Part shown: in pieces, positions 1-64,000 of the stretch
Layout of the letters: the number at the start of each line of letters is the position of its first letter
Position numbering within the stretch: position 1 is the first letter of the stretch
Translations under genes and position numbers: made by a program
NCBI RefSeq assembly: GCF_024435355.1
Contig: NZ_JAMJWG010000007.1
Span: 124,001 to 188,000, forward strand
Source: Streptomyces odontomachi
Lineage (GTDB): Bacteria; Actinomycetota; Actinomycetes; Streptomycetales; Streptomycetaceae
Length of the DNA stretch: 64,000 bases
Reading direction: 5' to 3'
Notes under the pieces: model-generated
Seen by the model: only the letters and a program-made list of their open reading frames with translations
Databases searched by the model: none
Told to the model about the DNA's origin: nothing

Positions 1-614
1 TGCGCGGCGGCCGTGCGACCCCGCTGTTCGTGGCCCGCAAGGACATCGGTTATCCGCCGTACTTCGAGTCGATCGGGCACATCGTCGACGGGGCCGACCC
101 GTTGCTGGCCGACCCGGACTTCCGGCAGCTGGTGCAGGCGGTGCACACGGCGCTGGGCTGCACCGACGGCTGGACCCACACCGAGCTGAAACTGACCGCG
201 CAGGGCCCGAAGGTGATCGAGGTCAACGGCAGGATCGGCGGAGACCTCATCGCCTACCTCGGCCTGCGCACCACCGGTGTCGACCCCGGCCTCGTCTGCG
301 CGGACGTGGCCTGCGGTACCGAGCCGGTGACCGAGGCAACCAAGCAGGCGGTGGCGGGGGTGCGCTTCTGCTATCCGCCGCACGACGACGCGCTGATCGA
401 GGCCGTCGACTTCGACCGCGCGGGCCTTCCCGACGAGATCGATCTCGCGGTGGCCCTGGTGGCCCCGGGCGACGTGGTCTCCCCGCCGCGACAGGGCCTC
501 ATCGACGGCCGGGTGGCGCTCGCCACCGCGGTGGCCCCGTCCGTGGACGCCTGCCGCACGGCACTCGACCGGGCACAGGCAGCGCTACGGCTACGGGTCG
601 GCCCGCGCCAGTAG
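1..614 (+). CDS. ATP-grasp ligase, C-terminal part (cut by window edge)
   Basis: The reading frame is open from base 3 and ends at TAG 612-614, so only the last 203 residues are seen. They cover the second half of an ATP-grasp fold: the metal and ATP-binding strands read THTELKL and IEVNGR, as in the complete paralogue that follows at 792. ATP-grasp ligases of this carnosine-synthase/BacD type join a carboxylate to an amine by way of an acyl phosphate. The last 290 bp are nearly base-for-base the same as the end of the next gene, so the pair is a recent tandem duplication or has been homogenised. The substrate cannot be told. A GTG at 30 is internal, not the start. Confidence 0.85.
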   Translation, partial: RGGRATPLFVARKDIGYPPYFESIGHIVDGADPLLADPDFRQLVQAVHTALGCTDGWTHTELKLTAQGPKVIEVNGRIGGDLIAYLGLRTTGVDPGLVCADVACGTEPVTEATKQAVAGVRFCYPPHDDALIEAVDFDRAGLPDEIDLAVALVAPGDVVSPPRQGLIDGRVALATAVAPSVDACRTALDRAQAALRLRVGPRQ

Positions 615-791
615 CTCCTCGGACCTGTGGACCGGACCGTGACGGTGCGCCCGCCGGACGGGGCATCGTCCCATGCCGTTCCGCGCCCCGGCCCACCCCG
701 GCCACGAGAACGTCACCTTGCCGAAGCCGTCATCGGGTACGAAGCGTGAGGCGATCGCACACCATCCCGGCATAGCGGAAGGATCCCTGCC

Positions 792-2036
792 ATGACGTGG
801 GCCGGCCAGAAGCCCCTGCTCTTGGTCATCACCAACGGGCTTCAGGACTACCGTGAGTACCTGCTGCGCTCCTTGTGCACGCGCTACCGCGTGCACCTGA
901 TCAACGACACGGAACCCAGTTGGGAAAGACCCTATCTGGACGGTTTCACCCTGGTGCCGGACACCGGTGCGGACGCGGTGCTGGCGGCGGCCCGCAAGAT
1001 CGCCGCCGAGGAGTCGGTGAGCGGGGTGATGAGCTGGCATGAGGAGCACATCGTGCAGGCGGCGCTGGTCGCCGAGGAGTTGGGGTTGCCCGGGACGCCT
1101 CCGGATGCGGTGCGGCGCTGCCGTGACAAGTTCGCCACGCGTACCGCCCTGGCCGCCGAGGGGATCGCCCAGCCGGGGTTCGTGGTCGTCGGGAATCTGG
1201 ACGAGGCGCGTGCGGCGGCGGACAAGCTGGGCTTCCCCGTGGTGATCAAGCCCCGTGCGGCCGGGGGCAGTCAGGGTGTGGTCCTGGTGGCGGACGCGGA
1301 GGAGCTGGCGGCGCACTTCGTCACGACCCGTGACGTGCCGGTCCCGCACACCCCGGTGTTCGACCAGGGAGTGCTGGTCGAGGAGTACGTCGAGGGGCCC
1401 GAGATCAGCGTGGACTCCGTGGTGCACCGCGGTCGGGTGACCCCGCTGTTCGTGGGCCGCAAAGAAGTCGGCTTCCCCCCGTACTTCGAGGAGACCGGGC
1501 ACATCGTCGACGGGGCCGACCCGTTGCTGGCCGACCCGGACTTCCGGCGGATGATGCAGGCGGTGCACACGGCGCTGGGCTGCACCGACGGCTGGACCCA
1601 CACCGAGCTGAAACTGACGGCGCGGGGCCCCAGGTTGATCGAGGTCAACGGCCGGCTCGGGGGCGACCTCATTCCCTACCTCGGGTTGCGCGCCACCGGC
1701 GTCGATCCCGGTCTGGCCACCGCGGACGTGGCCTGCGGTACCGAGCCGGTGACCGAGGCCACCAAGCAGGCGGTGGCGGGGGTGCGCTTCTGCTATCCGC
1801 CGCACGACGACGCGCTGATCGAGGCCGTCGACTTCGACCGCGCGGGCCTTCCCGACGAGATCGATCTCGCGGTGCCCCTGGTGGCCCCGGGCGACGTGGT
1901 CTCCCCACCGCGACAGGGCCTCATCGACGGCCGGGTGGCGCTCGCCACCGCGGTGGCCCCGTCCGTGGACACCTGCCGCACGGCACTCGACCGGGCACAG
2001 GCAGCGCTACGGCTACGGGTCGGCCCGCGCCGGTAG
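792..2036 (+). CDS. ATP-grasp domain ligase
   Basis: Complete 414-residue ATP-grasp enzyme. Residues 1-110 form the pre-ATP-grasp region; the nucleotide-binding lysine is in VVIKPRAAGGSQG (K153, flexible Gly loop 157-162), the hinge is LVEEYVEGPE (about 196-204), and the metal ligands are in THTELKL (E272) and IEVNGR (E284, N286). Proteins of this size and motif set include L-amino acid ligases and carnosine synthase-like enzymes, so peptide or amide bond formation is the best inference. GGAAGGA lies about 7 bases before the ATG. It follows its truncated paralogue (stop 614) after 177 bp in the same direction, probably one operon. Substrate unknown. Confidence 0.88.
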   Translation: MTWAGQKPLLLVITNGLQDYREYLLRSLCTRYRVHLINDTEPSWERPYLDGFTLVPDTGADAVLAAARKIAAEESVSGVMSWHEEHIVQAALVAEELGLPGTPPDAVRRCRDKFATRTALAAEGIAQPGFVVVGNLDEARAAADKLGFPVVIKPRAAGGSQGVVLVADAEELAAHFVTTRDVPVPHTPVFDQGVLVEEYVEGPEISVDSVVHRGRVTPLFVGRKEVGFPPYFEETGHIVDGADPLLADPDFRRMMQAVHTALGCTDGWTHTELKLTARGPRLIEVNGRLGGDLIPYLGLRATGVDPGLATADVACGTEPVTEATKQAVAGVRFCYPPHDDALIEAVDFDRAGLPDEIDLAVPLVAPGDVVSPPRQGLIDGRVALATAVAPSVDTCRTALDRAQAALRLRVGPRR

Positions 2037-2062
2037 CGCAGCGGACCTGCCGAAGCGTGGGA

Positions 2063-2521
2063 CTACCCGACCGCGGGCCGCGTCGGCACCGCGTCCCGCG
2101 CCTCGGCAGGTCCGGCCTGCCGGGCCACCCGACGGGACATCGGGCGCAACGCCCAGGAGAGGCAGGTGAGAAGGAGCAGCGGGGCCAGGAACGCCACTTC
2201 GGCGAGGCCGTAGTCGGCCGCCGCATGGGACGCGATGGCCCCGGTGTCCGCGAAGACCACTCCGGCGTAGGCCCACTCCTTGAGCAGCGCACACCGTGGA
2301 GCCAGCAGCGCGAGGGCACCGAGCAGTTTCCAGGTGCCCAGGATGACGAGGAAGTACGAGGGATAGCCGAGCCGGTCCACCACCTCCTGCACCTGCGATA
2401 TCCGCAGCACGTCCCACAGCCCGCCGATGACCAGCTCCGCGCTGACGAGCAGGGTCGCGGCCCAGTAGCCGGCCTGCCTGACGGTCATCCCCGAGGCCGT
2501 GACGTTCGTGCGATCGGTCAT
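2063..2521 (-). CDS. DoxX-like membrane protein
   Basis: 152-residue hydrophobic protein with about four membrane segments (GYWAATLLVSAELVIGG, YFLVILGTWKLLGALALL, YAGVVFADTGAIAS and VAFLAPLLLLTCLSWAL regions). Size and pattern match the DoxX-like family, small integral membrane proteins of poorly known function, some linked to redox balance. The ATG at 2521 is preceded by GAGAAGGA at good spacing, so the longer open frame upstream is not used. It lies 131 bp downstream of the metallo-beta-lactamase-fold gene on the same strand and may be co-transcribed with it. It converges on the ATP-grasp gene with only 26 bp between. Confidence 0.75.
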   Translation of the reverse strand: MTDRTNVTASGMTVRQAGYWAATLLVSAELVIGGLWDVLRISQVQEVVDRLGYPSYFLVILGTWKLLGALALLAPRCALLKEWAYAGVVFADTGAIASHAAADYGLAEVAFLAPLLLLTCLSWALRPMSRRVARQAGPAEARDAVPTRPAVG

Positions 2522-2652
2522 CGTGGTTCCTTCTCCCGTGCGGTCCGTCCGTCGTTGCCATGAGCCATGACGGACCCGAAGCGGGAGATGTGACGGCGGC
2601 GCGGCAGCCCGGCGCCGGCGTTCCGGGGCCACGGGGCACGGGTGCCGAGGGG

Positions 2653-3537
2653 TCACCACCGCACGGCGGTGAAGTCGATCGGCCGGGGGGACAGGCCCCG
2701 AGTGCGGACGGTCAGCGCGCGCAGCCGGGCGGCCATGTCGGCGGCGGGCAGCCGCTTGCGGTCGCCGTGCCCGGGCAGCAGCCACTCGAAGCGGAGGCGG
2801 GGCGCCGTGCGCTCCAACGACGCGGCCAGTTCCGTGATCGAGTACCAGGTGACGCTGTCCACCACTTCGACGTCCCCGGTGGTGCGCGACCAGTAGAGGC
2901 TGTCGCCGCTGAAGCAGTACGTGTCGTCGGCGACGTAGAGCACGCTGCCCTCGGTGTGCCCCGGCAGCGGATGCGCCACCACCCCGTCGGTGATCTCGAC
3001 GGGATCGGTGCCGCGCAGCACCATGTCGGCGTCCGGGGCCGCGGACAGGTCGCCCTCGTGGATCCACAGCCGCGCGCCGAACCGGTCCGCGTAGGCGCGC
3101 CCGTGGGCGGCGTGGTCGCGGTGGGTGAGCAGGACGTCCGTCACCGGCCCGAGGGCCTCGTACCTCGCGGACAGGGCCGCGCTGAAACGCGGGGTGTCGA
3201 TCATCACGTTCCCGGCGGGCCGGGTGAGCAGGTACGCGTTGGCCGCGGCGGTGCGCGGCGCGTTGTGGCCGCACAGGTGGACACGCTCGTCCAGACGCAG
3301 CGGGAACGGGTCCTGCGCCGGGTCCAGGGCGCCGGCGCCGTGCCGGATGGACCGGGTGTGGCAGGCGTACGCCGCCGCGTACACGGCCCGTTCCTCCGCG
3401 GCGGTGCGCGGCTGCCGGACGACCGCGGAGCGGCCGTCGACCTCGTCGATCAGACCGGGCGCGAGCTGCCGTGCGACATCGCAGTTCGTGCAGCGTTCGT
3501 CGACGTGCCAACCGGTGTCGGCGGCGGGGTCGTTCAT
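2653..3537 (-). CDS. MBL-fold hydrolase with N-terminal cysteine motif
   Basis: 294 residues. The first 65 carry CTNC (C16, C19) and a further Cys at 59, as in the family with a small ferredoxin-like head in front of a metallo-beta-lactamase domain. The metal site is the variant THRDH (138-142, then H145) rather than full HxHxDH, followed by PGHTEGS (H194), GDSL (D212) and PGHGD (H257). This fits glyoxalase II-like hydrolases, substrate unknown. ATG 3537 follows AGGAGGATCC at 8-base spacing. The same-strand DoxX-like gene follows. The loss of the first His of the motif is usual in this subfamily as I recall it, so it need not mean loss of activity. Confidence 0.8.
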   Translation of the reverse strand: MNDPAADTGWHVDERCTNCDVARQLAPGLIDEVDGRSAVVRQPRTAAEERAVYAAAYACHTRSIRHGAGALDPAQDPFPLRLDERVHLCGHNAPRTAAANAYLLTRPAGNVMIDTPRFSAALSARYEALGPVTDVLLTHRDHAAHGRAYADRFGARLWIHEGDLSAAPDADMVLRGTDPVEITDGVVAHPLPGHTEGSVLYVADDTYCFSGDSLYWSRTTGDVEVVDSVTWYSITELAASLERTAPRLRFEWLLPGHGDRKRLPAADMAARLRALTVRTRGLSPRPIDFTAVRW

Positions 3538-3822
3538 GGCTGGATCCTCCTGGTCGGGCGGCAGCGCACGATAGGGACGAGGGTAGGGGAATTCGGTGGG
3601 CGAATGAATATCAGACGGTTCTCGATATCCATAATCCTGCCGTTCTTGACATTTCCTGGAATTGCTGTTCCGGGTCCGTCAAATCCGTGTCTGAGCTGCT
3701 GTTTCGCGGAATTCTTCCGATCGTCCTTGACGTATCTCGGGTGGTGTGTTCTATCGCGGATCGGCGGCCGGTCGCGAGAAATTCGATCGTCGTTGTCAGT
3801 GGTGGGTGGCAGGATCGCCGCC

Positions 3823-4464
3823 ATGGAGGACGTCGAGCCGGAGGGTGCCGTAGGGGTGGAGAACACCGAAGCGGAGAAGAGCGGGCCGCCGAGTGCCGTG
3901 GGGGCCCGTAGCCGGGAGGAGCTGGCCGCGCTGGTCGCCGCCGGTGCGCAGCCCAAGTGGCTGATGTTCTGGGGGCACCGACCCCAGCGTGACGGCTCCG
4001 TCGGGCCCGGCGCGCTGAGCCAGTGGTGGCCGTCGGCGTTCACCGTCGACGGGGTGCGCTACGCCAGCGCCGAGCACTGGATGATGGCCGGCAAGGCCCG
4101 CCTCTTCGGCGACGACGCGTCCCTCGCGACGATCCTCGCGGCCGGTACGCCCGCCGAGGCCAAGAAGTTCGGGAGGCTGGTCCGCGGCTTCGACGAGGCC
4201 CGCTGGTCCGCCGCCTGCTTCGACCTGGTCGTCGCCGGCAATGTCGCCAAGTTCGGCCAGGACCCCGCCCTGCGCCGGTACCTCCTGGACACCCGGAACC
4301 GCGTCCTGGTCGAGGCCAGCCCCCGGGACCGCGTCTGGGGCATCGGCCTCGGCGCGTCCGACGACCGGGCCACCGACCCGGCCCGCTGGCCCGGTCGGAA
4401 CCTGCTGGGCTTCGCCCTGATGGAGGCACGGGCACGGCTGGCAGCGGGCGGGCCGGACGCATAG
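3823..4464 (+). CDS. NADAR family protein (YbiA-like)
   Basis: 213 residues. After an acidic, low-complexity head of about 45 residues, the sequence LMFWGHRP, SQWWPSAF, YASAEHWMMAGKA, FGQDPALRRYLLDT and WGIGL marks the NADAR/DUF1768 fold, seen in E. coli YbiA and the bacterial half of RibA fusions. YbiA-type enzymes cleave the N-glycosidic bond of early riboflavin intermediates, and NADAR proteins are proposed to act on ADP-ribosyl marks; which applies here is open. ATG 3823 is chosen because upstream frame-open sequence is AT-richer and non-coding in character. A weak TTGACG (3727-3732) lies in the 285-bp leader. The acidic head is unusual in length. Confidence 0.85.
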   Translation: MEDVEPEGAVGVENTEAEKSGPPSAVGARSREELAALVAAGAQPKWLMFWGHRPQRDGSVGPGALSQWWPSAFTVDGVRYASAEHWMMAGKARLFGDDASLATILAAGTPAEAKKFGRLVRGFDEARWSAACFDLVVAGNVAKFGQDPALRRYLLDTRNRVLVEASPRDRVWGIGLGASDDRATDPARWPGRNLLGFALMEARARLAAGGPDA

Positions 4465-4529
4465 CCGCTCCCGCCTGACGCCGTGTCATTCCCGGGCTCG
4501 CCCCCCGAAGAAGGAAGGATCACCACCCC

Positions 4530-5042
4530 ATGCCCGCCGCCCCCCTCGCCCAGACCAGCAGCACCGTCTTCGTGGACGCCACCAGCGTCGACCTGTGCGG
4601 CGAAGACCTCGTCGTGGAGTTCGAGCCGAGATGGACCGACGACGGCCTTGTCGAGGTCGATCCGGACGGGGACGCGGCACGCATCCTGACGGGCCAGGAG
4701 ATCGGCGAGATCCACGTGACCGCGCAGCTGTGGGACGGCCCGCCACCGCTCCCCGACGACCTCGACGCCTGGCAGGACATCAGCGAGGTCTCCGCCGCCT
4801 GGCGCTCCGCGTTCCTCGACTTCGGCACGACCGGCACGGCGGAGAACCCCGCGGAGCGGCTCTCCCTGCCCGGCCCCGGTGACTACCGGCTGCGCGTCCA
4901 CGGCCGCCATCGCGACGACGGCGACCCGCGCGACACCGATCAGCCGGTGGAGGAGTACCTGATCCAGCTCTGGCCCGCCCCGCAGGCCGAGGCCCACGTC
5001 ATCAGATCGACCAGTGCCACGGCCGCCGGCTGGCGGGCCTGA
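4530..5042 (+). CDS. hypothetical protein
   Basis: 170-residue acidic protein that I do not recognise. No signal peptide or membrane segment is seen; the pattern of alternating hydrophobic residues (TVFVDATSVDL, LVVEFEPRW, EIHVTAQLWDG, YRLRVHGR) suggests a beta-rich fold of the kind found in small immunity or competence-related actinobacterial proteins, but this is only an impression. GAAGAAGGAAGGA stands about 10 bases before ATG 4530. It follows the NADAR gene after 65 bp in the same direction and may be in its operon. It converges with the oxidoreductase gene ending at 5096. Confidence 0.6.
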   Translation: MPAAPLAQTSSTVFVDATSVDLCGEDLVVEFEPRWTDDGLVEVDPDGDAARILTGQEIGEIHVTAQLWDGPPPLPDDLDAWQDISEVSAAWRSAFLDFGTTGTAENPAERLSLPGPGDYRLRVHGRHRDDGDPRDTDQPVEEYLIQLWPAPQAEAHVIRSTSATAAGWRA

Positions 5043-5095
5043 GGAGACCTCGCCCGAGGCGCCCGGCCGGCAGGCCCGGCCGGGCGCCCGCGGCA

Positions 5096-6460
5096 TCACG
5101 GTGCCGTCGTCACCAGCGGCCCCGCCGCCCCCAGGTCCAGCTGGTCGACCCGCACCGCCGCCCCGGAGTCGAGGGAACGGTTCGCGGCCAGGCCGACGAC
5201 GACCGAGGCCACGCCGTCCCGCCAGGACGCCGCATGGCCCAGCGGATCGTCCCCCACGCCCGCGAACAGGTCCCGCAGCAGGACCGCGTCCCCACCGCCG
5301 TGCCCGCCCTCGCCCGCGGGGATCGGCACCTCCTGGGCGACGTCGAAGTGGCGCTGCACGACCAGCCGTTCGCCGACCGGGCGGGCCGCGTCGGCGGCGA
5401 CGGCGTCGGGGTGCGCGCTCGGGTCGACGAGGACCCGGCCGTCCTCGCCCAGCAGCACCGAGCCGCGTTCCACGACGGTCAGCTCGGCGCGGCCCCGGGT
5501 GCCGTTGACGCCGACCGTGTACCCCTCCCACGGGGCGTGCGCGTTGAGGGCGTACGACATCGTGGCGCCCTGGGAGTAGTCCACGACGAGGGACAGGTTG
5601 TCCTCGATGGTGATCCCGGGATCGAAGACGTCCTGGTCACGCCGGTAACCGTCGTGGTGCTCCTGGTCCAGGTACAGCGCCTTGTACATCGGCTCACGGC
5701 GCAGGTCCAGGCAGAACGCGTCACGCAGCGGCGAGTCCGTCGTGCCGCGCTCCGGGCGCGGGCCGAGGCCGCGGCGTGCGGCGGCGTCGGCGCCGTAGAA
5801 GCGCAGCCCACCGCTGGCGTAGACGCGTGTGGGAGTGGCGTCCAACCACCAGTTGACGAGGTCGAAGTGGTGCGAGGACTTGTGCACCAGCAGGCCCCCG
5901 GAGGTGGCCTTGTCCCGGTGCCAGCGGCGGAAGTAGTCCGCGCCGTGCGCGGTGTCCAGCAGCCACTCGAAGTGCACCGAGGTGACCTCGCCGATCTCAC
6001 CGGCCGCGATGACCCGCTTCAACGCGGTGTTACGGGGGGAGTAGCGGTAGTTGAAGGTGACGGTGACCCGCCGACCGGTGCGCCCGACGGCCTCGGCGAT
6101 CCGGCGCACCCCCTCCTCGCTGGTCGTCAGCGGCTTCTCGACGATCACGTCGGCGCCGGCGTCGAGGGCCGCCACGACGACGTCCGCGTGGCGGGCGTCC
6201 GGCGGGGTGACGATGACGCGGTCGACGGCGTGCCGGCGCACCGCCTCGCCCACCTCGTCGGGCGCGAAGCGGGCGGGCAGCTGGGCGCCGGCCCGGCGCA
6301 GGCGCTCCTCGTAGACGCCTACCCGACCCGGGTTGGTGTCGCTCCACGCGACGAGCCGGCCGACCTCGGCATGCACGCCGGTCAGCGCGTCGATGTACAT
6401 CTGGGCACGTGAGCCGGTGCCGACGAGGGCGTAGCGCAGCGGCGAGCTGAGGGCGGACAC
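5096..6460 (-). CDS. Gfo/Idh/MocA family oxidoreductase
   Basis: 454 residues. The Rossmann motif is VGTGSRA (13-19), followed by VIVEKPLT, the conserved EKP of this family, and a long C-terminal beta-sheet domain with HKSSHHFDLVNWW. These NAD(P)-dependent enzymes act on sugars, inositols or sugar acids. The GTG at 6460 is preferred because GAAGGAGG lies 6 bases upstream; the ORF continues farther upstream without a good site. The stop of the permease gene lies 53 bp upstream on the same strand, so it is the last gene of the module A permease operon, and probably processes the imported sugar. Confidence 0.85.
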   Translation of the reverse strand: MSALSSPLRYALVGTGSRAQMYIDALTGVHAEVGRLVAWSDTNPGRVGVYEERLRRAGAQLPARFAPDEVGEAVRRHAVDRVIVTPPDARHADVVVAALDAGADVIVEKPLTTSEEGVRRIAEAVGRTGRRVTVTFNYRYSPRNTALKRVIAAGEIGEVTSVHFEWLLDTAHGADYFRRWHRDKATSGGLLVHKSSHHFDLVNWWLDATPTRVYASGGLRFYGADAAARRGLGPRPERGTTDSPLRDAFCLDLRREPMYKALYLDQEHHDGYRRDQDVFDPGITIEDNLSLVVDYSQGATMSYALNAHAPWEGYTVGVNGTRGRAELTVVERGSVLLGEDGRVLVDPSAHPDAVAADAARPVGERLVVQRHFDVAQEVPIPAGEGGHGGGDAVLLRDLFAGVGDDPLGHAASWRDGVASVVVGLAANRSLDSGAAVRVDQLDLGAAGPLVTTAP

Positions 6461-6513
6461 GGGGGTCCTCCTTCTCTGGGATTCTCCGGGCTTCTGGGAT
6501 TCTCCGGGGATCG

Positions 6514-7431
6514 TCACCTGATCCCCGTGGTGGCGATGCCCCGCAGCAGCCAGCGCTGGCCGAACAGGAACACCAGGAAGAGCGGCAGCAGCGAGATCAC
6601 CGACATGGCGAACATGCCGCCGTAGTCGGACGAGGACTGCGCGTCCAGGAAGGTGCGCAGGGCCAGCGGGGCGGTCCAGTTCTCGGGCCTGGTGAGGTAG
6701 ATCAGCTGCCCGAAGAAGTCGTTCCAGGTGCCGATGAAGGTGAAGATCGCCGTGGTCGCCAGGGCCGGCACCATCAGCGGCAGGATCACCTGGAGGAAGA
6801 TCCTGGGATGCCCGGCGCCGTCGAGTCGGGCCGCCTCGTCCAGCTCGCGCGGGATGCCACGGATGAACTGGACCATCAGGAAGACGAAGAACGCATCCGT
6901 GGCCAGGAACTTCGGCAGGATCAGCGGCAGGAACGTGTTCAGCAGGTTCAGCTGGGAGAACAGCACATACTGCGGAACGATGATCACATGGATCGGCAGC
7001 ATGATCGTGCCGAGCATCAACGCGAACAGGAGCCTGCGCCCCCGGAAGCGCAGCCGTGCGAAGGCGTACGCGGCGAGCGAGCAGGAGAAGAGGTTGCCGA
7101 CGATCGCGCCCAGCACCAGCAGCGCCGAGTTGACCAGGTACTTGCCGAACGGGGACCCCAGCGCGCTCCAGCCGTTGGAGTAGTTGGCCAGGGTGAGGTG
7201 GTGCAGGCTCAGTCCGGAGTCCCGGAAGATCAGCTCGTTCGGCCGGAAGGAGCTGATCAGCAGCCAGAGGAGCGGATAGAGCATCGTCAGGGTCAGCGCG
7301 ATCAGCAGGGCGTGCTTGAGCAGGCTCGTCACACGGAACCCGCCGGCCGGGCGCCGGCCCGCCACCGGCGGGGGAAGCGGTGCGGGGCGCCGGTGACCGG
7401 GCTGCCGCCCCAGCAGGGAATCAGTCGTCAT
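6514..7431 (-). CDS. Carbohydrate ABC transporter permease (MalG type)
   Basis: 305 residues with six membrane spans and the inner-membrane EAA loop EAARLDGAGHPRIF, which docks the ATPase. It is the second permease of a CUT1-type sugar importer. Its ATG overlaps the end of the upstream permease by 11 bp (7421-7431), so translation is likely coupled. No ATPase gene is near; in Streptomyces CUT1 importers commonly share the MsiK ATPase (established for cellobiose and maltose systems), which I infer here. The binding protein is probably the one at 10704, on the other strand beyond the LacI gene. Confidence 0.92.
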   Translation of the reverse strand: MTTDSLLGRQPGHRRPAPLPPPVAGRRPAGGFRVTSLLKHALLIALTLTMLYPLLWLLISSFRPNELIFRDSGLSLHHLTLANYSNGWSALGSPFGKYLVNSALLVLGAIVGNLFSCSLAAYAFARLRFRGRRLLFALMLGTIMLPIHVIIVPQYVLFSQLNLLNTFLPLILPKFLATDAFFVFLMVQFIRGIPRELDEAARLDGAGHPRIFLQVILPLMVPALATTAIFTFIGTWNDFFGQLIYLTRPENWTAPLALRTFLDAQSSSDYGGMFAMSVISLLPLFLVFLFGQRWLLRGIATTGIR

Positions 7432-8401
7432 AGAACACCCAGAATCGTGAGGACCAGAAGTTCACGGCGGTGAAGAGGGCGACGATGACCAGCAGCACCC
7501 AGGCCATCGCGGACGCATAGCCCATGTGGAACCTGCCGAAGCCCTCCTTGTAGATGTACAGGGTCGTGAACAGGGTGGAGTCGCTGGGGCCGCCGCTGCC
7601 GCCCGAGACGATGAAGGCCTGGGTGAAGGACTGGAAGGCGTAGATCACCTGGAGCACCAGATTGAAGAAGATGATGGGGCTCAGCAGGGGCAGGGTGACC
7701 GACCGGAAGCGCCGCCAGGGCGTGGCACCGTCGACCTCCGCGGCTTCGTAGTACATGCGCGGGATCTGGCGCAGCCCGGCGAGGAAGATGACCATCGGCG
7801 AGCCGAACGTCCAGATGTGCAGCAGGACGATGGTCCCCAGAGCCGTGTCCGGATTGGAGATCCAGCCCTGCCCGTGGATCCCGAACAGTTCGAGGAATCG
7901 GTTCACCAGACCTTCGGTTCCGAAGACCTGGCGCCACAGGATGGCCACCGCCACCGAACCGCCCAGCAGCGACGGAAGGTAGAGCGCCGAGCGGTAGAAC
8001 GACAGGGCGCGCAGCCCCCGGTCGAGCAGCAGGGCGAGCGCGAGCGCGAGAGCGAGTTGCAGCGGCACCGAGACGACGACATAGCTGAGCGTCACCTTGA
8101 GGGACGTCCAGAACTCGGGGTCGTCGAACATCTGGGTGTAGTTCGCCAACCCTGACCAATGGGGCGACTGGAGTAGGTTGTAATCCGTGAAGGACAGGTA
8201 CAACGAGGCCAGTACCGGCCCGATGGTGATGAGCAGGACCCCCACCAACCAGGGGGCGAGGAAGATGTACGCCGCGCGGTTGTCCCTGTTCTCCCGGCTG
8301 CCTCGTCCGGCCCTGTCGCCCTTGGTGCGACGTCCCGATGTGTGCGGCGGCCCGGACCCGCTGGATCGGGCGAGCGTGCGGAGCTCACCGATGGTGCTCA
8401 C
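7421..8401 (-). CDS. Carbohydrate ABC transporter permease (MalF type)
   Basis: 326 residues: a charged N-terminal tail of about 45 residues, then six membrane spans and the EAA loop EAAEVDGATPWRRF. Start chosen at GTG 8401, which has AAGGAG about 10 bases upstream; the open frame beyond it runs into repeated elements and is not coding. First gene of a three-gene unit with the second permease and the Gfo/Idh oxidoreductase. Its promoter region has been invaded by stacked MITE-like sequences (8433-8782), which now separate it from the candidate LacI operator at 8780. Confidence 0.92.
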   Translation of the reverse strand: MSTIGELRTLARSSGSGPPHTSGRRTKGDRAGRGSRENRDNRAAYIFLAPWLVGVLLITIGPVLASLYLSFTDYNLLQSPHWSGLANYTQMFDDPEFWTSLKVTLSYVVVSVPLQLALALALALLLDRGLRALSFYRSALYLPSLLGGSVAVAILWRQVFGTEGLVNRFLELFGIHGQGWISNPDTALGTIVLLHIWTFGSPMVIFLAGLRQIPRMYYEAAEVDGATPWRRFRSVTLPLLSPIIFFNLVLQVIYAFQSFTQAFIVSGGSGGPSDSTLFTTLYIYKEGFGRFHMGYASAMAWVLLVIVALFTAVNFWSSRFWVFYDD

Positions 8402-8432
8402 GTGTGCCGACTCCTTCGTGGTGCGGTGAGAG

Positions 8433-8499
8433 CTAGGGGGTGTCGTCAAACTCCCGTCTGCCCGGCGGGCAACGACGGGAGTTTGACGACAGGACCTAG
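8433..8499. repeat. short palindromic MITE-like element, CTAG-bordered
   Basis: CTAG at both ends (8433-8436, 8496-8499) and a perfect 18-bp inverted repeat, TGTCGTCAAACTCCCGTC at 8441-8458 against its complement at 8474-8491. The 15-base centre itself can fold (TGCCC/GGGCA). The same termini bound the 241-bp element at 53121-53361, so this is a deletion derivative or minimal member of that family. As RNA it would form a strong hairpin just upstream of the permease gene. No coding capacity. Confidence 0.8.
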
Positions 8500-8663
8500 G
8501 GGGTGTCTGACAAATGCCCGCGGCGTCGCGGCGTCTGGCACGCACGCTCGCTGCGTTGCCGGAGCGCCCACGTGACTCCGCCACGAGGGCGCTCCGGCGC
8601 CTTGCGATCGCACGCACCAGACGCCGCTCCTTCCTCCACGCTCATTTGCCAGACACCCCCTAG
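8496..8663. mobile_element. 168-bp MITE-like element (shared 84-bp core)
   Basis: Bounded by CTAG (8496-8499 and 8660-8663), with 21-bp terminal inverted repeats differing at one base (left CTAGGGGGTGTCTGACAAATG). It shares its left CTAG with the preceding palindromic element. The inner segment 8536-8619 is, on the opposite strand, 76/84 identical to 62171-62254 inside another 168-bp element whose termini are quite different. No transposase is encoded, so movement would need an enzyme in trans. Confidence 0.8.
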
Positions 8664-8782
8664 GGCCTGTCCGGCGGATTCTGCTGCGGTCGCGGGGTCG
8701 GGCACGCCCTCCCCCACTGCCCTGAACGGGCGTGGGTGGGGGCACCTCCCACGCCTTTCAGGCAGTGGGGAGTACCCCCAGA
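8660..8782. repeat. solo element end plus inverted repeat
   Basis: From the CTAG at 8660, GGGCCTGTCCGGCGGATTC looks like the left end of another MITE/IS element, but no matching right end occurs before the LacI gene, so it seems to be a remnant. It is followed by an imperfect inverted repeat of about 27 bp per arm (CCCCACTGCCCTGAA near 8712 and TTCAGGCAGTGGGG near 8758-8770). The same motif recurs near 26712 and 53198. It completes the 557-bp gene-free stretch 8402-8958. Confidence 0.6.
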
Positions 8783-8793
8783 AAACGCTTTCT
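8780..8793. promoter_or_regulatory. candidate LacI-family operator, module A
   Basis: AGAAAACGCTTTCT is a near-palindrome with the central CG typical of LacI-family sites. It lies 166 bp before the LacI gene at 8959 and 379 bp from the divergent permease start. A second copy, differing at one of 12 core bases, sits upstream of the binding-protein gene at 10523-10534. The pairing is inferred. Confidence 0.6.
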
Positions 8794-8958
8794 CGGCAGT
8801 ATTGTCATTGCGCACCATCGCATCAACCCCCGTAGCACCAGGCCCTTTTCGCCACAGCCGGCACTGCCGGGCCGTGCACCGGACGCAGATCTCCAGGCCG
8901 CTCGCCGGACACGCGGCTCGCAAGGACGAGCCAGACGAGCCAGACGAGAGGGAACGAC

Positions 8959-9972
8959 GTGATGCGCAACCACCGCCGTGACACCCCGACCATCTCGGAC
9001 GTGGCAGCGAAGGCCGGCGTCTCCGCGGCAACCGTCTCGCGTGTGATGAACGGCCGCTTCGTCGGCGATCCCGCGGTCGCCGAGCGGGTTCGTGAAGCGG
9101 CCACGGCGTTGCAGTACTCACCCAGCCCGCTGGCCCGCGGACTCGCACTCGGCCAGACGAAGACGGTCGCGTTCGTGGTGCCGGACCTGGGCAACCCCAC
9201 CTGCCAGGAGCTGCTGCACCGCTTGACGAAGGCCGCCGCTCGGGACGGCTACCGGGTGCTGGTGGCGGACTCGGACGAGTGCGCGGAGGACGAGGCGCTG
9301 CTCGCCATCGAGACCCGCCGCAGATGCGACTGCCTGGTGCTGTGCGCGCCGCGCATGCCGGACAAGGTGCTGGCCCGCCTGGCGCCCCGGCTGCGACCGC
9401 TGCTGCTCGTCAACCGCCCGGCGCCGGGCCCTGACGTACCGTCGCTGTCGGTGGACTACCGCGCCGGCGCCAGCCAGCTCGCGCGCCACCTCCACGACCT
9501 GGGGCACCGCCGGTTCGTCCATCTGACGAGCACAGCGACGAGCACCTCCGAGGCCGAACGGCAGCGTGGCCTGGACGACTTCACGGCCGGCACCGACGGG
9601 GTCGTCGTGCACCGGCTGGCCTGCGGCACCTCGACCGCCGACGGGCACGCCGCGACCGGGGCCGTGCTCGCCAGCGGGGCGACCGCGGCCCTGGCCCACA
9701 ACGACCTCGTCGCCATCGGACTGCTCGCCGGCCTCACCGAGAACGGCCACCGGGTGCCCGCCGACATATCGGTCGCCGGCTTCGACGACATCCCGCTGGC
9801 CCGCCACGTCACCCCGCCGCTGACGACCGTGTCGGTGCCCTGGGAAGAGATCGGCGCACAGGCCTGGCAGCGCCTGCACGCCCAGATCACCGGCCAGGAC
9901 GCCGGCCCGTCCGTCACCTACCGGCCACACCTCGTGGCACGGGCCACCACCGCACCCGTGGCCAGGCCCTGA
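8959..9972 (+). CDS. LacI-family transcriptional regulator (module A)
   Basis: 337 residues. The N-terminal helix-turn-helix TISDVAAKAGVSAATVSRVMN (about 11-31) with the LacI hinge is followed by a periplasmic-binding-protein-like effector domain (VVPDLGNPTCQELL, GHRRFVHLT, AGFDDIPLARHVTPPLTTV). GTG 8959 has GAGAGGGA about 6 bases upstream; an ATG follows directly at 8962. It presumably represses the flanking sugar permease genes and the binding protein at 10704 until a sugar is bound, through GAAAnCGCTTTC sites. A short tandem repeat (GACGAGCCA, 8925-8948) lies directly before the ribosome-binding site. Confidence 0.92.
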   Translation: MMRNHRRDTPTISDVAAKAGVSAATVSRVMNGRFVGDPAVAERVREAATALQYSPSPLARGLALGQTKTVAFVVPDLGNPTCQELLHRLTKAAARDGYRVLVADSDECAEDEALLAIETRRRCDCLVLCAPRMPDKVLARLAPRLRPLLLVNRPAPGPDVPSLSVDYRAGASQLARHLHDLGHRRFVHLTSTATSTSEAERQRGLDDFTAGTDGVVVHRLACGTSTADGHAATGAVLASGATAALAHNDLVAIGLLAGLTENGHRVPADISVAGFDDIPLARHVTPPLTTVSVPWEEIGAQAWQRLHAQITGQDAGPSVTYRPHLVARATTAPVARP

Positions 9973-10137
9973 CCGCACGCATCCCACCCGGTGACCGCCC
10001 TCCTGACGCCATGCCCTGCTTGCCCCTGCCGCGTCACGCCGGCCGGCGATCTGACGCCGAGTTGCAGATAACGGCTCGCCCGGACAGGGCGGTGTCCCTA
10101 CCCTGGCCGGAGCGGGATCGCGCGCGTTCCCGCAGGT

Positions 10138-10261
10138 TGCGGAGCCGTGGCAGAGCGGCCCATTGCGATCGGCATGGGTGGGGCCCCGCCCATGTCGACT
10201 GACGGGGACCGGGCGGGCCTGCCCCTACCTGTCCGCGGGTTCGAATCCCGCCGGCACCGCA
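10138..10261 (+). other. tRNA-like sequence with abnormal anticodon arm
   Basis: An intact T arm (GCGGG TTCGAAT CCCGC, 10235-10251) runs straight into an acceptor 3' strand CGGCACC (10252-10258) that pairs with GGAGCCG at 10141-10147 with one A-A mismatch. Three more pairs (TGC 10138-10140 with GCA 10259-10261) extend the helix. A D arm of the long-variable-arm class (GCA, loop with GCGG, TGC; 10150-10166) is present. Where a 17-nt anticodon arm should stand, there is a 30-nt near-perfect palindrome (10169-10198) with no 7-nt loop, then GC-rich hairpin sequence to 10234. A 6-bp hairpin follows at 10269-10283. It lies in the 731-bp gene-free stretch 9973-10703; a decayed tRNA or an unusual tRNA-like RNA are both possible. 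Confidence 0.5.
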
Positions 10262-10522
10262 ACCGACCCCGCACCGGGTGCGGTGCGCAGGACCGTCTCG
10301 TCACAGCGCACCACGCAAGGCGGGCCTGCACCCGACCTCCCGCGGACGGTCTCTCCGGTGTCAGCCGAACCGGCCACCTGATCTCCGTGGAGCCGCTACT
10401 TTGTGCCACGTGACCGGCTCTCGGACGTGACGTGTGCGTATGCCGTGATGTCAGGGGCGGTGCGGTGCTCGAGCGTTGACAGCCTGTGACAGCGCTATTA
10501 ATTTGACGTACTCGAGAGGCGG

Positions 10523-10534
10523 GAAACCGCTTTC
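10523..10534. promoter_or_regulatory. candidate LacI-family operator before binding protein
   Basis: GAAACCGCTTTC matches the core of the site at 8781-8792 in 11 of 12 bases. It lies 170 bp before the binding-protein start, close to a TTGACG (10503-10508) that could be a -35 box, so repression by the LacI protein of 8959 is plausible. Confidence 0.6.
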
Positions 10535-10703
10535 ACGCGTCTGTGCGCGGTGTATCGCCGTATCGGCGGAGCTCGGAAGGGCCTCTGAGCCGCCCGAGCA
10601 CAAGCGGTCGGTGTCGCCCGAGCACATGCGGGTCGGTGCCGCGCCTTCGCCGTTCCCGCAGATGCGGCATTCACCCCCCAAAGCCCCCCAGAGACGAGTT
10701 TCG

Positions 10704-12008
10704 ATGATGCGAACACCCCCGAAACGGCACCGAAGGCTTCTGCGTGCAGGGGCGGCCGGGGCCGTCGCGGCGCTGCTGACGCTCAGCGGCTGTGGCGGAT
10801 CGGACAGCGCGGACGGCAAGACCACGATCCGCTTCTCCTGGTGGGGCGACGACGGGCGCGCGGCGACGACCAAGAGCGTCATCGCCGACTTCGAGAAGGC
10901 CAACCCGGACATCAAGGTCGAGACCGAGACCAGCGACTTCGAGTCGTACTTCGACAAGCTGGCCACGGAGACCGCCGCGGGCGACGCTCCCGACCTGATG
11001 ACGCTGGGCGGGGCGTACCCGCGCGAGTACAGCGACCGCGGAGCGCTGCTCGACCTGAAGACCGTCTCCGACGAGCTCGACCTGTCGAAGTTCCCGGCCG
11101 CCACGCTCTCCGCGGCCAAGTTCAGCGGCACCCTCTACGGCGCGCCCACCGGCGGCAACGCCATCGCGATGATCACCAACCCGGCCGTCTTCAAGGCCGC
11201 CCACGTGCCGCTGCCGGACACCAAGTCCTGGACGTGGGAGCAGTTCGCCGACATCGCGAACAAGATCACCGACAACAGCCCCAAGGGCACGTACGGCTTC
11301 GAGCCGCGGGTCATCGACACCCTCGGTGTCTACGCGGGTCAGCGTGGCACGCCCATCTTCGACGCGAAGGGCGAGCTCGGCGTCCAGGAGTCCACCGTGC
11401 AGGACTACTTCAGCATGGAGAAGGACCTGCTCAAGGGGGGCGGCATACCGTCCGCCGAGACCATCCAGGAGGTCGGCTCCGCGGCGCCCGAGCAGACGCT
11501 CATGGGGCGCGGCAAGGCCGGCATGTCGATCATCTACTCGAACCTGCTCGGTGCCTTCAACCAGGCGGCCGGCGGCGGCCTGAAACTGGTCACCATCCCC
11601 GGTGAGCACCAGTACAAGCAGCCGGGCACCACGGTGCTGCCCTCCCAGTACTACTCGATCTCGGCGAAGTCCGCGCATCCGGAGGCCGCTGCCAAGCTGC
11701 TCGACTACCTGATCAACTCGCCGGCGGCGGGCCGAAAGATCCTCGACGACCGCGGGCTGCCGTTCAGCCCCGAGGTGAAGGCGGCGATCACCGGCTCGCT
11801 CGACTCGGCCGGCCGGGCCAACGCGGACTACGTCGACCAGGTCTCCCACAACGGCGCCCCGGCCGCACCCGACCCGCCGGCCGGCGGCTCGTCGCTCAAC
11901 GACATCACCTCCAAGCTGGACTCGGACGTGCTCTTCGGCCGGAAGACGCCGGAGGCCGCCGCCAAGGAGTGGGTGGCCCAGATGAAGCAGGCGCTCGACT
12001 CGGCCTGA
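10704..12008 (+). CDS. Sugar ABC transporter solute-binding lipoprotein
   Basis: 434 residues. A twin-basic N terminus and hydrophobic stretch end in the lipobox LSGC (C30), so the protein is exported and lipid-anchored. The mature part is an extracellular solute-binding protein of the sugar type (TTIRFSWWGDDGRAATTKSV, ADAPDLMTLGG-like segment, GKAGMSIIYSN, SQYYSISAKSAHPEAA). ATG 10704 is followed directly by a second ATG at 10707; only a weak GAGACGAG precedes. It most likely feeds the permeases at 6514-8401 although it lies on the other strand beyond the regulator and a tRNA-like sequence. A strong terminator follows at 12116. Confidence 0.92.
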   Translation: MMRTPPKRHRRLLRAGAAGAVAALLTLSGCGGSDSADGKTTIRFSWWGDDGRAATTKSVIADFEKANPDIKVETETSDFESYFDKLATETAAGDAPDLMTLGGAYPREYSDRGALLDLKTVSDELDLSKFPAATLSAAKFSGTLYGAPTGGNAIAMITNPAVFKAAHVPLPDTKSWTWEQFADIANKITDNSPKGTYGFEPRVIDTLGVYAGQRGTPIFDAKGELGVQESTVQDYFSMEKDLLKGGGIPSAETIQEVGSAAPEQTLMGRGKAGMSIIYSNLLGAFNQAAGGGLKLVTIPGEHQYKQPGTTVLPSQYYSISAKSAHPEAAAKLLDYLINSPAAGRKILDDRGLPFSPEVKAAITGSLDSAGRANADYVDQVSHNGAPAAPDPPAGGSSLNDITSKLDSDVLFGRKTPEAAAKEWVAQMKQALDSA

Positions 12009-12058
12009 TGCGCCACCGGCCCTCGACGTGCTGCGTCCCCGGGCCCAGCGTCGGCACG

Positions 12059-12119
12059 GTCCTTGCAGGGCCTGGTGGACATGGTCCCTGAAAGGCCTGG
12101 TGGAAACGGTCCTTGAAGG
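12059..12119. repeat. 25-bp tandem repeat, 2.4 copies
   Basis: Units at 12059-12083, 12084-12108 and a partial one at 12109-12119, consensus GTCCTTGAAGGGCCTGGTGG plus five variable bases. It runs straight into the terminator hairpin and lies after the binding-protein stop. Confidence 0.75.
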
Positions 12120-12156
12120 GGCCCGGAGCTGCACCGTTCGCAGCTCCGGGCCCCTT
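12116..12156. terminator. strong bidirectional terminator hairpin
   Basis: Perfect 17-bp stem, AAGGGGCCCGGAGCTGC (12116-12132) with its complement at 12140-12156 and a 7-nt loop. It lies between the convergent binding-protein and GH5 genes. No clear T tract, as is usual for Streptomyces. Confidence 0.8.
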
Positions 12157-12174
12157 GTGGTGTGCGCGGCCGGG

Positions 12175-13590
12175 TCACGGCCCCACGGGCGGCCGGTCGA
12201 GCAGGTGCGCGCGGAGCACCGCGGACAGCGCCGTGCGCTCCACCGAGCGGTCGAAGCGGAACGACCGGGCCGCCTCGACGGCCTCCTCGACCGAGATGCC
12301 CTCGAACAGCGCCGCGAACCGCTCGGCGAGCGGCTCGGCGAGCAGGATGTGCCGGACCAGTACGGCGATGTGCGGCCGGTGGCCCCACGGATAGGGCGCG
12401 TAGTCGGGGAACTCCCGCTCGAAGAGCGCCTCGATGGGGTCCAGGACGTCGCGCACCCCGGCGTCCGAACCGCCCCACGAGTCCACGCCCAGCCGTGCCT
12501 TCTGCTCCAGGGCCGGGCGGATCCGCTCCAGGTACGGGCTGTCGGGCGCCGCGTGGACCAGCCCTTGCAGGCCGATGTCCTTGTACGTCCACAGCGACCA
12601 GCTGGCCCCGTGCTCCCGGTAGATCTCCAGCTGGTCGCTCAGCAGCGCGAGCCGCCAGCCGTCCTGGGCACGGTCGGCCGGGTAGACCGGACCGAACTCG
12701 CCGATCCACACCGGTGTGCCGGTCTCGCGCATGTACGCCGTGCGGCGCAGGAAGGTCTGCTCGACCACCGAGCGGTCGACGTACTCGCCACGCGTCACAC
12801 CCGGGTAGGCGCTGGCGCCCATGATGCCGGGCAGGGCGTAGTCGTGCGCCGTGTAGACCGTGTTGGGCAGCGGCTCTGCGCGCCGCGCGAAGAGCGAGAA
12901 GTCGGTCGAGTACCGGTTGCCGTCCAGGAAGAGCACGTGCCGCGGGTCGATCGCGCGGATCGCCCGCTCCAGGCGTTCGTAGAAGGCGAGCAGGACCTCG
13001 CCGGTGGACTCGGACGGCTCGTTGACCGGGTTGTAGCCGGCGACCTCCGGCCGGTCGCGGTAGCGCTCGGCCAGCTGCTCCCACAGGGCCACGACGCGGT
13101 CCTGGAAGTGGCGGTGCGTCCAGAACTCGGCGCGGTGGGTGGGGTTGTCGCTGTGCCAGTGCTGGTTCTGCGCACCGGGCAGCGCGTGCAGGTCGATGAT
13201 CGAGTAGATGCCGTGCCGGGCGAGCAGCGTGATCACCCGGTCGAGCGCGGCGAACCCGTCCTCCTTCCACGCCATGGGCCGGTCGTCGTCCTCGAAGTGC
13301 CGGTAGTTGACCGGGATGCGGACGGAGTTCAGGCCGAGGGAGGCGAGGTGGCGGGCGTCCGCCTCGTCGAAGAAGGCGGTCAGGAAGGTGTCGAAGAAGG
13401 CGTCGTAGGCCGCCTCGCCCATGGCGGCCCTGAGCAGGCGACGGATCTCGCGCTCGCTGCCTGGGTAGCCGGTGATGAAGTTCTCCATGTTCATCCAGCC
13501 ACCGAGGCCGACACCCCGCAGGACGACCGTGCGTCCGCGCTCGTCGGCGAGCCGGTCACCGTCGACGTGGAGCCATTCGAGAGCGGGCAT
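12175..13590 (-). CDS. Glycoside hydrolase family 5
   Basis: 471 residues, no signal peptide, so probably cytoplasmic. The N-terminal RGVGLGGWMNMENF, LNSVRIPVNYRHF and IIDLHALPGAQN strands, the acid/base YNPVNEP (N190, E191) and the nucleophile VWIGEFGP (E298) define a GH5 (beta/alpha)8 glycosidase, close in motifs to exo-beta-glucanase-like members. A C-terminal region of about 130 residues follows the barrel. It likely cleaves beta-linked oligosaccharides brought in by module A. Convergent with the binding-protein gene. The start ATG 13590 is 67 bp from a perfect palindrome (13658-13672) that may be its operator. Confidence 0.88.
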   Translation of the reverse strand: MPALEWLHVDGDRLADERGRTVVLRGVGLGGWMNMENFITGYPGSEREIRRLLRAAMGEAAYDAFFDTFLTAFFDEADARHLASLGLNSVRIPVNYRHFEDDDRPMAWKEDGFAALDRVITLLARHGIYSIIDLHALPGAQNQHWHSDNPTHRAEFWTHRHFQDRVVALWEQLAERYRDRPEVAGYNPVNEPSESTGEVLLAFYERLERAIRAIDPRHVLFLDGNRYSTDFSLFARRAEPLPNTVYTAHDYALPGIMGASAYPGVTRGEYVDRSVVEQTFLRRTAYMRETGTPVWIGEFGPVYPADRAQDGWRLALLSDQLEIYREHGASWSLWTYKDIGLQGLVHAAPDSPYLERIRPALEQKARLGVDSWGGSDAGVRDVLDPIEALFEREFPDYAPYPWGHRPHIAVLVRHILLAEPLAERFAALFEGISVEEAVEAARSFRFDRSVERTALSAVLRAHLLDRPPVGP

Positions 13591-13625
13591 GAGGTCTCCT
13601 GACGCGGTGGCCGGACCGACCGGCG

Positions 13626-13672
13626 TGAATCGGCGGCATGAATCGGCGGCATGAATCGTTTCATCGTGAAAC
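13626..13672. promoter_or_regulatory. triple direct repeat and palindrome before GH5 gene
   Basis: GAATCGGCGGCAT occurs twice in tandem followed by a partial GAATCG (about 13627-13658), then the perfect palindrome GTTTCATCGTGAAAC (13658-13672). The site is different from the GAAAnCGCTTTC operators, so a second regulator may act on the glycosidase. Confidence 0.55.
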
Positions 13673-13771
13673 TAGGCAACGGCCCCCCATGCGTCAAGAG
13701 TGATCAACCGGGGTCCACGGAGGCATGCGACGGCGCCCACGTGGGGGAACGTCGCCGCCCCCGGCAGCCGA

Positions 13772-14164
13772 TCAGGTGAGCTCCGGCTTGCCGAACAGCG
13801 CCGCGTAGCCGGACGGCAGCTGGCTGATGAGCTGGTTCAGCTCGCCGCCCGAAACGGCCTCCCCGACCGTGGACAGCACGGCATGCGCGTCCTGCGCGCC
13901 ACCCCGCGCCCGAACGGGTGCGGCACGCTCGGTGACACGGCGCTGGAACTCCGTCACGCCGAACGCCTCATGCGTGTCCCCACGGGCGCCCTGAAGCACC
14001 TCACCCAGCCGTCCGGGCAGCTGCGAGGCCAGGTCGTCGGCCTCGTGGGGAGTGAGCCGCTCCCCGAGCACCCGGAGGACGGCCTCGGTCGCCTGCGCGG
14101 CCTCCTTGCGGTCGGCGTACTCGCCGCGGTCGCGGACCCTCGCCATGAATGCCTGGTACTTCAT
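13772..14164 (-). CDS. DUF2267 domain protein
   Basis: 130 residues, alpha-helical and acidic. The motifs FMARVRDRGEYADRKEAAQATEAVLRVLGERLTPHEADDLASQLP (split across two helices) and the C-terminal ISQLPSGYAALFG mark DUF2267, a small actinobacterial family of unknown role often seen with stress genes. ATG 14164 is chosen as GAGGAG lies 9 bases upstream; a GTG two codons earlier is too close to that site. It stands alone between the GH5 gene and module B. Confidence 0.8.
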   Translation of the reverse strand: MKYQAFMARVRDRGEYADRKEAAQATEAVLRVLGERLTPHEADDLASQLPGRLGEVLQGARGDTHEAFGVTEFQRRVTERAAPVRARGGAQDAHAVLSTVGEAVSGGELNQLISQLPSGYAALFGKPELT

Positions 14165-14280
14165 GTTCACCGCTCCTCACCGGCGCATCGGGCACCCCGG
14201 GTACCCCTGGGGGGCGGCGGACACGCCCGTCGATCCAGGTCACCGGGGCGCCCGGCCGCGCCCGCTCCCGGTGGCGCCCG

Positions 14281-15204
14281 CTACTTCACCCCGCCCGCGG
14301 TGAGCCCCGCGATGATGCGGCGCTGGAAGACCAGGACCGCCGCCACCAGCGGGACGGTGACCAGCACGCCGGCCGCCATCTGGGTGCCGTAGGGCTGGTC
14401 GAAGCCGTGCGCGCCGGTGAACCGGGAGATGGCGACCGTGGCGGTCTGCATGTCCTTCTTGTTGACCATGGACAGGGCGATGATGAACTCGTTCCAGGCC
14501 GCGATGAACGTGATGATCGCGGTGGTGAAGACCCCCGGCGCGGCCAGCGGGATGATCACCTTGCGGAACGCCTGGCCACGGGTGCAGCCGTCGACCATCG
14601 CGGCCTGCTCCAGCTCGGCCGGCAGCTGCCGGAAGAACGCGGTGAGGTTCCACACGGCCAGCGGCAGCGCGAAGGACATGCTGGGCGCGATCATCGCCTG
14701 GTAGGTGTTGATCCAGCGCAGGTCGGTGAAGAGCCGCAGCAGCGGGACGACCATCGAGATGCCGGGGAACATCGAGGTGGCAATGATCACCGCCGCCGTC
14801 AGGGACTTGAAGCGGAACTCGAGGCGGGCCAGCGCATATGCGGCGGCCACGCCCACCAGCAGGGTGAGCGCCGTCGTCGCCCCCGCCACCACGACGCTGT
14901 TGAGCAGCGCCCGCTGGAAGCCCACGTCCGGCTTGAAGACCGCGGCGAAGTTCGCCACGGACCACGGATGCGGCAGCGCAGCCAGCTGGAACTGGTCGGT
15001 GGGGCGACGGAAGGCGGACACCACCATCCAGTAGAACGGCGCCAGGCAGTAGACGATGACGACGGTCAGGCCCGCGTAGCGCCGCACCGCCCGTCCACCG
15101 CGCCCCCGCCGGCCACCCCGGCCCGCACGCGCCGATCCGCGCGACGCCGCGGTGGGGGGCGCCGACGAGGTCGCCCCGGTCACGTCGGCCGTGTCCGCAC
15201 TCAT
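14281..15204 (-). CDS. Carbohydrate ABC transporter permease (MalG type), module B
   Basis: 307 residues: a basic, Arg/Gly-rich cytoplasmic tail of about 45 residues, six membrane spans, and the EAA-type loop EQAAMVDGCTRGQAF. The ATG overlaps the TGA of the upstream permease by 4 bp (ATGA, 15201-15204), so the two are translationally coupled. AGGAG lies about 8 bases before the start. Last gene of the SBP-permease-permease operon; no ATPase partner is in the window. Confidence 0.92.
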   Translation of the reverse strand: MSADTADVTGATSSAPPTAASRGSARAGRGGRRGRGGRAVRRYAGLTVVIVYCLAPFYWMVVSAFRRPTDQFQLAALPHPWSVANFAAVFKPDVGFQRALLNSVVVAGATTALTLLVGVAAAYALARLEFRFKSLTAAVIIATSMFPGISMVVPLLRLFTDLRWINTYQAMIAPSMSFALPLAVWNLTAFFRQLPAELEQAAMVDGCTRGQAFRKVIIPLAAPGVFTTAIITFIAAWNEFIIALSMVNKKDMQTATVAISRFTGAHGFDQPYGTQMAAGVLVTVPLVAAVLVFQRRIIAGLTAGGVK

Positions 15205-16271
15205 CCCTGCACTCCTGCCTGCGCCGTCCGGTCCGCGCGTCGCGCGCGCGGGAACAACCGCGCCGACCTGTCCTCCGGCGCACGCGGGGAGCGCGCTTCG
15301 GCGATCAGATCGGCGCCGAGCAGCTTGACGAAGACGTACGCGACGATCACCACGTAGCAGAACAGCAGCGTGGCGTACGCGGCGGCCGGACCGTAGTGCA
15401 GATTGCTGGCCTCGTTGTAGGCCAGCACGGACAGCGTCTGCACGGAGTGCTTCTGGCCCCCGGTCAGCACGTACGGAAGGTCGAACATCCGCAGCACATC
15501 CAGGATCCGGAACAGCACGGCGATCAGCAACGTCGGCTTGACCAGCGGCAATGTGATGCTGCGCAGCTGCCGCCAGGAACTCGCGCCGTCCACCCGGGCC
15601 GCCTCGTACAGCTCGCCGGGGATCAACTGGAGCCCGGCGAGCACCAGCAGGCCGATGAACGGCGCCGTCTTCCAGGTGTCCGCGATGATCACGGCGAACT
15701 TGGCCGGCCAGCCGTCCGCGGTCCACAGCACCTGGTGGCCCAGGAGCGCGTTGGCCACCCCGTCGGCGTCGAAGACCCACCGCCACAGCAGCCCGGAGAC
15801 GGCGGTCGGGATCGCCCAGGGCACCAGGATGCTGGCCCGCACCAGCCCCCGGCCGCGCAGCGCCTGATGCATCACCAGCGCCATCGCAAGACCCAGCACC
15901 ACCTCGACCGCGACCGTCACGACGGTGAAGAACGTGGTGTTCCAGAACGCGTTCCAGAACGCCGAGCCGTTCGCCCCGGTGAAGGCGTCGAGGTAGTTGT
16001 CCAGGCCCGCGAACCGGTCGCCGCTGATCACGAAGCCGTTGGCGTCGAGCCCCTCGCCCTGCCGGTAGAACGACTCGCGCAGCGCGGCCAGCAGCGGATA
16101 GCCGATGACCAGCGCGAGCACGACCAGCGTGGGGGAGAGCAGCAGCGCGGCCAGGGTGCCCTCGCCCCGCCCGGCCCCACGACGGCGGGGACGGGCGGGA
16201 GACGGCGCGGCGTCCGGCGCCGCGGATCCACCGGGACCGGTGGGTTCGGTGGGTTCCGTCGCGGTGGTCAC
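15201..16271 (-). CDS. Carbohydrate ABC transporter permease (MalF type), module B
   Basis: 356 residues with a Pro/Ala/Arg-rich head of about 40 residues, six membrane spans and the EAA loop EAARVDGASSWRQL. GTG start at 16271 overlaps the TGA of the binding protein by 4 bp (GTGA), a coupling arrangement repeated at the other end of the gene. It is the first permease of module B, expected to pair with the product of 14281. Confidence 0.92.
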   Translation of the reverse strand: MTTATEPTEPTGPGGSAAPDAAPSPARPRRRGAGRGEGTLAALLLSPTLVVLALVIGYPLLAALRESFYRQGEGLDANGFVISGDRFAGLDNYLDAFTGANGSAFWNAFWNTTFFTVVTVAVEVVLGLAMALVMHQALRGRGLVRASILVPWAIPTAVSGLLWRWVFDADGVANALLGHQVLWTADGWPAKFAVIIADTWKTAPFIGLLVLAGLQLIPGELYEAARVDGASSWRQLRSITLPLVKPTLLIAVLFRILDVLRMFDLPYVLTGGQKHSVQTLSVLAYNEASNLHYGPAAAYATLLFCYVVIVAYVFVKLLGADLIAEARSPRAPEDRSARLFPRARRADRTAQAGVQG

Positions 16272-17590
16272 TGCTTGGTGAGCTTCTCGAGGTCGGCCTG
16301 GAGGGCGTGCAGGGCGCTGTCCGGATCGCCCTTGCCGGAGATCACCGGGTACACGGCTTCCTGGATCGCGGTCGACACGTCTCCGTAGCGCACCGCGAGC
16401 GGCCGGGGCACGGCCCGGTGCGTGGAGTCCTTCAGCGCATCCAGGTAGGGGAACTTCTTCCGCAACGTGGGGTCGTCGTAGAGCGCGGTGCGGGTGGGCG
16501 CCTCGGACGTGGCGAGCATGTTGGCCCGCTGCGCCTTCTCGCTCGACAGGTACGCGATGAAGTCCCGTGCGCTCGCCTTGTGCTTGGCGAACGACGACAC
16601 CGCGAGGCTCAGGCCACCCAGCGTCGACGAGCCCGGACCGTGCTGCCCCGGGAGCGCCGCCACCTCGAACTTGCCCGCCACCTTCGACGAGCCGTCCGTC
16701 TTGTTGGCCAGGTCCCACATGTACGGCCACTGCCGCTCGAAGACGTAACCACCGTCCTGGAACGCCTTGCGCGCGTTCTCCTCCTTGTAGGTGAGGGACG
16801 CCTTCGGGATGAGGCCGCTCTTGAAGGAGTCCGCCAGCCAGGTCAGCGCGGCCTTCGCCTGCGGAGTGTCCACGGTGGGCTTGCCTGCGGCGTCGAAGAC
16901 CCGGCCACCCGCCGACTGCACCGCCTCGGAGAAGTTGACGACCAGCCCCTCGTACTTGTCGAACTGGCCGGTGTAGCAGTGCAGGTCCTTGCCCTGCGGC
17001 AGCTTCTGCACCTTCGCGCAGTCGTCCTGCATCTGCTGCCAGGTGGTCGGCGGGGCCTTGATCCCGGCGGCCTTGAACAGGTCGGTGCGGTAGTAGAGCA
17101 GCGCCCCGTTGGACTGCCAGGGCACGGCGTAGAGGGTGCCGCGGTACTTGGCGGTGGCCAGCGAGACCGGTAGCAGCCCGGAGGTGTCGACGGCCTTCGT
17201 CAGCGACGCCGGCACCGGGTCGACCCAGCGGTTCGCAGCGAACTCCGCCGTCCAGGTCACGTCCAGACCCAGCACCGCATAGGCGTCCGACTTCACCTGG
17301 GCGTTCTGCACCATCTGCTGGAGCTGCGCGTCGGCCGCGTCCGGCAGCTCGATGAGGGTCGCCTTCTCGCCGGGATGGGCCTTGTTCCAGACGTCCAGCT
17401 GGTGCTGGAGGTTGCCCGAGGTGTCCTTGTGGACGGCGAGCGTGATCGGGCCCCGGTCGTCGGTGCCGGACGCGTCGTCGCCCGAGTCACCGCTGCCGCA
17501 GCCGGCCAGGGTCAGTGCGCCCACGGTGGCCAGCGCGCAGCACGCCAGCCCCGTGCGGCTCCCGGCACCCCGAATCCTTCTCAGCTTCAT
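16268..17590 (-). CDS. Sugar ABC transporter solute-binding lipoprotein, module B
   Basis: 440 residues with a lipobox LAGC (C31) after a basic N terminus and hydrophobic stretch. The mature chain has the sugar-binding protein pattern (LDVWNKAHPGEKATLIEL, VLGLDVTWTAEFA, YAVPWQSNGALLYYRTDLF, FQDGGYVFERQWPYMW), similar to trehalose/maltose-type binding proteins. ATG 17590 is preceded by GAGGAGG. Its 5' region is 462 bp long and contains a phased 11-bp repeat and a LacI-type operator. Context with a debranching-type hydrolase suggests an alpha-glucoside substrate; this is inference. Confidence 0.92.
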   Translation of the reverse strand: MKLRRIRGAGSRTGLACCALATVGALTLAGCGSGDSGDDASGTDDRGPITLAVHKDTSGNLQHQLDVWNKAHPGEKATLIELPDAADAQLQQMVQNAQVKSDAYAVLGLDVTWTAEFAANRWVDPVPASLTKAVDTSGLLPVSLATAKYRGTLYAVPWQSNGALLYYRTDLFKAAGIKAPPTTWQQMQDDCAKVQKLPQGKDLHCYTGQFDKYEGLVVNFSEAVQSAGGRVFDAAGKPTVDTPQAKAALTWLADSFKSGLIPKASLTYKEENARKAFQDGGYVFERQWPYMWDLANKTDGSSKVAGKFEVAALPGQHGPGSSTLGGLSLAVSSFAKHKASARDFIAYLSSEKAQRANMLATSEAPTRTALYDDPTLRKKFPYLDALKDSTHRAVPRPLAVRYGDVSTAIQEAVYPVISGKGDPDSALHALQADLEKLTKQ

Positions 17591-17843
17591 GTCGCGCCTC
17601 CTCGATCGGCCCGTGCGCCGGCCCGTGCCGTCCCCGGCGATACGCAGCGATACCCAAGTGGTGGGCGGACGAAGCGTGAACGGCGCCCGCAAGTGGCTCG
17701 CAGGTGCGGGGCGGGCAGGTGGGCGGACCCTGTGTCGGGTTGTGCAGAACGGTGGATGGGTAGGTCTGCGGAACGTGCCGGGCGAGTGTACGAGCGAGAT
17801 CGTGGACGTTGTTCGTGACGGGTCCGTGCGGTTCGTGCAGGGA

Positions 17844-17910
17844 CTTCTCGAACGACTCCCCGAACGCATCTCGGACGCTTCTCGAGCGGGTTCTCGAACG
17901 TTCTTGAACG
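17844..17910 (-). repeat. six-unit 11-bp phased repeat in module B leader
   Basis: On the minus strand, six consecutive units of 10-12 bp with consensus CGTTCGAGAAG (unit starts 17910, 17900, 17889, 17877, 17866, 17854). The period equals one DNA turn. It lies between the operator at 17928 and the binding-protein start, within the 462-bp gene-free stretch 17591-18052. The period is not a multiple of three and no gene spans it. Confidence 0.75.
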
Positions 17911-17927
17911 CGTGTCAGAGCAGATTG

Positions 17928-17941
17928 TTTGATCGTTCAAA
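17928..17941. promoter_or_regulatory. candidate LacI-family operator, module B
   Basis: TTTGATCGTTCAAA is palindromic around a central CG except at the two bases flanking it. A related sequence, TTTGAACGTGCAAC, lies before the debranching-like gene at 20149-20162. Both could bind the LacI protein of 20368. Confidence 0.6.
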
Positions 17942-18052
17942 GCGGCTGTGCGTGGGAGCTTCCCCGGCTGCGCTTACTGCGTCAACCCCTTCGGAAGCCT
18001 TCTGTCAGTGCGGCGGGCGCATCCGGGCGTCACCGTGTCGCTTGAGGGCCGC

Positions 18053-20095
18053 TCAGGCCGGGGGCTTCGGGGCGGACGGCGCCCCGCCGCCCGCGTGCTC
18101 GACGGGTCCCGTGTGCGTGGTGGGCCAGCCCTCCAGGTAGGCCAGCACCGCGACCGCGCCGGCCGCCGCCCACGCCTGCGGACGGCACGACGTCGGATAG
18201 GCGAGCACCGGTTCGCCCTGGTGGCGCGCGGTGCCGCCGTACAGCTCCGGCAGCCGGCAGTCGAACTCCTGCGCAGCGGCCAGCAGCCCCTCGGCGAGCG
18301 CATGCGCCACGCCGTGCTGGCCCTCGGCGGCCAGGCCCAGGACCGCGATGGCGGTGTCGTGCGGCCAGACGCTGCCGCAGTGGTAACTCAGCGGGTCGAA
18401 CGCCCTGCTGGCACAGGAGAGCGTACGCAGCCCGTACCCGCAGTCCAGGTCGGGCTGGGCGAGCCGGTCGGCCACCAGTGCCGCCTCCGCGCCGCTGAGC
18501 AGCCCGGTACCGAGCAGATGGGCCATGTTCGAGGCGGCGCCGTCCACCGGCCGCTTCGCCCCGTCCAGGGCGATCGCCGGGTAACCGCCGGAGGCGTCCT
18601 CGACCCAGAAGGCCGCCCGGAACCGGGTACGCAGCAGCGCGGCCCACTCCCGCCACCGGTCGGCGCCCGGCTCGCCGAACGCGTCCAGCAGGTCGGCGCC
18701 CCGCACGGCCGCCGCATGCGCGTAGCCCTGCACCTCGCACAGCGCCAACGGCCCCTCGGCGTGCCGGCCGTCGGACCAACGGACCGCGTCCACCGAGTCC
18801 TTCCAGCCCTGGTTGGCCAGGCCGCGGTGCCCGGACGGCCGGTACTCCACGAACCCGTCGCCGTCCGCGTCCCCGTAACGGGTCAGCCACGCGAGCGCCG
18901 CCCGCAACCGCGGCAGCAGTTCCTCGACGTCCCGCGCGGGCAAGCCGGCCCGCCACGCGTCGTGCAGCAGCCGGACCCAGAGCAGGGTGGCGTCGATCGT
19001 GCCGTAGTACCGCGGCGGAATGACCATCTCGCCCAGGCGCAGCGTCTCCCGGCGCACCTCGTGCAGGATCTTGCCGGGCTGTTCCTCGGCGGTCTCCTCG
19101 ACGCGGCTGCCCTGGCGCCGGGCCAGCGCCCGCAGGGTGCCCGCGGCGATCCTGGTGTCCCACGGCAGCAGCAGGGCGGCCGACCACAGCGCGTCCCGTC
19201 CGAACAGCGTGAAGTACCAGGGGCTGCCGGCCGCGAGGAACACGTCGTCCGGGTCCCGAGGGTCGGCGAGCAGCATCGCAGCGAGGTCCTGCCGGCTCAC
19301 GTCCAGCAGCCTGCGCCGCACCGGGTCGCGCGGTGACCGCACGCCCTGCGGGAGGTCGGCGAGCGGGGGCGTGGCGGTGGCGGGGAAGGCGGCAGGGAGG
19401 AAGGCCTCTCCGCCGGTCCGTTCGCCACCGGCCGGTGGCTTCGCACCGCTGCCGGAACCGTCCTCCCGGAGCCCGTCGGCGCCGGTCGCGACCTCGCCCA
19501 CCCGCACGTACAGGCGCAACCGCGCCGGGCGGGCGGGCAGCAGGGTGACGGCGAAGACGAGCAGGGCGCCGCCGTCCTCGGCGCGCACCTCGTCCGGGCG
19601 GCGGTCCGCGGTCAGGGTCACCTCCTGGGTGTCGTCCGCCCACCGCACACCGTCAGGACCGGGCTCGGGCGCCACCGCCGGTGCCGGTTCACCGCCGCGC
19701 ACCACGTGCACCGGGGCCAGGTCGGTGGCGCACCGCACCAGGAGCCGTACGGTGATCGGGTCGCCGGAGCCGTTCACCAGCTCCAGTTCCTCGGTCAGGG
19801 CGGCCGGCCGCACGGTGCGGCGGCGATGCAGCAGCACGGAGGCGTGCGGGGCCTGCGCCGGTCGTAGCTGCGCGGTGAAGACGGCGCGTGCGGCACCGTC
19901 CTGGCGCCGGCCCACCGGCACCGTCCGGGCGTCCGCCGCGGCCACCTCCAGGCGCGAGAGCACCCTGCGGTCGCTGTCGTAGCAACCGTCGAGGTCGGCC
20001 GCGCGGATCTGACCGTCAGGGGCGCTCAGACACACGGTGGGCGCGCACAGGACGGTGACCAGATCATGCAACGGGGGCTGGCGGTAATGGCTCAA
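18053..20095 (-). CDS. Glycogen debranching-like (amylo-alpha-1,6-glucosidase family) hydrolase
   Basis: 680 residues. An N-terminal beta domain of about 270 residues (glycogen-debranching N-terminal type) is followed by an (alpha/alpha)6-barrel with SPWYFTLFGRDALWSA, EEQPGKILHEVRRE, YYGTIDATLLWVRLLHDAW, NQGWKDSVDAV and HCGSVWPHDTAIA. Such proteins hydrolyse alpha-glucosidic or related linkages. The start is set at TTG 20095 because GGGAGG stands 4-5 bases upstream; the longer open frame has no such site. It is cytoplasmic (no signal peptide) and lies upstream of the module B importer in the same direction, 463 bp away, divergent from the LacI gene. Confidence 0.85.
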   Translation of the reverse strand: MSHYRQPPLHDLVTVLCAPTVCLSAPDGQIRAADLDGCYDSDRRVLSRLEVAAADARTVPVGRRQDGAARAVFTAQLRPAQAPHASVLLHRRRTVRPAALTEELELVNGSGDPITVRLLVRCATDLAPVHVVRGGEPAPAVAPEPGPDGVRWADDTQEVTLTADRRPDEVRAEDGGALLVFAVTLLPARPARLRLYVRVGEVATGADGLREDGSGSGAKPPAGGERTGGEAFLPAAFPATATPPLADLPQGVRSPRDPVRRRLLDVSRQDLAAMLLADPRDPDDVFLAAGSPWYFTLFGRDALWSAALLLPWDTRIAAGTLRALARRQGSRVEETAEEQPGKILHEVRRETLRLGEMVIPPRYYGTIDATLLWVRLLHDAWRAGLPARDVEELLPRLRAALAWLTRYGDADGDGFVEYRPSGHRGLANQGWKDSVDAVRWSDGRHAEGPLALCEVQGYAHAAAVRGADLLDAFGEPGADRWREWAALLRTRFRAAFWVEDASGGYPAIALDGAKRPVDGAASNMAHLLGTGLLSGAEAALVADRLAQPDLDCGYGLRTLSCASRAFDPLSYHCGSVWPHDTAIAVLGLAAEGQHGVAHALAEGLLAAAQEFDCRLPELYGGTARHQGEPVLAYPTSCRPQAWAAAGAVAVLAYLEGWPTTHTGPVEHAGGGAPSAPKPPA

Positions 20096-20148
20096 TTCGC
20101 CTCCCGTACACGCCGTCGCGCGACTTGGTAGCGTGGGCCACGGCACGG

Positions 20149-20162
20149 TTTGAACGTGCAAC
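20149..20162. promoter_or_regulatory. candidate LacI-family operator before debranching-like gene
   Basis: TTTGAACGTGCAAC shares TTTGAnCGTnCAA with the site at 17928-17941 and lies 54 bp before the TTG start of the hydrolase, in the 272-bp divergent interval to the LacI gene. Confidence 0.5.
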
Positions 20163-20260
20163 TCAGGCGGGCACCGTACCGGAATCGGCGTGCACCACGC
20201 CAGAGGCGCCCGGGAGCGAACGGGGGCCACGGGAACGCGCCGGGCGCGGAACAATGACGG

Positions 20261-20288
20261 GCATCAGGCATCAGGCATCAGGCATCAG
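20261..20288. repeat. heptanucleotide tandem repeat (GCATCAG)4
   Basis: Four perfect copies of GCATCAG in the leader of the LacI gene, about 80 bp before its start. Copy number could vary by slippage. Confidence 0.9.
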
Positions 20289-20367
20289 GTATGGGCACCG
20301 GGCGGCGCGCCGGGTGCACCGGGCCGATCGGGCCGACCGAGGCGAGCGACAGGGGTGAGGGAAGAAC

Positions 20368-21495
20368 GTGGCAGAGCGGAGGCGGTGGGCCGTGCCGGCC
20401 GCGGCCCAGCCGACGTTGGTGGACGTCGCCGCGGCGGCCGGAGTGTCCCGGCAGACCGTCTCCAACGTCCTGCACGCACCGGACCGGGTACGCCCGGAGA
20501 CCCGGGAGCGCGTGGAACGCTTCATCGCCGAACTGGGTTACCAGCCCAACCGCGTCGCCCAGGACCTGCGCGCCAACGCCTCACGGATGATCGGATACCG
20601 CATCAGGCCGCTCGCGCCCGGCGCACTGGCCTCCATCCATGACCGCTTCCTGCACGCCCTGGCGGAGGCCGGCCGCGCCGCCGACCGCCATCTGCTGCTC
20701 TTCACCGCCGACGGCCCCGAGGCCGAGGTGGAGTGCGCGGCGCGGCTGCGGCGCAGCGGGGGAGTGGCCGGTGTCGTGCTGTACGACGTCACGGCGTCCG
20801 ACCCGCGCCCGCCGGCCCTGCTCGAACGCGGCGTGCCCTTCGTGGCGTTCGGTCGCACCGCCGAGGCCACCGACCGCTATCCCTGGATCGACGTCGACAA
20901 CCCCTCCGGCACCGCTGCCGCCGTGGACCACCTGGTGCACCGCGGTCACCGCCGGATCGGATTCATCGGCTGGCCTCCCGACGACACCATCGGCACCCGG
21001 CGCGCGCAGGGCTGGCAGGCCGCGGTCGAACGGCACGGCCTGACCGCCGCGTGCCGTTCCCTGGACGCGCGGGGTGAGGACACCGTCGCCGCCGGCGCGG
21101 AGATGGCCTACGCCCTGCTCGGGCAGCCCGGACCGCCCACCGCGTTCGTCACCGCCACCGACACCCTCGCGGTGGGGGTGTTGCGGGCCGCCCAGCAGTG
21201 GGGCCTGGAGGTCGGCCGTGACGTCGCCGTCGTCGGCTTCGACGACACCCCCACCGCCGCCGCACTGGACCTGAGCAGCATCCGCCAGCCCATCGAACTC
21301 GTCGGCCGCCAGGTGATGGCGACCCTGCTGCACGCCACCGCGGCGACCCCTCCCGCGACGACCGTGCCCGCCGGATCCTGCCCGCCGGACCCTGGGACCG
21401 TCGCCCACCACCTCGCGCCCGCGCCGCCGGAACAGCTGCTGACGCCCCGGCTGATCATCCGCTCGTCGAGCGCCAGCCCGGCGCCGCGAAGATGA
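20368..21495 (+). CDS. LacI-family transcriptional regulator (module B)
   Basis: 375 residues. HTH TLVDVAAAAGVSRQTVSNVL at 16-35, hinge near 55, then the effector-binding domain (GVVLYDVTASDPR, VDNPSGTAAAVDHLVHRGHRRIGFIG, VVGFDDTPTAAALDLSSIRQP). GTG 20368 is preceded by GAGGGAAGA. The chain is longer than the usual 330-345: a Pro/Ala/Ser-rich tail of about 35 residues follows the normal end, possibly from loss of an earlier stop. It is divergent from the debranching-like gene and is the likely local regulator of module B. Confidence 0.9.
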   Translation: MAERRRWAVPAAAQPTLVDVAAAAGVSRQTVSNVLHAPDRVRPETRERVERFIAELGYQPNRVAQDLRANASRMIGYRIRPLAPGALASIHDRFLHALAEAGRAADRHLLLFTADGPEAEVECAARLRRSGGVAGVVLYDVTASDPRPPALLERGVPFVAFGRTAEATDRYPWIDVDNPSGTAAAVDHLVHRGHRRIGFIGWPPDDTIGTRRAQGWQAAVERHGLTAACRSLDARGEDTVAAGAEMAYALLGQPGPPTAFVTATDTLAVGVLRAAQQWGLEVGRDVAVVGFDDTPTAAALDLSSIRQPIELVGRQVMATLLHATAATPPATTVPAGSCPPDPGTVAHHLAPAPPEQLLTPRLIIRSSSASPAPRR

Positions 21496-21635
21496 GCCAG
21501 CCTGATCAGGTGATTCAAGGCGGGTACCGGCGCGGGTGTCCCGGCACCGCTCATGACCGCGACTGCTCATGCCCGCGACGGTAGGACGCCCATGCTTCGG
21601 TGGTCGCCGAAACGTCCGCGATCTACCGTTGCATC

Positions 21636-22094
21636 ATGATCAGCCACACATACGCCGCCCACCTGCACTGGGACGGCTCCACTGCCGCCGGTGTCCGCTC
21701 GTTCTCACGCGATCACACCGCCGTCGCACCACCCGCCGCCGGGGAAGTGGCGTTGAGCGCGGACCGGGCCTTCCGGGGCAGTCCCGAGCGGTTGAACCCG
21801 GAGCAGCTCGTGGTGATGGCCGCCTCCTCCTGCCAGCTGCTGTCCTTCCTCGCCGTCGCCGCCCGCGCCGGCGTCGACGTGCTGGCCTACGACGACGAAG
21901 CGTCCGGCCGCCTCGACCTGGCGGCCGAGCCGGCCCGCCTCGTGACGATCCGCCTGGCCGTCACCGTCAAGGTCGCTGCCGGAACCGACGAGGCCAGGGT
22001 CGAGGAGCTGGCCGAACAGGCCCACCGCGAGTGCTTCATCGCGAACTCGCTGGCGGTGCCGGTCGAGGTGACCACCACGGTGGTGTCCGACTGA
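21636..22094 (+). CDS. OsmC family peroxiredoxin-like protein
   Basis: 152 residues with the OsmC fold pattern: NPEQLVVMAASSCQLLSFLAVAARAG with the first redox Cys in a central helix, and AHRECFIANSLAVPVEV with the second. OsmC/Ohr proteins reduce organic hydroperoxides by a thiol mechanism. No ribosome-binding site is seen before ATG 21636, but TACCGT (21624-21629) ends 6 bases upstream, fitting a leaderless transcript. A GTG at 21600 is in frame and is the alternative start. Confidence 0.85.
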   Translation: MISHTYAAHLHWDGSTAAGVRSFSRDHTAVAPPAAGEVALSADRAFRGSPERLNPEQLVVMAASSCQLLSFLAVAARAGVDVLAYDDEASGRLDLAAEPARLVTIRLAVTVKVAAGTDEARVEELAEQAHRECFIANSLAVPVEVTTTVVSD

Positions 22095-22253
22095 CCGAGT
22101 GCGCCCGCGGGACCTCGTCGGCCTGCTGCCCGATCGCCCCGGCGCGCCGGCCGCCCGTGGCCGGGCACTCGGCCACGCACTTGCCCGGGCCGCCCGTGCC
22201 GCCCAGCGGCGCCGGGTTCGGCGCGTCGGCGCTTCCGGCGGCTGCCGTGCCCG

Positions 22254-22445
22254 CTAGGACTTTCGGGTCTTGCGGTAGCTGAAGGGCCCGGGCAGATCCA
22301 TGGACGTGGTGCGGCGGCCCGTGCTGCTGACGGTGTGCCGAGGACCGCCCGACCTGTCGCCGAAGGTGAAGGAGAACGAGCGACGGTTGATGTTGAGTCG
22401 CACGCCCGGGAAGATCCTGAAGCTCTTGCGGAAGTTGATGGGCAT
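22254..22445 (-). CDS. DUF4236 small protein
   Basis: 63 residues: the start INFRKSFRIFPGVRLNIN and the middle SFTFGDRSG, TVSSTGRRTTSMDLPG, FSY match the DUF4236 pattern, a short beta-rich domain with repeated Gly/Thr turns. Role unknown. AGGGAGGTGG precedes ATG 22445. It is divergent from the hypothetical gene at 22591. Confidence 0.85.
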   Translation of the reverse strand: MPINFRKSFRIFPGVRLNINRRSFSFTFGDRSGGPRHTVSSTGRRTTSMDLPGPFSYRKTRKS

Positions 22446-22590
22446 GGCGCCCACCTCCCTTCGCGGTCGGTGTCTGTCACCGACCCGTCTACCCTCGATC
22501 CGCGCCGACTTGACCTGCCGATCGTTCGCAACGGAGCGGGCCGGAGTAATCCCTTGCAGCGGAGGAACCCTTCGTGCTGACGTTGCTCCC

Positions 22591-23427
22591 ATGACCAGGG
22601 CCACGAGGGAACCGCTGCCGGGAGGCGGTGTCGTACTGGCGGTACCCGACAGCCGGCCGGGCCCGCCCGCACTGCGCTTCGAGCGGATCACGGGCCGCCG
22701 GTGGCTCCTCCGGCAGGGCGGACGACCGCTGATCCAGGCCCGCTCGGAGGGCGACGGCTGCTGCCGCGACCTCCACCTGCGCCGCCTGCCCGGCCAGCGT
22801 TCCCCCCTGCCGTCGCTGCCGGCCGCCCGGCTGCGGGGCGGCGCCAACTGGCCGCACCGGTACGCGCGGTGGCTGGAGGAGACCGCACACGGCCCACTGC
22901 ACCACGGACGCTGGCTGCTGACCTCGCGCACCACCTTCGCGCCGGGGATCTGGGACTGCGACCTCGTCAGCGACTGGCCGGACGCGACCATCGAACTGCT
23001 CTGCGGGGGCGGCTGGCACGGTGTCCTGCCGCTGCGCCCGCTTCCCGCACCGGACGCCCCACGGGTGAAGGCGTACCGCAAGCACGCACGCGAGGGCACG
23101 CTCGCCCCCGTCCTGCTGTGGTGGGTGTCCTTCCTGGACGGCTGGCTGCTCCTCGACGGCCACGACCGGGCCGCCGCCGCGCTGCTGGAGGGCGGGCCAC
23201 CGGCCTGCGTGGAGTTGGTCCGCGTACCGGACGACGCGGACTGGCGGGCCACCGCCGAGGACATCACCGAGGCGCACGAGGAACGGATGGCGCGACTGGC
23301 CGCACGCCCCGCCGGCCCCCACATCGCACGCCAACAGCAGGCGCTGGAGCGCGGCTACGCCGACGTGCTCTCCACCCTGCCGTACGACGCCGATGTCACC
23401 CCCATGTTCGAGCCCTCCGGCGACTGA
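22591..23427 (+). CDS. hypothetical protein
   Basis: 278 residues, no signal peptide, not recognised. It is rich in Trp and Arg (WLLRQGGRPLIQARSEGD, ANWPHRYARWLEETAHGP, LLCGGGWHGVLPLRPLP, LLWWVSFLDGWLLLDGHDRAAAAL). The phrase about a dischargeable variable and the GHDRA segment resemble uncharacterised actinobacterial proteins. No good ribosome site stands directly before ATG 22591; a GGAGGA lies 31 bases upstream, so the true start may be elsewhere. It converges on the GNAT gene with 34 bp between. Confidence 0.6.
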   Translation: MTRATREPLPGGGVVLAVPDSRPGPPALRFERITGRRWLLRQGGRPLIQARSEGDGCCRDLHLRRLPGQRSPLPSLPAARLRGGANWPHRYARWLEETAHGPLHHGRWLLTSRTTFAPGIWDCDLVSDWPDATIELLCGGGWHGVLPLRPLPAPDAPRVKAYRKHAREGTLAPVLLWWVSFLDGWLLLDGHDRAAAALLEGGPPACVELVRVPDDADWRATAEDITEAHEERMARLAARPAGPHIARQQQALERGYADVLSTLPYDADVTPMFEPSGD

Positions 23428-23461
23428 CCACCGCGTGCGGCACCTGCGTCGCGCGCGCCGC

Positions 23462-23938
23462 TCACCGGTCGCCGCCGAGCACGAACATCACGTGCTCGTC
23501 CGTGCCGTGCCGTACCGTCCCGGTGCGCTGGAAGCCCATCTTCTCCAGCAGCCGGACCGACCCGGTGTTCCCGACGAAGGGGTCGGCGTGCAGCGGGCGG
23601 TTCCGCTCCCGTTCGAGGAACTGCGCCAGCGCCTTCGTGCCGACCCCTCTGCCCCAGTACCGGCGACCGAACCAGTATCCGAGGAACCTGCTGTCCCCTT
23701 CCCACCAGGCCACGACATGCCCCGCCGGCTCACCGCCGACGGTGACCGTCTGCACGAAGACGGCGGGGTCCCCCACGACCCGGGTGGTCCAGTGGGTCAT
23801 GAACCTCTCGTGCTCCCGCGGGGTGAACCGTGACCGCCGGAACGCCTCGGCGTCCTGCTCGTACGCGAAGAAGACCTCCAGATCGTCCTCGTCGACGTCC
23901 CTCAGCCGTACCTCGTCACGTACCTCGTCATCGCCCAT
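23462..23938 (-). CDS. GNAT family N-acetyltransferase
   Basis: 158 residues. The acetyl-CoA site is LGYWFGRRYWGRGVGTKALA (motif A, R/Q-x-x-G-x-G/A) with NTGSVRLLEKMGFQRTGTVR after it, typical of RimJ-like GNAT enzymes that acetylate protein N termini or small amines. The ATG at 23938 is used; a GTG six codons upstream (23956) is an alternative and neither has a strong ribosome site. Confidence 0.85.
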   Translation of the reverse strand: MGDDEVRDEVRLRDVDEDDLEVFFAYEQDAEAFRRSRFTPREHERFMTHWTTRVVGDPAVFVQTVTVGGEPAGHVVAWWEGDSRFLGYWFGRRYWGRGVGTKALAQFLERERNRPLHADPFVGNTGSVRLLEKMGFQRTGTVRHGTDEHVMFVLGGDR

Positions 23939-24086
23939 GCCCCGGAAGTCTGGCACCGGACACTGACAACGAGTCGCGCCGACCGCGACCCGGCGCGACC
24001 CGACCCACCTCGACTCCCCGGACCCGAGAACCGCCTCGACCCGACCCGACCCCCTAATTCGCTGGTTCGGCCTTTCGGCCGCGGAC

Positions 24087-24092
24087 TATCGT
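24087..24092 (+). promoter_or_regulatory. -10 box of a leaderless promoter
   Basis: TATCGT followed by 6 bases and GTG 24099. A small hairpin CGGCC-TTTC-GGCCG (24068-24081) overlaps the -35 region and could be a regulator site. Confidence 0.5.
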
Positions 24093-24098
24093 GCCGCA

Positions 24099-24788
24099 GT
24101 GGATCTCTTCTCATGCTCCTGGACGGCGTTGCGCGCGGCGGTCGCCGACCTTCCGGACGAGGACTTCGAGCGTCCGTCCGGCTGTACCGGCTGGCTCGTG
24201 CGGGATCTGGTGTGCCATCTCGTCATCGGCGCCCAGGACATCCTGATCACCCTGGTCACGCCCGCCGACACCGAACCGACCGTGGACGCGGTCACCTACT
24301 GGGGCCTGCCCGGGCCCCCGACCGGCGAGGGCCCTCCCGTGCCGTCCGAAGAGCCCGAACCGGAAGGCCCACCCGACGAGTTGATCCCCCGGCTGGCCGC
24401 CGCGTACGGGGAGCCGCGCTGGCTCAGGTTCCACTTCGACGACGTCGGTTCCGCAGCGGGCCGTGCCGCCGAACTCGCCGATCCGGCCGCCCGTGTCGGC
24501 ACCCAGGGCGAGGTGCTGACCGTCGGCGACTTCCTGTCCGCGTACGTGCTCGAGTGGAGCCTGCACCACCTCGACCTGATCGCGCACCTGCCGTCGGCCG
24601 CCGAACCGCCCGCGGAGACCCTCGCCGCGGCTCGCGCGCTGCTGGAGGGGATCGCCGGGACCACGTTCCCGGACACGTTCTCCGACCGGGACGCGCTGCT
24701 GGTCGGCACCGGCCGGCGGGCACCGAGCGACGCGGAGAAGGCCGCGCTGGGGGAGGTCGCTGCCCGGCTCCCGTTCGGCCTCGGCTGA
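24099..24788 (+). CDS. Maleylpyruvate isomerase-type mycothiol-dependent (MDMPI/DinB) protein
   Basis: 229 residues. The N terminus SCTGWLVRDLVCHLVIGAQD-like helix, with GCTGW and the metal-binding His in CHLV, and a second His in EWSLHHLDLIAHL, match the MDMPI N-terminal/DinB fold, in which three His bind a divalent metal and mycothiol serves as cofactor. A proline-rich insert sits near residues 70-95. GTG 24099 has no ribosome site but a TATCGT box 6 bases upstream, so it is probably leaderless. Substrate unknown. Confidence 0.75.
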   Translation: MDLFSCSWTALRAAVADLPDEDFERPSGCTGWLVRDLVCHLVIGAQDILITLVTPADTEPTVDAVTYWGLPGPPTGEGPPVPSEEPEPEGPPDELIPRLAAAYGEPRWLRFHFDDVGSAAGRAAELADPAARVGTQGEVLTVGDFLSAYVLEWSLHHLDLIAHLPSAAEPPAETLAAARALLEGIAGTTFPDTFSDRDALLVGTGRRAPSDAEKAALGEVAARLPFGLG

Positions 24789-24861
24789 GGCACGGGCCTG
24801 GCCTGCCGGAGGGCCCTGCACCCGCCGGAGGACCCTGCGTCCGCCGGGGGTGCGGCAGGGC

Positions 24862-25479
24862 TCAGGCGAACAGCCGCTCCGCCAGCAGCAGGGCGCCGAT
24901 CACGATCATCGCGGCGCCCGAGCAGCGGGTCACCGCCCTGGCGATGGCCGGGCGGGCACGCAGTACCCGTCGTGCGGTGGCGCCCACACCCGTGTAGACC
25001 ACGGCACAGTTGGCCGTGTGCACCAGGCCCAGGAGGGCGATCTGGGCCGCGAACGGCCACCCGGCGCCGCCCGTGACGAACTGCGGCAACAGCGCCAGGA
25101 ACAGCAACAACGCCTTCGGGTTGAGTCCGCTGATGCCGGCGCCCTTGGTAGCCCGTCGCACCCACGAGCCGGGGGCGTCCCCGGTGGCGGTCTGCGGTGT
25201 CGACGGCCGGGCCACCGCGCTCATGCCAAGCCAGATCAGGTACACCGCGCCGGCCACGGTCAGCACGGTCAGCGCCACGGGGGAGCGGGTCAGCAGCGCG
25301 GCCACTCCGCCGGCGACCGCGGCGGTCAGCACCAGATAGCCGGCGAGCAGGCCGCCGACGGCGGGCAGGATCGTCCGGTCACGCAGCCCCGCAGCGATCG
25401 CATAGGCCCAGTCCGCACCCGGGACGAGCACCAGCAGAAAGGAGACCGCCCAGAACGGGGCGATGCTGCCGATCGTCAT
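24862..25479 (-). CDS. LysE family amino-acid exporter
   Basis: 205 residues with six membrane spans. FLLVLVPGADWAYAIAAGLRDR and the loop GAGISGLNPKALLLFLALLPQFV carry the LysE/RhtB signatures. The family exports amino acids or their analogues. ATG 25479 gives the normal family length; the Shine-Dalgarno-like GGTGGAGG is very close, so an ATG 13 codons upstream is possible. The divergent Lrp/AsnC gene (25654) and an Lrp-like box between them suggest that the exporter is switched on by its substrate amino acid, as in LysG-LysE style pairs. Confidence 0.9.
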   Translation of the reverse strand: MTIGSIAPFWAVSFLLVLVPGADWAYAIAAGLRDRTILPAVGGLLAGYLVLTAAVAGGVAALLTRSPVALTVLTVAGAVYLIWLGMSAVARPSTPQTATGDAPGSWVRRATKGAGISGLNPKALLLFLALLPQFVTGGAGWPFAAQIALLGLVHTANCAVVYTGVGATARRVLRARPAIARAVTRCSGAAMIVIGALLLAERLFA

Positions 25480-25596
25480 ACCTCCACCCCACCCTTCTTG
25501 CATTCGGTCGACCGGGTGTCGCCCGGATGTCGGCCGAGTGCCCGCAGGACCGGCGGATTCCCCGGCCATCCGAAGGGGAGATTAGGCGTATTTCCG

Positions 25597-25611
25597 TAGA
25601 ATGTGTTTCTA
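25597..25611. promoter_or_regulatory. Lrp/AsnC-type binding site
   Basis: TAGAATGTGTTTCTA: perfect 5-bp inverted arms around TGTGT, agreeing with the E. coli Lrp consensus YAGHAWATTWTDCTR at 13 of 15 positions by hand count. It lies in an AT-rich stretch 43 bp before the Lrp gene and 118 bp from the divergent exporter. Confidence 0.65.
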
Positions 25612-25653
25612 ACTTTTCCATGGTGTGTGAGAAGGTGTGGAAGAATCTCCTCC

Positions 25654-26106
25654 GTGGATGACGTAGATCGAAAGATCCTTGCCGAACTCCAGCGCGACGG
25701 GCGTCTGACCCTCACCGAGCTGGCCGAACGGGTCCGCCTCAGCGTGTCCCCGTGCCACCGTCGACTGCGGGCCCTGGAGCGCTCCGGCGCGATCAGCGGC
25801 TACCACGCTCGGCTGGACGCCCGTGCTCTCGGCCTGACCTTCGAGTCACTGCTCTTCGTCACCATGCGCTACGAGGACCGCGAGACCGTCGCCGCCTTCG
25901 AACGGGCCGTGGCCGACATCCCGAACGTGCTGCAAGCCCAGCGTCTGTTCGGCGACCCCGACTTCCTGCTGCGCATCGTCACCCGGGACCTGGAGGCCTA
26001 CCAGCAGCTCTACGACGAGCGCCTCGCGACGCTGCCCGGCGTGCAGCACCTCAGCTCCACCCTCGTCATGAAGAGCGTCGTCGAAGCGCGTCCGCTGCCC
26101 TTGTGA
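25654..26106 (+). CDS. Lrp/AsnC family regulator
   Basis: 150 residues. N-terminal winged HTH (VDRKILAELQRDGRLTLTEL, VRLSVSPCHRRLRALERSG) followed by the RAM/AsnC ligand-binding ferredoxin-like domain (GLTFESLLFVTMRY, QRLFGDPDFLLRIVTRD, LPGVQHLSSTLVMKSV). GTG 25654 is preceded by GAAGAATCTCCTCC without a clear ribosome site. It is divergent from the LysE exporter and most likely controls it and itself by binding an amino acid. Confidence 0.92.
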   Translation: MDDVDRKILAELQRDGRLTLTELAERVRLSVSPCHRRLRALERSGAISGYHARLDARALGLTFESLLFVTMRYEDRETVAAFERAVADIPNVLQAQRLFGDPDFLLRIVTRDLEAYQQLYDERLATLPGVQHLSSTLVMKSVVEARPLPL

Positions 26107-26152
26107 CGGTGCCGGGGCGCCTTCATTCGACCTCTTTTGGTCTCTTCTGACC

Positions 26153-26665
26153 TCAGCCGACCTGGTCGAGCCAGGCGCGGTAGCGGCTGCCGAACGGCTC
26201 CGTGCCGTTGCGTAGCGCATGCGACAGCCACGCGGTCGCCGCCTCGGCGTGCGCGACCACGTCCGGTGGATAGCCGTAGTGCAGGCGATGACGGGCGAAC
26301 TCCTCCTCGTCGTCGACGAAGACGGCTCCGCCCTCCCGTGTCCGGCAGACGTCGAGGTCCAGGTCGACCATGGTCACTTCCCCGCCGTGCAGCCATTCAG
26401 GGTTAGTGGTGACGTCGCAGTACGCGTCCAGACGGGCGGGCGCATCCTGGAACAGCGCAGTCCACCAGGCGTCGTGGGGAAACAGCATGACCCGTCGCTC
26501 CTGAGTGGAGTAGACGTGCTCCTCGCCGCCCTTGCCGTACACCGTCCCGATCGGCGCGCCAAGCCAGCGTCCGTACTCGTCCTCCCCCAGCCACGCCATG
26601 GAATGGTGCCAGTGCAGACCGTCGTCGAACTTGCGGACCACGACCCGGACCTCGACGTCTCGCAT
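26153..26665 (-). CDS. DUF402 (FomD-like) protein
   Basis: 170 residues. The sequence HWHHSMAWLGEDEYGRWLGAPIG, RRVMLFPHDAWWTALF, YCDVTTNPEW and MVDLDLDVCRT..VDDEEEFARH matches DUF402, a small beta-barrel family that includes FomD, a cytidylyl-phosphonate hydrolase, and nucleoside tri/diphosphatases; the acidic D-L-D and D-E-E groups are the metal ligands there. Start ATG 26665 has no ribosome site but a TAGCCT box exactly 6 bases upstream on its strand. It is alone between the Lrp gene (convergent) and the divergent aminotransferase. Confidence 0.82.
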   Translation of the reverse strand: MRDVEVRVVVRKFDDGLHWHHSMAWLGEDEYGRWLGAPIGTVYGKGGEEHVYSTQERRVMLFPHDAWWTALFQDAPARLDAYCDVTTNPEWLHGGEVTMVDLDLDVCRTREGGAVFVDDEEEFARHRLHYGYPPDVVAHAEAATAWLSHALRNGTEPFGSRYRAWLDQVG

Positions 26666-26671
26666 GGCGCG

Positions 26672-26677
26672 AGGCTA
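26672..26677 (-). promoter_or_regulatory. -10 box of a leaderless promoter
   Basis: TAGCCT on the minus strand, 6 bases before ATG 26665. Confidence 0.55.
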
Positions 26678-26711
26678 TGCGAAGGCAGCTCCGCCGTATC
26701 GTCCTGGACGG

Positions 26712-26745
26712 CCCCCACTGCCTCAAGGAGGTCGGCGGTGCCCCC
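26712..26745. repeat. dispersed short repeat (copy 2)
   Basis: CCCCCACTGCCTCAAGGAGG followed by GTGCCCCC near the end resembles 8711-8770 and about 53198-53236. All are intergenic, here in the 135-bp gap before the aminotransferase. Confidence 0.5.
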
Positions 26746-26788
26746 GTTCACCCGAACGCGTACCGCTGCTGGCCGGTCGGATGCCGTC

Positions 26789-26794
26789 TAGCGT
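26789..26794 (+). promoter_or_regulatory. -10 box of a leaderless promoter
   Basis: TAGCGT, 6 bases before ATG 26801. Confidence 0.55.
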
Positions 26795-26800
26795 GGACGT

Positions 26801-27985
26801 ATGGACTGTATACCGCGGGACACCCCCGCCTCCCGTGCCGCCAACCCGTTGCAGCAGCTCTCGCTGGAGCAGCTGAGGCGCCGTACGAGCATGAAGTGGC
26901 GGGCCTACCCCGAGGACGTGCTGCCGGTGTGGGTCGCCGAGATGGACGTGCCGCTGGCCGAGCCGGTCACCCGGGCGATCCGGGACGCGGTCGAGCTCGG
27001 TGACACCGGGTACCCGGCCGGGACGGTGTACGCCGAGGCACTGGCGGCCTTCGCCCGCAAACGGTGGGGCTGGGACGGGATCGACGTCGAGCGCACCGCG
27101 ATCGTGCCGGACGTGATGCTGGGCGTCGTCGAGATGCTCAAGCTGGTCTCCGGGCCGGGTGACCCGGTCGTCGTCAACTGCCCCGTCTACCCGCCCTTCT
27201 ACATGTTCGCGGGGAACCTGGGGCGCACCGTCGTCGAGGCGCCGCTGGACGTCTCCGGGCGGATCGACTTCACCGTGCTCGAGGACGTCTTCGGGCGCGT
27301 CGCGTCCGGCGGGGCCCGCCCGGTGTACCTGCTGTGCAGCCCGCACAACCCGACCGGCACCGTGCACACCGCCGCGGAGCTGGCGCACGTCGCTCGGCTG
27401 GCCGAGGCGTACGGGGTACGGGTCGTGGTCGACGAGATCCATGCTCCGGTGGTGCCCGAAGGCGCGGTCTTCGTGCCGTATCTGAGCGTGCCGGGCGGGG
27501 AGCGGGGACTGTCGTTGATGTCGGCGTCCAAGGGCTGGAACCTGGCCGGGCTCAAGGCCGCCCTCGCCCTTGCGGGCCCCGCGGCGGCCGACGATCTCGC
27601 CCGTATCCCCGAGGAGGTCAGCCACGGACCCAGCCACCTCGGCATCATCGCCCATGTCGCGGCGCTCCGGGACGGTGGTGACTGGCTCGACGCCGTGCTG
27701 GCCGGTATCGACGGCAACCGCCGCCTGCTCGTCGACCTGCTGGCCCGGCACCTGCCCGCGGTGCGCTGCACCCCGGGGCAGGGCACCTATCTGGCCTGGC
27801 TGGACTGCCGGGGCCTCGGGCTGGGCGACGACCCGGCAGCCGCGTTCCTCGAGCGCGGCAGGGTCGCCCTGAACCCGGGCTCGTCCTTCGGTACCGGCGG
27901 TGCCGGCTTCGTCCGCATGAACCTGGCGACGTCACCCGAGCTGATCACCGAGGCGGTACGCCGCATGGCCACCGCCCTTGACTGA
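26801..27985 (+). CDS. PatB/MalY-type PLP-dependent C-S beta-lyase
   Basis: 394 residues, fold type I aminotransferase class [20 protein letters not shown] near 40-56 is the PatB/MalY hallmark; PHNPTG (181-186), DEIH (211-214) and the PLP lysine in [10 protein letters not shown] (K244) complete the active site. Members split cystathionine or other cysteine S-conjugates to thiol, pyruvate and ammonia. It has a TAGCGT box 6 bases before the ATG and no ribosome site, so leaderless expression is likely. It converges on the ABC exporter operon (28066) with 80 bp between; no functional tie is evident. Confidence 0.88.
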
Positions 27986-28065
27986 CGGCCATCACGGGGG
28001 GCACCAGGCCGCGGGGTACGAGGGGCCGGGTGTCCCCTCAGGTGCACGCCCGCGGGCGGCCCTTT

Positions 28066-29847
28066 TCACGACACGTAACCACGAGATTGAAGCTCGAAGA
28101 GCTCGAAGTACTTCTGCCGCCGTGCCATGAGGTCCTCGTGGGTGCCGACTTCGACCACGGAACCCCGATCGACGACGACTATCCTGTCGGCGAGTTGCGC
28201 GGTGGAGAGTCGATGGGTGACAAAACAGGTGACTCCACCACTGCGATAGGCCACGTCTTTCGCCGCCGACAGATATGCCTCGGCAACCTGCTCCTCCGCC
28301 AGTGCATCCAGCGAATGTCCCGGCTCGTCCAGGACCAGCAGCAGTGGTTTCGGGCGCATCAGGGAGCGCGCGAGTCCGACGGACTGCCACTGACCGCCAG
28401 ACAGTGCGCGGCCCTGTTCGTGGCGGAGCCCGAGCAGGGTGTCGAGCCCGTGCGGCAGGTCGTCGACGACCTTGCCCGAAGAGGCTCGGCGGAAGGCGCT
28501 GAGTACGGCCGCCCGGTTGTCGATGTCGGGCAGGTGGCCGACTCCCACGCTTTCCTGCACGGAGAACTCCAGGCGCGCGAAGTCCTGAAACAGCGTGGAG
28601 ACCCTTGCCCGCCAGGACTCGGGAGTCTGCTCTCCCAGATCGACGTCGTCCACGCGGACGCGGCCTCTCGTCGGCCGGTAAAGGCCAGAGATGATCTTCA
28701 CCAGCGTGCTCTTGCCGGCCCCGTTCTCTCCGACGATCGCCACCGTGCTGCCGGCAGGAAGGTGCAGATTCACCCCACTCACAGCGGGAGTGGTCATGCC
28801 GCGATACGTGTACTCGACGTCTTCGAGACTGATTCCGGTGGATATCCTCTCGATCGGCAGGGCACCGTCGCTGCCACGTTCCTTCAGATCCGCGAAGTTC
28901 AGGTGCCGAAGAATGTCGAATCCGTTTGCGACGGAGTGCAGGGACGCAAAGAGATCGAGTCCCGTCACCACCTGCGCGCTCACTCTGGTGATCAGCGTGA
29001 CCAGGAGGACCACATCCCCGACCGTCACGCTGCCGTTCTTCACCATGTAGATGACGAAGGCCACTGAAGGCGCATAGGCGGCGGCGAAGGCGCCCTGCCC
29101 TACCGCTCGCCAGGCTGCGTGCTTCCACTGCGCCTTCAGCAGGATGTCCTTCGCCCTGGTCTGAAGCGAATGGTGGCGGGAGAGCAGCAGTTCCTCGACC
29201 CCGAGGATCCGGAGCTCCGGTAGCGTGTCCGGACTGGTGGCGATGGATCTCAACCGGGCCAGCTGGCGTACCACCGAGGCCGCCTCACGCCGTCCCCTTT
29301 CGAGGACCAGCTCTGCCCGGTGTCCCAACACGACGGGGACGGCGGAGGCCAGCGGCAGCGCGGCGAGCCAGATCTGTAGCCGCGCCACGACGACGCTGGT
29401 GATCACGAGCTGCACGACGATCGCAAGGATCTTGAAGACGGCGGAGACGCTCTCCCGCATGCGAACGATGTCTTGCTTCAGAATGGCGATCGAGTCAAGG
29501 AACTCCGGGGAGTCAAGCCTTTCGAGACTCACTTCCGAGATGGACGATATCAGTTCGGATGTCAGCGTCTTCTCGTTGATCTCCCCCAACTCGAAGTAGT
29601 AGAGATGCGCGAAGTGTGCCAGGTACAGCTCGCAGGTGAGCGCGATGCCGGTGGCGACGGACCAGCGCAGACTCGTCATCTCGTCGGCCGCGAGCGCCGC
29701 GTTCACGGCTTCACGAGCTGCTACCGCAACCAGCGGAGTCGCGGCAAACCCCAGTAATATGAGAACTGCACCCAGCGTGAGTTGTCTTCGCCCGTTGCGC
29801 CATGAAATCCGCAGGAGAAAGATCACGGCACCGACCGTGTCCTTCAT
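28066..29847 (-). CDS. ABC half-exporter (membrane + ATPase) 1
   Basis: 593 residues: six-span membrane domain (1-335) fused to an ATPase with Walker A GENGAGKST (373-381), signature LSGGQW (482-487), Walker B LLLVLDEP (502-509, E508) and H-loop THRLS (H545). No peptidase head. Codon 31 is TTA (29755-29757) and ATA, TTT and similar AT-ending codons are frequent, unlike the neighbours. Its ATG overlaps the stop of the next half-exporter by 4 bp (29844-29847), so the two probably form a heterodimer. Third gene of the glycosyltransferase-exporter operon. Substrate unknown. Confidence 0.92.
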   Translation of the reverse strand: MKDTVGAVIFLLRISWRNGRRQLTLGAVLILLGFAATPLVAVAAREAVNAALAADEMTSLRWSVATGIALTCELYLAHFAHLYYFELGEINEKTLTSELISSISEVSLERLDSPEFLDSIAILKQDIVRMRESVSAVFKILAIVVQLVITSVVVARLQIWLAALPLASAVPVVLGHRAELVLERGRREAASVVRQLARLRSIATSPDTLPELRILGVEELLLSRHHSLQTRAKDILLKAQWKHAAWRAVGQGAFAAAYAPSVAFVIYMVKNGSVTVGDVVLLVTLITRVSAQVVTGLDLFASLHSVANGFDILRHLNFADLKERGSDGALPIERISTGISLEDVEYTYRGMTTPAVSGVNLHLPAGSTVAIVGENGAGKSTLVKIISGLYRPTRGRVRVDDVDLGEQTPESWRARVSTLFQDFARLEFSVQESVGVGHLPDIDNRAAVLSAFRRASSGKVVDDLPHGLDTLLGLRHEQGRALSGGQWQSVGLARSLMRPKPLLLVLDEPGHSLDALAEEQVAEAYLSAAKDVAYRSGGVTCFVTHRLSTAQLADRIVVVDRGSVVEVGTHEDLMARRQKYFELFELQSRGYVS

Positions 29848-31661
29848 CGTTGCTCCCCTCCGGTCTCACTGCACTGATACCTTTCCGCCTGCGCGTGGAA
29901 CATTTTTGCGTAGAGCCCGCCCAGTCGCATGAGCTCTTCGTGACTGCCGCGTTCCGTGATGAAACCGCCGTCCAGCACCGCGATCTGGTCCGCGCGGCGG
30001 ACGGTTGAGAACCTGTGCGATATCACGATGCTGGTGGTACCTTTCGTCAGCTCAAGGAACCGATCGTAGAAATCGGCTTCGCCGCGGGCGTCCAGCTGGG
30101 CCGTGGGTTCGTCGAGTACGAGGACCTTCCTCCCGTTCTTGATCGCAAAAAGGGAACGCGCCAGCGCGATGCGTTGCCACTGGCCACCCGACACATCGAC
30201 GCCGCCCTCGGTGTTGCCGTCCAGGGGGGTGTCGAGACCGGCCGGGAGTGCGCCGACGAGAGGCCCGAGGCCGGCCAGGCCGATGGCTTCGAGAACGTCT
30301 GCGTCATCGGCGTTGTGGGTGGCGCTTCCTATGGTGACGTTCTCTCTGAGGGAGAACGGGAAGCGGGAGAAGTTCTGAAACGCCACCGCGAACTGGTTCT
30401 GCCAGGTCAGGATATCCGCACCGGGCGGGTCCACCGGGACGAACCGGATGGAACCGGACGTCGGTTGGTACAGGCCCGTGATTATTTTGGTGAGCGTTGT
30501 CTTCCCTGCGCCGTTGACGCCGACGACAGCAAGGGACGTCCCTGCCGGGATGTCGAGGTTCACCGACTTCAGGACGTCGACACCGTTGCCGGTGTAGCTG
30601 AATCCGACATTCTCGAGCGTCAGCCGATGCCATGTGTCCGGAACTGCTGGTTGCTTACCGTTCGTTGTCTCGGGTCCCTGGAACCTGCGTTTCGCACGTG
30701 TGAGGGACTCCCAGGCGGAGAACCCGTACACGAGCTTGGTGTCGGACTCCGGGAAAATGGTCCCGAACCGGCCGCAGAGTACGACGGCCTGTAGTGCGAT
30801 GACCGCCCTGCTCGGGTCCATGGACGGCTGGTTGGTGAACAGGACCAAAGAGCCGATCAGTCCTGCTCCGACGAAGATCGAGTATGCCGCAAACGGGCGT
30901 CCGTATATCTTGCTCCGTCCTGCCCACTGCGTGGAGTTGAATCTGTCGGCGTGCGCTGCGAACTTCCTCTCGATCCACGGTCCGAGGCGGAATATTCGTA
31001 TCTCCTTGGCTGTGCCGGACTCCATTCCCAGGTCTCGGAGGTATGCGATCGCGCGCCGTGCCCCACGCAGGCTGCTCACGATCTTCCCCCACTTCCGGAA
31101 GGCGTTCGCGTGGCCCGTGCGTGCAACCAGGGCCGCGGTGACGACGACCGCAGCCGTTCCCGGCCCCACCACGGTGGACAGGATCGCCGCGGCGCCGCCG
31201 AGCTGCGTGTACCGTGCGATCAGGAACAATGCTCCTGCGAAGGCGTCTCCGGGAGTGTTCGTCATGGCTTCGAGGGGCTCGCAGACGGCGTGGAGATCAT
31301 CGGCGAGATCGGAGCCTTCCAGGTCGCTCAGCGAGGGCGCACCCAAGGTCAGCCTCAACACCTCCGCGGAACAGTGGGCGTTGATCCGGTGGGTGACAGC
31401 GGCGGCTACCACCAGCTGGCTCGAGGAGAGCACTTGCTGAGCCGTGAACGCCCCCACTGCGATGGCGAGATGAAGATTCGGACTCTGGCCTGCGTGGATG
31501 TCCCCCACCGCACGGCCGATACCCACCAGGAACACTATCGGCAGCGCTCCGGCGACGACATTGACGGTGAGGGCGCATAACAGCAGCACCCGGGGGACGG
31601 CTCGTGTCATCTCCCGCAGGTCCTGGAGACGCCTGAGCCGATGCGCCGCAGTTGAGATCAT
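29844..31661 (-). CDS. ABC half-exporter (membrane + ATPase) 2
   Basis: 605 residues: membrane domain, then ATPase with Walker A GVNGAGKTT (381-389), signature SGGQW (491-495), Walker B VLVLDEP (513-520; E518) and ISHRFS (H549). Codon 28 is TTA (31578-31580), so translation in a Streptomyces host would need the bldA tRNA. Stop overlaps the start of the partner gene; the glycosyltransferase stop lies 15 bp upstream of the ATG. Both half-exporters keep all catalytic residues, so both ATP sites could be active. The similarity is to antibiotic or lipid exporters in general; no specific substrate can be read. Confidence 0.92.
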   Translation of the reverse strand: MISTAAHRLRRLQDLREMTRAVPRVLLLCALTVNVVAGALPIVFLVGIGRAVGDIHAGQSPNLHLAIAVGAFTAQQVLSSSQLVVAAAVTHRINAHCSAEVLRLTLGAPSLSDLEGSDLADDLHAVCEPLEAMTNTPGDAFAGALFLIARYTQLGGAAAILSTVVGPGTAAVVVTAALVARTGHANAFRKWGKIVSSLRGARRAIAYLRDLGMESGTAKEIRIFRLGPWIERKFAAHADRFNSTQWAGRSKIYGRPFAAYSIFVGAGLIGSLVLFTNQPSMDPSRAVIALQAVVLCGRFGTIFPESDTKLVYGFSAWESLTRAKRRFQGPETTNGKQPAVPDTWHRLTLENVGFSYTGNGVDVLKSVNLDIPAGTSLAVVGVNGAGKTTLTKIITGLYQPTSGSIRFVPVDPPGADILTWQNQFAVAFQNFSRFPFSLRENVTIGSATHNADDADVLEAIGLAGLGPLVGALPAGLDTPLDGNTEGGVDVSGGQWQRIALARSLFAIKNGRKVLVLDEPTAQLDARGEADFYDRFLELTKGTTSIVISHRFSTVRRADQIAVLDGGFITERGSHEELMRLGGLYAKMFHAQAERYQCSETGGEQR

Positions 31662-31676
31662 CTGAGGTTCCTCTGA

Positions 31677-32531
31677 TCAGGAATCGACGTGGACGACTTC
31701 CTTGCATTCCACATGGTCTCGGACCGTGGCAATGGCGTGGTCCATGATCTCGCGGTCGCCCTGGCTGACATGGGACAGGGTTATGCGCGCAACGGCCTCC
31801 GGGGTGGCGGTGCGCACCATCGAGAGTTCGCCGATTCTGGCGACCATGTCCCGGTAGATGGCGGCCAGCCGTAGCCGCTCCTGCGACTCGTGACCGGTAC
31901 CGCGGTCGCGGGTAAGCGAGCCGGGGCGCTTCATTCGGTGATACAGGGGAACGTCTATGTAGCCGAAATCGTTCAGCATCCACAGCATGCCTGTGAGGTA
32001 GCCGTCGAAGGCGAACGGATAGCCGCCGTAGAATCCTCCGTACTTCTTCATCTTTTCCGAGTTGTACAGGCCGTGAAATCGAAACCGGTCAAGTGCTGAC
32101 CTGTGGCCGGCGGGTAGTGTGAGCCGGTCGCTGAGGGATTCGCGCGCTTCACCGGACTCGGAATGCACGATCTGCGAGGAAGCCGCAACCGCGATATCGC
32201 GTAACTCCATCTCGTTCAGTAGTAACTCGGCACGCTTGGGGTCACTCCAGTCGTCCGAGTCCTGAATCAGCAGGTATCTGGCGTCTGTTGCCGCATGCAG
32301 CACCAGGTTGTGCACGTAGAACGGCCCGCGACTGTGCGACAGCTGGATGCGGTGCAGTCGTGGATCGTCGATCCCCGCAAGGCTCTCCCATGCGGCGGAA
32401 GGATCTCCGCCGTCCACGACCACGAACACTTCGACGTCCTTTATCGACTGCTCGAGGCAGGACGTGACGGCACGCAGAAGATACTGATGCGTACCTTTGT
32501 ATGGAATGCTTACCGATATCTTGGGCGACAT
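31677..32531 (-). CDS. Family 2 glycosyltransferase
   Basis: 284 residues, GT-A fold: ISVSIPYKGTHQYLLRAV at the N terminus, nucleotide-binding VVVDGGD (37-43), and the metal-binding QDSDDW (D91-D94). No membrane segments, so it acts in the cytosol on a nucleotide sugar. Two TTA codons occur (codons 103 and 110; 32223-32225 and 32202-32204), and the first codons (AGC ATT CCA TAC AAA) are unusually AT-rich for this genome. ATG 32531 has GGAG 9 bases upstream. First gene of an operon with two ABC half-exporters, so it probably glycosylates the cargo they export. No precursor peptide or acceptor gene is seen nearby. Confidence 0.88.
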   Translation of the reverse strand: MSPKISVSIPYKGTHQYLLRAVTSCLEQSIKDVEVFVVVDGGDPSAAWESLAGIDDPRLHRIQLSHSRGPFYVHNLVLHAATDARYLLIQDSDDWSDPKRAELLLNEMELRDIAVAASSQIVHSESGEARESLSDRLTLPAGHRSALDRFRFHGLYNSEKMKKYGGFYGGYPFAFDGYLTGMLWMLNDFGYIDVPLYHRMKRPGSLTRDRGTGHESQERLRLAAIYRDMVARIGELSMVRTATPEAVARITLSHVSQGDREIMDHAIATVRDHVECKEVVHVDS

Positions 32532-32720
32532 GAATTGCATCTCCAGGTTCCGCTTTTGTCCGTACCCAGGGGCGAGCGGGGCGAGATCACGAGGAGCGGC
32601 AGGACGGCAATGGTCGGATCCTCCGATACTCGACATCCCGAACGAGTAAACGCATTACAGATCGAGCGCAGGAAACGATGCCGCGGTGCGGACCGCTATG
32701 TCCTGCACCGAGATGCCTGT

Positions 32721-32746
32721 GGTGACACGAGGTGACTATGGTGACA
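32721..32746 (-). promoter_or_regulatory. phased direct repeats before the glycosyltransferase operon
   Basis: On the minus strand TGTCACC, AGTCACC and TGTCACC follow one another at 9-10 bp spacing. Repeated heptamers on one helix face resemble binding sites of SARP-type activators (which use about 11 bp). They lie 190-215 bp before the glycosyltransferase start in the 387-bp gene-free stretch 32532-32918. Confidence 0.4.
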
Positions 32747-32906
32747 CGGGCAGCTTCGGGGAAGTCAAGTACGAGCACCCCGCCGGGGCCCAGCGATCCG
32801 GCCGCGCCTCGAAGCCCGCTGCCAGGCCCCCTCGCCCCGTCCGGGCACACAGTGACGGAGCAGCAGTGACGACACCTGACGGCGCCTGCCGAGAGCTACC
32901 GCCACC

Positions 32907-32912
32907 TACACT
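32907..32912 (+). promoter_or_regulatory. -10 box of a leaderless promoter
   Basis: TACACT, 6 bases before GTG 32919. Confidence 0.55.
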
Positions 32913-32918
32913 CGCCGC

Positions 32919-33143
32919 GTGAACACTTTCAAGTGCACCCAGTGCGACACCGTAGGTCTGACGGATGGCTTCATCGAGGACGCCGGCGAGCACTCACGCG
33001 GCTACGCCCGATGGATCGAAGGCGCCCTGGAGCGGGGAGTCTTCGGCGGCGCCAAGCGCATGGGCCGCCCCCGCTGGCAGATCGAGGCCTACCGCTGCCC
33101 CAAGTGCGGCCACCTCGAACTCTTCGCCAGCAACCAGGTCTAG
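32919..33143 (+). CDS. small zinc-ribbon protein
   Basis: 74 residues with two CxxC knuckles (C6/C9 and C60/C63) separated by a helical middle of 50 residues (ARWIEGALERGVFGG). This is a zinc-ribbon arrangement seen in small actinobacterial proteins of unknown function. GTG 32919 lacks a ribosome site; TACACT stands 6 bases upstream, as in other leaderless genes of this window. It is divergent from the glycosyltransferase operon. Confidence 0.78.
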   Translation: MNTFKCTQCDTVGLTDGFIEDAGEHSRGYARWIEGALERGVFGGAKRMGRPRWQIEAYRCPKCGHLELFASNQV

Positions 33144-33247
33144 CGCTGGCCCTGATACCGCGGTCCGGCAGGACAACGGCCGCCCCCAGGCAACGGTCCC
33201 GCCCGCGCCCTTGCGCGGGGCGTGGACGGGACCGGAGGTCTGGACGG

Positions 33248-33514
33248 TCAGAGGGACGGCAGCGTGGGCAGGGCAGGGAAGCCGGGGATGAGGCGGCCAG
33301 GGACCTGTTCGACGGACTGGATGGCGCCGAAGATCGGAATGCCCAGCAGGGCGGTGGTCCAGGTGTTGTCGAGGCCGCTGGTGTCCGGTTCGTCGACCAC
33401 GACCACGTCGCTTCCGGACGCGTCGCCGGCGAGGGCCTGGACCGGGGCGGCCAAACCGGTCGCGACGATCAGGGCGGTGGTGGCGACGCCGCGTAGGACT
33501 GTCCTGCGCATCAT
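33248..33514 (-). CDS. small secreted protein, hypothetical
   Basis: 88 residues. A signal peptide (MMRRTVLRGVATTALIVATG, cleavage near AQALAG about residue 30) leaves a mature peptide of about 58 residues with no Cys, ending in a Pro/Leu-rich tail. Size recalls chaplins and rodlins but the sequence does not match either as I know them. ATG 33514 has GAAAGG 9 bases upstream. No partner gene is evident. Confidence 0.65.
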   Translation of the reverse strand: MMRRTVLRGVATTALIVATGLAAPVQALAGDASGSDVVVVDEPDTSGLDNTWTTALLGIPIFGAIQSVEQVPGRLIPGFPALPTLPSL

Positions 33515-34187
33515 GAGGGGTGACCTTTCGTCGGTGGGTGTCTGATACGGGGGGACCGGGGGCGGGGCTGACGCGGCGTGCGATCGGGCTCGTGGCCCGT
33601 GCCGGCCGGGTCACCGGTCCTGCCGGCGTCCGCGTCGTCCGTGGACCCCATGGGCTCCATCGGCATCACGTTGACCTGCGCGCAGGCGTACAGCAGCGCG
33701 TCGCCTTCGTCGGGGCTCCGGTGCCGGGCCGCGCTCCACCGGGCGATGCCGGCCGCGGAGGGGGTCTCGCCGTGGAAGCCGTGGGCGGGGTGATGGCGTA
33801 GGACGCCGAGGTGGTGTCGCGCGGGTTGAAGCGGAGCGGGAGGAACGAGGTGAGCGCCGAGTTCGCCACCGGCGCGTGCACCAGCCACGCTGCGAGATAC
33901 AGGCCGGCACCGAAGCTCGGCCGGGTGGCCTGCCCCTCGCTGACGGTGTACAGCCGGCTCGCGGCGTCGGCCCAGCCGGACGCCGTACTGCCGGGCCGTG
34001 CCGGATGCGGGGCTTTTCGGGGTGCGGGGTGCGGGGAGCGTGCCGCGTGACATCTGGATGTGGCGCGGCGTGAATTCCGCGGCGTGCCGCGCAGACTGTC
34101 CGTGCATGGGTGTGATGCGGCTTTTGCGTACTCTGGCCGAGCCGTAACGATGGCCGAAGCCCGGTCGCACGACAGGAGCACCACCCC
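33515..34187. other. 673-bp gene-free stretch with possible gene remnant
   Basis: No intact gene is convincing. On the minus strand a plausible protein-like stretch (about 34000 down to 33800: SRLYTVSEGQATRPSFGAG..) continues after an apparent frame change near 33780 as RSPDEGDALLYACAQV (about 33690), the latter reminiscent of phage terminase or similar large-subunit ends. It could be a decayed gene; the match is from memory and weak. Confidence 0.3.
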
Positions 34188-36131
34188 ATGGCCACCCCCG
34201 CGAGGACCAGCCGGCTGCGCGCCTGGCTGCTGGAAGGCCTGACCGACCGGGCCGCCCAGCAGCCGGGGCCGCACGCCGTACCCGAGGGCGCCCACCAAGG
34301 TCGCCCGTGGTGGCGGGTGATGTGCCTGACCGGTCTGGACTACTTCTCCACGCTCGGCTACCAGCCGGGCATCGCGGCACTCGCCGCCGGCCTGCTCTCG
34401 CCGATCGCGACCATCGTGCTGGTCGCCCTCACCCTGCTGGGCGCCCTGCCGGTGTACCGGCGGGTGGCCGTGGAGAGCCCGCACGGCCAGGGTTCCATCG
34501 CGATGCTGGAGCGGCTGCTGTCGTTCTGGCAGGGCAAGCTGTTCGTGCTGACCCTGCTCGGCTTCGCCGCCACCGACTTCCTCATCACCATCACCCTGTC
34601 GGCCGCCGACGCCACCGCCCATCTGGTGGAGAACCCGCACCTCACCGGCGCCCTGCACGGCCACGAGATCCTGATCACGCTCGTCCTGATCGCACTGCTC
34701 GGCGCGGTCTTCCTCAAGGGCTTCGGCGAGGCCATCGGTGTGGCGGTGGTGCTGGTCGCCGTCTATCTGCTGCTGAACGCCGTCGTGGTCGCGACCGCCC
34801 TGGGGCGCGTGGTCAGCGCCCCGCATGTGATCAGCGACTGGTCCCACGCGTTGACCAGGGAGCACGGCAACCCGTGGGTCATGATCGGGATCGCGCTCGT
34901 GGTCTTCCCCAAGCTGGCCCTCGGCCTGTCCGGGTTCGAGACCGGGGTCGCCGTCATGCCGCACGTGCAGGGCAACGTGGGTGACACCCCGCAGCGGCCC
35001 GCCGGACGGATCCGGGGCGCCCACAAGTTGCTCACCACGGCCGCCGTGATCATGAGCGTCTTCCTCATCACCAGCAGCTTCGTCACCACCCTGCTGATCC
35101 CCAAGGACGACTTCAAGGTGGGCGGCCCGGCGAACGGGCGCGCCCTCGCGTTCCTCGCCCACGATCTGCTCGGCTCCGGCTTCGGCACCGTCTACGACGT
35201 CTCCACCATCCTCATCCTGTGGTTCGCCGGGGCCTCGGCGATGGCGGGGCTGCTGAACCTGATGCCGCGTTATCTGCCCCGGTACGGCATGGCCCCGCAC
35301 TGGGCACGCGCGGTGCGCCCGATGGTGATCGTCTTCATCCTGATCGCCTTCCTGGTCACGTGGATCTTCCGGGCCAGCGTCGACGCCCAGGGCGGCGCCT
35401 ACGCCACCGGTGTGCTGGTGCTCATCACCTCGGCTGCCATCGCGGTCACCATCGCCGCCCGACGGGCCAGGGAGCACGGCTGGAGCGTGGGATTCGGCCT
35501 GATCGCGGCCGTGTTCAGCTACACCACCGTGGTGAACATCGTCGAGCGGCCCGACGGAGTGCGGATCGGAGCCTGCTTCATCACCGGGATCATCGCGCTG
35601 TCGCTGCTCTCCAGGCTCGCCCGGGTGTTCGAACTTCGGGTCACCCGTGTCGATCTCGACGACATGGCCCAGCGGTTCGTCCGCGACATGAGCCACCGCA
35701 CCGTCCGTCTGATCGCCAACGAACCCGACCAGCGCGATGTCGCCGAATACCGCGAGAAGATCGAGCAGATCCGCGTCGACCATGACATTCCCCCCGGCGA
35801 CGACCTGGTCTTCGTCGAGGTCACCGTGCAGGACCCGTCCGAGTTCGAGTCCGAGGTGCAGGTGCACGGCGAGGTGCTGCACGGCCGCTACCGCGTGCTC
35901 ACCTTGCAGAGCCCGAGCGTGCCCAACGCACTCGCCGCGTTGCTGCTGAGCATCCGGGACCTCAGCGGACAGCGGCCGCACATCTACTTCGAGTGGACCG
36001 AAGGCAACCCGCTCCAGAACTTCCTGCGCTTCTTCCTCTTCGGCCAGGGCGAGGTGGCCCCCGTCACCCGGGAGGTGCTCCGTGAAGCCGAACCCGACCG
36101 CGCCCGCCGCCCGCACGTCCACGCGGCCTGA
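34188..36131 (+). CDS. APC-superfamily transporter with C-terminal cytoplasmic domain
   Basis: 647 residues. After a 40-residue polar head, [20 protein letters not shown] starts about 12 membrane spans of the amino acid-polyamine-organocation type ([46 protein letters not shown]), followed from about residue 485 by a soluble C-terminal domain of some 160 residues ([46 protein letters not shown]). Large APC proteins with such a tail include potassium or amino acid importers; the substrate is not known. ATG 34188 has CAGGAG about 9 bases upstream. Single gene. Confidence 0.85.
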
Positions 36132-36323
36132 GCCTGCGCCTGAGCCGTGCCGTCGCGTCCCGCCCGCCCCTGCCGCCCCACCCGTTTCGAGGGGCGTGGT
36201 CGTGCATCCGCGCCACGGGGGCTGGATCGTTACCACGCGGCGGTCGCCAGGAGGGCAGGATTCCGCCTGACGCGTCGGTGGCGGCTATGGTCCCTGGCAT
36301 CGGAACTCGCCGGAGGGATCCCA

Positions 36324-36758
36324 GTGGCGCCGCACACCGTCATCGATGTCATGATCATTATGGAGCGCAGCGACGGCAGCATCCTCCTCGCCGAGCGCTC
36401 CGGCACCGGTTTCGCCGACGGAATGCTCAACCTCCCCAGCGGAAAGGTGGAGCAGGGCGAGAGCGTCATCGACGCCGCCGTGCGTGAGGCACACGAGGAG
36501 ACCGGGGTGCGCATCGACCCCGGCGCCCTGCGCCTGGTGCACGTCATGCAGTACCGCAACGCGCAGGGCAGGTGCCGCATCGGCTGGTTCTTCGCCACCG
36601 CGCAATGGGGCGGGACTCCGGCCAACACCGAACCGCACAAGTGCGCGGGCCTGTCCTGGCACCGCGCCGACCAGCTCCCCGAGCACACCGTCCCTTACAA
36701 CGCGCTCGGCATCGCCCACTACCTCAAGGGCGAGCCGTTCTCGGTGCACGGCTGGTAG
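36324..36758 (+). CDS. Nudix hydrolase
   Basis: 144 residues. The Nudix box is complete: G40 to V62 with REAHEETGV (R54, E55, E58, E59), matching GX5EX7REUXEEXGU. It hydrolyses a nucleoside diphosphate linked to another moiety; the target is not evident. GTG 36324 is preceded by CGGAGGGA at good spacing, and the longer open frame upstream is not used. A hairpin terminator follows at 36812. Confidence 0.88.
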   Translation: MAPHTVIDVMIIMERSDGSILLAERSGTGFADGMLNLPSGKVEQGESVIDAAVREAHEETGVRIDPGALRLVHVMQYRNAQGRCRIGWFFATAQWGGTPANTEPHKCAGLSWHRADQLPEHTVPYNALGIAHYLKGEPFSVHGW

Positions 36759-36766
36759 GTCACGTT

Positions 36767-36840
36767 CCCGGCAGGGTCCCGTCCTGCGTGCCCGGCAGGG
36801 CCCCGTCCTGCGTGGGGCCCCACACGTGGCGGGGCCCCAC
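36767..36840. terminator. direct repeat plus bidirectional terminator
   Basis: Two 24-bp direct repeats differing by one base (36767-36790, 36791-36814) lead into a perfect 10-bp stem GTGGGGCCCC / GGGGCCCCAC (36812-36821, 36831-36840) with a 9-nt loop, between the convergent Nudix and nuclease genes. Confidence 0.7.
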
Positions 36841-36854
36841 CTGCCGAGGGCTGC

Positions 36855-37826
36855 TCACTCGGCGGGGAAGGCGGTCGTGGCGAACACCGGTACGTGGTCG
36901 GAGGAGAGCACCTGGGCGTCGGTGACGTAGCAGGACGTGGTGGCGTCCTTGCTGGCGAAGATGTAGTCGAGCTTCGAGCCGCGGGTGCCGTCCGTGTTCT
37001 GCCAGGTGCCCTCGCCGTCCCGTGCGCCGCCGTAGTTGGCCTGGTCGCACTCGGTGTAGGCGTCGTAGAGCGGGCCGACCGTGCTGTTGGCGTCCTTCGC
37101 GGGCGGCTTGGAGTTCAGGTCACCGCCGAGGATCACCCGTGCGCCGCTCCCGCCGTAGGAGACCAGGTCCTTGACCTGAGCGGCGTTGGCGTTGTGGAAG
37201 GCCTCCGAGCTGGCGCTCGAGGGGTCGGGCGTCAGATGGGTGCCGCATGCCCGCAGGTCCCAGGCGGCGACATCGGCGCAGATGGCGGCCTGACGGACGT
37301 TCCAGTGGCCCCAGATGTCCCGGGCCATCGGCTGGTCCGCGTCGGGGTAGTAGTGGACGGTGAACGTGGCCGCGTCGGCCTTGACGCCGATGGCGATGCC
37401 GAAGTTGCCCCGGCTGTTGGCGCAGGCACGCGGCGCGACCGTGCCGGTCGGCGACGATCCGCTGCCCTCGTCCTTGATGCCGGTGAAGCGGAACTGCCAG
37501 CCGCTCACCAGCTTGCGCAGCGCGACGATGTCGTCGTAACAGACCTCCTGGAGGAAGGTGACCCGTACGTCCGGGTGCAACTCGGTGATCCGCCTGGCGA
37601 GGTCCTCGGAGACCTTGGTGGTGTTCTGGCCGTTGATGCACCGGGTCGCGGTCGGTTTGGTGTTGGCGCAGGTGTTGAAGGTCATCGTCTGGAGCGTCAG
37701 GGCCGGTGTCGCCGCGGTCGCCGTCGAGGCGGTACCGTCCGCCGCCACCAACGCCGCGGTGGCAGCCAGGGCCCAGAGCCCCTGCCGCCACCAGCTCCGC
37801 CGGCCCGTGCCGTCGCGTCGGGTCAT
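36855..37826 (-). CDS. Secreted endonuclease/exonuclease/phosphatase family protein
   Basis: 323 residues. A signal peptide with a twin-arginine-like GRRSWWRQGLWALAATAALVAA ends near residue 39. The mature enzyme shows the EEP pattern: LQTMTFNTCAN, VTFLQEVCYDD (metal Glu), WDLRACGTHL, VILGGDLNSKP (D, N) and SKLDYIFASKD..SSDHVPVFA (catalytic His). Families range from DNases to sphingomyelinases. ATG 37826 follows GAGGGGGAACG. Four or more Cys in the mature part suit an extracellular protein. Confidence 0.85.
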   Translation of the reverse strand: MTRRDGTGRRSWWRQGLWALAATAALVAADGTASTATAATPALTLQTMTFNTCANTKPTATRCINGQNTTKVSEDLARRITELHPDVRVTFLQEVCYDDIVALRKLVSGWQFRFTGIKDEGSGSSPTGTVAPRACANSRGNFGIAIGVKADAATFTVHYYPDADQPMARDIWGHWNVRQAAICADVAAWDLRACGTHLTPDPSSASSEAFHNANAAQVKDLVSYGGSGARVILGGDLNSKPPAKDANSTVGPLYDAYTECDQANYGGARDGEGTWQNTDGTRGSKLDYIFASKDATTSCYVTDAQVLSSDHVPVFATTAFPAE

Positions 37827-38027
37827 GATGCCCGTTCCCCCTCTGGTCGCTTGTGTCCTGGTGCTGGTGTGAACGAGGTGCGCCATGTTCATGGTGGACA
37901 TATGGCGGGTCGGGGGAGACCGTAGCCGCGGCCTGACGTGGTGTCACCCGCAGGATCAAGCGATGTCAGGAAGTGGCCACGGCAACATTAGGATCGTCAC
38001 ATTGGGCCACGGTGGAGGGGCGGAGTC

Positions 38028-38564
38028 ATGCAGTTGATTGAGGGGCTCGGCGTGCGGTTGCGGCCGGCCGACGAAGCGGACCGCGAGCGTTTTCACGAGA
38101 TCCTCGCCTGCCCCGAGGTGGCGACCTGGTGGGGCGATCCCGACGAGCAGGCGGACGAGGCCGTCAACCCGCACGAGGACGTCCGCAGCTTCGCCATCGA
38201 GCGGCAGGACGAGGACGGCACCGGTCCCACGGTGGTCGGCCTCATCCAGACCTGGGAAGACACCACACCCGACTACGAGCACGCCGGTCTTGACATCGCC
38301 GTCCACCCCGACTGGCAGCGCCGCGGCATCGGGGGCGCCGCGCTCTACGTGCTCGCGCACTACCTCTTCGAGGTGGAGGGGCACCACCGGCTCACGATCG
38401 ACCCCGCTGCCGACAACAAGCCCGCGGTCAGCCTCTACCGCAAGCTGGGCTTCCGCGAGGTGGGCATCATGCGGGAGTACGAGCGCCGCGCCGACGGTGT
38501 GGTGCGCGACGGGCTGCTGATGGACCTGCTGGACGGGGAACTCGTCGAGCCGCCGTCACACTGA
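38028..38564 (+). CDS. GNAT acetyltransferase, AAC(6')-like
   Basis: 178 residues. VRLRPADEADRERFHEIL, GLDIAVHPDWQRRGIGGAAL (acetyl-CoA motif QRRGIGG) and PAADNKPAVSLYRKLGFREVG form the GNAT core; the N-terminal half with ATWWGDP resembles aminoglycoside 6'-N-acetyltransferase relatives, but chromosomal homologues of this type often have no resistance role. GGTGGAGGGG lies just before ATG 38028, and TAGGAT (37989-37994) is a good -10 box. Confidence 0.85.
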   Translation: MQLIEGLGVRLRPADEADRERFHEILACPEVATWWGDPDEQADEAVNPHEDVRSFAIERQDEDGTGPTVVGLIQTWEDTTPDYEHAGLDIAVHPDWQRRGIGGAALYVLAHYLFEVEGHHRLTIDPAADNKPAVSLYRKLGFREVGIMREYERRADGVVRDGLLMDLLDGELVEPPSH

Positions 38565-38682
38565 GCAGTACGGCCGGAACCGGCGAGTCCCGGCGAGCCG
38601 CGTGGGCTTCGCCGGGACCTGGGTGCGTGGTTCCGGTGGTTCCGTTGACCGGGGGGCCTTCTCCCGGTGGCCGTGCTGCCGG

Positions 38683-39216
38683 TCAGTCGGCGTTGTCCGT
38701 GTCGGCCTGGGCCGCCTGGATCCGTCGCTGGCGTGCGCCGATCACGACCGTGGCGGCGGCCGCCACGGCGGCCAGCGCCGACGGGACCATCCAGCTGCGG
38801 TTGAGGGTGTGCCCCATGACGTGGTCCAGGGAGAGCCGGCCCGGGCCCATCACGGCGATGCTCGCGGCGACCATGCCCAGGAAGGCGGGGTACTCGAGGC
38901 CGCCGTTCTGCGCGAAGAAGCCGTGCGGCGCGTGCACCGCGGCCGCGCCGGCCATGCCACCCGCCGCGGCGGCGCCCGCCGCCGGGGTCGCCAGGCCCAT
39001 CGCGAGCAGCACACCCCCGCCGGCCTCGGCGGCCGCCGACGCCATCGCGCTGGGCCGGCCCGGCAGATAGCTCACCGACTCCATCATCTCGGCGGCGCCC
39101 GTCATGCCCGGACCGTCGAACCAGCCGAAGAGCTTCTGCGCGCCATGGGCACAGAGCACGGCACCCGTGCCGAGGCGGAGCATCAGCAGGCCCACGTCAT
39201 GTCGGTCGACACACAT
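38683..39216 (-). CDS. DoxX family membrane protein
   Basis: 177 residues with four membrane spans. LLMLRLGTGAVLCAHGAQKLFGWFDGPG, then an Ala/Gly-rich middle, and NGGLEYPAFLGMVAAS match DoxX. The start ATG 39216 has GGAGG 10 bases upstream. DoxX proteins associate with redox stress in mycobacteria (established for the DoxX-SodA-SseA complex); here the SDR gene lies upstream on the same strand, 145 bp away. Confidence 0.85.
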   Translation of the reverse strand: MCVDRHDVGLLMLRLGTGAVLCAHGAQKLFGWFDGPGMTGAAEMMESVSYLPGRPSAMASAAAEAGGGVLLAMGLATPAAGAAAAGGMAGAAAVHAPHGFFAQNGGLEYPAFLGMVAASIAVMGPGRLSLDHVMGHTLNRSWMVPSALAAVAAAATVVIGARQRRIQAAQADTDNAD

Positions 39217-39361
39217 CGCTGGGGTACCTCCACGGTGGTCCGGCGCGGCCGTCCGGCGCATGCCCGGCCGCCCTCCCACCGTCGCACGTCCCGTGCCGGT
39301 GCACCCGTCCGTGGCGCCGTACGGGTGGTGCGGCGCCGGGTGCGGTCGGCCGCACCCGGCG

Positions 39362-40207
39362 TCAGCCCCGCCCGATGTACGGCATCGTCGTGGCGAGCAC
39401 CGTCGCGAACTGCACGTTCGCCTCCAGCGGCAGCTCCGCCATGTGCCGCACCGTGCGGGCCACATCGGCCACGTCCATGACCGGCTCCACGGCCACCTCC
39501 CCGTTGGCCTGTGGCACCCCCTGCTGCATCGGCCGGGTCATCTCGGTCGCCGCGTTGCCGATGTCGATCTGGCCGCAGGCGATCCGGTGCGGGCGGCCGT
39601 CCAGCGAGAGGGACTTGGTCAGGCCGGTCAGGGCGTGCTTCGTGGCGGTGTACGCGACGGAGTGCGGACGCGGCACGTGCGCCGAGATGGAACCGTTGTT
39701 GACGATGCGGCCGCCCTGCGGATCCTGCTCCTTCATCAGCCGGAAGGCGGCCTGGGCACACAGGAACGCGCCGTTGAGGTTGGTGTCCACCACATGGCGC
39801 CACGCCTCGTACGACAGCTCCTCCACGGGGACGCCGCCGGGGCCGAACGTGCCCGCGTTGTTGAAGAGCAGGTCGAGCCGCCCGAACCGGTCCCGCACCG
39901 CGTCGAACAGGGCGGCCACGTCCTGCGGGCGGGCGACGTCCGTGCGCACGCACAGCGCGGTGGGCACCCCCTGCGCGCCGGCGCCGTCCCGCTCGCCGCC
40001 GTCCCGCTCCTCGTCACCCCGTACGTCGCGCCACGCCGCGCGGGCCAGCGCCGCCGTCTCCTCCAGCGTCTCCGGGCGGCGCCCGGCGAGCGTCACCGAC
40101 CATCCGGCGCGCAGCAGTTCCACGGCGACCGCGCGACCGATCCCCGATCCCGCGCCCGTGACCAGCGCCGTCCGTTCCGTTCCCCGGTGGGTTCTCGTGC
40201 CGTTCAT
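39362..40207 (-). CDS. SDR family oxidoreductase
   Basis: 281 residues. Cofactor motif TGAGSGIG (17-24), NNAG (116-119), catalytic Ser near 173 and YTATK (Y186, K190) form a complete classical short-chain dehydrogenase. The family reduces or oxidises carbonyl/alcohol substrates with NAD(P)H. A Glu/Asp/Gly-rich insertion (about 62-80) interrupts the usual second beta-alpha unit. The same-strand Gfo/Idh gene ends 73 bp upstream. Confidence 0.92.
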
Positions 40208-40280
40208 GGCGTTGCAGCGTACGGGGTCGCCGGTGCCGCCGCCGGTCGCGGTGCGGCGGCCCCCCGCGGTGCCGCGGTCG

Positions 40281-41285
40281 TCACGGCAGGACGGGCTGCT
40301 CGCCCGGGTAGCGCACCCCCACCCGTTCCCGTACCGCGTCGAGGGTGCGCATCACCGCGAGGGTGCCGTCCAGCGGGACGAGCGGGGATTCCGTTTCGCC
40401 CGCGCGCAGGCACCGCATCACCTCGGCCGCCTCGTGCCGGTAGGAGGAGCGCGGGCCGTCGGCCGGGTCGGCGACGACCTCCTCGGGGTCATGGCCGTGG
40501 CGGTACAGCACGAAGCGTTCCGGGTGGAAGAAACCGTGCGGGATCTCGATGCGGCCCCGGCTGCCGGTGATCGACGCCTGGACGGGTGTGGCCGCGTCCA
40601 GCGCGCAGTGCAGTACCGCCTGGGCACCGCCCTCCCAGGTGAGCACCATGCCCGTGCGCAGGTCGACGCCTTCGTCGGAGAGCACCGCGCTCGCCATCAC
40701 CTGCGACGGCTCCCCGAGCAGCAGATGCGCCAACGACACCGGATACACGCCCAGGTCGAGCAGGGCCCCGCCGCCCTGCGCAGGGTCGCGCAGCCGGTGG
40801 GTGGGCGCGAAGTCACCGGTGATGCCGAAGTCGGCGTGCACCGCGCGCAGCGTGCCGATCGCGCCGTCGTCGACGAGCTGCTTGATGCGCCGGACCAGCG
40901 GATTGCAGTACGTCCACATGGCCTCCATCAGGAAGGTGTCATGCTCGCGGGCCAGGCCGACGAGCTCCTTGGCCTCCCGGACGTTCAGCGTGAACGGCTT
41001 CTCGCACAGCACCGCACGCCCCGCCTCGAGGCAGAGCCCCGCCGCGCTGCGATGCGCCGAGTGCGGGGTGGCGACGTAGACCACGTCGACGCCGTCGTCC
41101 GCGGCGAGCGAGGCCCAGTCGCCGTGGGCCCGCGGTATGCCGAACCGCTCGGCGAACTCCCGCGCCGCCGGCTCGCTGCGCGAGCCCACCGCGACCAGCT
41201 CGGCGTCCGGCATCGCCACCAGATCCGCCGCGAACGACGCCGCGATACCGCCCGTCGCCAGCACACCCCAGCGCACCCTGTCCAT
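40281..41285 (-). CDS. Gfo/Idh/MocA family oxidoreductase
   Basis: 334 residues. [19 protein letters not shown] near the N terminus is the NAD(P) site; CEKPF is the conserved EKP, and [19 protein letters not shown] lies in the C-terminal domain, as in trans-dihydrodiol dehydrogenase-like members. ATG 41285 is used since GGGAGG lies about 10 bases upstream; the TTG two codons earlier is too close. Probably precedes the SDR gene in one transcript. Substrate not known. Confidence 0.9.
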
Positions 41286-41516
41286 CGCCAAGCCCCTCCC
41301 TGACCGGTCCTGCCCGGCCGTTCTGCCCGTTCCCTCTCGCGGCCCGCACCATCACGCGCAGGCCGTGCCCCCGCACGGCGTAACCCGCGTCCCCCTTCCG
41401 GGGACATCGCCCGCTCCCGCAGGCCCGATCGTCGGCCCTGGCGAGGACGACCGATTTCCGGCTTGCGTGTGCGAGCTGAGAACATGGTGACCTATTCGTA
41501 GCCAAGGGGAGGAAGC

Positions 41517-43019
41517 ATGTCCGAGCGTGGCTGTTCCACGCGGGACGACAAGGGGCCGGAAGGCCACATACCCATCGCGCCGGACGCGACGTCGCGCCCG
41601 GCGCCGACCAGTTCGCAAGCCCCCGGCAGGGCGGCCGCACCCGGTACGTCGCGTGCGGCGAGTCTGCTGGTCACCCTGATCCTCGGCGGGCTCACCGCAG
41701 TGCCCGCCCTGTCCATGGACATGTACCTCCCCTCGCTGCCGGAGGTCACCCGCACGCTGCACGCACCCGCCGCCACCGTGCAGCTCACCCTCACCACCTG
41801 CCTGGCCGGCATGGCGCTCGGGCAGCTCGTGGTGGGGCCGATGAGCGACCGGTGGGGCCGCCGGCGCCCGCTGCTGGTCGGTCTGCTGGTGTACGTCGTC
41901 GCCACAGCGGCCTGCGCCTTCGCACCCAACGTGGAGCTGCTCATCGCCTTCCGGCTCGCGCAGGGCCTGGCGGGTGCGGCGGGCATCGTGATCTCCCGGG
42001 CCGTGGTGCGCGACCTGTACGACGGCGTGGCGATGGCGCGGTTCTTCTCCACCCTGATGCTGATCTCGGGCGTCGCCCCGATCGTCGCCCCGGTGATCGG
42101 CAGCCAGGTGCTGCGCCTGACCGACTGGCGCGGTGTCTTCTACGTGCTGACCGTGGTGGGCGTGCTGCTCACGGCGTTCGTGTGGTTCCGGCTGCCCGAC
42201 ACGCTCGATCCGGCCCGCCGGCACGTGGGCGGGGTCGGCGACGCGCTGCGCACCATGCGCGGCCTGCTCGCGGACGGGCCGTTCAGCGGCTACATGCTCG
42301 CCGGCGGGTTCGCCTTCGCCGCACTCTTCGCCTACATCAGCGCCTCGCCGTATGTGATCCAGGAGATCTACGGGGCGTCACCGCAGACGTTCTCGCTGCT
42401 GTTCGCCGTCAACTCGGTCGGTCTGGTCGCGGTCGGCCAGATCAACGGCAGGGTGCTGGTCGGCAGGGTCAGCCTGGAGCGGACGGTCGGCATCGGCCTG
42501 ATGGTGATCGCCCTGGCGGCGGTGGCGCTGCTGGTGATGACGACGGGTCTGTTCGGCGACGTCGGCCTCGCGCCGATCGCGGTGGCACTGTTCGCGCTGA
42601 TGGCCGCCATGGGCCTCACCCTGCCCAACACCAACACCCTCGCCCTGTTGCGCACCCCCGATGCGGCGGGCTCCGCGTCCGCGCTGCTCGGCACCTCCCA
42701 GTTCCTGGTCGGCGCCGTCGCCTCGCCGCTGGTGGGGATCGCGGGGGAGACCACCGCCGTGCCGATGGCGGTCGTCCAACTGGCCGCCGTGCTGATCGCC
42801 ATGGCCTGTTTCGCGGGGCTGTGCCGGCCCTGGCGGCGGCTCTCCCTCCCGGTCGACGGGGCCGGGGACGGCCGGCCGGCCCGTGACGTCGACGTGCCGG
42901 AGAGCACCGTCGTCGCGCAGGGCGTCCTCGTCACGGAGCGTGCCGGGAGGGACATGGCGGACGCTGAGAAGGTGGCGAACGTGGTGCACGTGACGGATGT
43001 GAGGGAGGCGGAGAGCTGA
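41517..43019 (+). CDS. Bcr/CflA family MFS drug exporter
   Basis: 500 residues. A polar head of about 45 residues precedes 12 spans. MDMYLPSLPEVTRTLHAPAATVQLTLT is the characteristic Bcr/CflA first helix, with the MFS loop GPMSDRWGRRRPLLVG. These proteins export bicyclomycin, chloramphenicol, or dipeptides by proton antiport. A charged tail of about 60 residues extends past the last span, longer than usual. ATG 41517 follows AGGGGAGGAAGC. The serine hydrolase that follows appears translationally coupled (4-bp overlap). Confidence 0.9.
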   Translation: MSERGCSTRDDKGPEGHIPIAPDATSRPAPTSSQAPGRAAAPGTSRAASLLVTLILGGLTAVPALSMDMYLPSLPEVTRTLHAPAATVQLTLTTCLAGMALGQLVVGPMSDRWGRRRPLLVGLLVYVVATAACAFAPNVELLIAFRLAQGLAGAAGIVISRAVVRDLYDGVAMARFFSTLMLISGVAPIVAPVIGSQVLRLTDWRGVFYVLTVVGVLLTAFVWFRLPDTLDPARRHVGGVGDALRTMRGLLADGPFSGYMLAGGFAFAALFAYISASPYVIQEIYGASPQTFSLLFAVNSVGLVAVGQINGRVLVGRVSLERTVGIGLMVIALAAVALLVMTTGLFGDVGLAPIAVALFALMAAMGLTLPNTNTLALLRTPDAAGSASALLGTSQFLVGAVASPLVGIAGETTAVPMAVVQLAAVLIAMACFAGLCRPWRRLSLPVDGAGDGRPARDVDVPESTVVAQGVLVTERAGRDMADAEKVANVVHVTDVREAES

Positions 43020-44149
43020 GCGCACCGAGACTGCGCCCCGGCCCGCCCGAGCGGGCCGGGCTCGACCCGGAAGCCCTGCGGGACCTGGTGCACGACGTGT
43101 ACGGCCTGGTCGCCGGCGCTCGGCCCTGGTGCGCGGGTGCGGTGGTCGTGGCGGGCCGCGGGCCGGTCATCGCCGTGGAGGCGGCGGCCGGCTGGGCGGT
43201 GCGTTACGCGGCGTACGACCCGAGGCGCGACGCGGGAGTGGAGCTGCCGCCCGACCGGCGCGCGGTCATGCGCACCGACACGCCGTTCGACCTCGCCTCG
43301 CTCACCAAGCTGTTCACCACCGTTGCCGCGATGCAGCAACTGGAGCGCGGCACGCTCGGCATCGACGCGCGGGTCGGGGCGTACCTGCCGGAGTTCCGCA
43401 GCGTCGTGGCGCACGACATCACCGTCCGGCAACTGCTCCGGCACACGTCGGGGCTGCCGCCGGAGCTTCCGCTGTACGACCTGCCGGACGCCGCCGCCCG
43501 GCGCGCCGCGCTGCGCTCCCAGGGCCCGGTCGTGGAGCCCGGTGAATACCTCTACTCCGATCTCAACATGCTGCTGATGCAGTACGTCCTGGAACGGATC
43601 ACCCGCCGCCCCCTGGACGTGCTGATCCGCGACGGCATCACCCGGCCGCTGGGCATGACGGCCACCGGCTTCGGGCCGTGTCCCGGCGCCGCGGCGACCG
43701 AGGACCAGCGGCGCCCGTGGGGCAAGGCGGACCGCGGCATGCTGCGCGGCGCGGTGCACGACGAGAACGCCTGGGTGCTCGGCGGGGTCGCCGGGCATGC
43801 CGGCCTCTTCTCCACCGCCCGTGACCTCGCGGTCTTCTGCCGCACCCTGCTGGCCGGCGGCTCCTACGGCACGGCCCGGATCCTCGGCCCCGACTTCGTC
43901 GAGTTGATGCTCGCACCGCCCGGGCTCGGGTTCCTGATCGACAAGCCGTGGTTCATGGGCGAACTCGCGGGCCGCGGGGCCGCCGGGCACACCGGGTTCA
44001 CCGGTACGTCGCTGGTGCTGGACCGGGTGACGGACACCTTCCTCGTGCTCCTCGCCACCACGGTCCACCCGCGCCGCCCCGCCACCCCCGACAGCCGTCC
44101 CAGGGCAGCGGCGGCCACCTCGCTGGCACGGGCGGTCACACCGACGTAG
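43016..44149 (+). CDS. Serine hydrolase (beta-lactamase/PBP4* family)
   Basis: About 377 residues. The catalytic SLTK (S95, K98 from the CTG) lies in FDLASLTKLFTTVAAM, and YSDLNM and the C-terminal HTGFTGTS provide the Tyr and HTG elements of class C beta-lactamase-type hydrolases (esterases, D-amino peptidases). The first common start, GTG 43088, cuts off residues such as RAGLDPEALRDLV that look family-typical. A CTG at 43016-43018 overlaps the MFS stop as CTGA and has GGGAGG 7 bases upstream, so it is used here as the likely start. It could modify the MFS substrate; this is inference. Confidence 0.8.
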   Translation: MSAPRLRPGPPERAGLDPEALRDLVHDVYGLVAGARPWCAGAVVVAGRGPVIAVEAAAGWAVRYAAYDPRRDAGVELPPDRRAVMRTDTPFDLASLTKLFTTVAAMQQLERGTLGIDARVGAYLPEFRSVVAHDITVRQLLRHTSGLPPELPLYDLPDAAARRAALRSQGPVVEPGEYLYSDLNMLLMQYVLERITRRPLDVLIRDGITRPLGMTATGFGPCPGAAATEDQRRPWGKADRGMLRGAVHDENAWVLGGVAGHAGLFSTARDLAVFCRTLLAGGSYGTARILGPDFVELMLAPPGLGFLIDKPWFMGELAGRGAAGHTGFTGTSLVLDRVTDTFLVLLATTVHPRRPATPDSRPRAAAATSLARAVTPT

Positions 44150-44277
44150 CGGCCGGGGCCTGCGCGGCCTGCGGGCGTCGCCGGTGCGGTGACCGGGCGG
44201 TGTCCTCCACGTTCCGCAACGCCGTGCTGCGGATGCCGCTGTTGCCGCTGGAACTGTCCGGGCTCTACAAACGGGTC

Positions 44278-44994
44278 ATGTCACGAAGCGAAACCACCGG
44301 CCCGCGCCCCGCATGGGCCTTCCGCGAGTACCAGCCCGTGGGCGTCGACCTGGGCAGCCCGGCCGCGGTGGCCGGCTACGACCACAACCAGGGCACCGAC
44401 CCGGACGCCGACGACGCGCTGCTCGACCGTCTCGGCGTCGGCGTGGGCACCCGCCTGGTCGACCTGGCCTGCGGCACCGGCTCGCTGGTGGTCCAGGCGG
44501 CACGACGCGGCGCCGAGGCCCACGGAGTCGATGTCTCGTCCGAGATGCTCGCCTTCGCCCGGGCCAGGGCGGAACGGGCCGGTGCCGGCGCGCACTGGCA
44601 CCGGGCCGGGTCCCTGGACTACGCCCACCGCGCGAAGCCCGCGGACGTGGTGACCACCAGGTCGGCCCTGCACCAGTTGCCGGACTTCTGGAAACAGCAG
44701 GCGCTCCTGAACGCGGCCGGCATGCTGCGACCCGGCGGCACCTTCTACGTGTGGGACGTCATCTTCAGCTTCCCGCCCGCCGATGCCGCGGAGCATCTGC
44801 AACGCTGGATCGACACCGCAGGCCGGCCCGAGGGCCGGGGCTTCACCCGGGCCGACTTCGAGGCGCACGTTCGGGAGGAGTTCTCCACGTACGCCTGGAT
44901 CCTGGAGGGCATGCTGGAACGGGCCGGCTTCGACGTCGTCTCGCGTGCGTCCCGCTCATCGACGCACGGTGAGTTTCTCTGCCGACGCCGGTAG
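44278..44994 (+). CDS. SAM-dependent methyltransferase (class I)
   Basis: 238 residues. Motif I is LVDLACGTGSLVVQAA, followed by GVDVSSEMLAFARARAE and post-motifs PADVVTTRSALHQLPDFW and MLRPGGTFYVWDVIF. The acceptor is unknown. Start uncertain: ATG 44278 fits the family N terminus (PAWAFREYQPVG soon after), while a GTG at 44200 is in frame upstream. No strong ribosome site is seen for either. It ends 116 bp from the convergent flavin oxidoreductase. Confidence 0.85.
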   Translation: MSRSETTGPRPAWAFREYQPVGVDLGSPAAVAGYDHNQGTDPDADDALLDRLGVGVGTRLVDLACGTGSLVVQAARRGAEAHGVDVSSEMLAFARARAERAGAGAHWHRAGSLDYAHRAKPADVVTTRSALHQLPDFWKQQALLNAAGMLRPGGTFYVWDVIFSFPPADAAEHLQRWIDTAGRPEGRGFTRADFEAHVREEFSTYAWILEGMLERAGFDVVSRASRSSTHGEFLCRRR

Positions 44995-45030
44995 GCGGGC
45001 GCTCGGTTCGAGAGGGCGGGCGCCGACCGT

Positions 45031-45063
45031 GGGGCGGGCCGAGCAGGGCCGGCCGCCCGCCCC
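45031..45063. terminator. hairpin between convergent genes
   Basis: GGGGCGGGC (45031-45039) and its complement (45055-45063), 9 perfect pairs with a 15-nt loop, between the methyltransferase and flavin oxidoreductase stops. Confidence 0.5.
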
Positions 45064-45110
45064 CTCCCGGGATTCGGACGGGCCGAACCGATCTCGTGGC
45101 GATCGGCGCC

Positions 45111-46214
45111 CTAGGCGAGGTGGTACTGGACGGGACTGGAGACCCGGCCGCCGAGCTCGGCGGCCGCGTGGCGGGGCCAGTACGGGTCGCGCAGGAGCTC
45201 GCGGCCCAGCAGGACGGCGTCGGCCCCGCCGCCGGTGAGGATGGACTGGGCCTGGTGCGGGTCGGTGATCAGGCCGACCGCGCCCACGGGCATGCCGGTC
45301 TCGTTGCGTATCCGTTCGGCGAAGGGCACCTGGTAGCCGGGGCCGACCTCGATCGTGGCGTCGGGGACGTTGCCCCCGGTGGTGACGTCCATCAGGTCCA
45401 CGCCGTGGGCCTGGAGCTCCTTGGCGAACCGCACGGTGTCCTGCGAGGTCCAGCCCTCCCGGTCGTCCGCCGGGTTCTCCGTGAGCCAGTCGGTCGCGGA
45501 GATCCGGAAGAAGACGGGCAACTCCTCGGGCCACACCGCCCGGACGGCGTCGACGACCTCCAGGGCGAAGCGGATCCGGCCCTCGAAGGAGCCGCCGTAG
45601 GCGTCGGTGCGGTGGTTGCTGTGCGGGGAGAGGAACTGGTGGATCAGATAGCCGTGCGCGCCGTGCACCTCGGCGACCTGGAAGCCGGCGTCGAGCGCGC
45701 GCCGGGCGGCGTCGGCGAACTGCCGCACGATCCCGTCGATCTGCTCGCCGGTGAGTTCCTCCGGCACGGTCGAGGCGGAGGAGAAGGGCAGGGCGCTGGG
45801 GCCGACCGGCCGCCAGCCGTGCGGCTCGTCCGGGGCGATCTGGCGTCCGTGGTCGACCCAGGTGCGCTCGGTGGACGCCTTGCGGCCGGCGTGCGCGAGC
45901 TGGATGGCGGGCACGGCGCCCTGCGCCTTCAGGAAGGAGGTGATGCGACGGAAGGCCGCGACCTGGGTGTCGTTGAAGATGCCGAGGTCGTAGGGGCTGA
46001 TCCGGCCCTCGGGGCTGACGGCGGTGGCCTCCGTGACGATCAGTCCCGCGCCGCCGGTGGCGCGTGCCGCGAGGTGCGCGAAGTGCCAGTCCGTCGGGGC
46101 GCCGGCCGCCGCGCCGTCCGGTGCGGCGCTGTACTGGCACATCGCCGCCATCCAGACGCGGTGCGGGATGGTCAGGGACCTCAGGGTGTAGGGCGTGAAG
46201 AGGGTGGTGCTCAC
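45111..46214 (-). CDS. NADH:flavin oxidoreductase, old yellow enzyme (YqjM/NamA type)
   Basis: 367 residues, FMN-binding TIM barrel. MAAMCQYSA holds the Cys near the FMN typical of the YqjM subgroup, AIQLAHAGRKAS, the catalytic HGAHGYLIHQFLSPHSNHRTDAYGG (split by two strands) with the two His and Tyr, and SILTGGGADAVLLGRELL the phosphate site. It reduces activated C=C bonds with NADPH. GTG 46214 has AGGAG at 7 bases. It follows the MFS gene by 95 bp and may be controlled by the MarR protein, a common pairing in electrophile stress. Confidence 0.92.
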   Translation of the reverse strand: MSTTLFTPYTLRSLTIPHRVWMAAMCQYSAAPDGAAAGAPTDWHFAHLAARATGGAGLIVTEATAVSPEGRISPYDLGIFNDTQVAAFRRITSFLKAQGAVPAIQLAHAGRKASTERTWVDHGRQIAPDEPHGWRPVGPSALPFSSASTVPEELTGEQIDGIVRQFADAARRALDAGFQVAEVHGAHGYLIHQFLSPHSNHRTDAYGGSFEGRIRFALEVVDAVRAVWPEELPVFFRISATDWLTENPADDREGWTSQDTVRFAKELQAHGVDLMDVTTGGNVPDATIEVGPGYQVPFAERIRNETGMPVGAVGLITDPHQAQSILTGGGADAVLLGRELLRDPYWPRHAAAELGGRVSSPVQYHLA

Positions 46215-46309
46215 ATTGCACTCCTGGTGAGGTGGCCGGCGCGGCCTGGCGCCGGGCGAACGGGACCTGACGGCGCGGGCCAGACGGCTCCCGCGCATCC
46301 GGTGCGGTT

Positions 46310-47563
46310 TCAGGGGCGGACGGCGGTCCGCTGTGCGGCGGGCGCGGCGTCGGTGGGAACGGCGCCGGCGGGCGGGGAGTCGGCGGGCACCGAGCCCGTG
46401 ACGACGCGTCCTGCCCGGCGGGCGCGGCCCTCCAGGGCGGCCGACCACACGGCCAGCACGAGCGCGGTGGCGGCGAGGACGGCGCCCACCCAGTCGGGGG
46501 CGGTGTAGCCGAAGCCGGCGGCGATGACGAGACCGCCGAGCCAGGCGGAGAGCGCGTTGCCGAGGTTGAAGGCGCCGATGTTCACCGCCGACGCCAGCGT
46601 CGGAGCGCCGTGCGCCTGGTCCAGGACGCGCTTCTGGAGCGGCGGGACGGTGGCGAAGCCCAGGGCGCCGATCAGCATGATCGTGACGGTTGCCAGGACC
46701 TTGTGGTGCGCGGTCACCGTGAAGACCGCGAGGACGATCGCCAGGCCGCCCAGGGAGACGTACAGCATCGGCATCAGGGCGCGGTCGGCGTACTTCCCGC
46801 CGACCAGGTTGCCGCCGACCATGCCGAGCCCGAACAGCACCAGCAGCCAGATCATGGAGCCGTCGGCGAAGCCGGCCACGTGGGTCATCATCGGCGCGAT
46901 GTAGGTGATGGCCGCGAAGACACCGCCGAAGCCGAGCACGGTCATCGCCATGGCGAGCAGGACCTGGGCGTTGGTGAAGGCACGCAGTTCGTGGCGGAGC
47001 CGCAGCCCTTCGGGCCGCGGCATCTCGGGCACCAGCCTGGCGATCCCCACCAGGCCGACGACGCCGAGCGCGGCGACGATGCCGAAGGTGAGGCGCCAGC
47101 CGGCGTGCTGCCCGACGAGGGTGCCCAGCGGGGCTCCGACGACGTTGGCGACGGTCAGGCCCGTGAACATCATCGCGATCGCGCCGGCCTTCCTGTCCGG
47201 TGCGACCAGGTCGGCCGCGACGACCGAGCCGATGCCGAAGAAGGCGCCGTGGGCGAGTGAGGCGACCACGCGGCCGGCCAGCATGGCGCCGAAGGTGGGG
47301 GCGAGGGCGGACAGCAGGTTGCCCACGATGAACAGGCCCATCAGCACCATGAGCATGCGCTTGCGCGACACCCTGGTGCCCAGCACGGTCATCAGCGGGG
47401 CGCCGAACACGACGCCGAGTGCGTAGCCGGTCACCAGGAAACCTGCCGTGGGGATGGCGACGCCGAAGTCGCCCGCGACCTCGGGCAGCAAACCCATGAT
47501 CACGAACTCGGTCGTTCCGATGCCGAAGGCCCCGATCGCGAGGGCCAGGAGCGCAAGAGGCAT
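46310..47563 (-). CDS. MFS transporter, DHA1 (AraJ-like) family
   Basis: 417 residues, 12 membrane spans. MPLALLALAIGAFGIGTTEF and VMGLLPEVAGDF at the start and GYALGVVFGAPLMTVL are characteristic of the AraJ/YdhP branch of drug:proton antiporters. A Pro/Ala-rich tail of about 30 residues ends the chain. Divergent from the MarR gene, with an inverted repeat in the 145-bp gap, so it is probably MarR-controlled together with the oxidoreductase. Confidence 0.9.
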   Translation of the reverse strand: MPLALLALAIGAFGIGTTEFVIMGLLPEVAGDFGVAIPTAGFLVTGYALGVVFGAPLMTVLGTRVSRKRMLMVLMGLFIVGNLLSALAPTFGAMLAGRVVASLAHGAFFGIGSVVAADLVAPDRKAGAIAMMFTGLTVANVVGAPLGTLVGQHAGWRLTFGIVAALGVVGLVGIARLVPEMPRPEGLRLRHELRAFTNAQVLLAMAMTVLGFGGVFAAITYIAPMMTHVAGFADGSMIWLLVLFGLGMVGGNLVGGKYADRALMPMLYVSLGGLAIVLAVFTVTAHHKVLATVTIMLIGALGFATVPPLQKRVLDQAHGAPTLASAVNIGAFNLGNALSAWLGGLVIAAGFGYTAPDWVGAVLAATALVLAVWSAALEGRARRAGRVVTGSVPADSPPAGAVPTDAAPAAQRTAVRP

Positions 47564-47614
47564 GAGGGGGGTACGCCTTCCGAGATGATTGCAGGTGCGC
47601 TTTGTCTACGCCCA

Positions 47615-47639
47615 CAATAATTGCACACGCTGGTTATTG
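47615..47639. promoter_or_regulatory. candidate MarR operator
   Basis: CAATAA at 47615-47620 and its complement TTATTG at 47634-47639, spaced 13 bases, within an AT-rich stretch between the divergent MFS and MarR genes. A third half-like ATTGTG follows at 47653-47658. Confidence 0.5.
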
Positions 47640-47708
47640 GTATGCGCGGGCTATTGTGCCCGTGCTCTATCCTGGGCGTAGCCCGCTCACGGGACGGAGG
47701 AAGACGCC

Positions 47709-48173
47709 ATGCCAGCGACGGACCCTGCACTCACCGGTCTCGCCCAGGGGTGGTGCGCCCTCGTCCTGCTGCACGGGAGGATCGAGACCCACATCGAACG
47801 CGCACTACAGGCCGAGCACGGGCTGAGCGTGCGCGAGTACTCCCTGCTCGACGTGCTCAGCCGGCAGCACGACGGCGAGGGGGGCCACTTGCAGATGAAG
47901 CAGGTCGCCGACGCGGTCGTGCTCAGCCAGAGCGCCACCACCCGGCTGGTGACCCGCCTGGAGGACCGCGGCCTCCTGGAGCGCTACCTGTGCCCCACCG
48001 ACCGCCGCGGCATCTACACCAACGTCACCGAGGCGGGTCGGAAGCTGCTGGAGCAGGCGCGCCCCACCAACGACGCCGCCCTGCGCACCGCCCTCGACGA
48101 GGCCGCGAAGAACCCGGAGCTGGCACCGCTCGTGCGCGCCGTGGAGTCGTTGAACGCACCTCTGACCGCGTAG
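47709..48173 (+). CDS. MarR family transcriptional regulator
   Basis: 154 residues with the winged-HTH of MarR proteins: LSVREYSLLDVLSRQ, LQMKQVADAVVLSQSATTRLVTRLEDRGLLER, and the wing CPTDRRGIYTNVTEAG. Usually a repressor released by phenolic or electrophilic compounds. ATG 47709 follows GACGGAGGAAGACGCC. It is divergent from the MFS-OYE pair and most likely regulates it. Confidence 0.92.
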   Translation: MPATDPALTGLAQGWCALVLLHGRIETHIERALQAEHGLSVREYSLLDVLSRQHDGEGGHLQMKQVADAVVLSQSATTRLVTRLEDRGLLERYLCPTDRRGIYTNVTEAGRKLLEQARPTNDAALRTALDEAAKNPELAPLVRAVESLNAPLTA

Positions 48174-48441
48174 CCGGGCCCGTGGCGTCCGGGCAGGTCA
48201 AGCCGTGGGACGTGGCATCGGGTAGCCGGCCGCCGGCCGGTTGTCACGGCCGTCCGGACCCAGTAGCGTCACCCGACGTGAACACCGGACCGGCGAAACG
48301 CCACACACGGATGGGCCACCCGGTGGCCGGCTGAGCGCACGTCGGGTGCCCGGCAGGCACCCCGGTTCGGCGCGCGGACCTCCGCGCTCGCGTGCACCGC
48401 GAGCCCGTTTCTCCGTGCCGAACACCAGCGAGGTCAGCCAG

Positions 48442-48816
48442 ATGACAGTCACGTTCAACCACACCATCATCGCCTCCAAGGACCGCAACGCGTCAGCCCG
48501 GTTCTTCCTGGAGCTGTTGGAGCTCGCCCAGGCGCCGTCCTGGGGCGTGTTCACCAACATCCAGCTCGACGACGGCGTGTTGCTCCAGTTCGCCGAGCCG
48601 CCGGTGGAGATCCAGATGCAGCATTACGCGTTCCTCGTCGACGACGAGCTGTTCGACCGGGCGTACCGACGGCTGTGCGAGCGCGGGGTCGAGCACTGGG
48701 CCGATCCGCAGATGCGGCGCCCCGGCGAGATCAACGACGAGCACGGCGGCCGGGGCGTGTACTTCAAGGACCCGTCGGGCCATGCGATCGAGCTGATCAC
48801 CCGCCCTTACCTGTAA
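48442..48816 (+). CDS. VOC (glyoxalase/bleomycin-resistance fold) protein
   Basis: 124 residues, two beta-alpha-beta-beta-beta units. FNHTIIASKDRNASARFFLELLE starts the first; the metal-site residues appear as His in FNHTII, HYAFLVDD and the Glu in HAIELITRPYL after YFKDPSGH. Members include glyoxalases, dioxygenases and drug-binding proteins; which this is cannot be said. ATG 48442 has GAGG 9 bases upstream. Confidence 0.88.
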   Translation: MTVTFNHTIIASKDRNASARFFLELLELAQAPSWGVFTNIQLDDGVLLQFAEPPVEIQMQHYAFLVDDELFDRAYRRLCERGVEHWADPQMRRPGEINDEHGGRGVYFKDPSGHAIELITRPYL

Positions 48817-48913
48817 GCCGCGTCCACCGGTAGGCCGCGGATATCCGTGAGCCGGTCGGGCGCCCGGAACGGGGTGCCCGACCACGGCCGGCGAGGCGGT
48901 GCGCGACCCCACC

Positions 48914-48919
48914 TAGACT
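48914..48919 (+). promoter_or_regulatory. -10 box of a leaderless promoter
   Basis: TAGACT, 7 bases before GTG 48927. Confidence 0.5.
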
Positions 48920-48926
48920 TCGGCGG

Positions 48927-50030
48927 GTGAACGGCAACTCCTCCCCCGTCGAACCGCTGCGCTCCGCGCTGGACACGGCGCTCGACGGGATCGCGCCCCG
49001 GCGTGCCGCGCAGGCCGTGGAGCGGCTGATGACGCAGTACCGCGGCGACACCCCGATCACCGTCCCGGTCCTGCGGGACCGCGCGGACGTCGTCGCGTAC
49101 GCCGCGTACCGGATGCCCGCCACGTTCGAGGCGGTGCGCGCCGCGCTCGCCGCACTCGTGCGTGCCCTGCCCGCCGACTGGGCGCCGGACCACCACCTCG
49201 ACCTCGGCGGCGGTACCGGCGCCGCGGTGTGGGCGGTGAACGCGACCTGGCCGGGCCGGCGCGCGGTCACGGTGCTCGACCGGGCGGAGCCCGCCCTCGC
49301 CCTCGGCCGCGAGCTCGCCGCTTCCCACCCGGTCCTCAGCTCCACCACCTGGCGTACCACCCGCATCGGTGCGCCGGACTTCGCGGCAGAGCCCGCATGG
49401 GAGTCGATACCGGGTTCCGCACCGGAGCCGTCCGACCCGGCCGGTCCCACCGGACGGTCCGGGATCGTCACGCTCTCGTACGTGCTCGGGGAGCTGAGCG
49501 CCGCGGACCAGGCCGTCGCCGTGGCGGCGGCGGCACGCGCCGCGGGCGTCGTGGTGATCGTGGAGCCGGGCACGCCCGACGGCTACGCGCGGATCGTCGC
49601 GGCGCGCGAGGCGCTGATCGGCGCGGGGCTGCGCATCGCCGCGCCGTGCCCGCACGGCGGCGCCTGCCCCATCGCCCCCGGCACGGACTGGTGCCACTTC
49701 TCCGCCCGGGTCACCAGGTCGTCGCTGCACCGCCAGGTCAAGGGCGGCTCACTGGCGTACGAGGACGAGAAGTTCTCCTACGTCGCCGCGGTGCACCCGC
49801 GGGTGGCCGGCGTCGAACCGGCGGCGGCCCGGGTGCTGCGGAGGCCGCAACTGCGCAAGGGCCAGGTGCTGCTGGAGGTGTGCACGGCGGACGGGGCGAT
49901 GGAACGTGCGACGGTCACGAAGCGGCACGGCAGCACCTACCGTGCCGCCCGTGACACCGCGTGGGGCGACCCCTGGGAGCCGCCCCCACCACCCGGCCGG
50001 CCGGACGGCGTCGCGTCGGACACCGACTGA
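48927..50030 (+). CDS. Rsm22-type small ribosomal subunit methyltransferase-like protein
   Basis: 367 residues. The SAM site is HHLDLGGGTGAAVWAV, and the C-terminal half has CPHGGACPI and DWCHFSARV, the Cys pattern that in Rsm22/METTL17 proteins holds an Fe-S cluster. Mitochondrial homologues assist assembly of the small ribosomal subunit; the bacterial role is not settled. The late KFSYVAAV and the basic KGQVLLEVCTADG..TVTKRHG tail are family-typical. GTG 48927 lacks a ribosome site; TAGACT lies 7 bases upstream, fitting a leaderless mRNA. Confidence 0.85.
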   Translation: MNGNSSPVEPLRSALDTALDGIAPRRAAQAVERLMTQYRGDTPITVPVLRDRADVVAYAAYRMPATFEAVRAALAALVRALPADWAPDHHLDLGGGTGAAVWAVNATWPGRRAVTVLDRAEPALALGRELAASHPVLSSTTWRTTRIGAPDFAAEPAWESIPGSAPEPSDPAGPTGRSGIVTLSYVLGELSAADQAVAVAAAARAAGVVVIVEPGTPDGYARIVAAREALIGAGLRIAAPCPHGGACPIAPGTDWCHFSARVTRSSLHRQVKGGSLAYEDEKFSYVAAVHPRVAGVEPAAARVLRRPQLRKGQVLLEVCTADGAMERATVTKRHGSTYRAARDTAWGDPWEPPPPPGRPDGVASDTD

Positions 50031-50117
50031 GTGGAAGTCTCTGCACGCGATCACTCGCGCGCAGAGGATCCGCCCCCAGGTGCCGTCACGGGGCGCGGGT
50101 GTGTCACCGGCCCCGGG

Positions 50118-50945
50118 TCACTCGTCCCGAAGCTCCAGCGTGCAGCACTTCACGCTGCCACCGGCCTTGAGCATCTCGCCCAGGTCCATGCCGATGGGCT
50201 CGTAGCCGCGCTCCCGCAGTGGCTCGAACAGCCCCACGGCGCCCTGCGGAAGCAGCACGTGCCGACCGTCCGAGACGGAGTTCAGGCCCCAGGCCAGCGC
50301 GTCCGCCTCGCTCACCGCCAGCGCGTCGGGGAAGAGGCGCCGCAGCACCATCTGACTGCCGGGCGAGAAGGCACCGGGGTAGTACATGATCTCGTCCGCG
50401 GCGTCGTCGAGCGCGGCGAGCGCCGTGTCGAGGTGGTAGAAGCGCGGATCGACCAGATCCAGCCCGATCACGGGCCGTTCGAAGAACTCCTGGGCCTCGC
50501 CGTGCGACAGCGGACTGGCCCTGAAGCCACGGCCGGCAAGGATGTAGGACGAGGTGACGACGAAGTCGCCCTCGCCTTCGTTGACATGCTCCGGCGTGCG
50601 GATCTCCGAGTAGCCGTGCGACCGGAACCACTCCAGGTGGGCCTCCGCCTCCGGCTCGCGCTGCCGGTAGGCGAAACGGGCGCCGAGCACCCGGCCGCCG
50701 ACCACGGTCGCCCCGTTGGCCGCGAAGACCATGTCGGGCAGGCCGGGGCGTGGGTCGAGTTCGTGCACGGTGTGGCCGAGGGAGCGGTAGCGGTCCCGCA
50801 GGTCACCCCACTGGGCCAGGGCCAACTTGAGGTCGACCGGCTTCGTGGGGTCCATCCAGGGATTGATGGAGTACGTGACCTGGAAGTGCGCCGGTGGGCA
50901 CATCAGATAGCGCCGGGGTGTGGCGCTACGGGGCGGTCGTGACAA
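50118..50945 (-). CDS. ddaH: Dimethylarginine dimethylaminohydrolase-like (amidinotransferase fold)
   Basis: 275 residues, one pentein fold. LPDMVFAANGATVV, EGEGDFVV (E125, D127), FYHLDTALAALD (H171) and the C-terminal GSVKCCTLEL (catalytic Cys 267 or 268) match DDAH and related arginine-modifying enzymes, which release citrulline from methylated arginines. A TTG at 50945 with AAGGAG 6 bases upstream is used as start; the first ATG, 14 codons on (RRYLM), has no such site. The 372-bp stretch to the TetR gene (50946-51317) holds the direct repeat GGTACGTGTC/GGTACGTCGG and the TetR operator; otherwise I see nothing in it. Confidence 0.85.
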   Translation of the reverse strand: MSRPPRSATPRRYLMCPPAHFQVTYSINPWMDPTKPVDLKLALAQWGDLRDRYRSLGHTVHELDPRPGLPDMVFAANGATVVGGRVLGARFAYRQREPEAEAHLEWFRSHGYSEIRTPEHVNEGEGDFVVTSSYILAGRGFRASPLSHGEAQEFFERPVIGLDLVDPRFYHLDTALAALDDAADEIMYYPGAFSPGSQMVLRRLFPDALAVSEADALAWGLNSVSDGRHVLLPQGAVGLFEPLRERGYEPIGMDLGEMLKAGGSVKCCTLELRDE

Positions 50946-51274
50946 TGAGAGCTCCTTGACGGTACGTGTCGGTACGTCGGCCGGTCCGGACATCCGCGGC
51001 CTGCCTTGTGGGCCACCGTGGCGGGATGTCCGCCCGGCCGAAGCCGGGAACGGCTGCCCCTTGGGTACCAGGCGGATCATCCCGCCGGCTACCAGCGTTA
51101 CCAGGACGGTTGCGCGAATTTCGGGGGTTCGGCGACGACCTTTCCGTTGTCTGTCCCTTTTGTCCGTCGATCGTGCCGGATCCGTGGGGAGTCGCGCGGG
51201 ATGCGCGCCGGGTGGCGGGGAGGCGCGCCGGGGCGAGCGGGATGGGTCGGGGTGACGTTCGACCCGGGAGGTTT

Positions 51275-51291
51275 CGAGACGGACCGTCTCG
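51275..51291. promoter_or_regulatory. TetR operator candidate
   Basis: CGAGACGGACCGTCTCG, a perfect 17-bp palindrome about one base. It overlaps the expected -35 region of the leaderless promoter whose TAGATT box is at 51306-51311, so TetR binding there would shut off its own gene. Confidence 0.65.
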
Positions 51292-51305
51292 GTTCGTCCC
51301 CCTGT

Positions 51306-51311
51306 TAGATT
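51306..51311 (+). promoter_or_regulatory. -10 box of a leaderless promoter
   Basis: TAGATT, 6 bases before ATG 51318. Confidence 0.6.
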
Positions 51312-51317
51312 CGCCGT

Positions 51318-52034
51318 ATGTCGTCCGCCTCCCGGAAGCCGGCCAGCGCCCCACGCCGCCCGCCCGAAGCGCCCGCCGCCCCCGTCGCCGACCCGGACCG
51401 CCGGGCCCGAGCGTCGGACGGGCGTCGCAGGTCGGGCCCCGACTCGGCGCGCCGCAGCGAGCGTTCGCGGCGGGCGATCTACGCCGCCGCGCTCGACCTC
51501 GTCGCCGAGCAGGGCTACCGCAAGACCACCGTCGAGGGCATCGCGGCACGCGCCGGGGTCGGCAAGCAGACCATCTACCGCTGGTGGCCGTCGAAGGCCG
51601 AGGTGCTCATGGAGGCCTTCCTCGACCTCGGCGAGCAGGCCGCCGAGGCAGTCGGCGGCGAGCCCTACACCTTCCCGCACACCGACGACCTCGCCGCTGA
51701 CCTGCGCGAGGTGCTGCGGGCCACCGTGGACGAGCTCCAGGACCCCGCGTTCGAGTCGCCGGCCCGCGCGCTGGCCGCCGAGGGAGTGGTCGACGAGCGG
51801 CTCGGTGCCCGGTTCGTCGCCCGGCTGCTGGAGCCGCAGTTGCAGCTGTACGTGGCGCGGTTGCGCGCGGCGCAGCAGAGCGGGGAGCTGCGTGCCGACC
51901 TCGATCCCCGGATCGCCCTCGAACTCTTCGTCTCGCCGCTGGCCCAGCGCTGGCTGCAACGCACCGGTGAACTCACCCACGCCTATGCCGACACCCTCGT
52001 CGACTACGCGCTGCACGGCCTGCGCCCACGCTGA
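51318..52034 (+). CDS. TetR family transcriptional regulator
   Basis: 238 residues. A disordered Pro/Arg-rich head of about 45 residues precedes the TetR HTH (AIYAAALDLVAEQGYRKTTV, IAARAGVGKQTIYRWWPSKAEVLMEA), then a helical C-terminal ligand domain of the TetR_C_11-like type (SPARALAAEGVVDERLGARF, LFVSPLAQRWL). No ribosome site; leaderless by the TAGATT box. The divergent DDAH-like gene is the nearest possible target. Confidence 0.92.
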   Translation: MSSASRKPASAPRRPPEAPAAPVADPDRRARASDGRRRSGPDSARRSERSRRAIYAAALDLVAEQGYRKTTVEGIAARAGVGKQTIYRWWPSKAEVLMEAFLDLGEQAAEAVGGEPYTFPHTDDLAADLREVLRATVDELQDPAFESPARALAAEGVVDERLGARFVARLLEPQLQLYVARLRAAQQSGELRADLDPRIALELFVSPLAQRWLQRTGELTHAYADTLVDYALHGLRPR

Positions 52035-52201
52035 CCCCGGGTGACCAGGGGGCCGACCAAGGGGGCGCGCTCGCCGAACGTCACCGGCGCGGACGGCGAC
52101 CGCCCACGCCGCGTCCTGCCGCCGTGCGCCGGGCCGGCCGGGCGCCCGCCCGACCCCGGATGCGGGCTTGCGGCACACGGGGCGCAGGATGGTGGGAGGA
52201 T

Positions 52202-52297
52202 GCAGGTAACCTGCCGGGTCGCTCGGGGCGCTGACGGCGGTCGCCGTCCATGACACGACGGCGGTCGGCCGTCCATGACACCGACGGCAGCCGGTCG
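52202..52297. repeat. palindrome and tandem repeat before Prim-Pol gene
   Basis: GCAGGTAACCTGC (52202-52214) is a perfect 13-bp palindrome, followed by two tandem units of 24 and 26 bp (52233-52256, 52257-52282; GACGGCGGTCGCCGTCCATG type) and a partial third to 52297. They lie in the 367-bp gene-free stretch 52035-52401. Confidence 0.7.
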
Positions 52298-52401
52298 TCG
52301 TCCCTCACCCCGACGCCAGCCGGTCACCGAAGCGACACGGACGGCAGGGCCAGGCGTGATCGGCCAGCAGGTCGGCCGGCACGAGACGAGCGAGGGGATA
52401 G

Positions 52402-53124
52402 ATGGGCGCTGAGTTCGGCCGCCAGTCCGACGGGCACGGCAGGATCTCCCGGTGGTTGCGACGCCGCTCCAAGGAGCACCGGACGCCGGACGACGGCCGC
52501 CGCGAGGCCCTGCTGCTCGCCGCAGCGGACGCCGGACTCCCCCTCGCCCCCGCCGCGCATCCCAGCGGCTACCGATGTTCCTGCGACCGCGTCGGCTGTC
52601 CCACGCCCGCCCGGCACCCGATCTCGTTCGCCTGGCAGACCCAGTCCACGACCGACCGCGCACAGATCCAGCGCTGGGCCGAGAAACACCCCGAGGCCAA
52701 CTTCATCACCGCCACCGGCCGGGTCCACGATGTGCTCGACGTGCCCGTCGAGGCCGGGCGCGAGGCCCTGGACCGGCTGCTCGCCGCCGGCATCGAGGTC
52801 GGCCCGGTCGCCGAGTCGGGCGACGGCCGGATGCTGTTCTTCACGCTGACCCGCGGCACGCCCGAGGACGAGGACGAGTGGTGGCCGTGCGAGCTGGACT
52901 GCCACCCCGAGACGATGGACGAGCACCCGGGGCTGCGCTGGCACTGCCGCGGCTCGTACGTCCTGGTACCGCCGGCCCGGCTGCCGAACGACCTGGGTGT
53001 CGTCTGGGTACGGGGCCCGGAGCACCCGCTGCCGGACCCGCTGTCCCTGCTCGAGGTGCTCACGGACGCCGCTGCCCGTTTCTCGGGCGACCACCTGTCG
53101 ATGGGCTGGCCGCTGCGGGGCTAG
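52402..53124 (+). CDS. Bifunctional DNA primase/polymerase-like protein (Prim-Pol)
   Basis: 240 residues. A basic head (RISRWLRRRSKEHR) leads to ALLLAAADAGLPLAPAAHPSG, a Cys/His group CSCDRVGCPTPARHP, and PEANFITATGRVHDVLDVPVEAG, as in the Prim-Pol (PF09250-type) proteins found in many Streptomyces genomes, where the usual catalytic acids appear changed (VHDVLDVPV). Primase activity is thus unsure. ATG 52402 follows GAGGGGATAG. The stop TAG (53122-53124) is part of the CTAG border of the adjacent MITE-like element. Confidence 0.8.
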   Translation: MGAEFGRQSDGHGRISRWLRRRSKEHRTPDDGRREALLLAAADAGLPLAPAAHPSGYRCSCDRVGCPTPARHPISFAWQTQSTTDRAQIQRWAEKHPEANFITATGRVHDVLDVPVEAGREALDRLLAAGIEVGPVAESGDGRMLFFTLTRGTPEDEDEWWPCELDCHPETMDEHPGLRWHCRGSYVLVPPARLPNDLGVVWVRGPEHPLPDPLSLLEVLTDAAARFSGDHLSMGWPLRG

Positions 53125-53361
53125 GCCCTGTCGTCAAACTCCCGTCTGCCTGGCGGCGTCATGCACGCACTCTCGCCGCACCGGGCACAAGCCCACGTAC
53201 TCCCCCACTGCCTGAACGGCGTGGGAGGTGCCCCCATGCGTACGCGGACTCGCGCCCGGCGCTCCCCCAAGCTCTTCGAGCAGGGGGGACCCCCAGAGCA
53301 CGCACCTGACGCCGCCGGACCGCCCTTCGGGCGACGACGGGAGTTTGACGACAGGACCTAG
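53121..53361. mobile_element. 241-bp MITE-like element, CTAG-bordered
   Basis: CTAG at 53121-53124 and 53358-53361, with perfect 18-bp inverted repeats TGTCGTCAAACTCCCGTC at 53129-53146 and 53336-53353, identical to the ends of the 67-bp palindrome at 8433. The interior carries the dispersed repeat CCCCACTGCCTGAACGGCGTG (split here: CCCCACTGCC, then GGCGTGGGAGGTGCC). No gene inside. It fills the gap between the Prim-Pol and lipoprotein stop codons. Confidence 0.8.
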
Positions 53362-53364
53362 GCC

Positions 53365-54438
53365 CTACTCGCCCTTCGCGCCGGTCAGCCCCTGGATGCG
53401 GCTGATGAACCGCACCTGCGTGTCCTGCCCGCCCTTCGGTGGATCGATCACCGTCTGGTTCGAGACGCGCTCCAGCGTGATCGACTGCTTCACCTCGCCG
53501 GTGGTCAGGGCCTTCACGTCCGGCGGGATGTTGAGGGTCACGCCCGGCGCCGCGGTCTGCTTCTCGTAGTGCCGGGTGGCGAAGAAGACCAGCGCACCAC
53601 CGCCCTTGATGCGCAGGCCCACCGGCTCGTAGGCGCCGCCGGACAGGGGCTTGTCGATGAACTGCGTGGACAGACCGGCGCGGGTCGCGTCCTTGTTGCG
53701 CTGCTGGCGCCACGCGGAGGTCTGGGCGCCCGGCGCGAAGGCCGGGCCGCCCTTGTCGAGATAGGTGACGTAGGCCGGGCTGAGGCGGTTCGGGGTGATC
53801 GCCAGCTCCTCGTCGTCGGCCGCCACCGCCGTCGCCAGGCCGTCCTTGCCGACCTCGAACTCGGGCATGTCCCCGAGCGGCACGATCGTCAGGTACGACA
53901 CCCGCCACCCCGCGTGCGGCCCGCTGCGTGTGAAGACCATCAGCCAGCTGTTGTCCTGACCGGTGACACCGTCCTGGTCGCGGTTGGAGTCCGCCTCCAC
54001 CACGAAGAACTTGGGCCAGCCCGCCATCTTCGGGATGGTGTACTTCGGGTCGGTCAGCTTCAGGGGCGTGTGGTCCGGGTTGCCCTGCGGATTGTTGACG
54101 TGCTTGGCCTTCAGACCCGACTGGTTGATGTCGGCCAGCGCGCCGGTGACCTGGTCCTCGTCCAGGGCCGGGTCGTAGGCCTTGTCCGACTTGTTGTACG
54201 CGGCGACGAAGGCGGTCAGCGCGTCGCCCGCCTTAGCCTTGGTCGCGGACGGGATCACCGCCCGCTCCCCGTGCACCGTCACGCACCCGGTCGTCGCCCC
54301 CAGCAGCGTCACCAGCGTCGCGGCCAGCACCGGCCGCTTCGGCAGCCGGTACCTGAGCCCGCGCGCCGTCCTTGGCCGGCGCTGCCGCGGCGTCACCGAC
54401 CGCCGTGGCGCCCCCGGAGTGTGGAGCAGAGTGTGCAT
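53365..54438 (-). CDS. Lipoprotein, hypothetical
   Basis: 357 residues. A basic, disordered N terminus (residues 1-35) is followed by a hydrophobic segment ending in GATTGC (C52), a signal sequence with a poor lipobox. The mature part (NKSDKAYDPALDEDQVTGALADI, PKMAGWPKFFVVEADSN, ..) is an uncharacterised actinobacterial extracellular domain. ATG 54438 has GAAGGTGAAGGG upstream, but this start lies 206 bp inside the iron permease frame, so one of the two ends may be wrong. Downstream gene of the EfeOBU cluster and possibly of its operon. Confidence 0.7.
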   Translation of the reverse strand: MHTLLHTPGAPRRSVTPRQRRPRTARGLRYRLPKRPVLAATLVTLLGATTGCVTVHGERAVIPSATKAKAGDALTAFVAAYNKSDKAYDPALDEDQVTGALADINQSGLKAKHVNNPQGNPDHTPLKLTDPKYTIPKMAGWPKFFVVEADSNRDQDGVTGQDNSWLMVFTRSGPHAGWRVSYLTIVPLGDMPEFEVGKDGLATAVAADDEELAITPNRLSPAYVTYLDKGGPAFAPGAQTSAWRQQRNKDATRAGLSTQFIDKPLSGGAYEPVGLRIKGGGALVFFATRHYEKQTAAPGVTLNIPPDVKALTTGEVKQSITLERVSNQTVIDPPKGGQDTQVRFISRIQGLTGAKGE

Positions 54439-55270
54439 CGGAACCCTTCACCTTCCCCTTCCCGGGCCCGAACCCTACCGGGGACAGGAACAGCGCGAGC
54501 GTCGGGATCAGATACAGCGCCCAGACCCAGGTCTGCAACACCGTCGGATCCGGCTGGAAGTTGAACACGCCCTTCAGCAGGGTGCCGTACCAACTGTCCG
54601 GCGGGATGGTGCCGCTGATGTCGAAGGCCATGTCGGTCAGGCCCCCGAGCAGGCCCGCTTCCTGGAGGTCGTGGAAGCCGTAGGCGAGCACGCCGGCCGC
54701 GACGATCACCAGCATCCCGCCGGTCCAGACGAAGAACCTGGCCAGATTGATGCGCACCGCACCCCGGTAGAAGAGCCAGCCGAGCACCACCGCCGTCAGC
54801 AGGCCGAGCACCACCCCGATCAGCGGCCCGTGCGTGCCGTCGCTGGACGCCCGCACCGACGCCCACACGAACAGCGCCGTCTCCAGGCCCTCCCGGCCCA
54901 CCGCCAGGAACGCCGTGACGACCAGCGCGGCGGTGCCCATCTGCAACGCCTGGTCCAGCTTGCCGTGCAACTCGGCCCTCAGATGGCGGGCGGTGCGGCG
55001 CATCCAGAAGACCATCCAGGTGACCAGGCCCACCGCGACGATCGACAGCGAGCCGCCCAGGCCCTCCTGCGCCTCGAACGTCAGCTCCTGCGAGCCGTAC
55101 GTCAGCGCGCAGCCGAAGCCGAGTGCCAACGCGATGGCGACCGCGACACCGATCCAGACGGGCCGCAGCGCGTCTCGCCGGCCCGTCTTGACCAGATAGG
55201 CGACCAGGATGCAGACGACGAGGCTCGCCTCCAGGCCCTCACGCAGCCCGATCAGATAGTTGCCGAACAT
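54233..55270 (-). CDS. efeU: FTR1-family iron permease (EfeU)
   Basis: 345 residues. Seven membrane spans with the two REGLE motifs that bind iron (LREGLEASLVV near 9-19 and GREGLETALFVW). It is the membrane pore of the EfeUOB ferrous/ferric iron importer. Normal members end near residue 280; here the last 70 or so (SDAHSAPHSGGATAVGD..) are low-complexity and read in another frame across the first codons of the lipoprotein gene, so the real stop may have been lost. ATG 55270 follows GAGGAGAGGACACG. Confidence 0.9.
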   Translation of the reverse strand: MFGNYLIGLREGLEASLVVCILVAYLVKTGRRDALRPVWIGVAVAIALALGFGCALTYGSQELTFEAQEGLGGSLSIVAVGLVTWMVFWMRRTARHLRAELHGKLDQALQMGTAALVVTAFLAVGREGLETALFVWASVRASSDGTHGPLIGVVLGLLTAVVLGWLFYRGAVRINLARFFVWTGGMLVIVAAGVLAYGFHDLQEAGLLGGLTDMAFDISGTIPPDSWYGTLLKGVFNFQPDPTVLQTWVWALYLIPTLALFLSPVGFGPGKGKVKGSDAHSAPHSGGATAVGDAAAAPAKDGARAQVPAAEAAGAGRDAGDAAGGDDRVRDGARGAGGDPVRDQG

Positions 55271-55340
55271 GGCGTGTCCTCTCCTCGGTCTTCGGCGGTC
55301 CTCGGACGTCGGTCCTCGGTGGTTCGGTTGCCCATCGCGG

Positions 55341-56708
55341 TCAGCCGCCGGCCCGCGGTCCGAACAGGGCGCTGCCCCACCAGTCGTCGGCGTCCCGGAC
55401 GCCCGGCGGGATCGCGAAGACGGCTGAACCGACGTGCTGGATGTACTCGTTGAGCGCGTCCATCCGGGACAGCTGCCGCTGCACCGGCAGGAAGCCCGTG
55501 CGGACGTCCCGCTGGTAGGCGAGGAAGAACAGGCCCGCGTCCAGCCGGCCGAGTCCGTCCGTGCCGTCCGTGAACGAGTAACCGCGCCGCAGGATGGTCG
55601 CGCCGTCGTTGGCGTCCGGATGGGCGAGCCGGACGTGCGCGGTGGGCTTCATCGCCTTCAGGAACGGCTCGTCGTGCTCCTTGGCCTTGCCCACCGGCGC
55701 GCCCTCGCGCTTGTCCCGCCCGAAGACGTCCTCCTGCTCCTGGAGCGACGTGCGGTCCCAGGTCTCGATGTTCATCCGGATCCGGCGCGCCACCAGGTAG
55801 GAGCCGCCGGTCATCCAGTCCGGGCCGTCCTTCCGGCCCACCCAGACGTGCTGGTCGAGCCGTTTGGTCTCGGTGCCGGCGATGTTGCGGGTGCCGTCCT
55901 TGAAACCCATCAGGTTGCGCGGCGTCTGCGCGCCCGGTGTCGTCGACGAGGTCTTGCCGAAGCCCAGCTGGGACCAGCGGATCGCCACCGTGCCGAAGCC
56001 CATCCGCGCCAGGTTGCGGATCGCGTGCACCGCCACCTGCGGGTCGTCCGCGCACGCCTGGATGCACAGGTCACCGCCGCTGCGCGCCGGATCCAGCTGG
56101 TCGCCCGGGAACTTCGGCAGGTCGATCAGCGCCTCGGGGCGCTGCCCGGCGAGGTCGAACTTCGTGAAGAGGGACGGGCCGAAGCCGATCGTCAGGGTGA
56201 GCCGGGAAGGCGCGAGGCCGAGCGCCTCACCGGTGTCGTCCGGGGGCGCCTCGGCGAGCCCACCGGTGGCGCCGTGCCCCACCGGGTGCCCGGCGGTCAT
56301 CCGCGCGGCGGCCGCCGTCCAGTCCTTCAGCAGCTGGACGAACGCGGCACGGTCCTTGGTCTGCACGTCGAACGCCGCGAAGTGCAGCCGGTCCTGCACG
56401 GGGGTGGCGATGCCCCCCTGGTGCGCCCCGTGGAACGGCACCGCGCCGTCCGTGGCGCCGCCGTCGGAGGACTCGTCGTCCCGGACCGCGGCCGCGGCGC
56501 CGCCCGCCGCAGCGGCGCCCAGCGCCAGGCCGGCGCCCCCCCAGCCGAGCAGCGCCCGGCGCGAGGGTGTGCGCGCGCCGGTACGCGCGCCCCGCGCCGA
56601 GGCCGGATCCGCGCTGCCGGTACCGACGTCACCGGCATCCTGCCCACTGTTCCGGGCATCCGAAGGGGCGCTCTGCGCACCGCCGGATGCTGTGACCTCT
56701 TCCGCCAT
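55341..56708 (-). CDS. efeB: Dyp-type heme peroxidase (EfeB)
   Basis: 455 residues. A twin-arginine signal (SRRALLGWGGAGLALGAAAAG near 48-68) targets it folded across the membrane. The Dyp hallmark GxxDG is GFKDGTRN, with the heme His in the C-terminal half. EfeB deferrochelates or oxidises iron for EfeU. ATG 56708 has AGGAG 8 bases before it. Gap to efeU is 70 bp, to efeO 131 bp. Confidence 0.92.
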   Translation of the reverse strand: MAEEVTASGGAQSAPSDARNSGQDAGDVGTGSADPASARGARTGARTPSRRALLGWGGAGLALGAAAAGGAAAAVRDDESSDGGATDGAVPFHGAHQGGIATPVQDRLHFAAFDVQTKDRAAFVQLLKDWTAAAARMTAGHPVGHGATGGLAEAPPDDTGEALGLAPSRLTLTIGFGPSLFTKFDLAGQRPEALIDLPKFPGDQLDPARSGGDLCIQACADDPQVAVHAIRNLARMGFGTVAIRWSQLGFGKTSSTTPGAQTPRNLMGFKDGTRNIAGTETKRLDQHVWVGRKDGPDWMTGGSYLVARRIRMNIETWDRTSLQEQEDVFGRDKREGAPVGKAKEHDEPFLKAMKPTAHVRLAHPDANDGATILRRGYSFTDGTDGLGRLDAGLFFLAYQRDVRTGFLPVQRQLSRMDALNEYIQHVGSAVFAIPPGVRDADDWWGSALFGPRAGG

Positions 56709-56839
56709 GGACGGCTCCTGCCTGATGAATCTCGAAGGACGATCCCGACGGACCGCTCGGGGTGCGGGACATGGGAGCGAGCACCGGGTCGGGCCGGGGG
56801 TGCCACCGCAGCGGGTACCCCGGGCCCACCCGGTCCGGG

Positions 56840-57982
56840 CTAGCCGACCACCGCGGCGGCGAGCTTGGACAGCGGCTCCGCCAGCGCGTTGACCGCGTCG
56901 GAGAGCTGCTTGCGGTCTGCCTTGCCGAGCTGGTCGTAGGGGGTGTACTCCAACGAGTCCGGGCCGCCGGTGCGGTAGCCGTCCAGCAGCTTGTTCAGCG
57001 CGCCGAACTGCTGGTCGAGGGTCTTCGTCAGCGCTGGATCGTGCTTCGAAGCCACCGGCTTCAGCAGCTCGTACGCCTGCTGCGCACCCTCGACGTTGCC
57101 CTTGAAGTCGACGAGGTCGGTGTGCGAGTAGCGGTCCTCCTCGCCGGTGACCTTGCCGGTGGCGACCTCGTCGAGGAGTTCCTTGGCGCCGTTGGCCATC
57201 GAGGTGGGGGTGATGTCGGCGGTGCCGACCCGCTTCTGCCAGTCGATGAGATCGGTCACCAGCCGGTCGGCCAGCTCCTTCTCCTTCGGGCCGATCTTCT
57301 TGTCCTGCCAGAGTGCCTTCTCCAGGCGGTGCCAGCCGGTCCACTCCTGGCCGTTCTCCAGGCCGTCCGCCCGGGTGTCCACCTTCGGGTCGATGTCGCC
57401 GAACGACTCGGCCACCGGCTCGGTGCGCTCCCAGCCCACCCGCGAGGGCGCGTACGCCTTCTTCGCCGCCGCCAGGTCGCCCTTCTTGATCGCGGCTACG
57501 AAGGTCTTCACCTTGGGCAGCGTGTCATCGGCCTGGTCCTGCACGTAGTTGCGGTAGGAGGCCACCGCCTTGTCCGCCTGCGGGTCCCGCTCGGCGGCCT
57601 TGTCGCCGCCGGTCACGGTCAGCTTCTGCCGCACACCGTGGCCCTTCATCCCGGGCCGGCAGGCGATCTCGTACGACCCGGCCTTGATCTCCGCGGTCAG
57701 GGTGTACGAGGTGCCGGGGCCGATGTTCTCCTTCTCCGACACGATCCGGCCGTCCGGGAAGAGGATCTCCACCTCGGTCGCCTTGGAGCCCTTGTTGGCG
57801 ACGGCGAGGGTGACCTTTCCGGCCGGGGTCTGCTTGGCGGAGGTGTCGCAGCGGGTGTCGGCCGCGGTCACCTTGATCGCATCGTCGTCCTTGGCGGAGC
57901 TTTTCGCGGTGCACCCCGTGAGGGACGCGAGGACCACCGCACCGGCGGCTGCGGTGACGACGGAGAGTCGGACGGCTCTCAT
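56840..57982 (-). CDS. efeO: EfeO iron-binding lipoprotein (cupredoxin + M75)
   Basis: 380 residues. Lipobox LTGC (C24). Residues 40-140 form a cupredoxin-like domain (IKVTAADTRCD, NKGSKATEVEILFPDGR, YEIACRPGMKGHGV), then an imelysin/M75 domain with the metal motif HRLEKALW (HxxE) and EWTGWHRLE. EfeO captures periplasmic-side iron for EfeB/EfeU. ATG 57982 has GGAG 8 bases upstream. First gene of the operon; two overlapping iron-box sequences lie 108-141 bp upstream. Confidence 0.92.
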   Translation of the reverse strand: MRAVRLSVVTAAAGAVVLASLTGCTAKSSAKDDDAIKVTAADTRCDTSAKQTPAGKVTLAVANKGSKATEVEILFPDGRIVSEKENIGPGTSYTLTAEIKAGSYEIACRPGMKGHGVRQKLTVTGGDKAAERDPQADKAVASYRNYVQDQADDTLPKVKTFVAAIKKGDLAAAKKAYAPSRVGWERTEPVAESFGDIDPKVDTRADGLENGQEWTGWHRLEKALWQDKKIGPKEKELADRLVTDLIDWQKRVGTADITPTSMANGAKELLDEVATGKVTGEEDRYSHTDLVDFKGNVEGAQQAYELLKPVASKHDPALTKTLDQQFGALNKLLDGYRTGGPDSLEYTPYDQLGKADRKQLSDAVNALAEPLSKLAAAVVG

Positions 57983-58089
57983 AAGCGGGCTCCAAGGTGG
58001 TGGCCGGTGGCGGGATCTGATGGATCGGGTACCGGCTGTACGACGGTCACGGACGGACGGGAGATGCGTTCGCCGCACAGCCGTACAAC

Positions 58090-58123
58090 TGAGGTAGACC
58101 TAACTTACCGAAGGCTTACCTCA
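58090..58123. promoter_or_regulatory. overlapping iron-regulator (DmdR/IdeR) boxes
   Basis: TTACCGAAGGCTTACCTCA (58105-58123) and TGAGGTAGACCTAACTTAC (58090-58108) agree with the TTAGGTTAGGCTAACCTAA type iron box at about 12-13 of 19 positions each by hand count, just before efeO. Iron-loaded DmdR/IdeR would repress the operon. Confidence 0.65.
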
Positions 58124-58253
58124 GTAACGACACCGCGTCCAGTGATCCAGCTCTCAGAACGGCGACCGGATCTTGGCGAAGAAGCATCTGCGCCCCTGGG
58201 AGCGCCCCTTCGGACTAAGGGCGCCGGGGCGTATCGGGGAAGGCCGAGGGCGC

Positions 58254-59012
58254 ATGACCTCCCCGCCCCTTGGCGAGTGCTTGAATGCGCGGGTGGCGGA
58301 ACGAGACAAGCTGAACGCGGCACCCTGGGCCGGTGTGCTCGATGTGCTGCGGGTCTTCTGCGGCCCGGACGGCCGCCACGGCAATCGCCTCGGCGTGCTC
58401 AGGGACGGCTCGACGGTGCCGGCGCAGGCCGACCGGCAGGCGCTGGCGGCCCGGCTCGGCTTCAGCGAGACGGTGTTCGTCGACGACCCGGAGCGCGGCA
58501 CCATCGACATCCACACCCCCAGCGAGCGCCTGCCGTTCGCCGGCCATCCCTGCGTGGGTGCCGCCTGGCTGCTGGACCTGCCCGAACTGCGCACCCCGGC
58601 GGGCGTGGTGGCCGCCCGCCTCGACGGCGAGTTCTGCTGGATCGAGGCACGGCCCGCGTGGGCGCCGCCGCGCACCCTGCGCCAGTACGCCTCAGCAGCG
58701 GAGGTGGACGCGCTGCCCGTGCCGGTCCCCGCCGCGTCCGCCACCCCCGCCGAACGCTGGATCTACGCCTGGGCCTGGGAGAACGAGGCCGCCGGCCGGG
58801 TCCGGGCCCGCGGCTTCCCGGGCCGGGGCGACGGCATCGAGGAGGACGAGGCCACCGGGGCAGGTGCCCTCCTCCTCACCGCGCAGCTGGGCCGCGCCGT
58901 CAACATCCGCCAGGGCGGCGGCTCCCAGATCCTCACGGCACCCCAGCCGGAGGGCCGGATCGAGATCGGCGGCCGGGTGGCCCTGGACGACCCGGGATCG
59001 TCCGCGCGGTGA
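58254..59012 (+). CDS. PhzF-family isomerase/epimerase-like protein
   Basis: 252 residues (from ATG 58254). VLRVFCGPDGRHGNRLGVL, FSETVFVDD, IDIHTPSERLPFAGHPCVGAAWLL and DEATGAGALLLTAQLG are the PhzF/diaminopimelate epimerase-like fold signatures; the active-site Glu of PhzF (usually SETVF) is present as the E in FSETVF. A GTG at 58293 is in frame with a TTGAAT box 6 bases before it and is a possible leaderless start closer to the conserved region. Single gene. Confidence 0.85.
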   Translation: MTSPPLGECLNARVAERDKLNAAPWAGVLDVLRVFCGPDGRHGNRLGVLRDGSTVPAQADRQALAARLGFSETVFVDDPERGTIDIHTPSERLPFAGHPCVGAAWLLDLPELRTPAGVVAARLDGEFCWIEARPAWAPPRTLRQYASAAEVDALPVPVPAASATPAERWIYAWAWENEAAGRVRARGFPGRGDGIEEDEATGAGALLLTAQLGRAVNIRQGGGSQILTAPQPEGRIEIGGRVALDDPGSSAR

Positions 59013-59254
59013 CCCCCGGGCCACGCACGGCCTCCACGACACCCCACGGCCGTGCAGTCGACCCACGTCAAGAGCGCGTTCGGCGCATGGCGAGATAGCG
59101 ACGCCCGGGCTGGTTGTGGTGGTGCGACGTCATGCAAGGTGTGCGCATCGGCAGCGGCCGGGCGACCGGCGGGCGTGCGCAAGGGTGCCGGCCCGTGCTG
59201 CTCATCGGACACCGGTGCGCAGGTCTGGCGCACACGTCTCACGGGGGGTGAAGC

Positions 59255-59653
59255 ATGGCCAGAAGTGTGACCGCTCGCGTCCTCACCGCGCTGGCCACCG
59301 TGCTGCTGCTCCTCGTCGCCGTGTGCGCCGCCTCCGGCGCCACCTCCCAGGTCGTCACCGCGGGCACGTCCCAAGGCCAGGCCGGCCAGGGCGGTGCACC
59401 CGGCAGCAGCAACGGGTCCGGTCGCGGCGACGCCGACGGCGAACTGTCCAAGGACGAGGCGCCGCGGACCGTGGGTCCGCAGCGACGCCGCAGGGAGACA
59501 GGCGTCCCCGCCCCCTCGGGACGCCACCACCGGGTACGCGACGCCGTCGGCGTCCCGGCCCGCATCGGTACCGCGGTGGACGCCCGGCCGCAGGCCGGCC
59601 GTACCGCCTCCACCGCGGCACATCTGGCACGACTACAGGTCTTCCGCTGCTGA
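59255..59653 (+). CDS. secreted or anchored hypothetical protein
   Basis: 132 residues. A signal/anchor segment (TARVLTALATVLLLLVAVCAASG, about 6-28) is followed by a Gly/Gln/Ser-rich then Arg-rich chain with no recognisable domain, ending FRC. GGGGGGTGAAGC stands before ATG 59255. Low-complexity composition leaves some doubt that it is translated. Confidence 0.5.
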   Translation: MARSVTARVLTALATVLLLLVAVCAASGATSQVVTAGTSQGQAGQGGAPGSSNGSGRGDADGELSKDEAPRTVGPQRRRRETGVPAPSGRHHRVRDAVGVPARIGTAVDARPQAGRTASTAAHLARLQVFRC

Positions 59654-59854
59654 TGGCCGGGCGGCGACGGCACCGTTCCTGAACGTCGTGGCCGCTCTCC
59701 GGCCGGGGTGCTGATCACCCGCGGGGACCGATCCCTCTCTTCCACCGGCTGCCCGGCCGGTCGGTCCTGCCCGCGTGTGCACTCCGGCACGGGTGATCAC
59801 TCTTTCCACCGACAAGGCGCCCGCAGCCACGCGGAGCGCACTGGAGGCACACCC

Positions 59855-60643
59855 ATGCAACCACTCATCGATCACGCACGCCTGTTCGGACGGCTCTGCG
59901 CCGTCCGGTCGGCCGACTACGCCCGGCTCGCCGCCGGGCAGTCGCCGCAGGCACTCTTCATCACCTGCTCCGACTCCCGGGTGGTCCCGGCGCTCATCAC
60001 CGGTGCCCGGCCGGGCGAACTCTTCGAACTGCGCACCGCAGGAAACGTCGTGCCGTCGCACGCGCAGGGCCCGACGTCCGAGGCCGCCACGATCGAGTTC
60101 GCGGTGAGCGTGCTCGGCGTCTCGCACGTGGTGATATGCGGGCACTCGCACTGCGGCGCCGTCGGCGCCCTGGTCCGTGGCGACGACCTGTCCGGGGCGC
60201 CCCTGGTACGCGCCTGGCTGACCGGGACGATCGGCCGCGACCGGCAGGCCCTGTCCGACGGCGGCACCGGCACCCGAAGCCGCAACGCCCCCGACCCGCT
60301 GCCCGGACGCGACCGGCACGCGACCCCGGACGCCGGCCCGGGCGCTCCGCAGGACGACGGCATCCACGACGGCCCGTCGGACGACGGAGCGCACGCCCTG
60401 GCGGACGACGGCCCGCACGCGCCACCCTGTCCGGGCCTGCCCGCCACCCCGGACGACGACCCCGCCCTCCTCGGTGCCGTGCAGCGCCACGTACTGACGC
60501 AGGCGGCACGGCTGAGGTCGTACCCGTGCGTGGCACGCCGGCTCGCCACGGGCGGGCTGCGGCTGCACGCCTGGTGCTACGAGGTCCACACCGGCGCCGT
60601 GCTGGCCCACCGGCCGGGCACCGACTCCTTCGCAGCGCTGTGA
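59855..60643 (+). CDS. Beta-class carbonic anhydrase with an inserted segment
   Basis: 262 residues. Zinc ligands and the Asp-Arg dyad are intact: CSDSR (C38, D40, R42) and GHSHCG (H97, C100). It converts CO2 and water to bicarbonate. Between about 132 and 205 an extra 70-residue Asp/Gly/Pro/His-rich stretch interrupts the usual chain before the final AVQRHVLTQAARLRSYP and LRLHAWCYEVHTG segments. ATG 59855 has TGGAGG upstream. Followed by a SulP transporter with a GTGA overlap or 8-bp gap, a well-known pairing for bicarbonate uptake. Confidence 0.9.
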   Translation: MQPLIDHARLFGRLCAVRSADYARLAAGQSPQALFITCSDSRVVPALITGARPGELFELRTAGNVVPSHAQGPTSEAATIEFAVSVLGVSHVVICGHSHCGAVGALVRGDDLSGAPLVRAWLTGTIGRDRQALSDGGTGTRSRNAPDPLPGRDRHATPDAGPGAPQDDGIHDGPSDDGAHALADDGPHAPPCPGLPATPDDDPALLGAVQRHVLTQAARLRSYPCVARRLATGGLRLHAWCYEVHTGAVLAHRPGTDSFAAL

Positions 60644-60651
60644 GGGCCCCG

Positions 60652-62130
60652 ATGAACCTCAAGAAGCCGAACCTCATGAAGACGATGAACGCGGCGGACG
60701 TGCGACGCGACTTCGCCGCGTCCTGGGTGGTCTTCCTGGTCGCCCTGCCGCTGTGCGTGGGCATCGCCGTCGCTTCCGGGGTCCCGGCCGAACTCGGCCT
60801 GGTCACCGGGATCGTGGGCGGCCTGGTGGCCGGCGTGCTGCCGGGCAGCAGCCTCCAGGTGTCGGGTCCCGCCGCCGGCCTGACCGTCCTGGTCTTCGAG
60901 GCCGTGCACGAGCACGGGCTGTCCGCGCTGGGCGCGATGGTGCTGGCCACCGGGCTGTGCCAGCTGCTGCTCGGCACCCTGGGCTGGGGCCGGTGGTTCC
61001 GGGCGATCTCGGTGTCGGTGGTCGAGGGCATGCTCACCGGGATCGGGCTCGTCCTGATCGCGGGCCAGCTCTACTCCGTGACCGGCGCGGCGGCACCCGA
61101 CTCCGGACCGGCCAAGATCGCCGGGCTGCCCGGCATGCTCGCCGACGCGGTGACGTCCGCCGAGGCCAGGGCCTCGCTGCTGCTGGGCGCGGGCACCATC
61201 GCCGTCCTGGTGCTGTGGCCCAGGCTGCCGGCCCGGGTCCGGGCGCTGCCCGGGCCGCTGGCCGCGGTGGCGCTGGCCACGGCCGTGGCGCTGCTGTTCG
61301 GGCTGCCGGTCGCCGAGGTGCGGGTCTCCGGGCTGCTCGCCGCCGTGCAGCCGCCCGGTCTGGTGGACGTCGGCCGGCTGCTGGACCCCGGCCTGCTCGG
61401 CACCGTGCTGGCCTTCACCCTGATCGCCTCGGCGGAGAGCCTGTTCAGCGCGGCGGCGGTGGACCGGCTGCACAACGGCCCGCGTACCCACTACAACCGT
61501 GAGCTGATGGCCCAGGGCGCCGGCAACACCGTCTGCGGCCTGCTGGGCGCCCTGCCGATGACCGCGGTGATCGTCCGCAGCTCGGCCAACGTGCAGGCGG
61601 GAGCGCGTACCCGGCTCTCCCGGGTGCTGCACGGGGTGTGGCTGCTGCTGTTCGCCGTCCTGCTGCCCCAGGCACTGACCCTGATCCCGCTGCCGGCACT
61701 GGCGGCCGTCCTGGTCCATGCCGGGTTCAAGCTGATCCCCGCACGTCAGATGGTCGAGCTGTGGCGGGAGCGCCGCGGTGAGGTGCTGATCCTGGTGGTG
61801 ACGGCGGTCTCGATCGTCCTGGTCAGCATGTTCGAGGGAGTGCTCATCGGGCTGGTCCTCGCCGTGGTGAAGGCCGCGTGGGAGGCGTCCCAGGTACGCC
61901 TGGACGTCACCGACACGGGGACGGGGCCGATTCACGTCCACCTGTCGGGCAACGCGACCTTCCTGCGCCTGCCGAAGATCCTCGACAGCCTGGAAGCACT
62001 GCCCCCGGGCCGTCCGGTCGCGCTCGACCTGTCGGGCCTGCACCACCTCGACCACGCCTGCCGCACCGCCCTGGAGAGCTGGTCGGCGAGGTACCGCGCC
62101 GAGGGGGTGGAGCCGGTGACCATCGGCTAG
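60652..62130 (+). CDS. SulP family anion transporter
   Basis: 492 residues: about 12 membrane spans with GSSLQVSGPAAGLTVLVFEAV and a C-terminal STAS-like part (VHLSGNATFLRLPKILDSLE..VALDLSGLHHLDHACRTAL). SulP proteins carry sulfate or bicarbonate; adjacency to carbonic anhydrase favours bicarbonate. ATG 60652 has GAGGG 4-5 bases before it; a GTG at 60640 overlaps the anhydrase stop as GTGA and is an alternative. The stop TAG (62128-62130) is the last three bases of a CTAG that borders a MITE-like element. Confidence 0.92.
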   Translation: MNLKKPNLMKTMNAADVRRDFAASWVVFLVALPLCVGIAVASGVPAELGLVTGIVGGLVAGVLPGSSLQVSGPAAGLTVLVFEAVHEHGLSALGAMVLATGLCQLLLGTLGWGRWFRAISVSVVEGMLTGIGLVLIAGQLYSVTGAAAPDSGPAKIAGLPGMLADAVTSAEARASLLLGAGTIAVLVLWPRLPARVRALPGPLAAVALATAVALLFGLPVAEVRVSGLLAAVQPPGLVDVGRLLDPGLLGTVLAFTLIASAESLFSAAAVDRLHNGPRTHYNRELMAQGAGNTVCGLLGALPMTAVIVRSSANVQAGARTRLSRVLHGVWLLLFAVLLPQALTLIPLPALAAVLVHAGFKLIPARQMVELWRERRGEVLILVVTAVSIVLVSMFEGVLIGLVLAVVKAAWEASQVRLDVTDTGTGPIHVHLSGNATFLRLPKILDSLEALPPGRPVALDLSGLHHLDHACRTALESWSARYRAEGVEPVTIG

Positions 62131-62294
62131 GGCCTGTGTGGAGTTGTGATCTGGTTCAGGGAGCGGGGCGTGGTGCGTGCGATCGCAAGGCGCCGGAGCG
62201 CCCTCATAGCGGAGCTATGTGGGCGTTTCGGCAACGCGGCGAGCGTGCGTGCCACGCCCCGCGAGCCCAGATCACGACTCCACACAGGCCCTAG
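62127..62294. mobile_element. 168-bp MITE-like element sharing the 84-bp core
   Basis: CTAG at 62127-62130 and 62291-62294. Terminal inverted repeats of 28 bp differ at one base (left CTAGGGCCTGTGTGGAGTTG). Core 62171-62254 matches the element at 8496-8663 in 76 of 84 bases on the opposite strand. Non-coding. Confidence 0.8.
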
Positions 62295-62355
62295 GTCACA
62301 CGCCGCCCGGTGTCCTCGGCGAGCGGGGACACCGGGCCGCGTGCCGGCAGGCTCG

Positions 62356-63213
62356 TCAGGGCAGCGTCAGGACCTCGGCGCCGCTGTCCGTGACGACCAG
62401 CGTGTGCTCGAACTGGGCCGTGCGCTTGCGGTCCTTGGTGACCACGGTCCAGCCGTCGTCCCAGGTCTCGTAGTCGTAGGTGCCCAGCGTCAGCATCGGC
62501 TCGATGGTGAACGTCATCCCGGGCCTGATCACCGTCGTCGCCCGCGGGCTGTCGTAGTGCGGCACGATCAGTCCGGAGTGGAACGAGGTGTTGATGCCGT
62601 GGCCGGTGAAGTCCCGCACCACCCCGTACCCGAAGCGCTTGGCGTAGGACTCGATGACCCGGCCGATGACGTTGATCTGGCGGCCGGGCTTGACCGCCTT
62701 GATCGCGCGGTTCAGGGCCTCCCGGGTCCGCTCCACCAGCAGCCGGGAGCCCTCGTCGACGTCGCCGACCAGGTACGTGGCGTTGGTGTCGCCGTGCACC
62801 CCGCCGATGTACGCCGTGACGTCCAGGTTGACGATGTCGCCGTCCCGCAGCACCGTCGAGTCGGGGATGCCGTGGCAGATCACCTCGTTGACGGAGGTGC
62901 ACAGCGACTTCGGGAAGCCGCGGTAGCCGAGCGTGGACGGGTAGGCCCCGTGATCGCACATGTACGCGTGCGCGATCTCGTCCAGCTCGTCGGTGGTCAC
63001 GCCCGGGGCGATGGCCGCCGCGGCCTCGGCCATGGCCCGTGCCGCGATACGGCTCGCGATCCGCATGCGTTCGACCGTCTCGGCATCCTGCACCTCCGGG
63101 CCGGTGTACGGCGTCGGCGCCGGTTTGCCCACATACTCGGGGCGCTGGATGTTTTCGGGGACGGAACGGGTGGGAGAGAGCTCTCCTGGTACGAGCAGTG
63201 ACTGGCCAGACAT
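62356..63213 (-). CDS. map: Methionine aminopeptidase
   Basis: 285 residues, type I. The metal ligands are seen in [19 protein letters not shown] (two Asp), DFTGHGI (His), IEPML and QFEHT (two Glu). It removes the first Met of new proteins. A 40-residue N-terminal extension is typical of actinobacterial MetAP 1c-type. No ribosome site before ATG 63213, but TACACT lies 7 bases upstream on its strand (63221-63226), so it is probably leaderless. Confidence 0.95.
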
Positions 63214-63220
63214 ATCAGTG

Positions 63221-63226
63221 AGTGTA
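63221..63226 (-). promoter_or_regulatory. -10 box of a leaderless promoter (map)
   Basis: TACACT on the minus strand, 7 bases before ATG 63213. Confidence 0.5.
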
Positions 63227-63285
63227 TCGAGCGGTCCTGGTGTCACCATGGTCGCCGTACGCCGAGGTCCGACCGTGAGGAGCCG

Positions 63286-63501
63286 ATGATGGCGCTGTTC
63301 AGGAAGCGGCCCGTGGGAGAGCCGGGCGAATGGTTCTACTGCCTCAAGCACCGCAAAGCCGAGGAGGGCCCGGAGTGCCCGGCCAAGAACCGCCTCGGTC
63401 CCTACTCCACCCGCACCGAGGCCGAGCACGCGATCGAGCTGGTCTCGGAGCGCAACCGCGACTGGGACAACGACCCGCGCTGGGGCGACGAAGGATCTTG
63501 A
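63286..63501 (+). CDS. small conserved-type hypothetical protein
   Basis: 71 residues (or 70 from the second ATG at 63289). [25 protein letters not shown] with two Cys and a His resembles a short SPOR-like or zinc-bound sequence, then a helix ([14 protein letters not shown]). GTGAGGAGCC stands right before the ATG. It is divergent from map. Function unknown. Confidence 0.75.
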
Positions 63502-63527
63502 CCCGCGCCGGAGGGCGCGGAGCTGAT

Positions 63528-63728
63528 GTGCGGCTCTGCCGCGGGGGCGCGTAGCGCCCGTAAAGAGGCGCGGGGAACTGCGCGACCGGCCACGACGAGA
63601 CCGTCAGGTCGCCACCGTCCCAAGGGGGCTGTTTCTGTCGTGTCCGGACCGCCGGCCGGTGGGGGGCTGGTCGCGCAGTTCCCCGCGCCCCTCAGCTGGC
63701 GCTACGCGCCCCCGCGGCGGAGCCGCAC
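63528..63728. repeat. large imperfect inverted repeat
   Basis: Two 60-base arms (63528-63587 and 63669-63728) are complementary at about 54 of 60 positions, with an 81-base centre. They include GCGCGGGGAACTGCGCGACC, a sequence I recall as common between Streptomyces genes. It lies in the 311-bp stretch 63502-63812, and could act as a terminator or be a repeat-mobilised hairpin. Confidence 0.75.
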
Positions 63729-63800
63729 GTCAAGCACAGCCCCGCGCCCTTTTCGGCACCTTCGGCGCCCCTCGCAGGGGCGTCGTCGCCTGGGGACGCA

Positions 63801-63806
63801 TAGGGT
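63801..63806 (+). promoter_or_regulatory. -10 box of a leaderless promoter
   Basis: TAGGGT, 6 bases before ATG 63813. Confidence 0.6.
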
Positions 63807-63812
63807 CCCCCT

Positions 63813-64000
63813 ATGACTACTCCCGACAACAACGCCCCCGGCCAGCGCGCCGCCACGACCCCCGCCAAGGACCCCTGGGACCTGCCCGACGTGTCCGGCC
63901 TCGTGGTCGGCGTGCTCGGCGGTACGGGCGACCAGGGGCGGGGGCTCGCGTACCGGCTCGGCAGGGCCGGGCAGCAGGTGATCATCGGTTCCCGGTCCGC
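63813..64000 (+). CDS. npdG: NADPH-dependent F420 reductase, N-terminal part
   Basis: The first 62 residues run off the window edge. After a polar head, GLVVGVLGGTGDQGRGLAYRL and VIIGSRS form the dinucleotide site of the F420H2:NADP oxidoreductase family (GGTGDQGRG). It exchanges hydride between cofactor F420 and NADP. TAGGGT stands 6 bases before the ATG and no ribosome site is seen, so leaderless. Confidence 0.8.
   Translation, partial: MTTPDNNAPGQRAATTPAKDPWDLPDVSGLVVGVLGGTGDQGRGLAYRLGRAGQQVIIGSRS

Follow-up and report, generated by a model that had tools for sequence, protein, structure and literature searches.

Three adjacent minus-strand genes of Streptomyces odontomachi, within the window (the whole 64-kb stretch of DNA analysed here), encode a GT2 family glycosyltransferase and two ABC half-exporters, ABC1 and ABC2 (Table 1). 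The reading that we prefer, with a probability of roughly 0.45, is that they are transcribed together as one lineage-specific module, which adds a sugar to a small product and exports it. The GT2, acting in the cytosol, would use a nucleotide-sugar as donor to glycosylate an acceptor, and ABC1 and ABC2 would form a heterodimeric type IV exporter that carries the glycosylated product out of the cell. The three genes were probably acquired together, as an AT-richer piece, and sit at the meeting point of two chromosome blocks. The module may be the tailoring-and-export end of a natural-product pathway, separated from core genes elsewhere, or a protection module of the glycosylate-and-pump-out kind. 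A stray piece of a natural-product pathway is the probable form, because related pumps are often found near sugar-attaching enzymes in such clusters (see below).

Table 1. Positions of the operon genes and nearby features in the window
Feature	Positions	Strand	Description
GT2 glycosyltransferase, 284 aa	31677..32531	-	PF00535, E 1e-13; frame open from 32636; TTA codons 103 and 110
ABC1 half-exporter (TMD + NBD), 605 aa	29844..31661	-	PF00005; TTA codon 28
ABC2 half-exporter (TMD + NBD), 593 aa	28066..29847	-	PF00005; TTA codon 31
Orphan 88-aa protein, signal-peptide-like start (by eye)	33248..33514	-	Upstream of GT2, same strand; GC3 0.89 (host-like)
Stretch with no DNA match in relatives	27990..34124		Compared with 22 loci carrying one or other flank gene; operon and two small genes inside

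Organization of the operon and its surroundings

The GT2 and ABC1 genes are separated by 15 bp and the ABC1 and ABC2 genes overlap by 4 bp (from the ORF coordinates), with an RBS-like sequence located 5' of each of the three starts. The first-pass annotation had given these coordinates and spacings correctly, and its gene identities are borne out by Pfam, by the DxDD motif of the GT2 and by the NBD motifs of the half-exporters. Scans for promoter and terminator consensus sequences gave counts no higher than in shuffled sequence, and Rfam and tRNA searches across the window gave no match. The PADLOC matches of the ABC proteins are read as generic ATPase matches.

The genes flanking the operon lie apart in relatives, and the operon is located at the junction of two chromosome blocks. 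For the comparison with the 22 relatives' loci (Table 1), about 1.5 kb was retained on either side of the flank gene. No convincing repeats marking an insertion were observed. By Pfam, the neighbours include an aminotransferase, a DUF402 protein and an Lrp protein; by eye, they include LysE-type, zinc-ribbon, permease-like (without a Pfam match) and Nudix proteins. Neither an acceptor nor a sugar-nucleotide gene nor a biosynthetic core is found beside the operon, and the nearest clusters are about 26 kb to the left and about 35 kb to the right.

Membership in two clusters was considered and rejected. The cluster with ACP, ATP-grasp, GMC and TauD genes (C87:87.7-126.0 kb) is 26 kb off and has its own MFS-like genes (by eye). 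The GMC, TauD and ATP-grasp relatives beside the GT-ABC-ABC triple of NBC_00209 show only 32-39% identity to the genes of this cluster. For the SapB (ram) cluster, the RamC-type synthetase and RamS are about 35 kb away and have their own exporter pair.

The exporter pair

The Walker A, signature, Walker B and H-loop motifs are complete in both ABC1 and ABC2. Several known heterodimeric exporters have one degenerate site. In comparison, both halves of the window pair retain the glutamate after Walker B. In Pfam, ABC1 has no ABC_membrane match, and the PF00664 match of ABC2 is under its cut-off. The model of ABC1 (pLDDT 75, pTM 0.58) is predicted to have the type IV exporter fold, with MsbA (E 8.7e-22) as the best Foldseek match, TmrAB at E 3.7e-21, and TM-scores of about 0.4-0.6 among the matches listed. 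The sequence identity to TmrAB, TM287/288, BmrCD and also MsbA, which share this fold, is 20-23%. TmrAB, TM287/288 and BmrCD are heterodimeric type IV exporters, and the window likewise has two different, adjacent halves.

The profiles of ABC1 and ABC2 are distinct from each other (920 vs 280 bits, and 903 vs 256 bits). ABC1 precedes ABC2 in all 16 loci compared (including the window and five of the six Cellulomonas loci), with the 4-bp overlap in 14 of them. The same order is found in 22/22 pairs of a larger tree, which covers four of the six Cellulomonas loci and four of eight weaker relatives (L122, L123, L125 and L127 omitted); NBC_00441 was omitted from both trees. The ABC1-ABC2 pair is a definable, putatively heterodimeric family in Streptomyces and Cellulomonas. 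Its family, gene pairing and motifs are observed directly, and we infer that ABC1 and ABC2 dimerise with each other. The window pair is located, with a long branch, in a clade of seven rows (100/100) that also contains SID9727, G772 and four Cellulomonas rows.

The SapB cluster of this contig likewise has two adjacent half-exporters, of the RamA/RamB type, and contains TTA. However, these exporters score only 123 and 107 bits with the ABC1 profile, compared to 920 for the window ABC1, and they are linked to a RamC-type synthetase, whereas the window pair is linked to a GT.

Related loci and the association with glycosyltransferases

Of the 15 Streptomyces loci, 10 have a GT somewhere in the sequence retrieved, corresponding to five of nine cluster types once near-duplicates are merged. 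It is located directly upstream of ABC1 in seven loci (three of the nine merged types), namely the window, cyaneofuscatus, McG3, NBC_01010, G171, NBC_00209 and NBC_00441. The near-duplicates are G171/NBC_00209/NBC_00441, cyaneofuscatus/McG3/NBC_01010, BB1-1-1/G721 and A0958/col6, as judged by branch lengths (by annotation for NBC_00441). The search near the pairs used two GT profiles (NBC_00441 not included) and Pfam on chosen proteins. With the two profiles, the surroundings of the pair gave no GT in A0958, col6, G045 (a locus of 10.9 kb that ends just past ABC1) or six Cellulomonas loci; with the profiles and Pfam on chosen proteins, none was found in G739 or in G772, where a GH3 glycosidase gene overlaps ABC1. 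The GT link, counted here in the related loci, is tentative, and the merging of near-duplicates weakens it further; our confidence in the preferred reading is slightly lower for that reason.

The near-duplicate triples of G171, NBC_00209 and NBC_00441 share the GT-ABC1-ABC2 order, the direct coupling and the exporter family with the window. Their GT, as tested on G171, is a GT2 with a Glyco_transf_7C domain and is not alignable with the window GT2. They adjoin epoxide hydrolase, P450, VOC and TauD genes (annotation of the two plasmids). Unlike the window genes, those of the G171 and NBC_00209 triples have a GC3 of 0.93-0.97 and no TTA. In S. cyaneofuscatus NRRL B-2570, McG3 and S. anulatus NBC_01010, the same exporter pair likewise has a GT immediately 5' of it. 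GC3 is lower here (0.77-0.88), with one TTA each in three of the nine genes. The GT is fused to a condensation domain, and the clusters hold PseB-type dehydratase and AMP-binding genes. The exporter of SID9727 (G116), a clade-mate of the window pair, has 45% identity to it. The second gene downstream is a GT2/7C of another clade than the window's, and ThiG-like and HAD genes are located upstream, unlike at the window pair.

The GTs beside the other exporter pairs belong to other clades (best blastp match to the window GT2, E 0.004), so the GT-exporter pairing is analogous and not inherited. GT-ABC1-ABC2 triples, which the first-pass annotation had suggested looking for, occur in the related loci, but with GTs of other clades, and no second case of the exact combination with this GT2 clade is found among the loci compared. 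What recurs is the exporter family near GTs of unrelated clades. If this pairing holds against controls, genome searches with the exporter could lead to glycosylated natural products that are as yet uncharacterised, and the pump would be a simple system for asking whether glycosylated cargo is selected.

The first-pass annotation had suggested a system not tied to a known cluster. This is true of the window copy, which has no adjacent core gene, but not of its kin, as 12 of the 15 related Streptomyces loci resemble natural-product clusters (partly by eye). The observation named as contrary to this suggestion, homologous operons always inside a known cluster with a known product, is not made here either, as the clusters of the kin are recognised by their appearance and not by their product.

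These loci also bear on a role in detoxification or resistance, in which the GT2 would add a sugar to a toxic small molecule, making it inactive, and the pump would expel it. We consider this role rather unlikely. Glycosylation plus ABC export is an established self-protection for macrolides, and the operon has a GT and an exporter without biosynthesis genes, with no biosynthetic neighbours by eye in the six Cellulomonas loci either. However, the known macrolide-inactivating GTs are GT1 and not GT2 enzymes, and the biosynthetic appearance of most of the Streptomyces loci also argues against it.

The GT2 glycosyltransferase

The match of the GT2 to PF00535 has a score of 52 bits, compared to the Pfam cut-off of 23.3. 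The DxDD motif starts at residue 91, and D91, D93, D94 and D176 are invariant among the aligned relatives. The metal-binding DxD and the acidic residue of the acceptor half, as expected for a GT-A glycosyltransferase, are both kept. The absence of a hydrophobic segment suggests that the enzyme is cytosolic.

Relatives of this GT2 are scarce, with two, both distant, in 294 other genomes of the genus. No match was obtained in a scan of genome contigs with the GT2 alone, in a tblastn search of plasmids and phages, in a PHROGs search, or with a viral relative against phages. In the tree, where the placement of the GT2 is uncertain and the branches are long, its sister (93/89) is a GT2 in G023. Its cluster encodes a small peptide of the double-glycine type (by eye), an ABC transporter with a C39 peptidase, a carrier protein, two AMP-binding enzymes and a condensation domain. 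The next kin include actinophage GT2s whose genes directly follow the one for the major capsid protein, namely that of prophage L012 (profile match) and those of viral contigs L099 and L098 (by sequence start or gene order).

The peptide cluster of G023 and the capsid-adjacent phage enzymes are consistent with a ribosomal glycopeptide route, in which the GT2 would glycosylate a peptide or protein from elsewhere, or the 88-aa protein, and the pair would secrete the glycopeptide. The 88-aa protein is also rare (one weak match in 50 other genomes) and is a weak candidate for the GT2 acceptor. However, its GC3 is host-like, and given its signal-peptide-like start the pump is not needed for its secretion. 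A leader-motif and RBS filter of C87:140-172 kb, which covered double-glycine-type leaders only, left a single implausible ORF, and the genome has nothing that convincingly resembles the G023 peptide (best E 0.32). Moreover, Pfam finds no C39 domain in either half-exporter, and the uncertain tree placement of the GT2 further reduces the weight of its kin. The route is unlikely. A cassette with a peptide or protein glycosyltransferase, bldA-gated glycopeptide secretion and a precursor encoded in trans is more doubtful still. The GT2 of such a cassette would be related to the GTs found beside phage capsid genes and to that of a hybrid cluster with a double-glycine peptide and a condensation domain.

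The model of the GT2 matches GT-A folds, with heparosan synthase, SpsA and TarP among the polysaccharide and teichoic-acid GTs found. Together with exporters such as MsbA among the matches of ABC1 and with TuaG/WcaA profile matches of the GT2, though far under their cut-offs, this could indicate a cell-surface polysaccharide or teichoic-type glycan module, in which the GT2 would build an envelope glycan and the ABC pair would flip a glycolipid. Such a module is very improbable. The model matches are at the fold level only (14-23% identity), the match to PglK, a lipid-linked-oligosaccharide flippase, is far under its cut-off, and no second GT, polymerase or lipid-carrier sugar transferase is recognised among the neighbours (mostly by eye).

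Codon usage and TTA codons

The AT-richer codon usage claimed for the three genes is confirmed by GC3 computed per gene, with values of 0.747 for GT2, 0.782 for ABC1 and 0.786 for ABC2, compared to 0.82-0.94 in nine flanking genes. The contig background (252 other genes of 150 aa or more in 361,942 bp, from a home-made caller that trims some starts) has a mean GC3 of 0.921 (sd 0.033), with two genes below 0.79 and none below 0.75. The operon looks acquired because its flanking genes lie apart in relatives. The low GC3 and the rarity of the GT2 are counted as well, and the operon was probably acquired as an AT-richer, lineage-specific piece. A degenerate acquired fragment with little or no expression would share the low GC3, the rarity, the lack of partner genes and the position at the block junction, but is hard to credit with three intact frames, the expected motifs, RBS-like sites and the 4-bp overlap all kept.

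The positions of the TTA codons had been given exactly (Table 1). Compared to the contig average, the four codons are in excess (0.38-0.56 expected; Poisson P 0.0006-0.003). Given the composition of the operon itself, 3.17 are expected (11 TTA+TTG leucine codons multiplied by an A/(A+G) of 0.288 at fourfold sites), with P(>=4)=0.40. The low GC3 and the TTA codons are therefore one property and not two independent signals.

A bldA-type tRNA-Leu(TAA) gene is present in the genome, and since all three genes contain TTA, their translation probably depends on this tRNA. This dependence is a consequence of codon composition and does not have to be under selection. The two exporter genes have their TTA codons early (codon 28 of 605 and codon 31 of 593). 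TTA codons in streptomycetes are described as biased towards gene starts (PMC4255298), and an S. ghanaensis protein with two TTA codons is reported to be undetected in a bldA mutant (PMC3814723). A survey of 213 species describes most TTA codons as poorly conserved and discusses acquired genes as one source (PMC10327506). The developmental control that had been proposed is thus possible, as the tRNA gene and the early codons would allow it, but the number of TTA codons follows composition and they are not conserved in homologues. The result is a reminder that a group of TTA codons in an acquired, AT-richer operon does not necessarily reflect selected developmental control.

Among the homologous Streptomyces GT and ABC genes, 22 of 26 have no TTA. 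No alignment column has TTA in common among 14 ABC1 rows or 14 ABC2 rows. The 14-row alignment of ABC1 has four TTA codons, three of them confined to 9 columns of the first membrane helix.

Organization and composition of the operon

We judge the operon to be an acquired orphan, one variant of an arrangement that recurs: a glycosyltransferase (GT) with an exporter pair. It encodes a glycosyltransferase, GT2, and two ABC half-exporters, ABC1 and ABC2. The three reading frames are intact, and the proteins belong to these families and carry their motifs. The genes are closely coupled, with a gap of 15 bp between GT2 and ABC1 and an overlap of 4 bp between ABC1 and ABC2, and each start is preceded by an RBS-like sequence. 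The open frame of GT2 reaches back to 32636; the start adopted here, at 32531, has GGAG ahead of it and agrees with the relatives.

Genes of the operon, with third-position GC content (GC3) and TTA codons
Gene	Coordinates	Strand	Type	GC3	TTA codons
GT2	32531-31677	minus	ORF	0.747	103, 110
ABC1	31661-29844	minus	ORF	0.782	28
ABC2	29847-28066	minus	ORF	0.786	31

All four TTA codons lie exactly where the first-pass annotation had placed them, and the AT-richer codon use that it described is confirmed. The mean GC3 of 252 other genes of the 362-kb contig (at least 150 aa; called with a home-made gene caller, which trimmed some starts) is 0.921 (sd 0.033), and only two of them fall below 0.79. Outside the operon, TTA accounts for 21 of 9,679 leucine codons, or 35 of 10,731 if the longest frames are used, so that 0.38-0.56 TTA codons are expected in the operon, compared to the four seen (P 0.0006-0.003). 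The other genes called within the window contain none. A control for composition, which takes A/(A+G) from the fourfold sites of the operon itself, predicts 3.17 TTA among the 11 leucine codons that are TTA or TTG (P(>=4)=0.40). Judged by these counts, the operon owes its TTA codons to its composition.

Possible control by bldA

The first-pass annotation had also placed the operon under developmental control. A bldA-type tRNA-Leu(TAA) gene is present in the genome (10.57 Mb, 119 contigs), and the TTA codons of ABC1 and ABC2 are early in the genes, which counts in favor of gating. A bias of streptomycete TTA codons towards gene starts has been described (PMC4255298). In S. ghanaensis lacking bldA, a two-TTA protein went undetected, and AdpA, with one TTA, was still produced, 15-fold more weakly (PMC3814723). 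Widespread genes or clusters with TTA number 29, and the 27 of them confined to Streptomycineae were taken as adaptive (PMC4255298).

On the other hand, most S. coelicolor TTA genes could not be found in the small set of other genomes available at the time (PMC4255298). Across 213 species, conservation of TTA codons is mostly weak, and gene acquisition is considered among their sources (PMC10327506). The TTA count agrees with the operon's composition, and no alignment column with TTA in common is found among 14 ABC1 and 14 ABC2 rows. TTA is present in 4 of the 26 Streptomyces GT/ABC homologue genes examined. Gating by bldA is mechanistically plausible for this operon and need not be selected. 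In the first membrane helix of ABC1, three of the four TTA codons of the family (codon 28 in the window, 43 in locus L029 and 44 in locus L034) are at most nine alignment columns apart, never at the same site.

The exporter pair and its neighbors

The exporter family is rare in the samples searched. The membrane domain of ABC1 has matches in 4 of 294 other genomes of the genus at 1e-15, and a profile scan finds 14 of 391, seven of them strong. When 84,980 species representatives are scanned with two short patterns, a method of low sensitivity, 11 loci appear, five in Streptomyces and six in Cellulomonas; plasmid records supply NBC_00209, NBC_00441, NBC_01010 and BB1-1-1. ABC1 precedes ABC2 in all pairs examined, with the 4-bp overlap in 14 of 16, and profiles clearly separate the two types. 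In the tree, the window pair is on a long branch in a clade (100/100) with SID9727, genome G772 and Cellulomonas.

The neighbors were surveyed in 15 Streptomyces loci of the strong family, including the window. A GT is directly upstream of ABC1 in seven (the window, S. cyaneofuscatus, McG3, NBC_01010, G171, NBC_00209 and NBC_00441) and elsewhere in the stretch in SID9727 (second gene downstream), BB1-1-1 and G721, for a total of 10/15. None was found near the pair in A0958, col6, G045, G739 (which has a DUF6271 protein of unknown function nearby) and G772, or, with two GT profiles, in six Cellulomonas loci. Merging of near-duplicates (G171/NBC_00209/NBC_00441, cyaneofuscatus/McG3/NBC_01010, BB1-1-1/G721 and A0958/col6) leaves nine types, five with a GT and three with it directly upstream. 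Twelve of the 15 loci (6/9 types) look like natural-product clusters, a judgment that draws on annotation and on Pfam for selected genes and was partly made by eye. The two GT profiles match in 8 of 14 strong Streptomyces loci (NBC_00441 left out) and in one of eight weaker-family exporter loci, a second of which (L123) has GT-like genes by eye; this comparison is rough and no statistical claim is made, since the eight loci were not chosen as controls and lack Pfam annotation.

The window GT2 hardly aligns, or does not align at all, with the GTs next to the other pairs (best E 0.004). The combination recurs across loci; the GT itself does not. The GT2-ABC-ABC triple of the window was not found elsewhere in the genomes, plasmids and loci searched.

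Two neighborhoods have other features. In G772 (L119 6147-12195), a GH3 glycosidase gene overlaps ABC1 by 4 bp. At SID9727 (L015, 11.7-18.5 kb) and locus L021 (13571-16446), the exporter pair is accompanied by genes for a ThiG-like protein, a HAD hydrolase, a GT2/7C and a 519-aa protein without a Pfam match, possibly a thiosugar-type cluster.

Relatives and possible acceptor of GT2

With the GT2 sequence alone as query, matches are found in 2 of 294 other genomes of the genus at 1e-20 (33-37% identity); across the phylum, 2 of 395 other genomes match at 1e-15. A profile search finds 11 of 391 in the genus at 1e-20, mostly weak; four of these matches (29-32% identity) adjoin a carbamoyltransferase-like gene and more GT-like genes, by eye. 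GT2 has no hydrophobic segment. Its model (pLDDT 73) matches GT-A enzymes, among them heparosan synthase 2, SpsA, chondroitin polymerase and TarP; the identities are 14-20%, and these matches settle the fold, not the acceptor.

In the GT2 tree, where branches are long, the sister is the GT2 of genome G023 (93/89), and actinophage GT2s are among the next nearest. The G023 cluster (L011 1661-9859) is an unusual mixture of RiPP and NRPS parts. Besides the GT2 it contains a C39-peptidase ABC transporter, a stand-alone condensation domain, a carrier protein, two AMP-binding enzymes and a 33-residue peptide whose leader looks by eye to be of the double-glycine type. The actinophage GT2 genes, in one prophage (L012) and two viral contigs (L098 and L099), directly follow the capsid gene, recognized as major head protein by profile in L012, by a near-identical start in L099 and by gene order only in L098. 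This position suggests capsid glycosylation modules. PMC11256854 cites reports of capsid glycosylation in mycobacteriophages Che8 and Rita; in the phage that this paper itself describes, the GT genes are near the 3' end of the genome and do not adjoin the capsid gene.

As relatives of GT2 are located in a peptide cluster and beside phage capsid genes, the window enzyme may have a peptide or protein as its acceptor. No member of the exporter family was found in nine loci of GT2 relatives, where the matches score like generic ABC proteins.

Proposed function

The best explanation is a co-transcribed, lineage-specific module that glycosylates and exports a small product, to which we give a probability of about 0.45. 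GT2, ABC1 and ABC2 would be transcribed together, GT2 would carry out the glycosyl transfer, and ABC1 and ABC2 would form a heterodimer that exports the glycoside. The operon may be gated by bldA and was probably acquired. The observation in the first-pass annotation is borne out, and its interpretation finds support in part. Among the matches listed in literature searches on bldA or TTA with GT and ABC transporter, and on glycocins in Streptomyces, the module is undescribed, as judged by titles and starts of abstracts. A search on self-protection by glycosylation and export gave no matches. Among the 8 of 66 matches listed for heterodimeric exporters with GT and self-resistance the module is likewise undescribed, which leaves absence from print unproven.

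Chromosomal setting

The operon probably sits at the junction of two chromosome blocks, because window 27,990-34,124 has no DNA match in 22 loci holding one or the other flank gene (compared together with some 1.5 kb to either side of that gene) and the flank genes are apart in relatives. The left one (PatB-like aminotransferase) is found in 25 of 60 other genomes and the right one (permease-like) in 18. Ten genomes have both. In two the genes share a contig but are millions of bases apart: G009 has them at 9.08 and 1.64 Mb, and G013 has them at 8.23 and 0.42 Mb. The other eight have them on separate contigs, which is consistent with their being apart but not conclusive. No convincing flanking repeats were found around the operon, and no transposase was noticed by eye among its neighbors.

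An orphan gene nearby (33248-33514, minus strand) encodes a protein of 88 aa that begins like a signal peptide and has one weak match in 50 other genomes. The window itself spans positions 124001-188000 of contig C87. To the left of the operon, a TTA-bearing cluster occupies 87.7-126.0 kb of the contig (including window 792-2036), with genes for SARP-like regulators, carrier proteins, and AMP-binding, asparagine-synthase-like, GMC, TauD and PhyH-like proteins, several of these names being based on sequence starts alone. The cluster reaches into the left end of the window, where its last genes encode two ATP-grasp ligases that are near-duplicates. About 3-10 kb to the right of the window, there is a SapB-type (ram) cluster (contig positions 191378-198249). 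Its RamC-like synthetase has one TTA, and it also encodes two half-exporters and, judged by eye, a 49-aa peptide resembling RamS.
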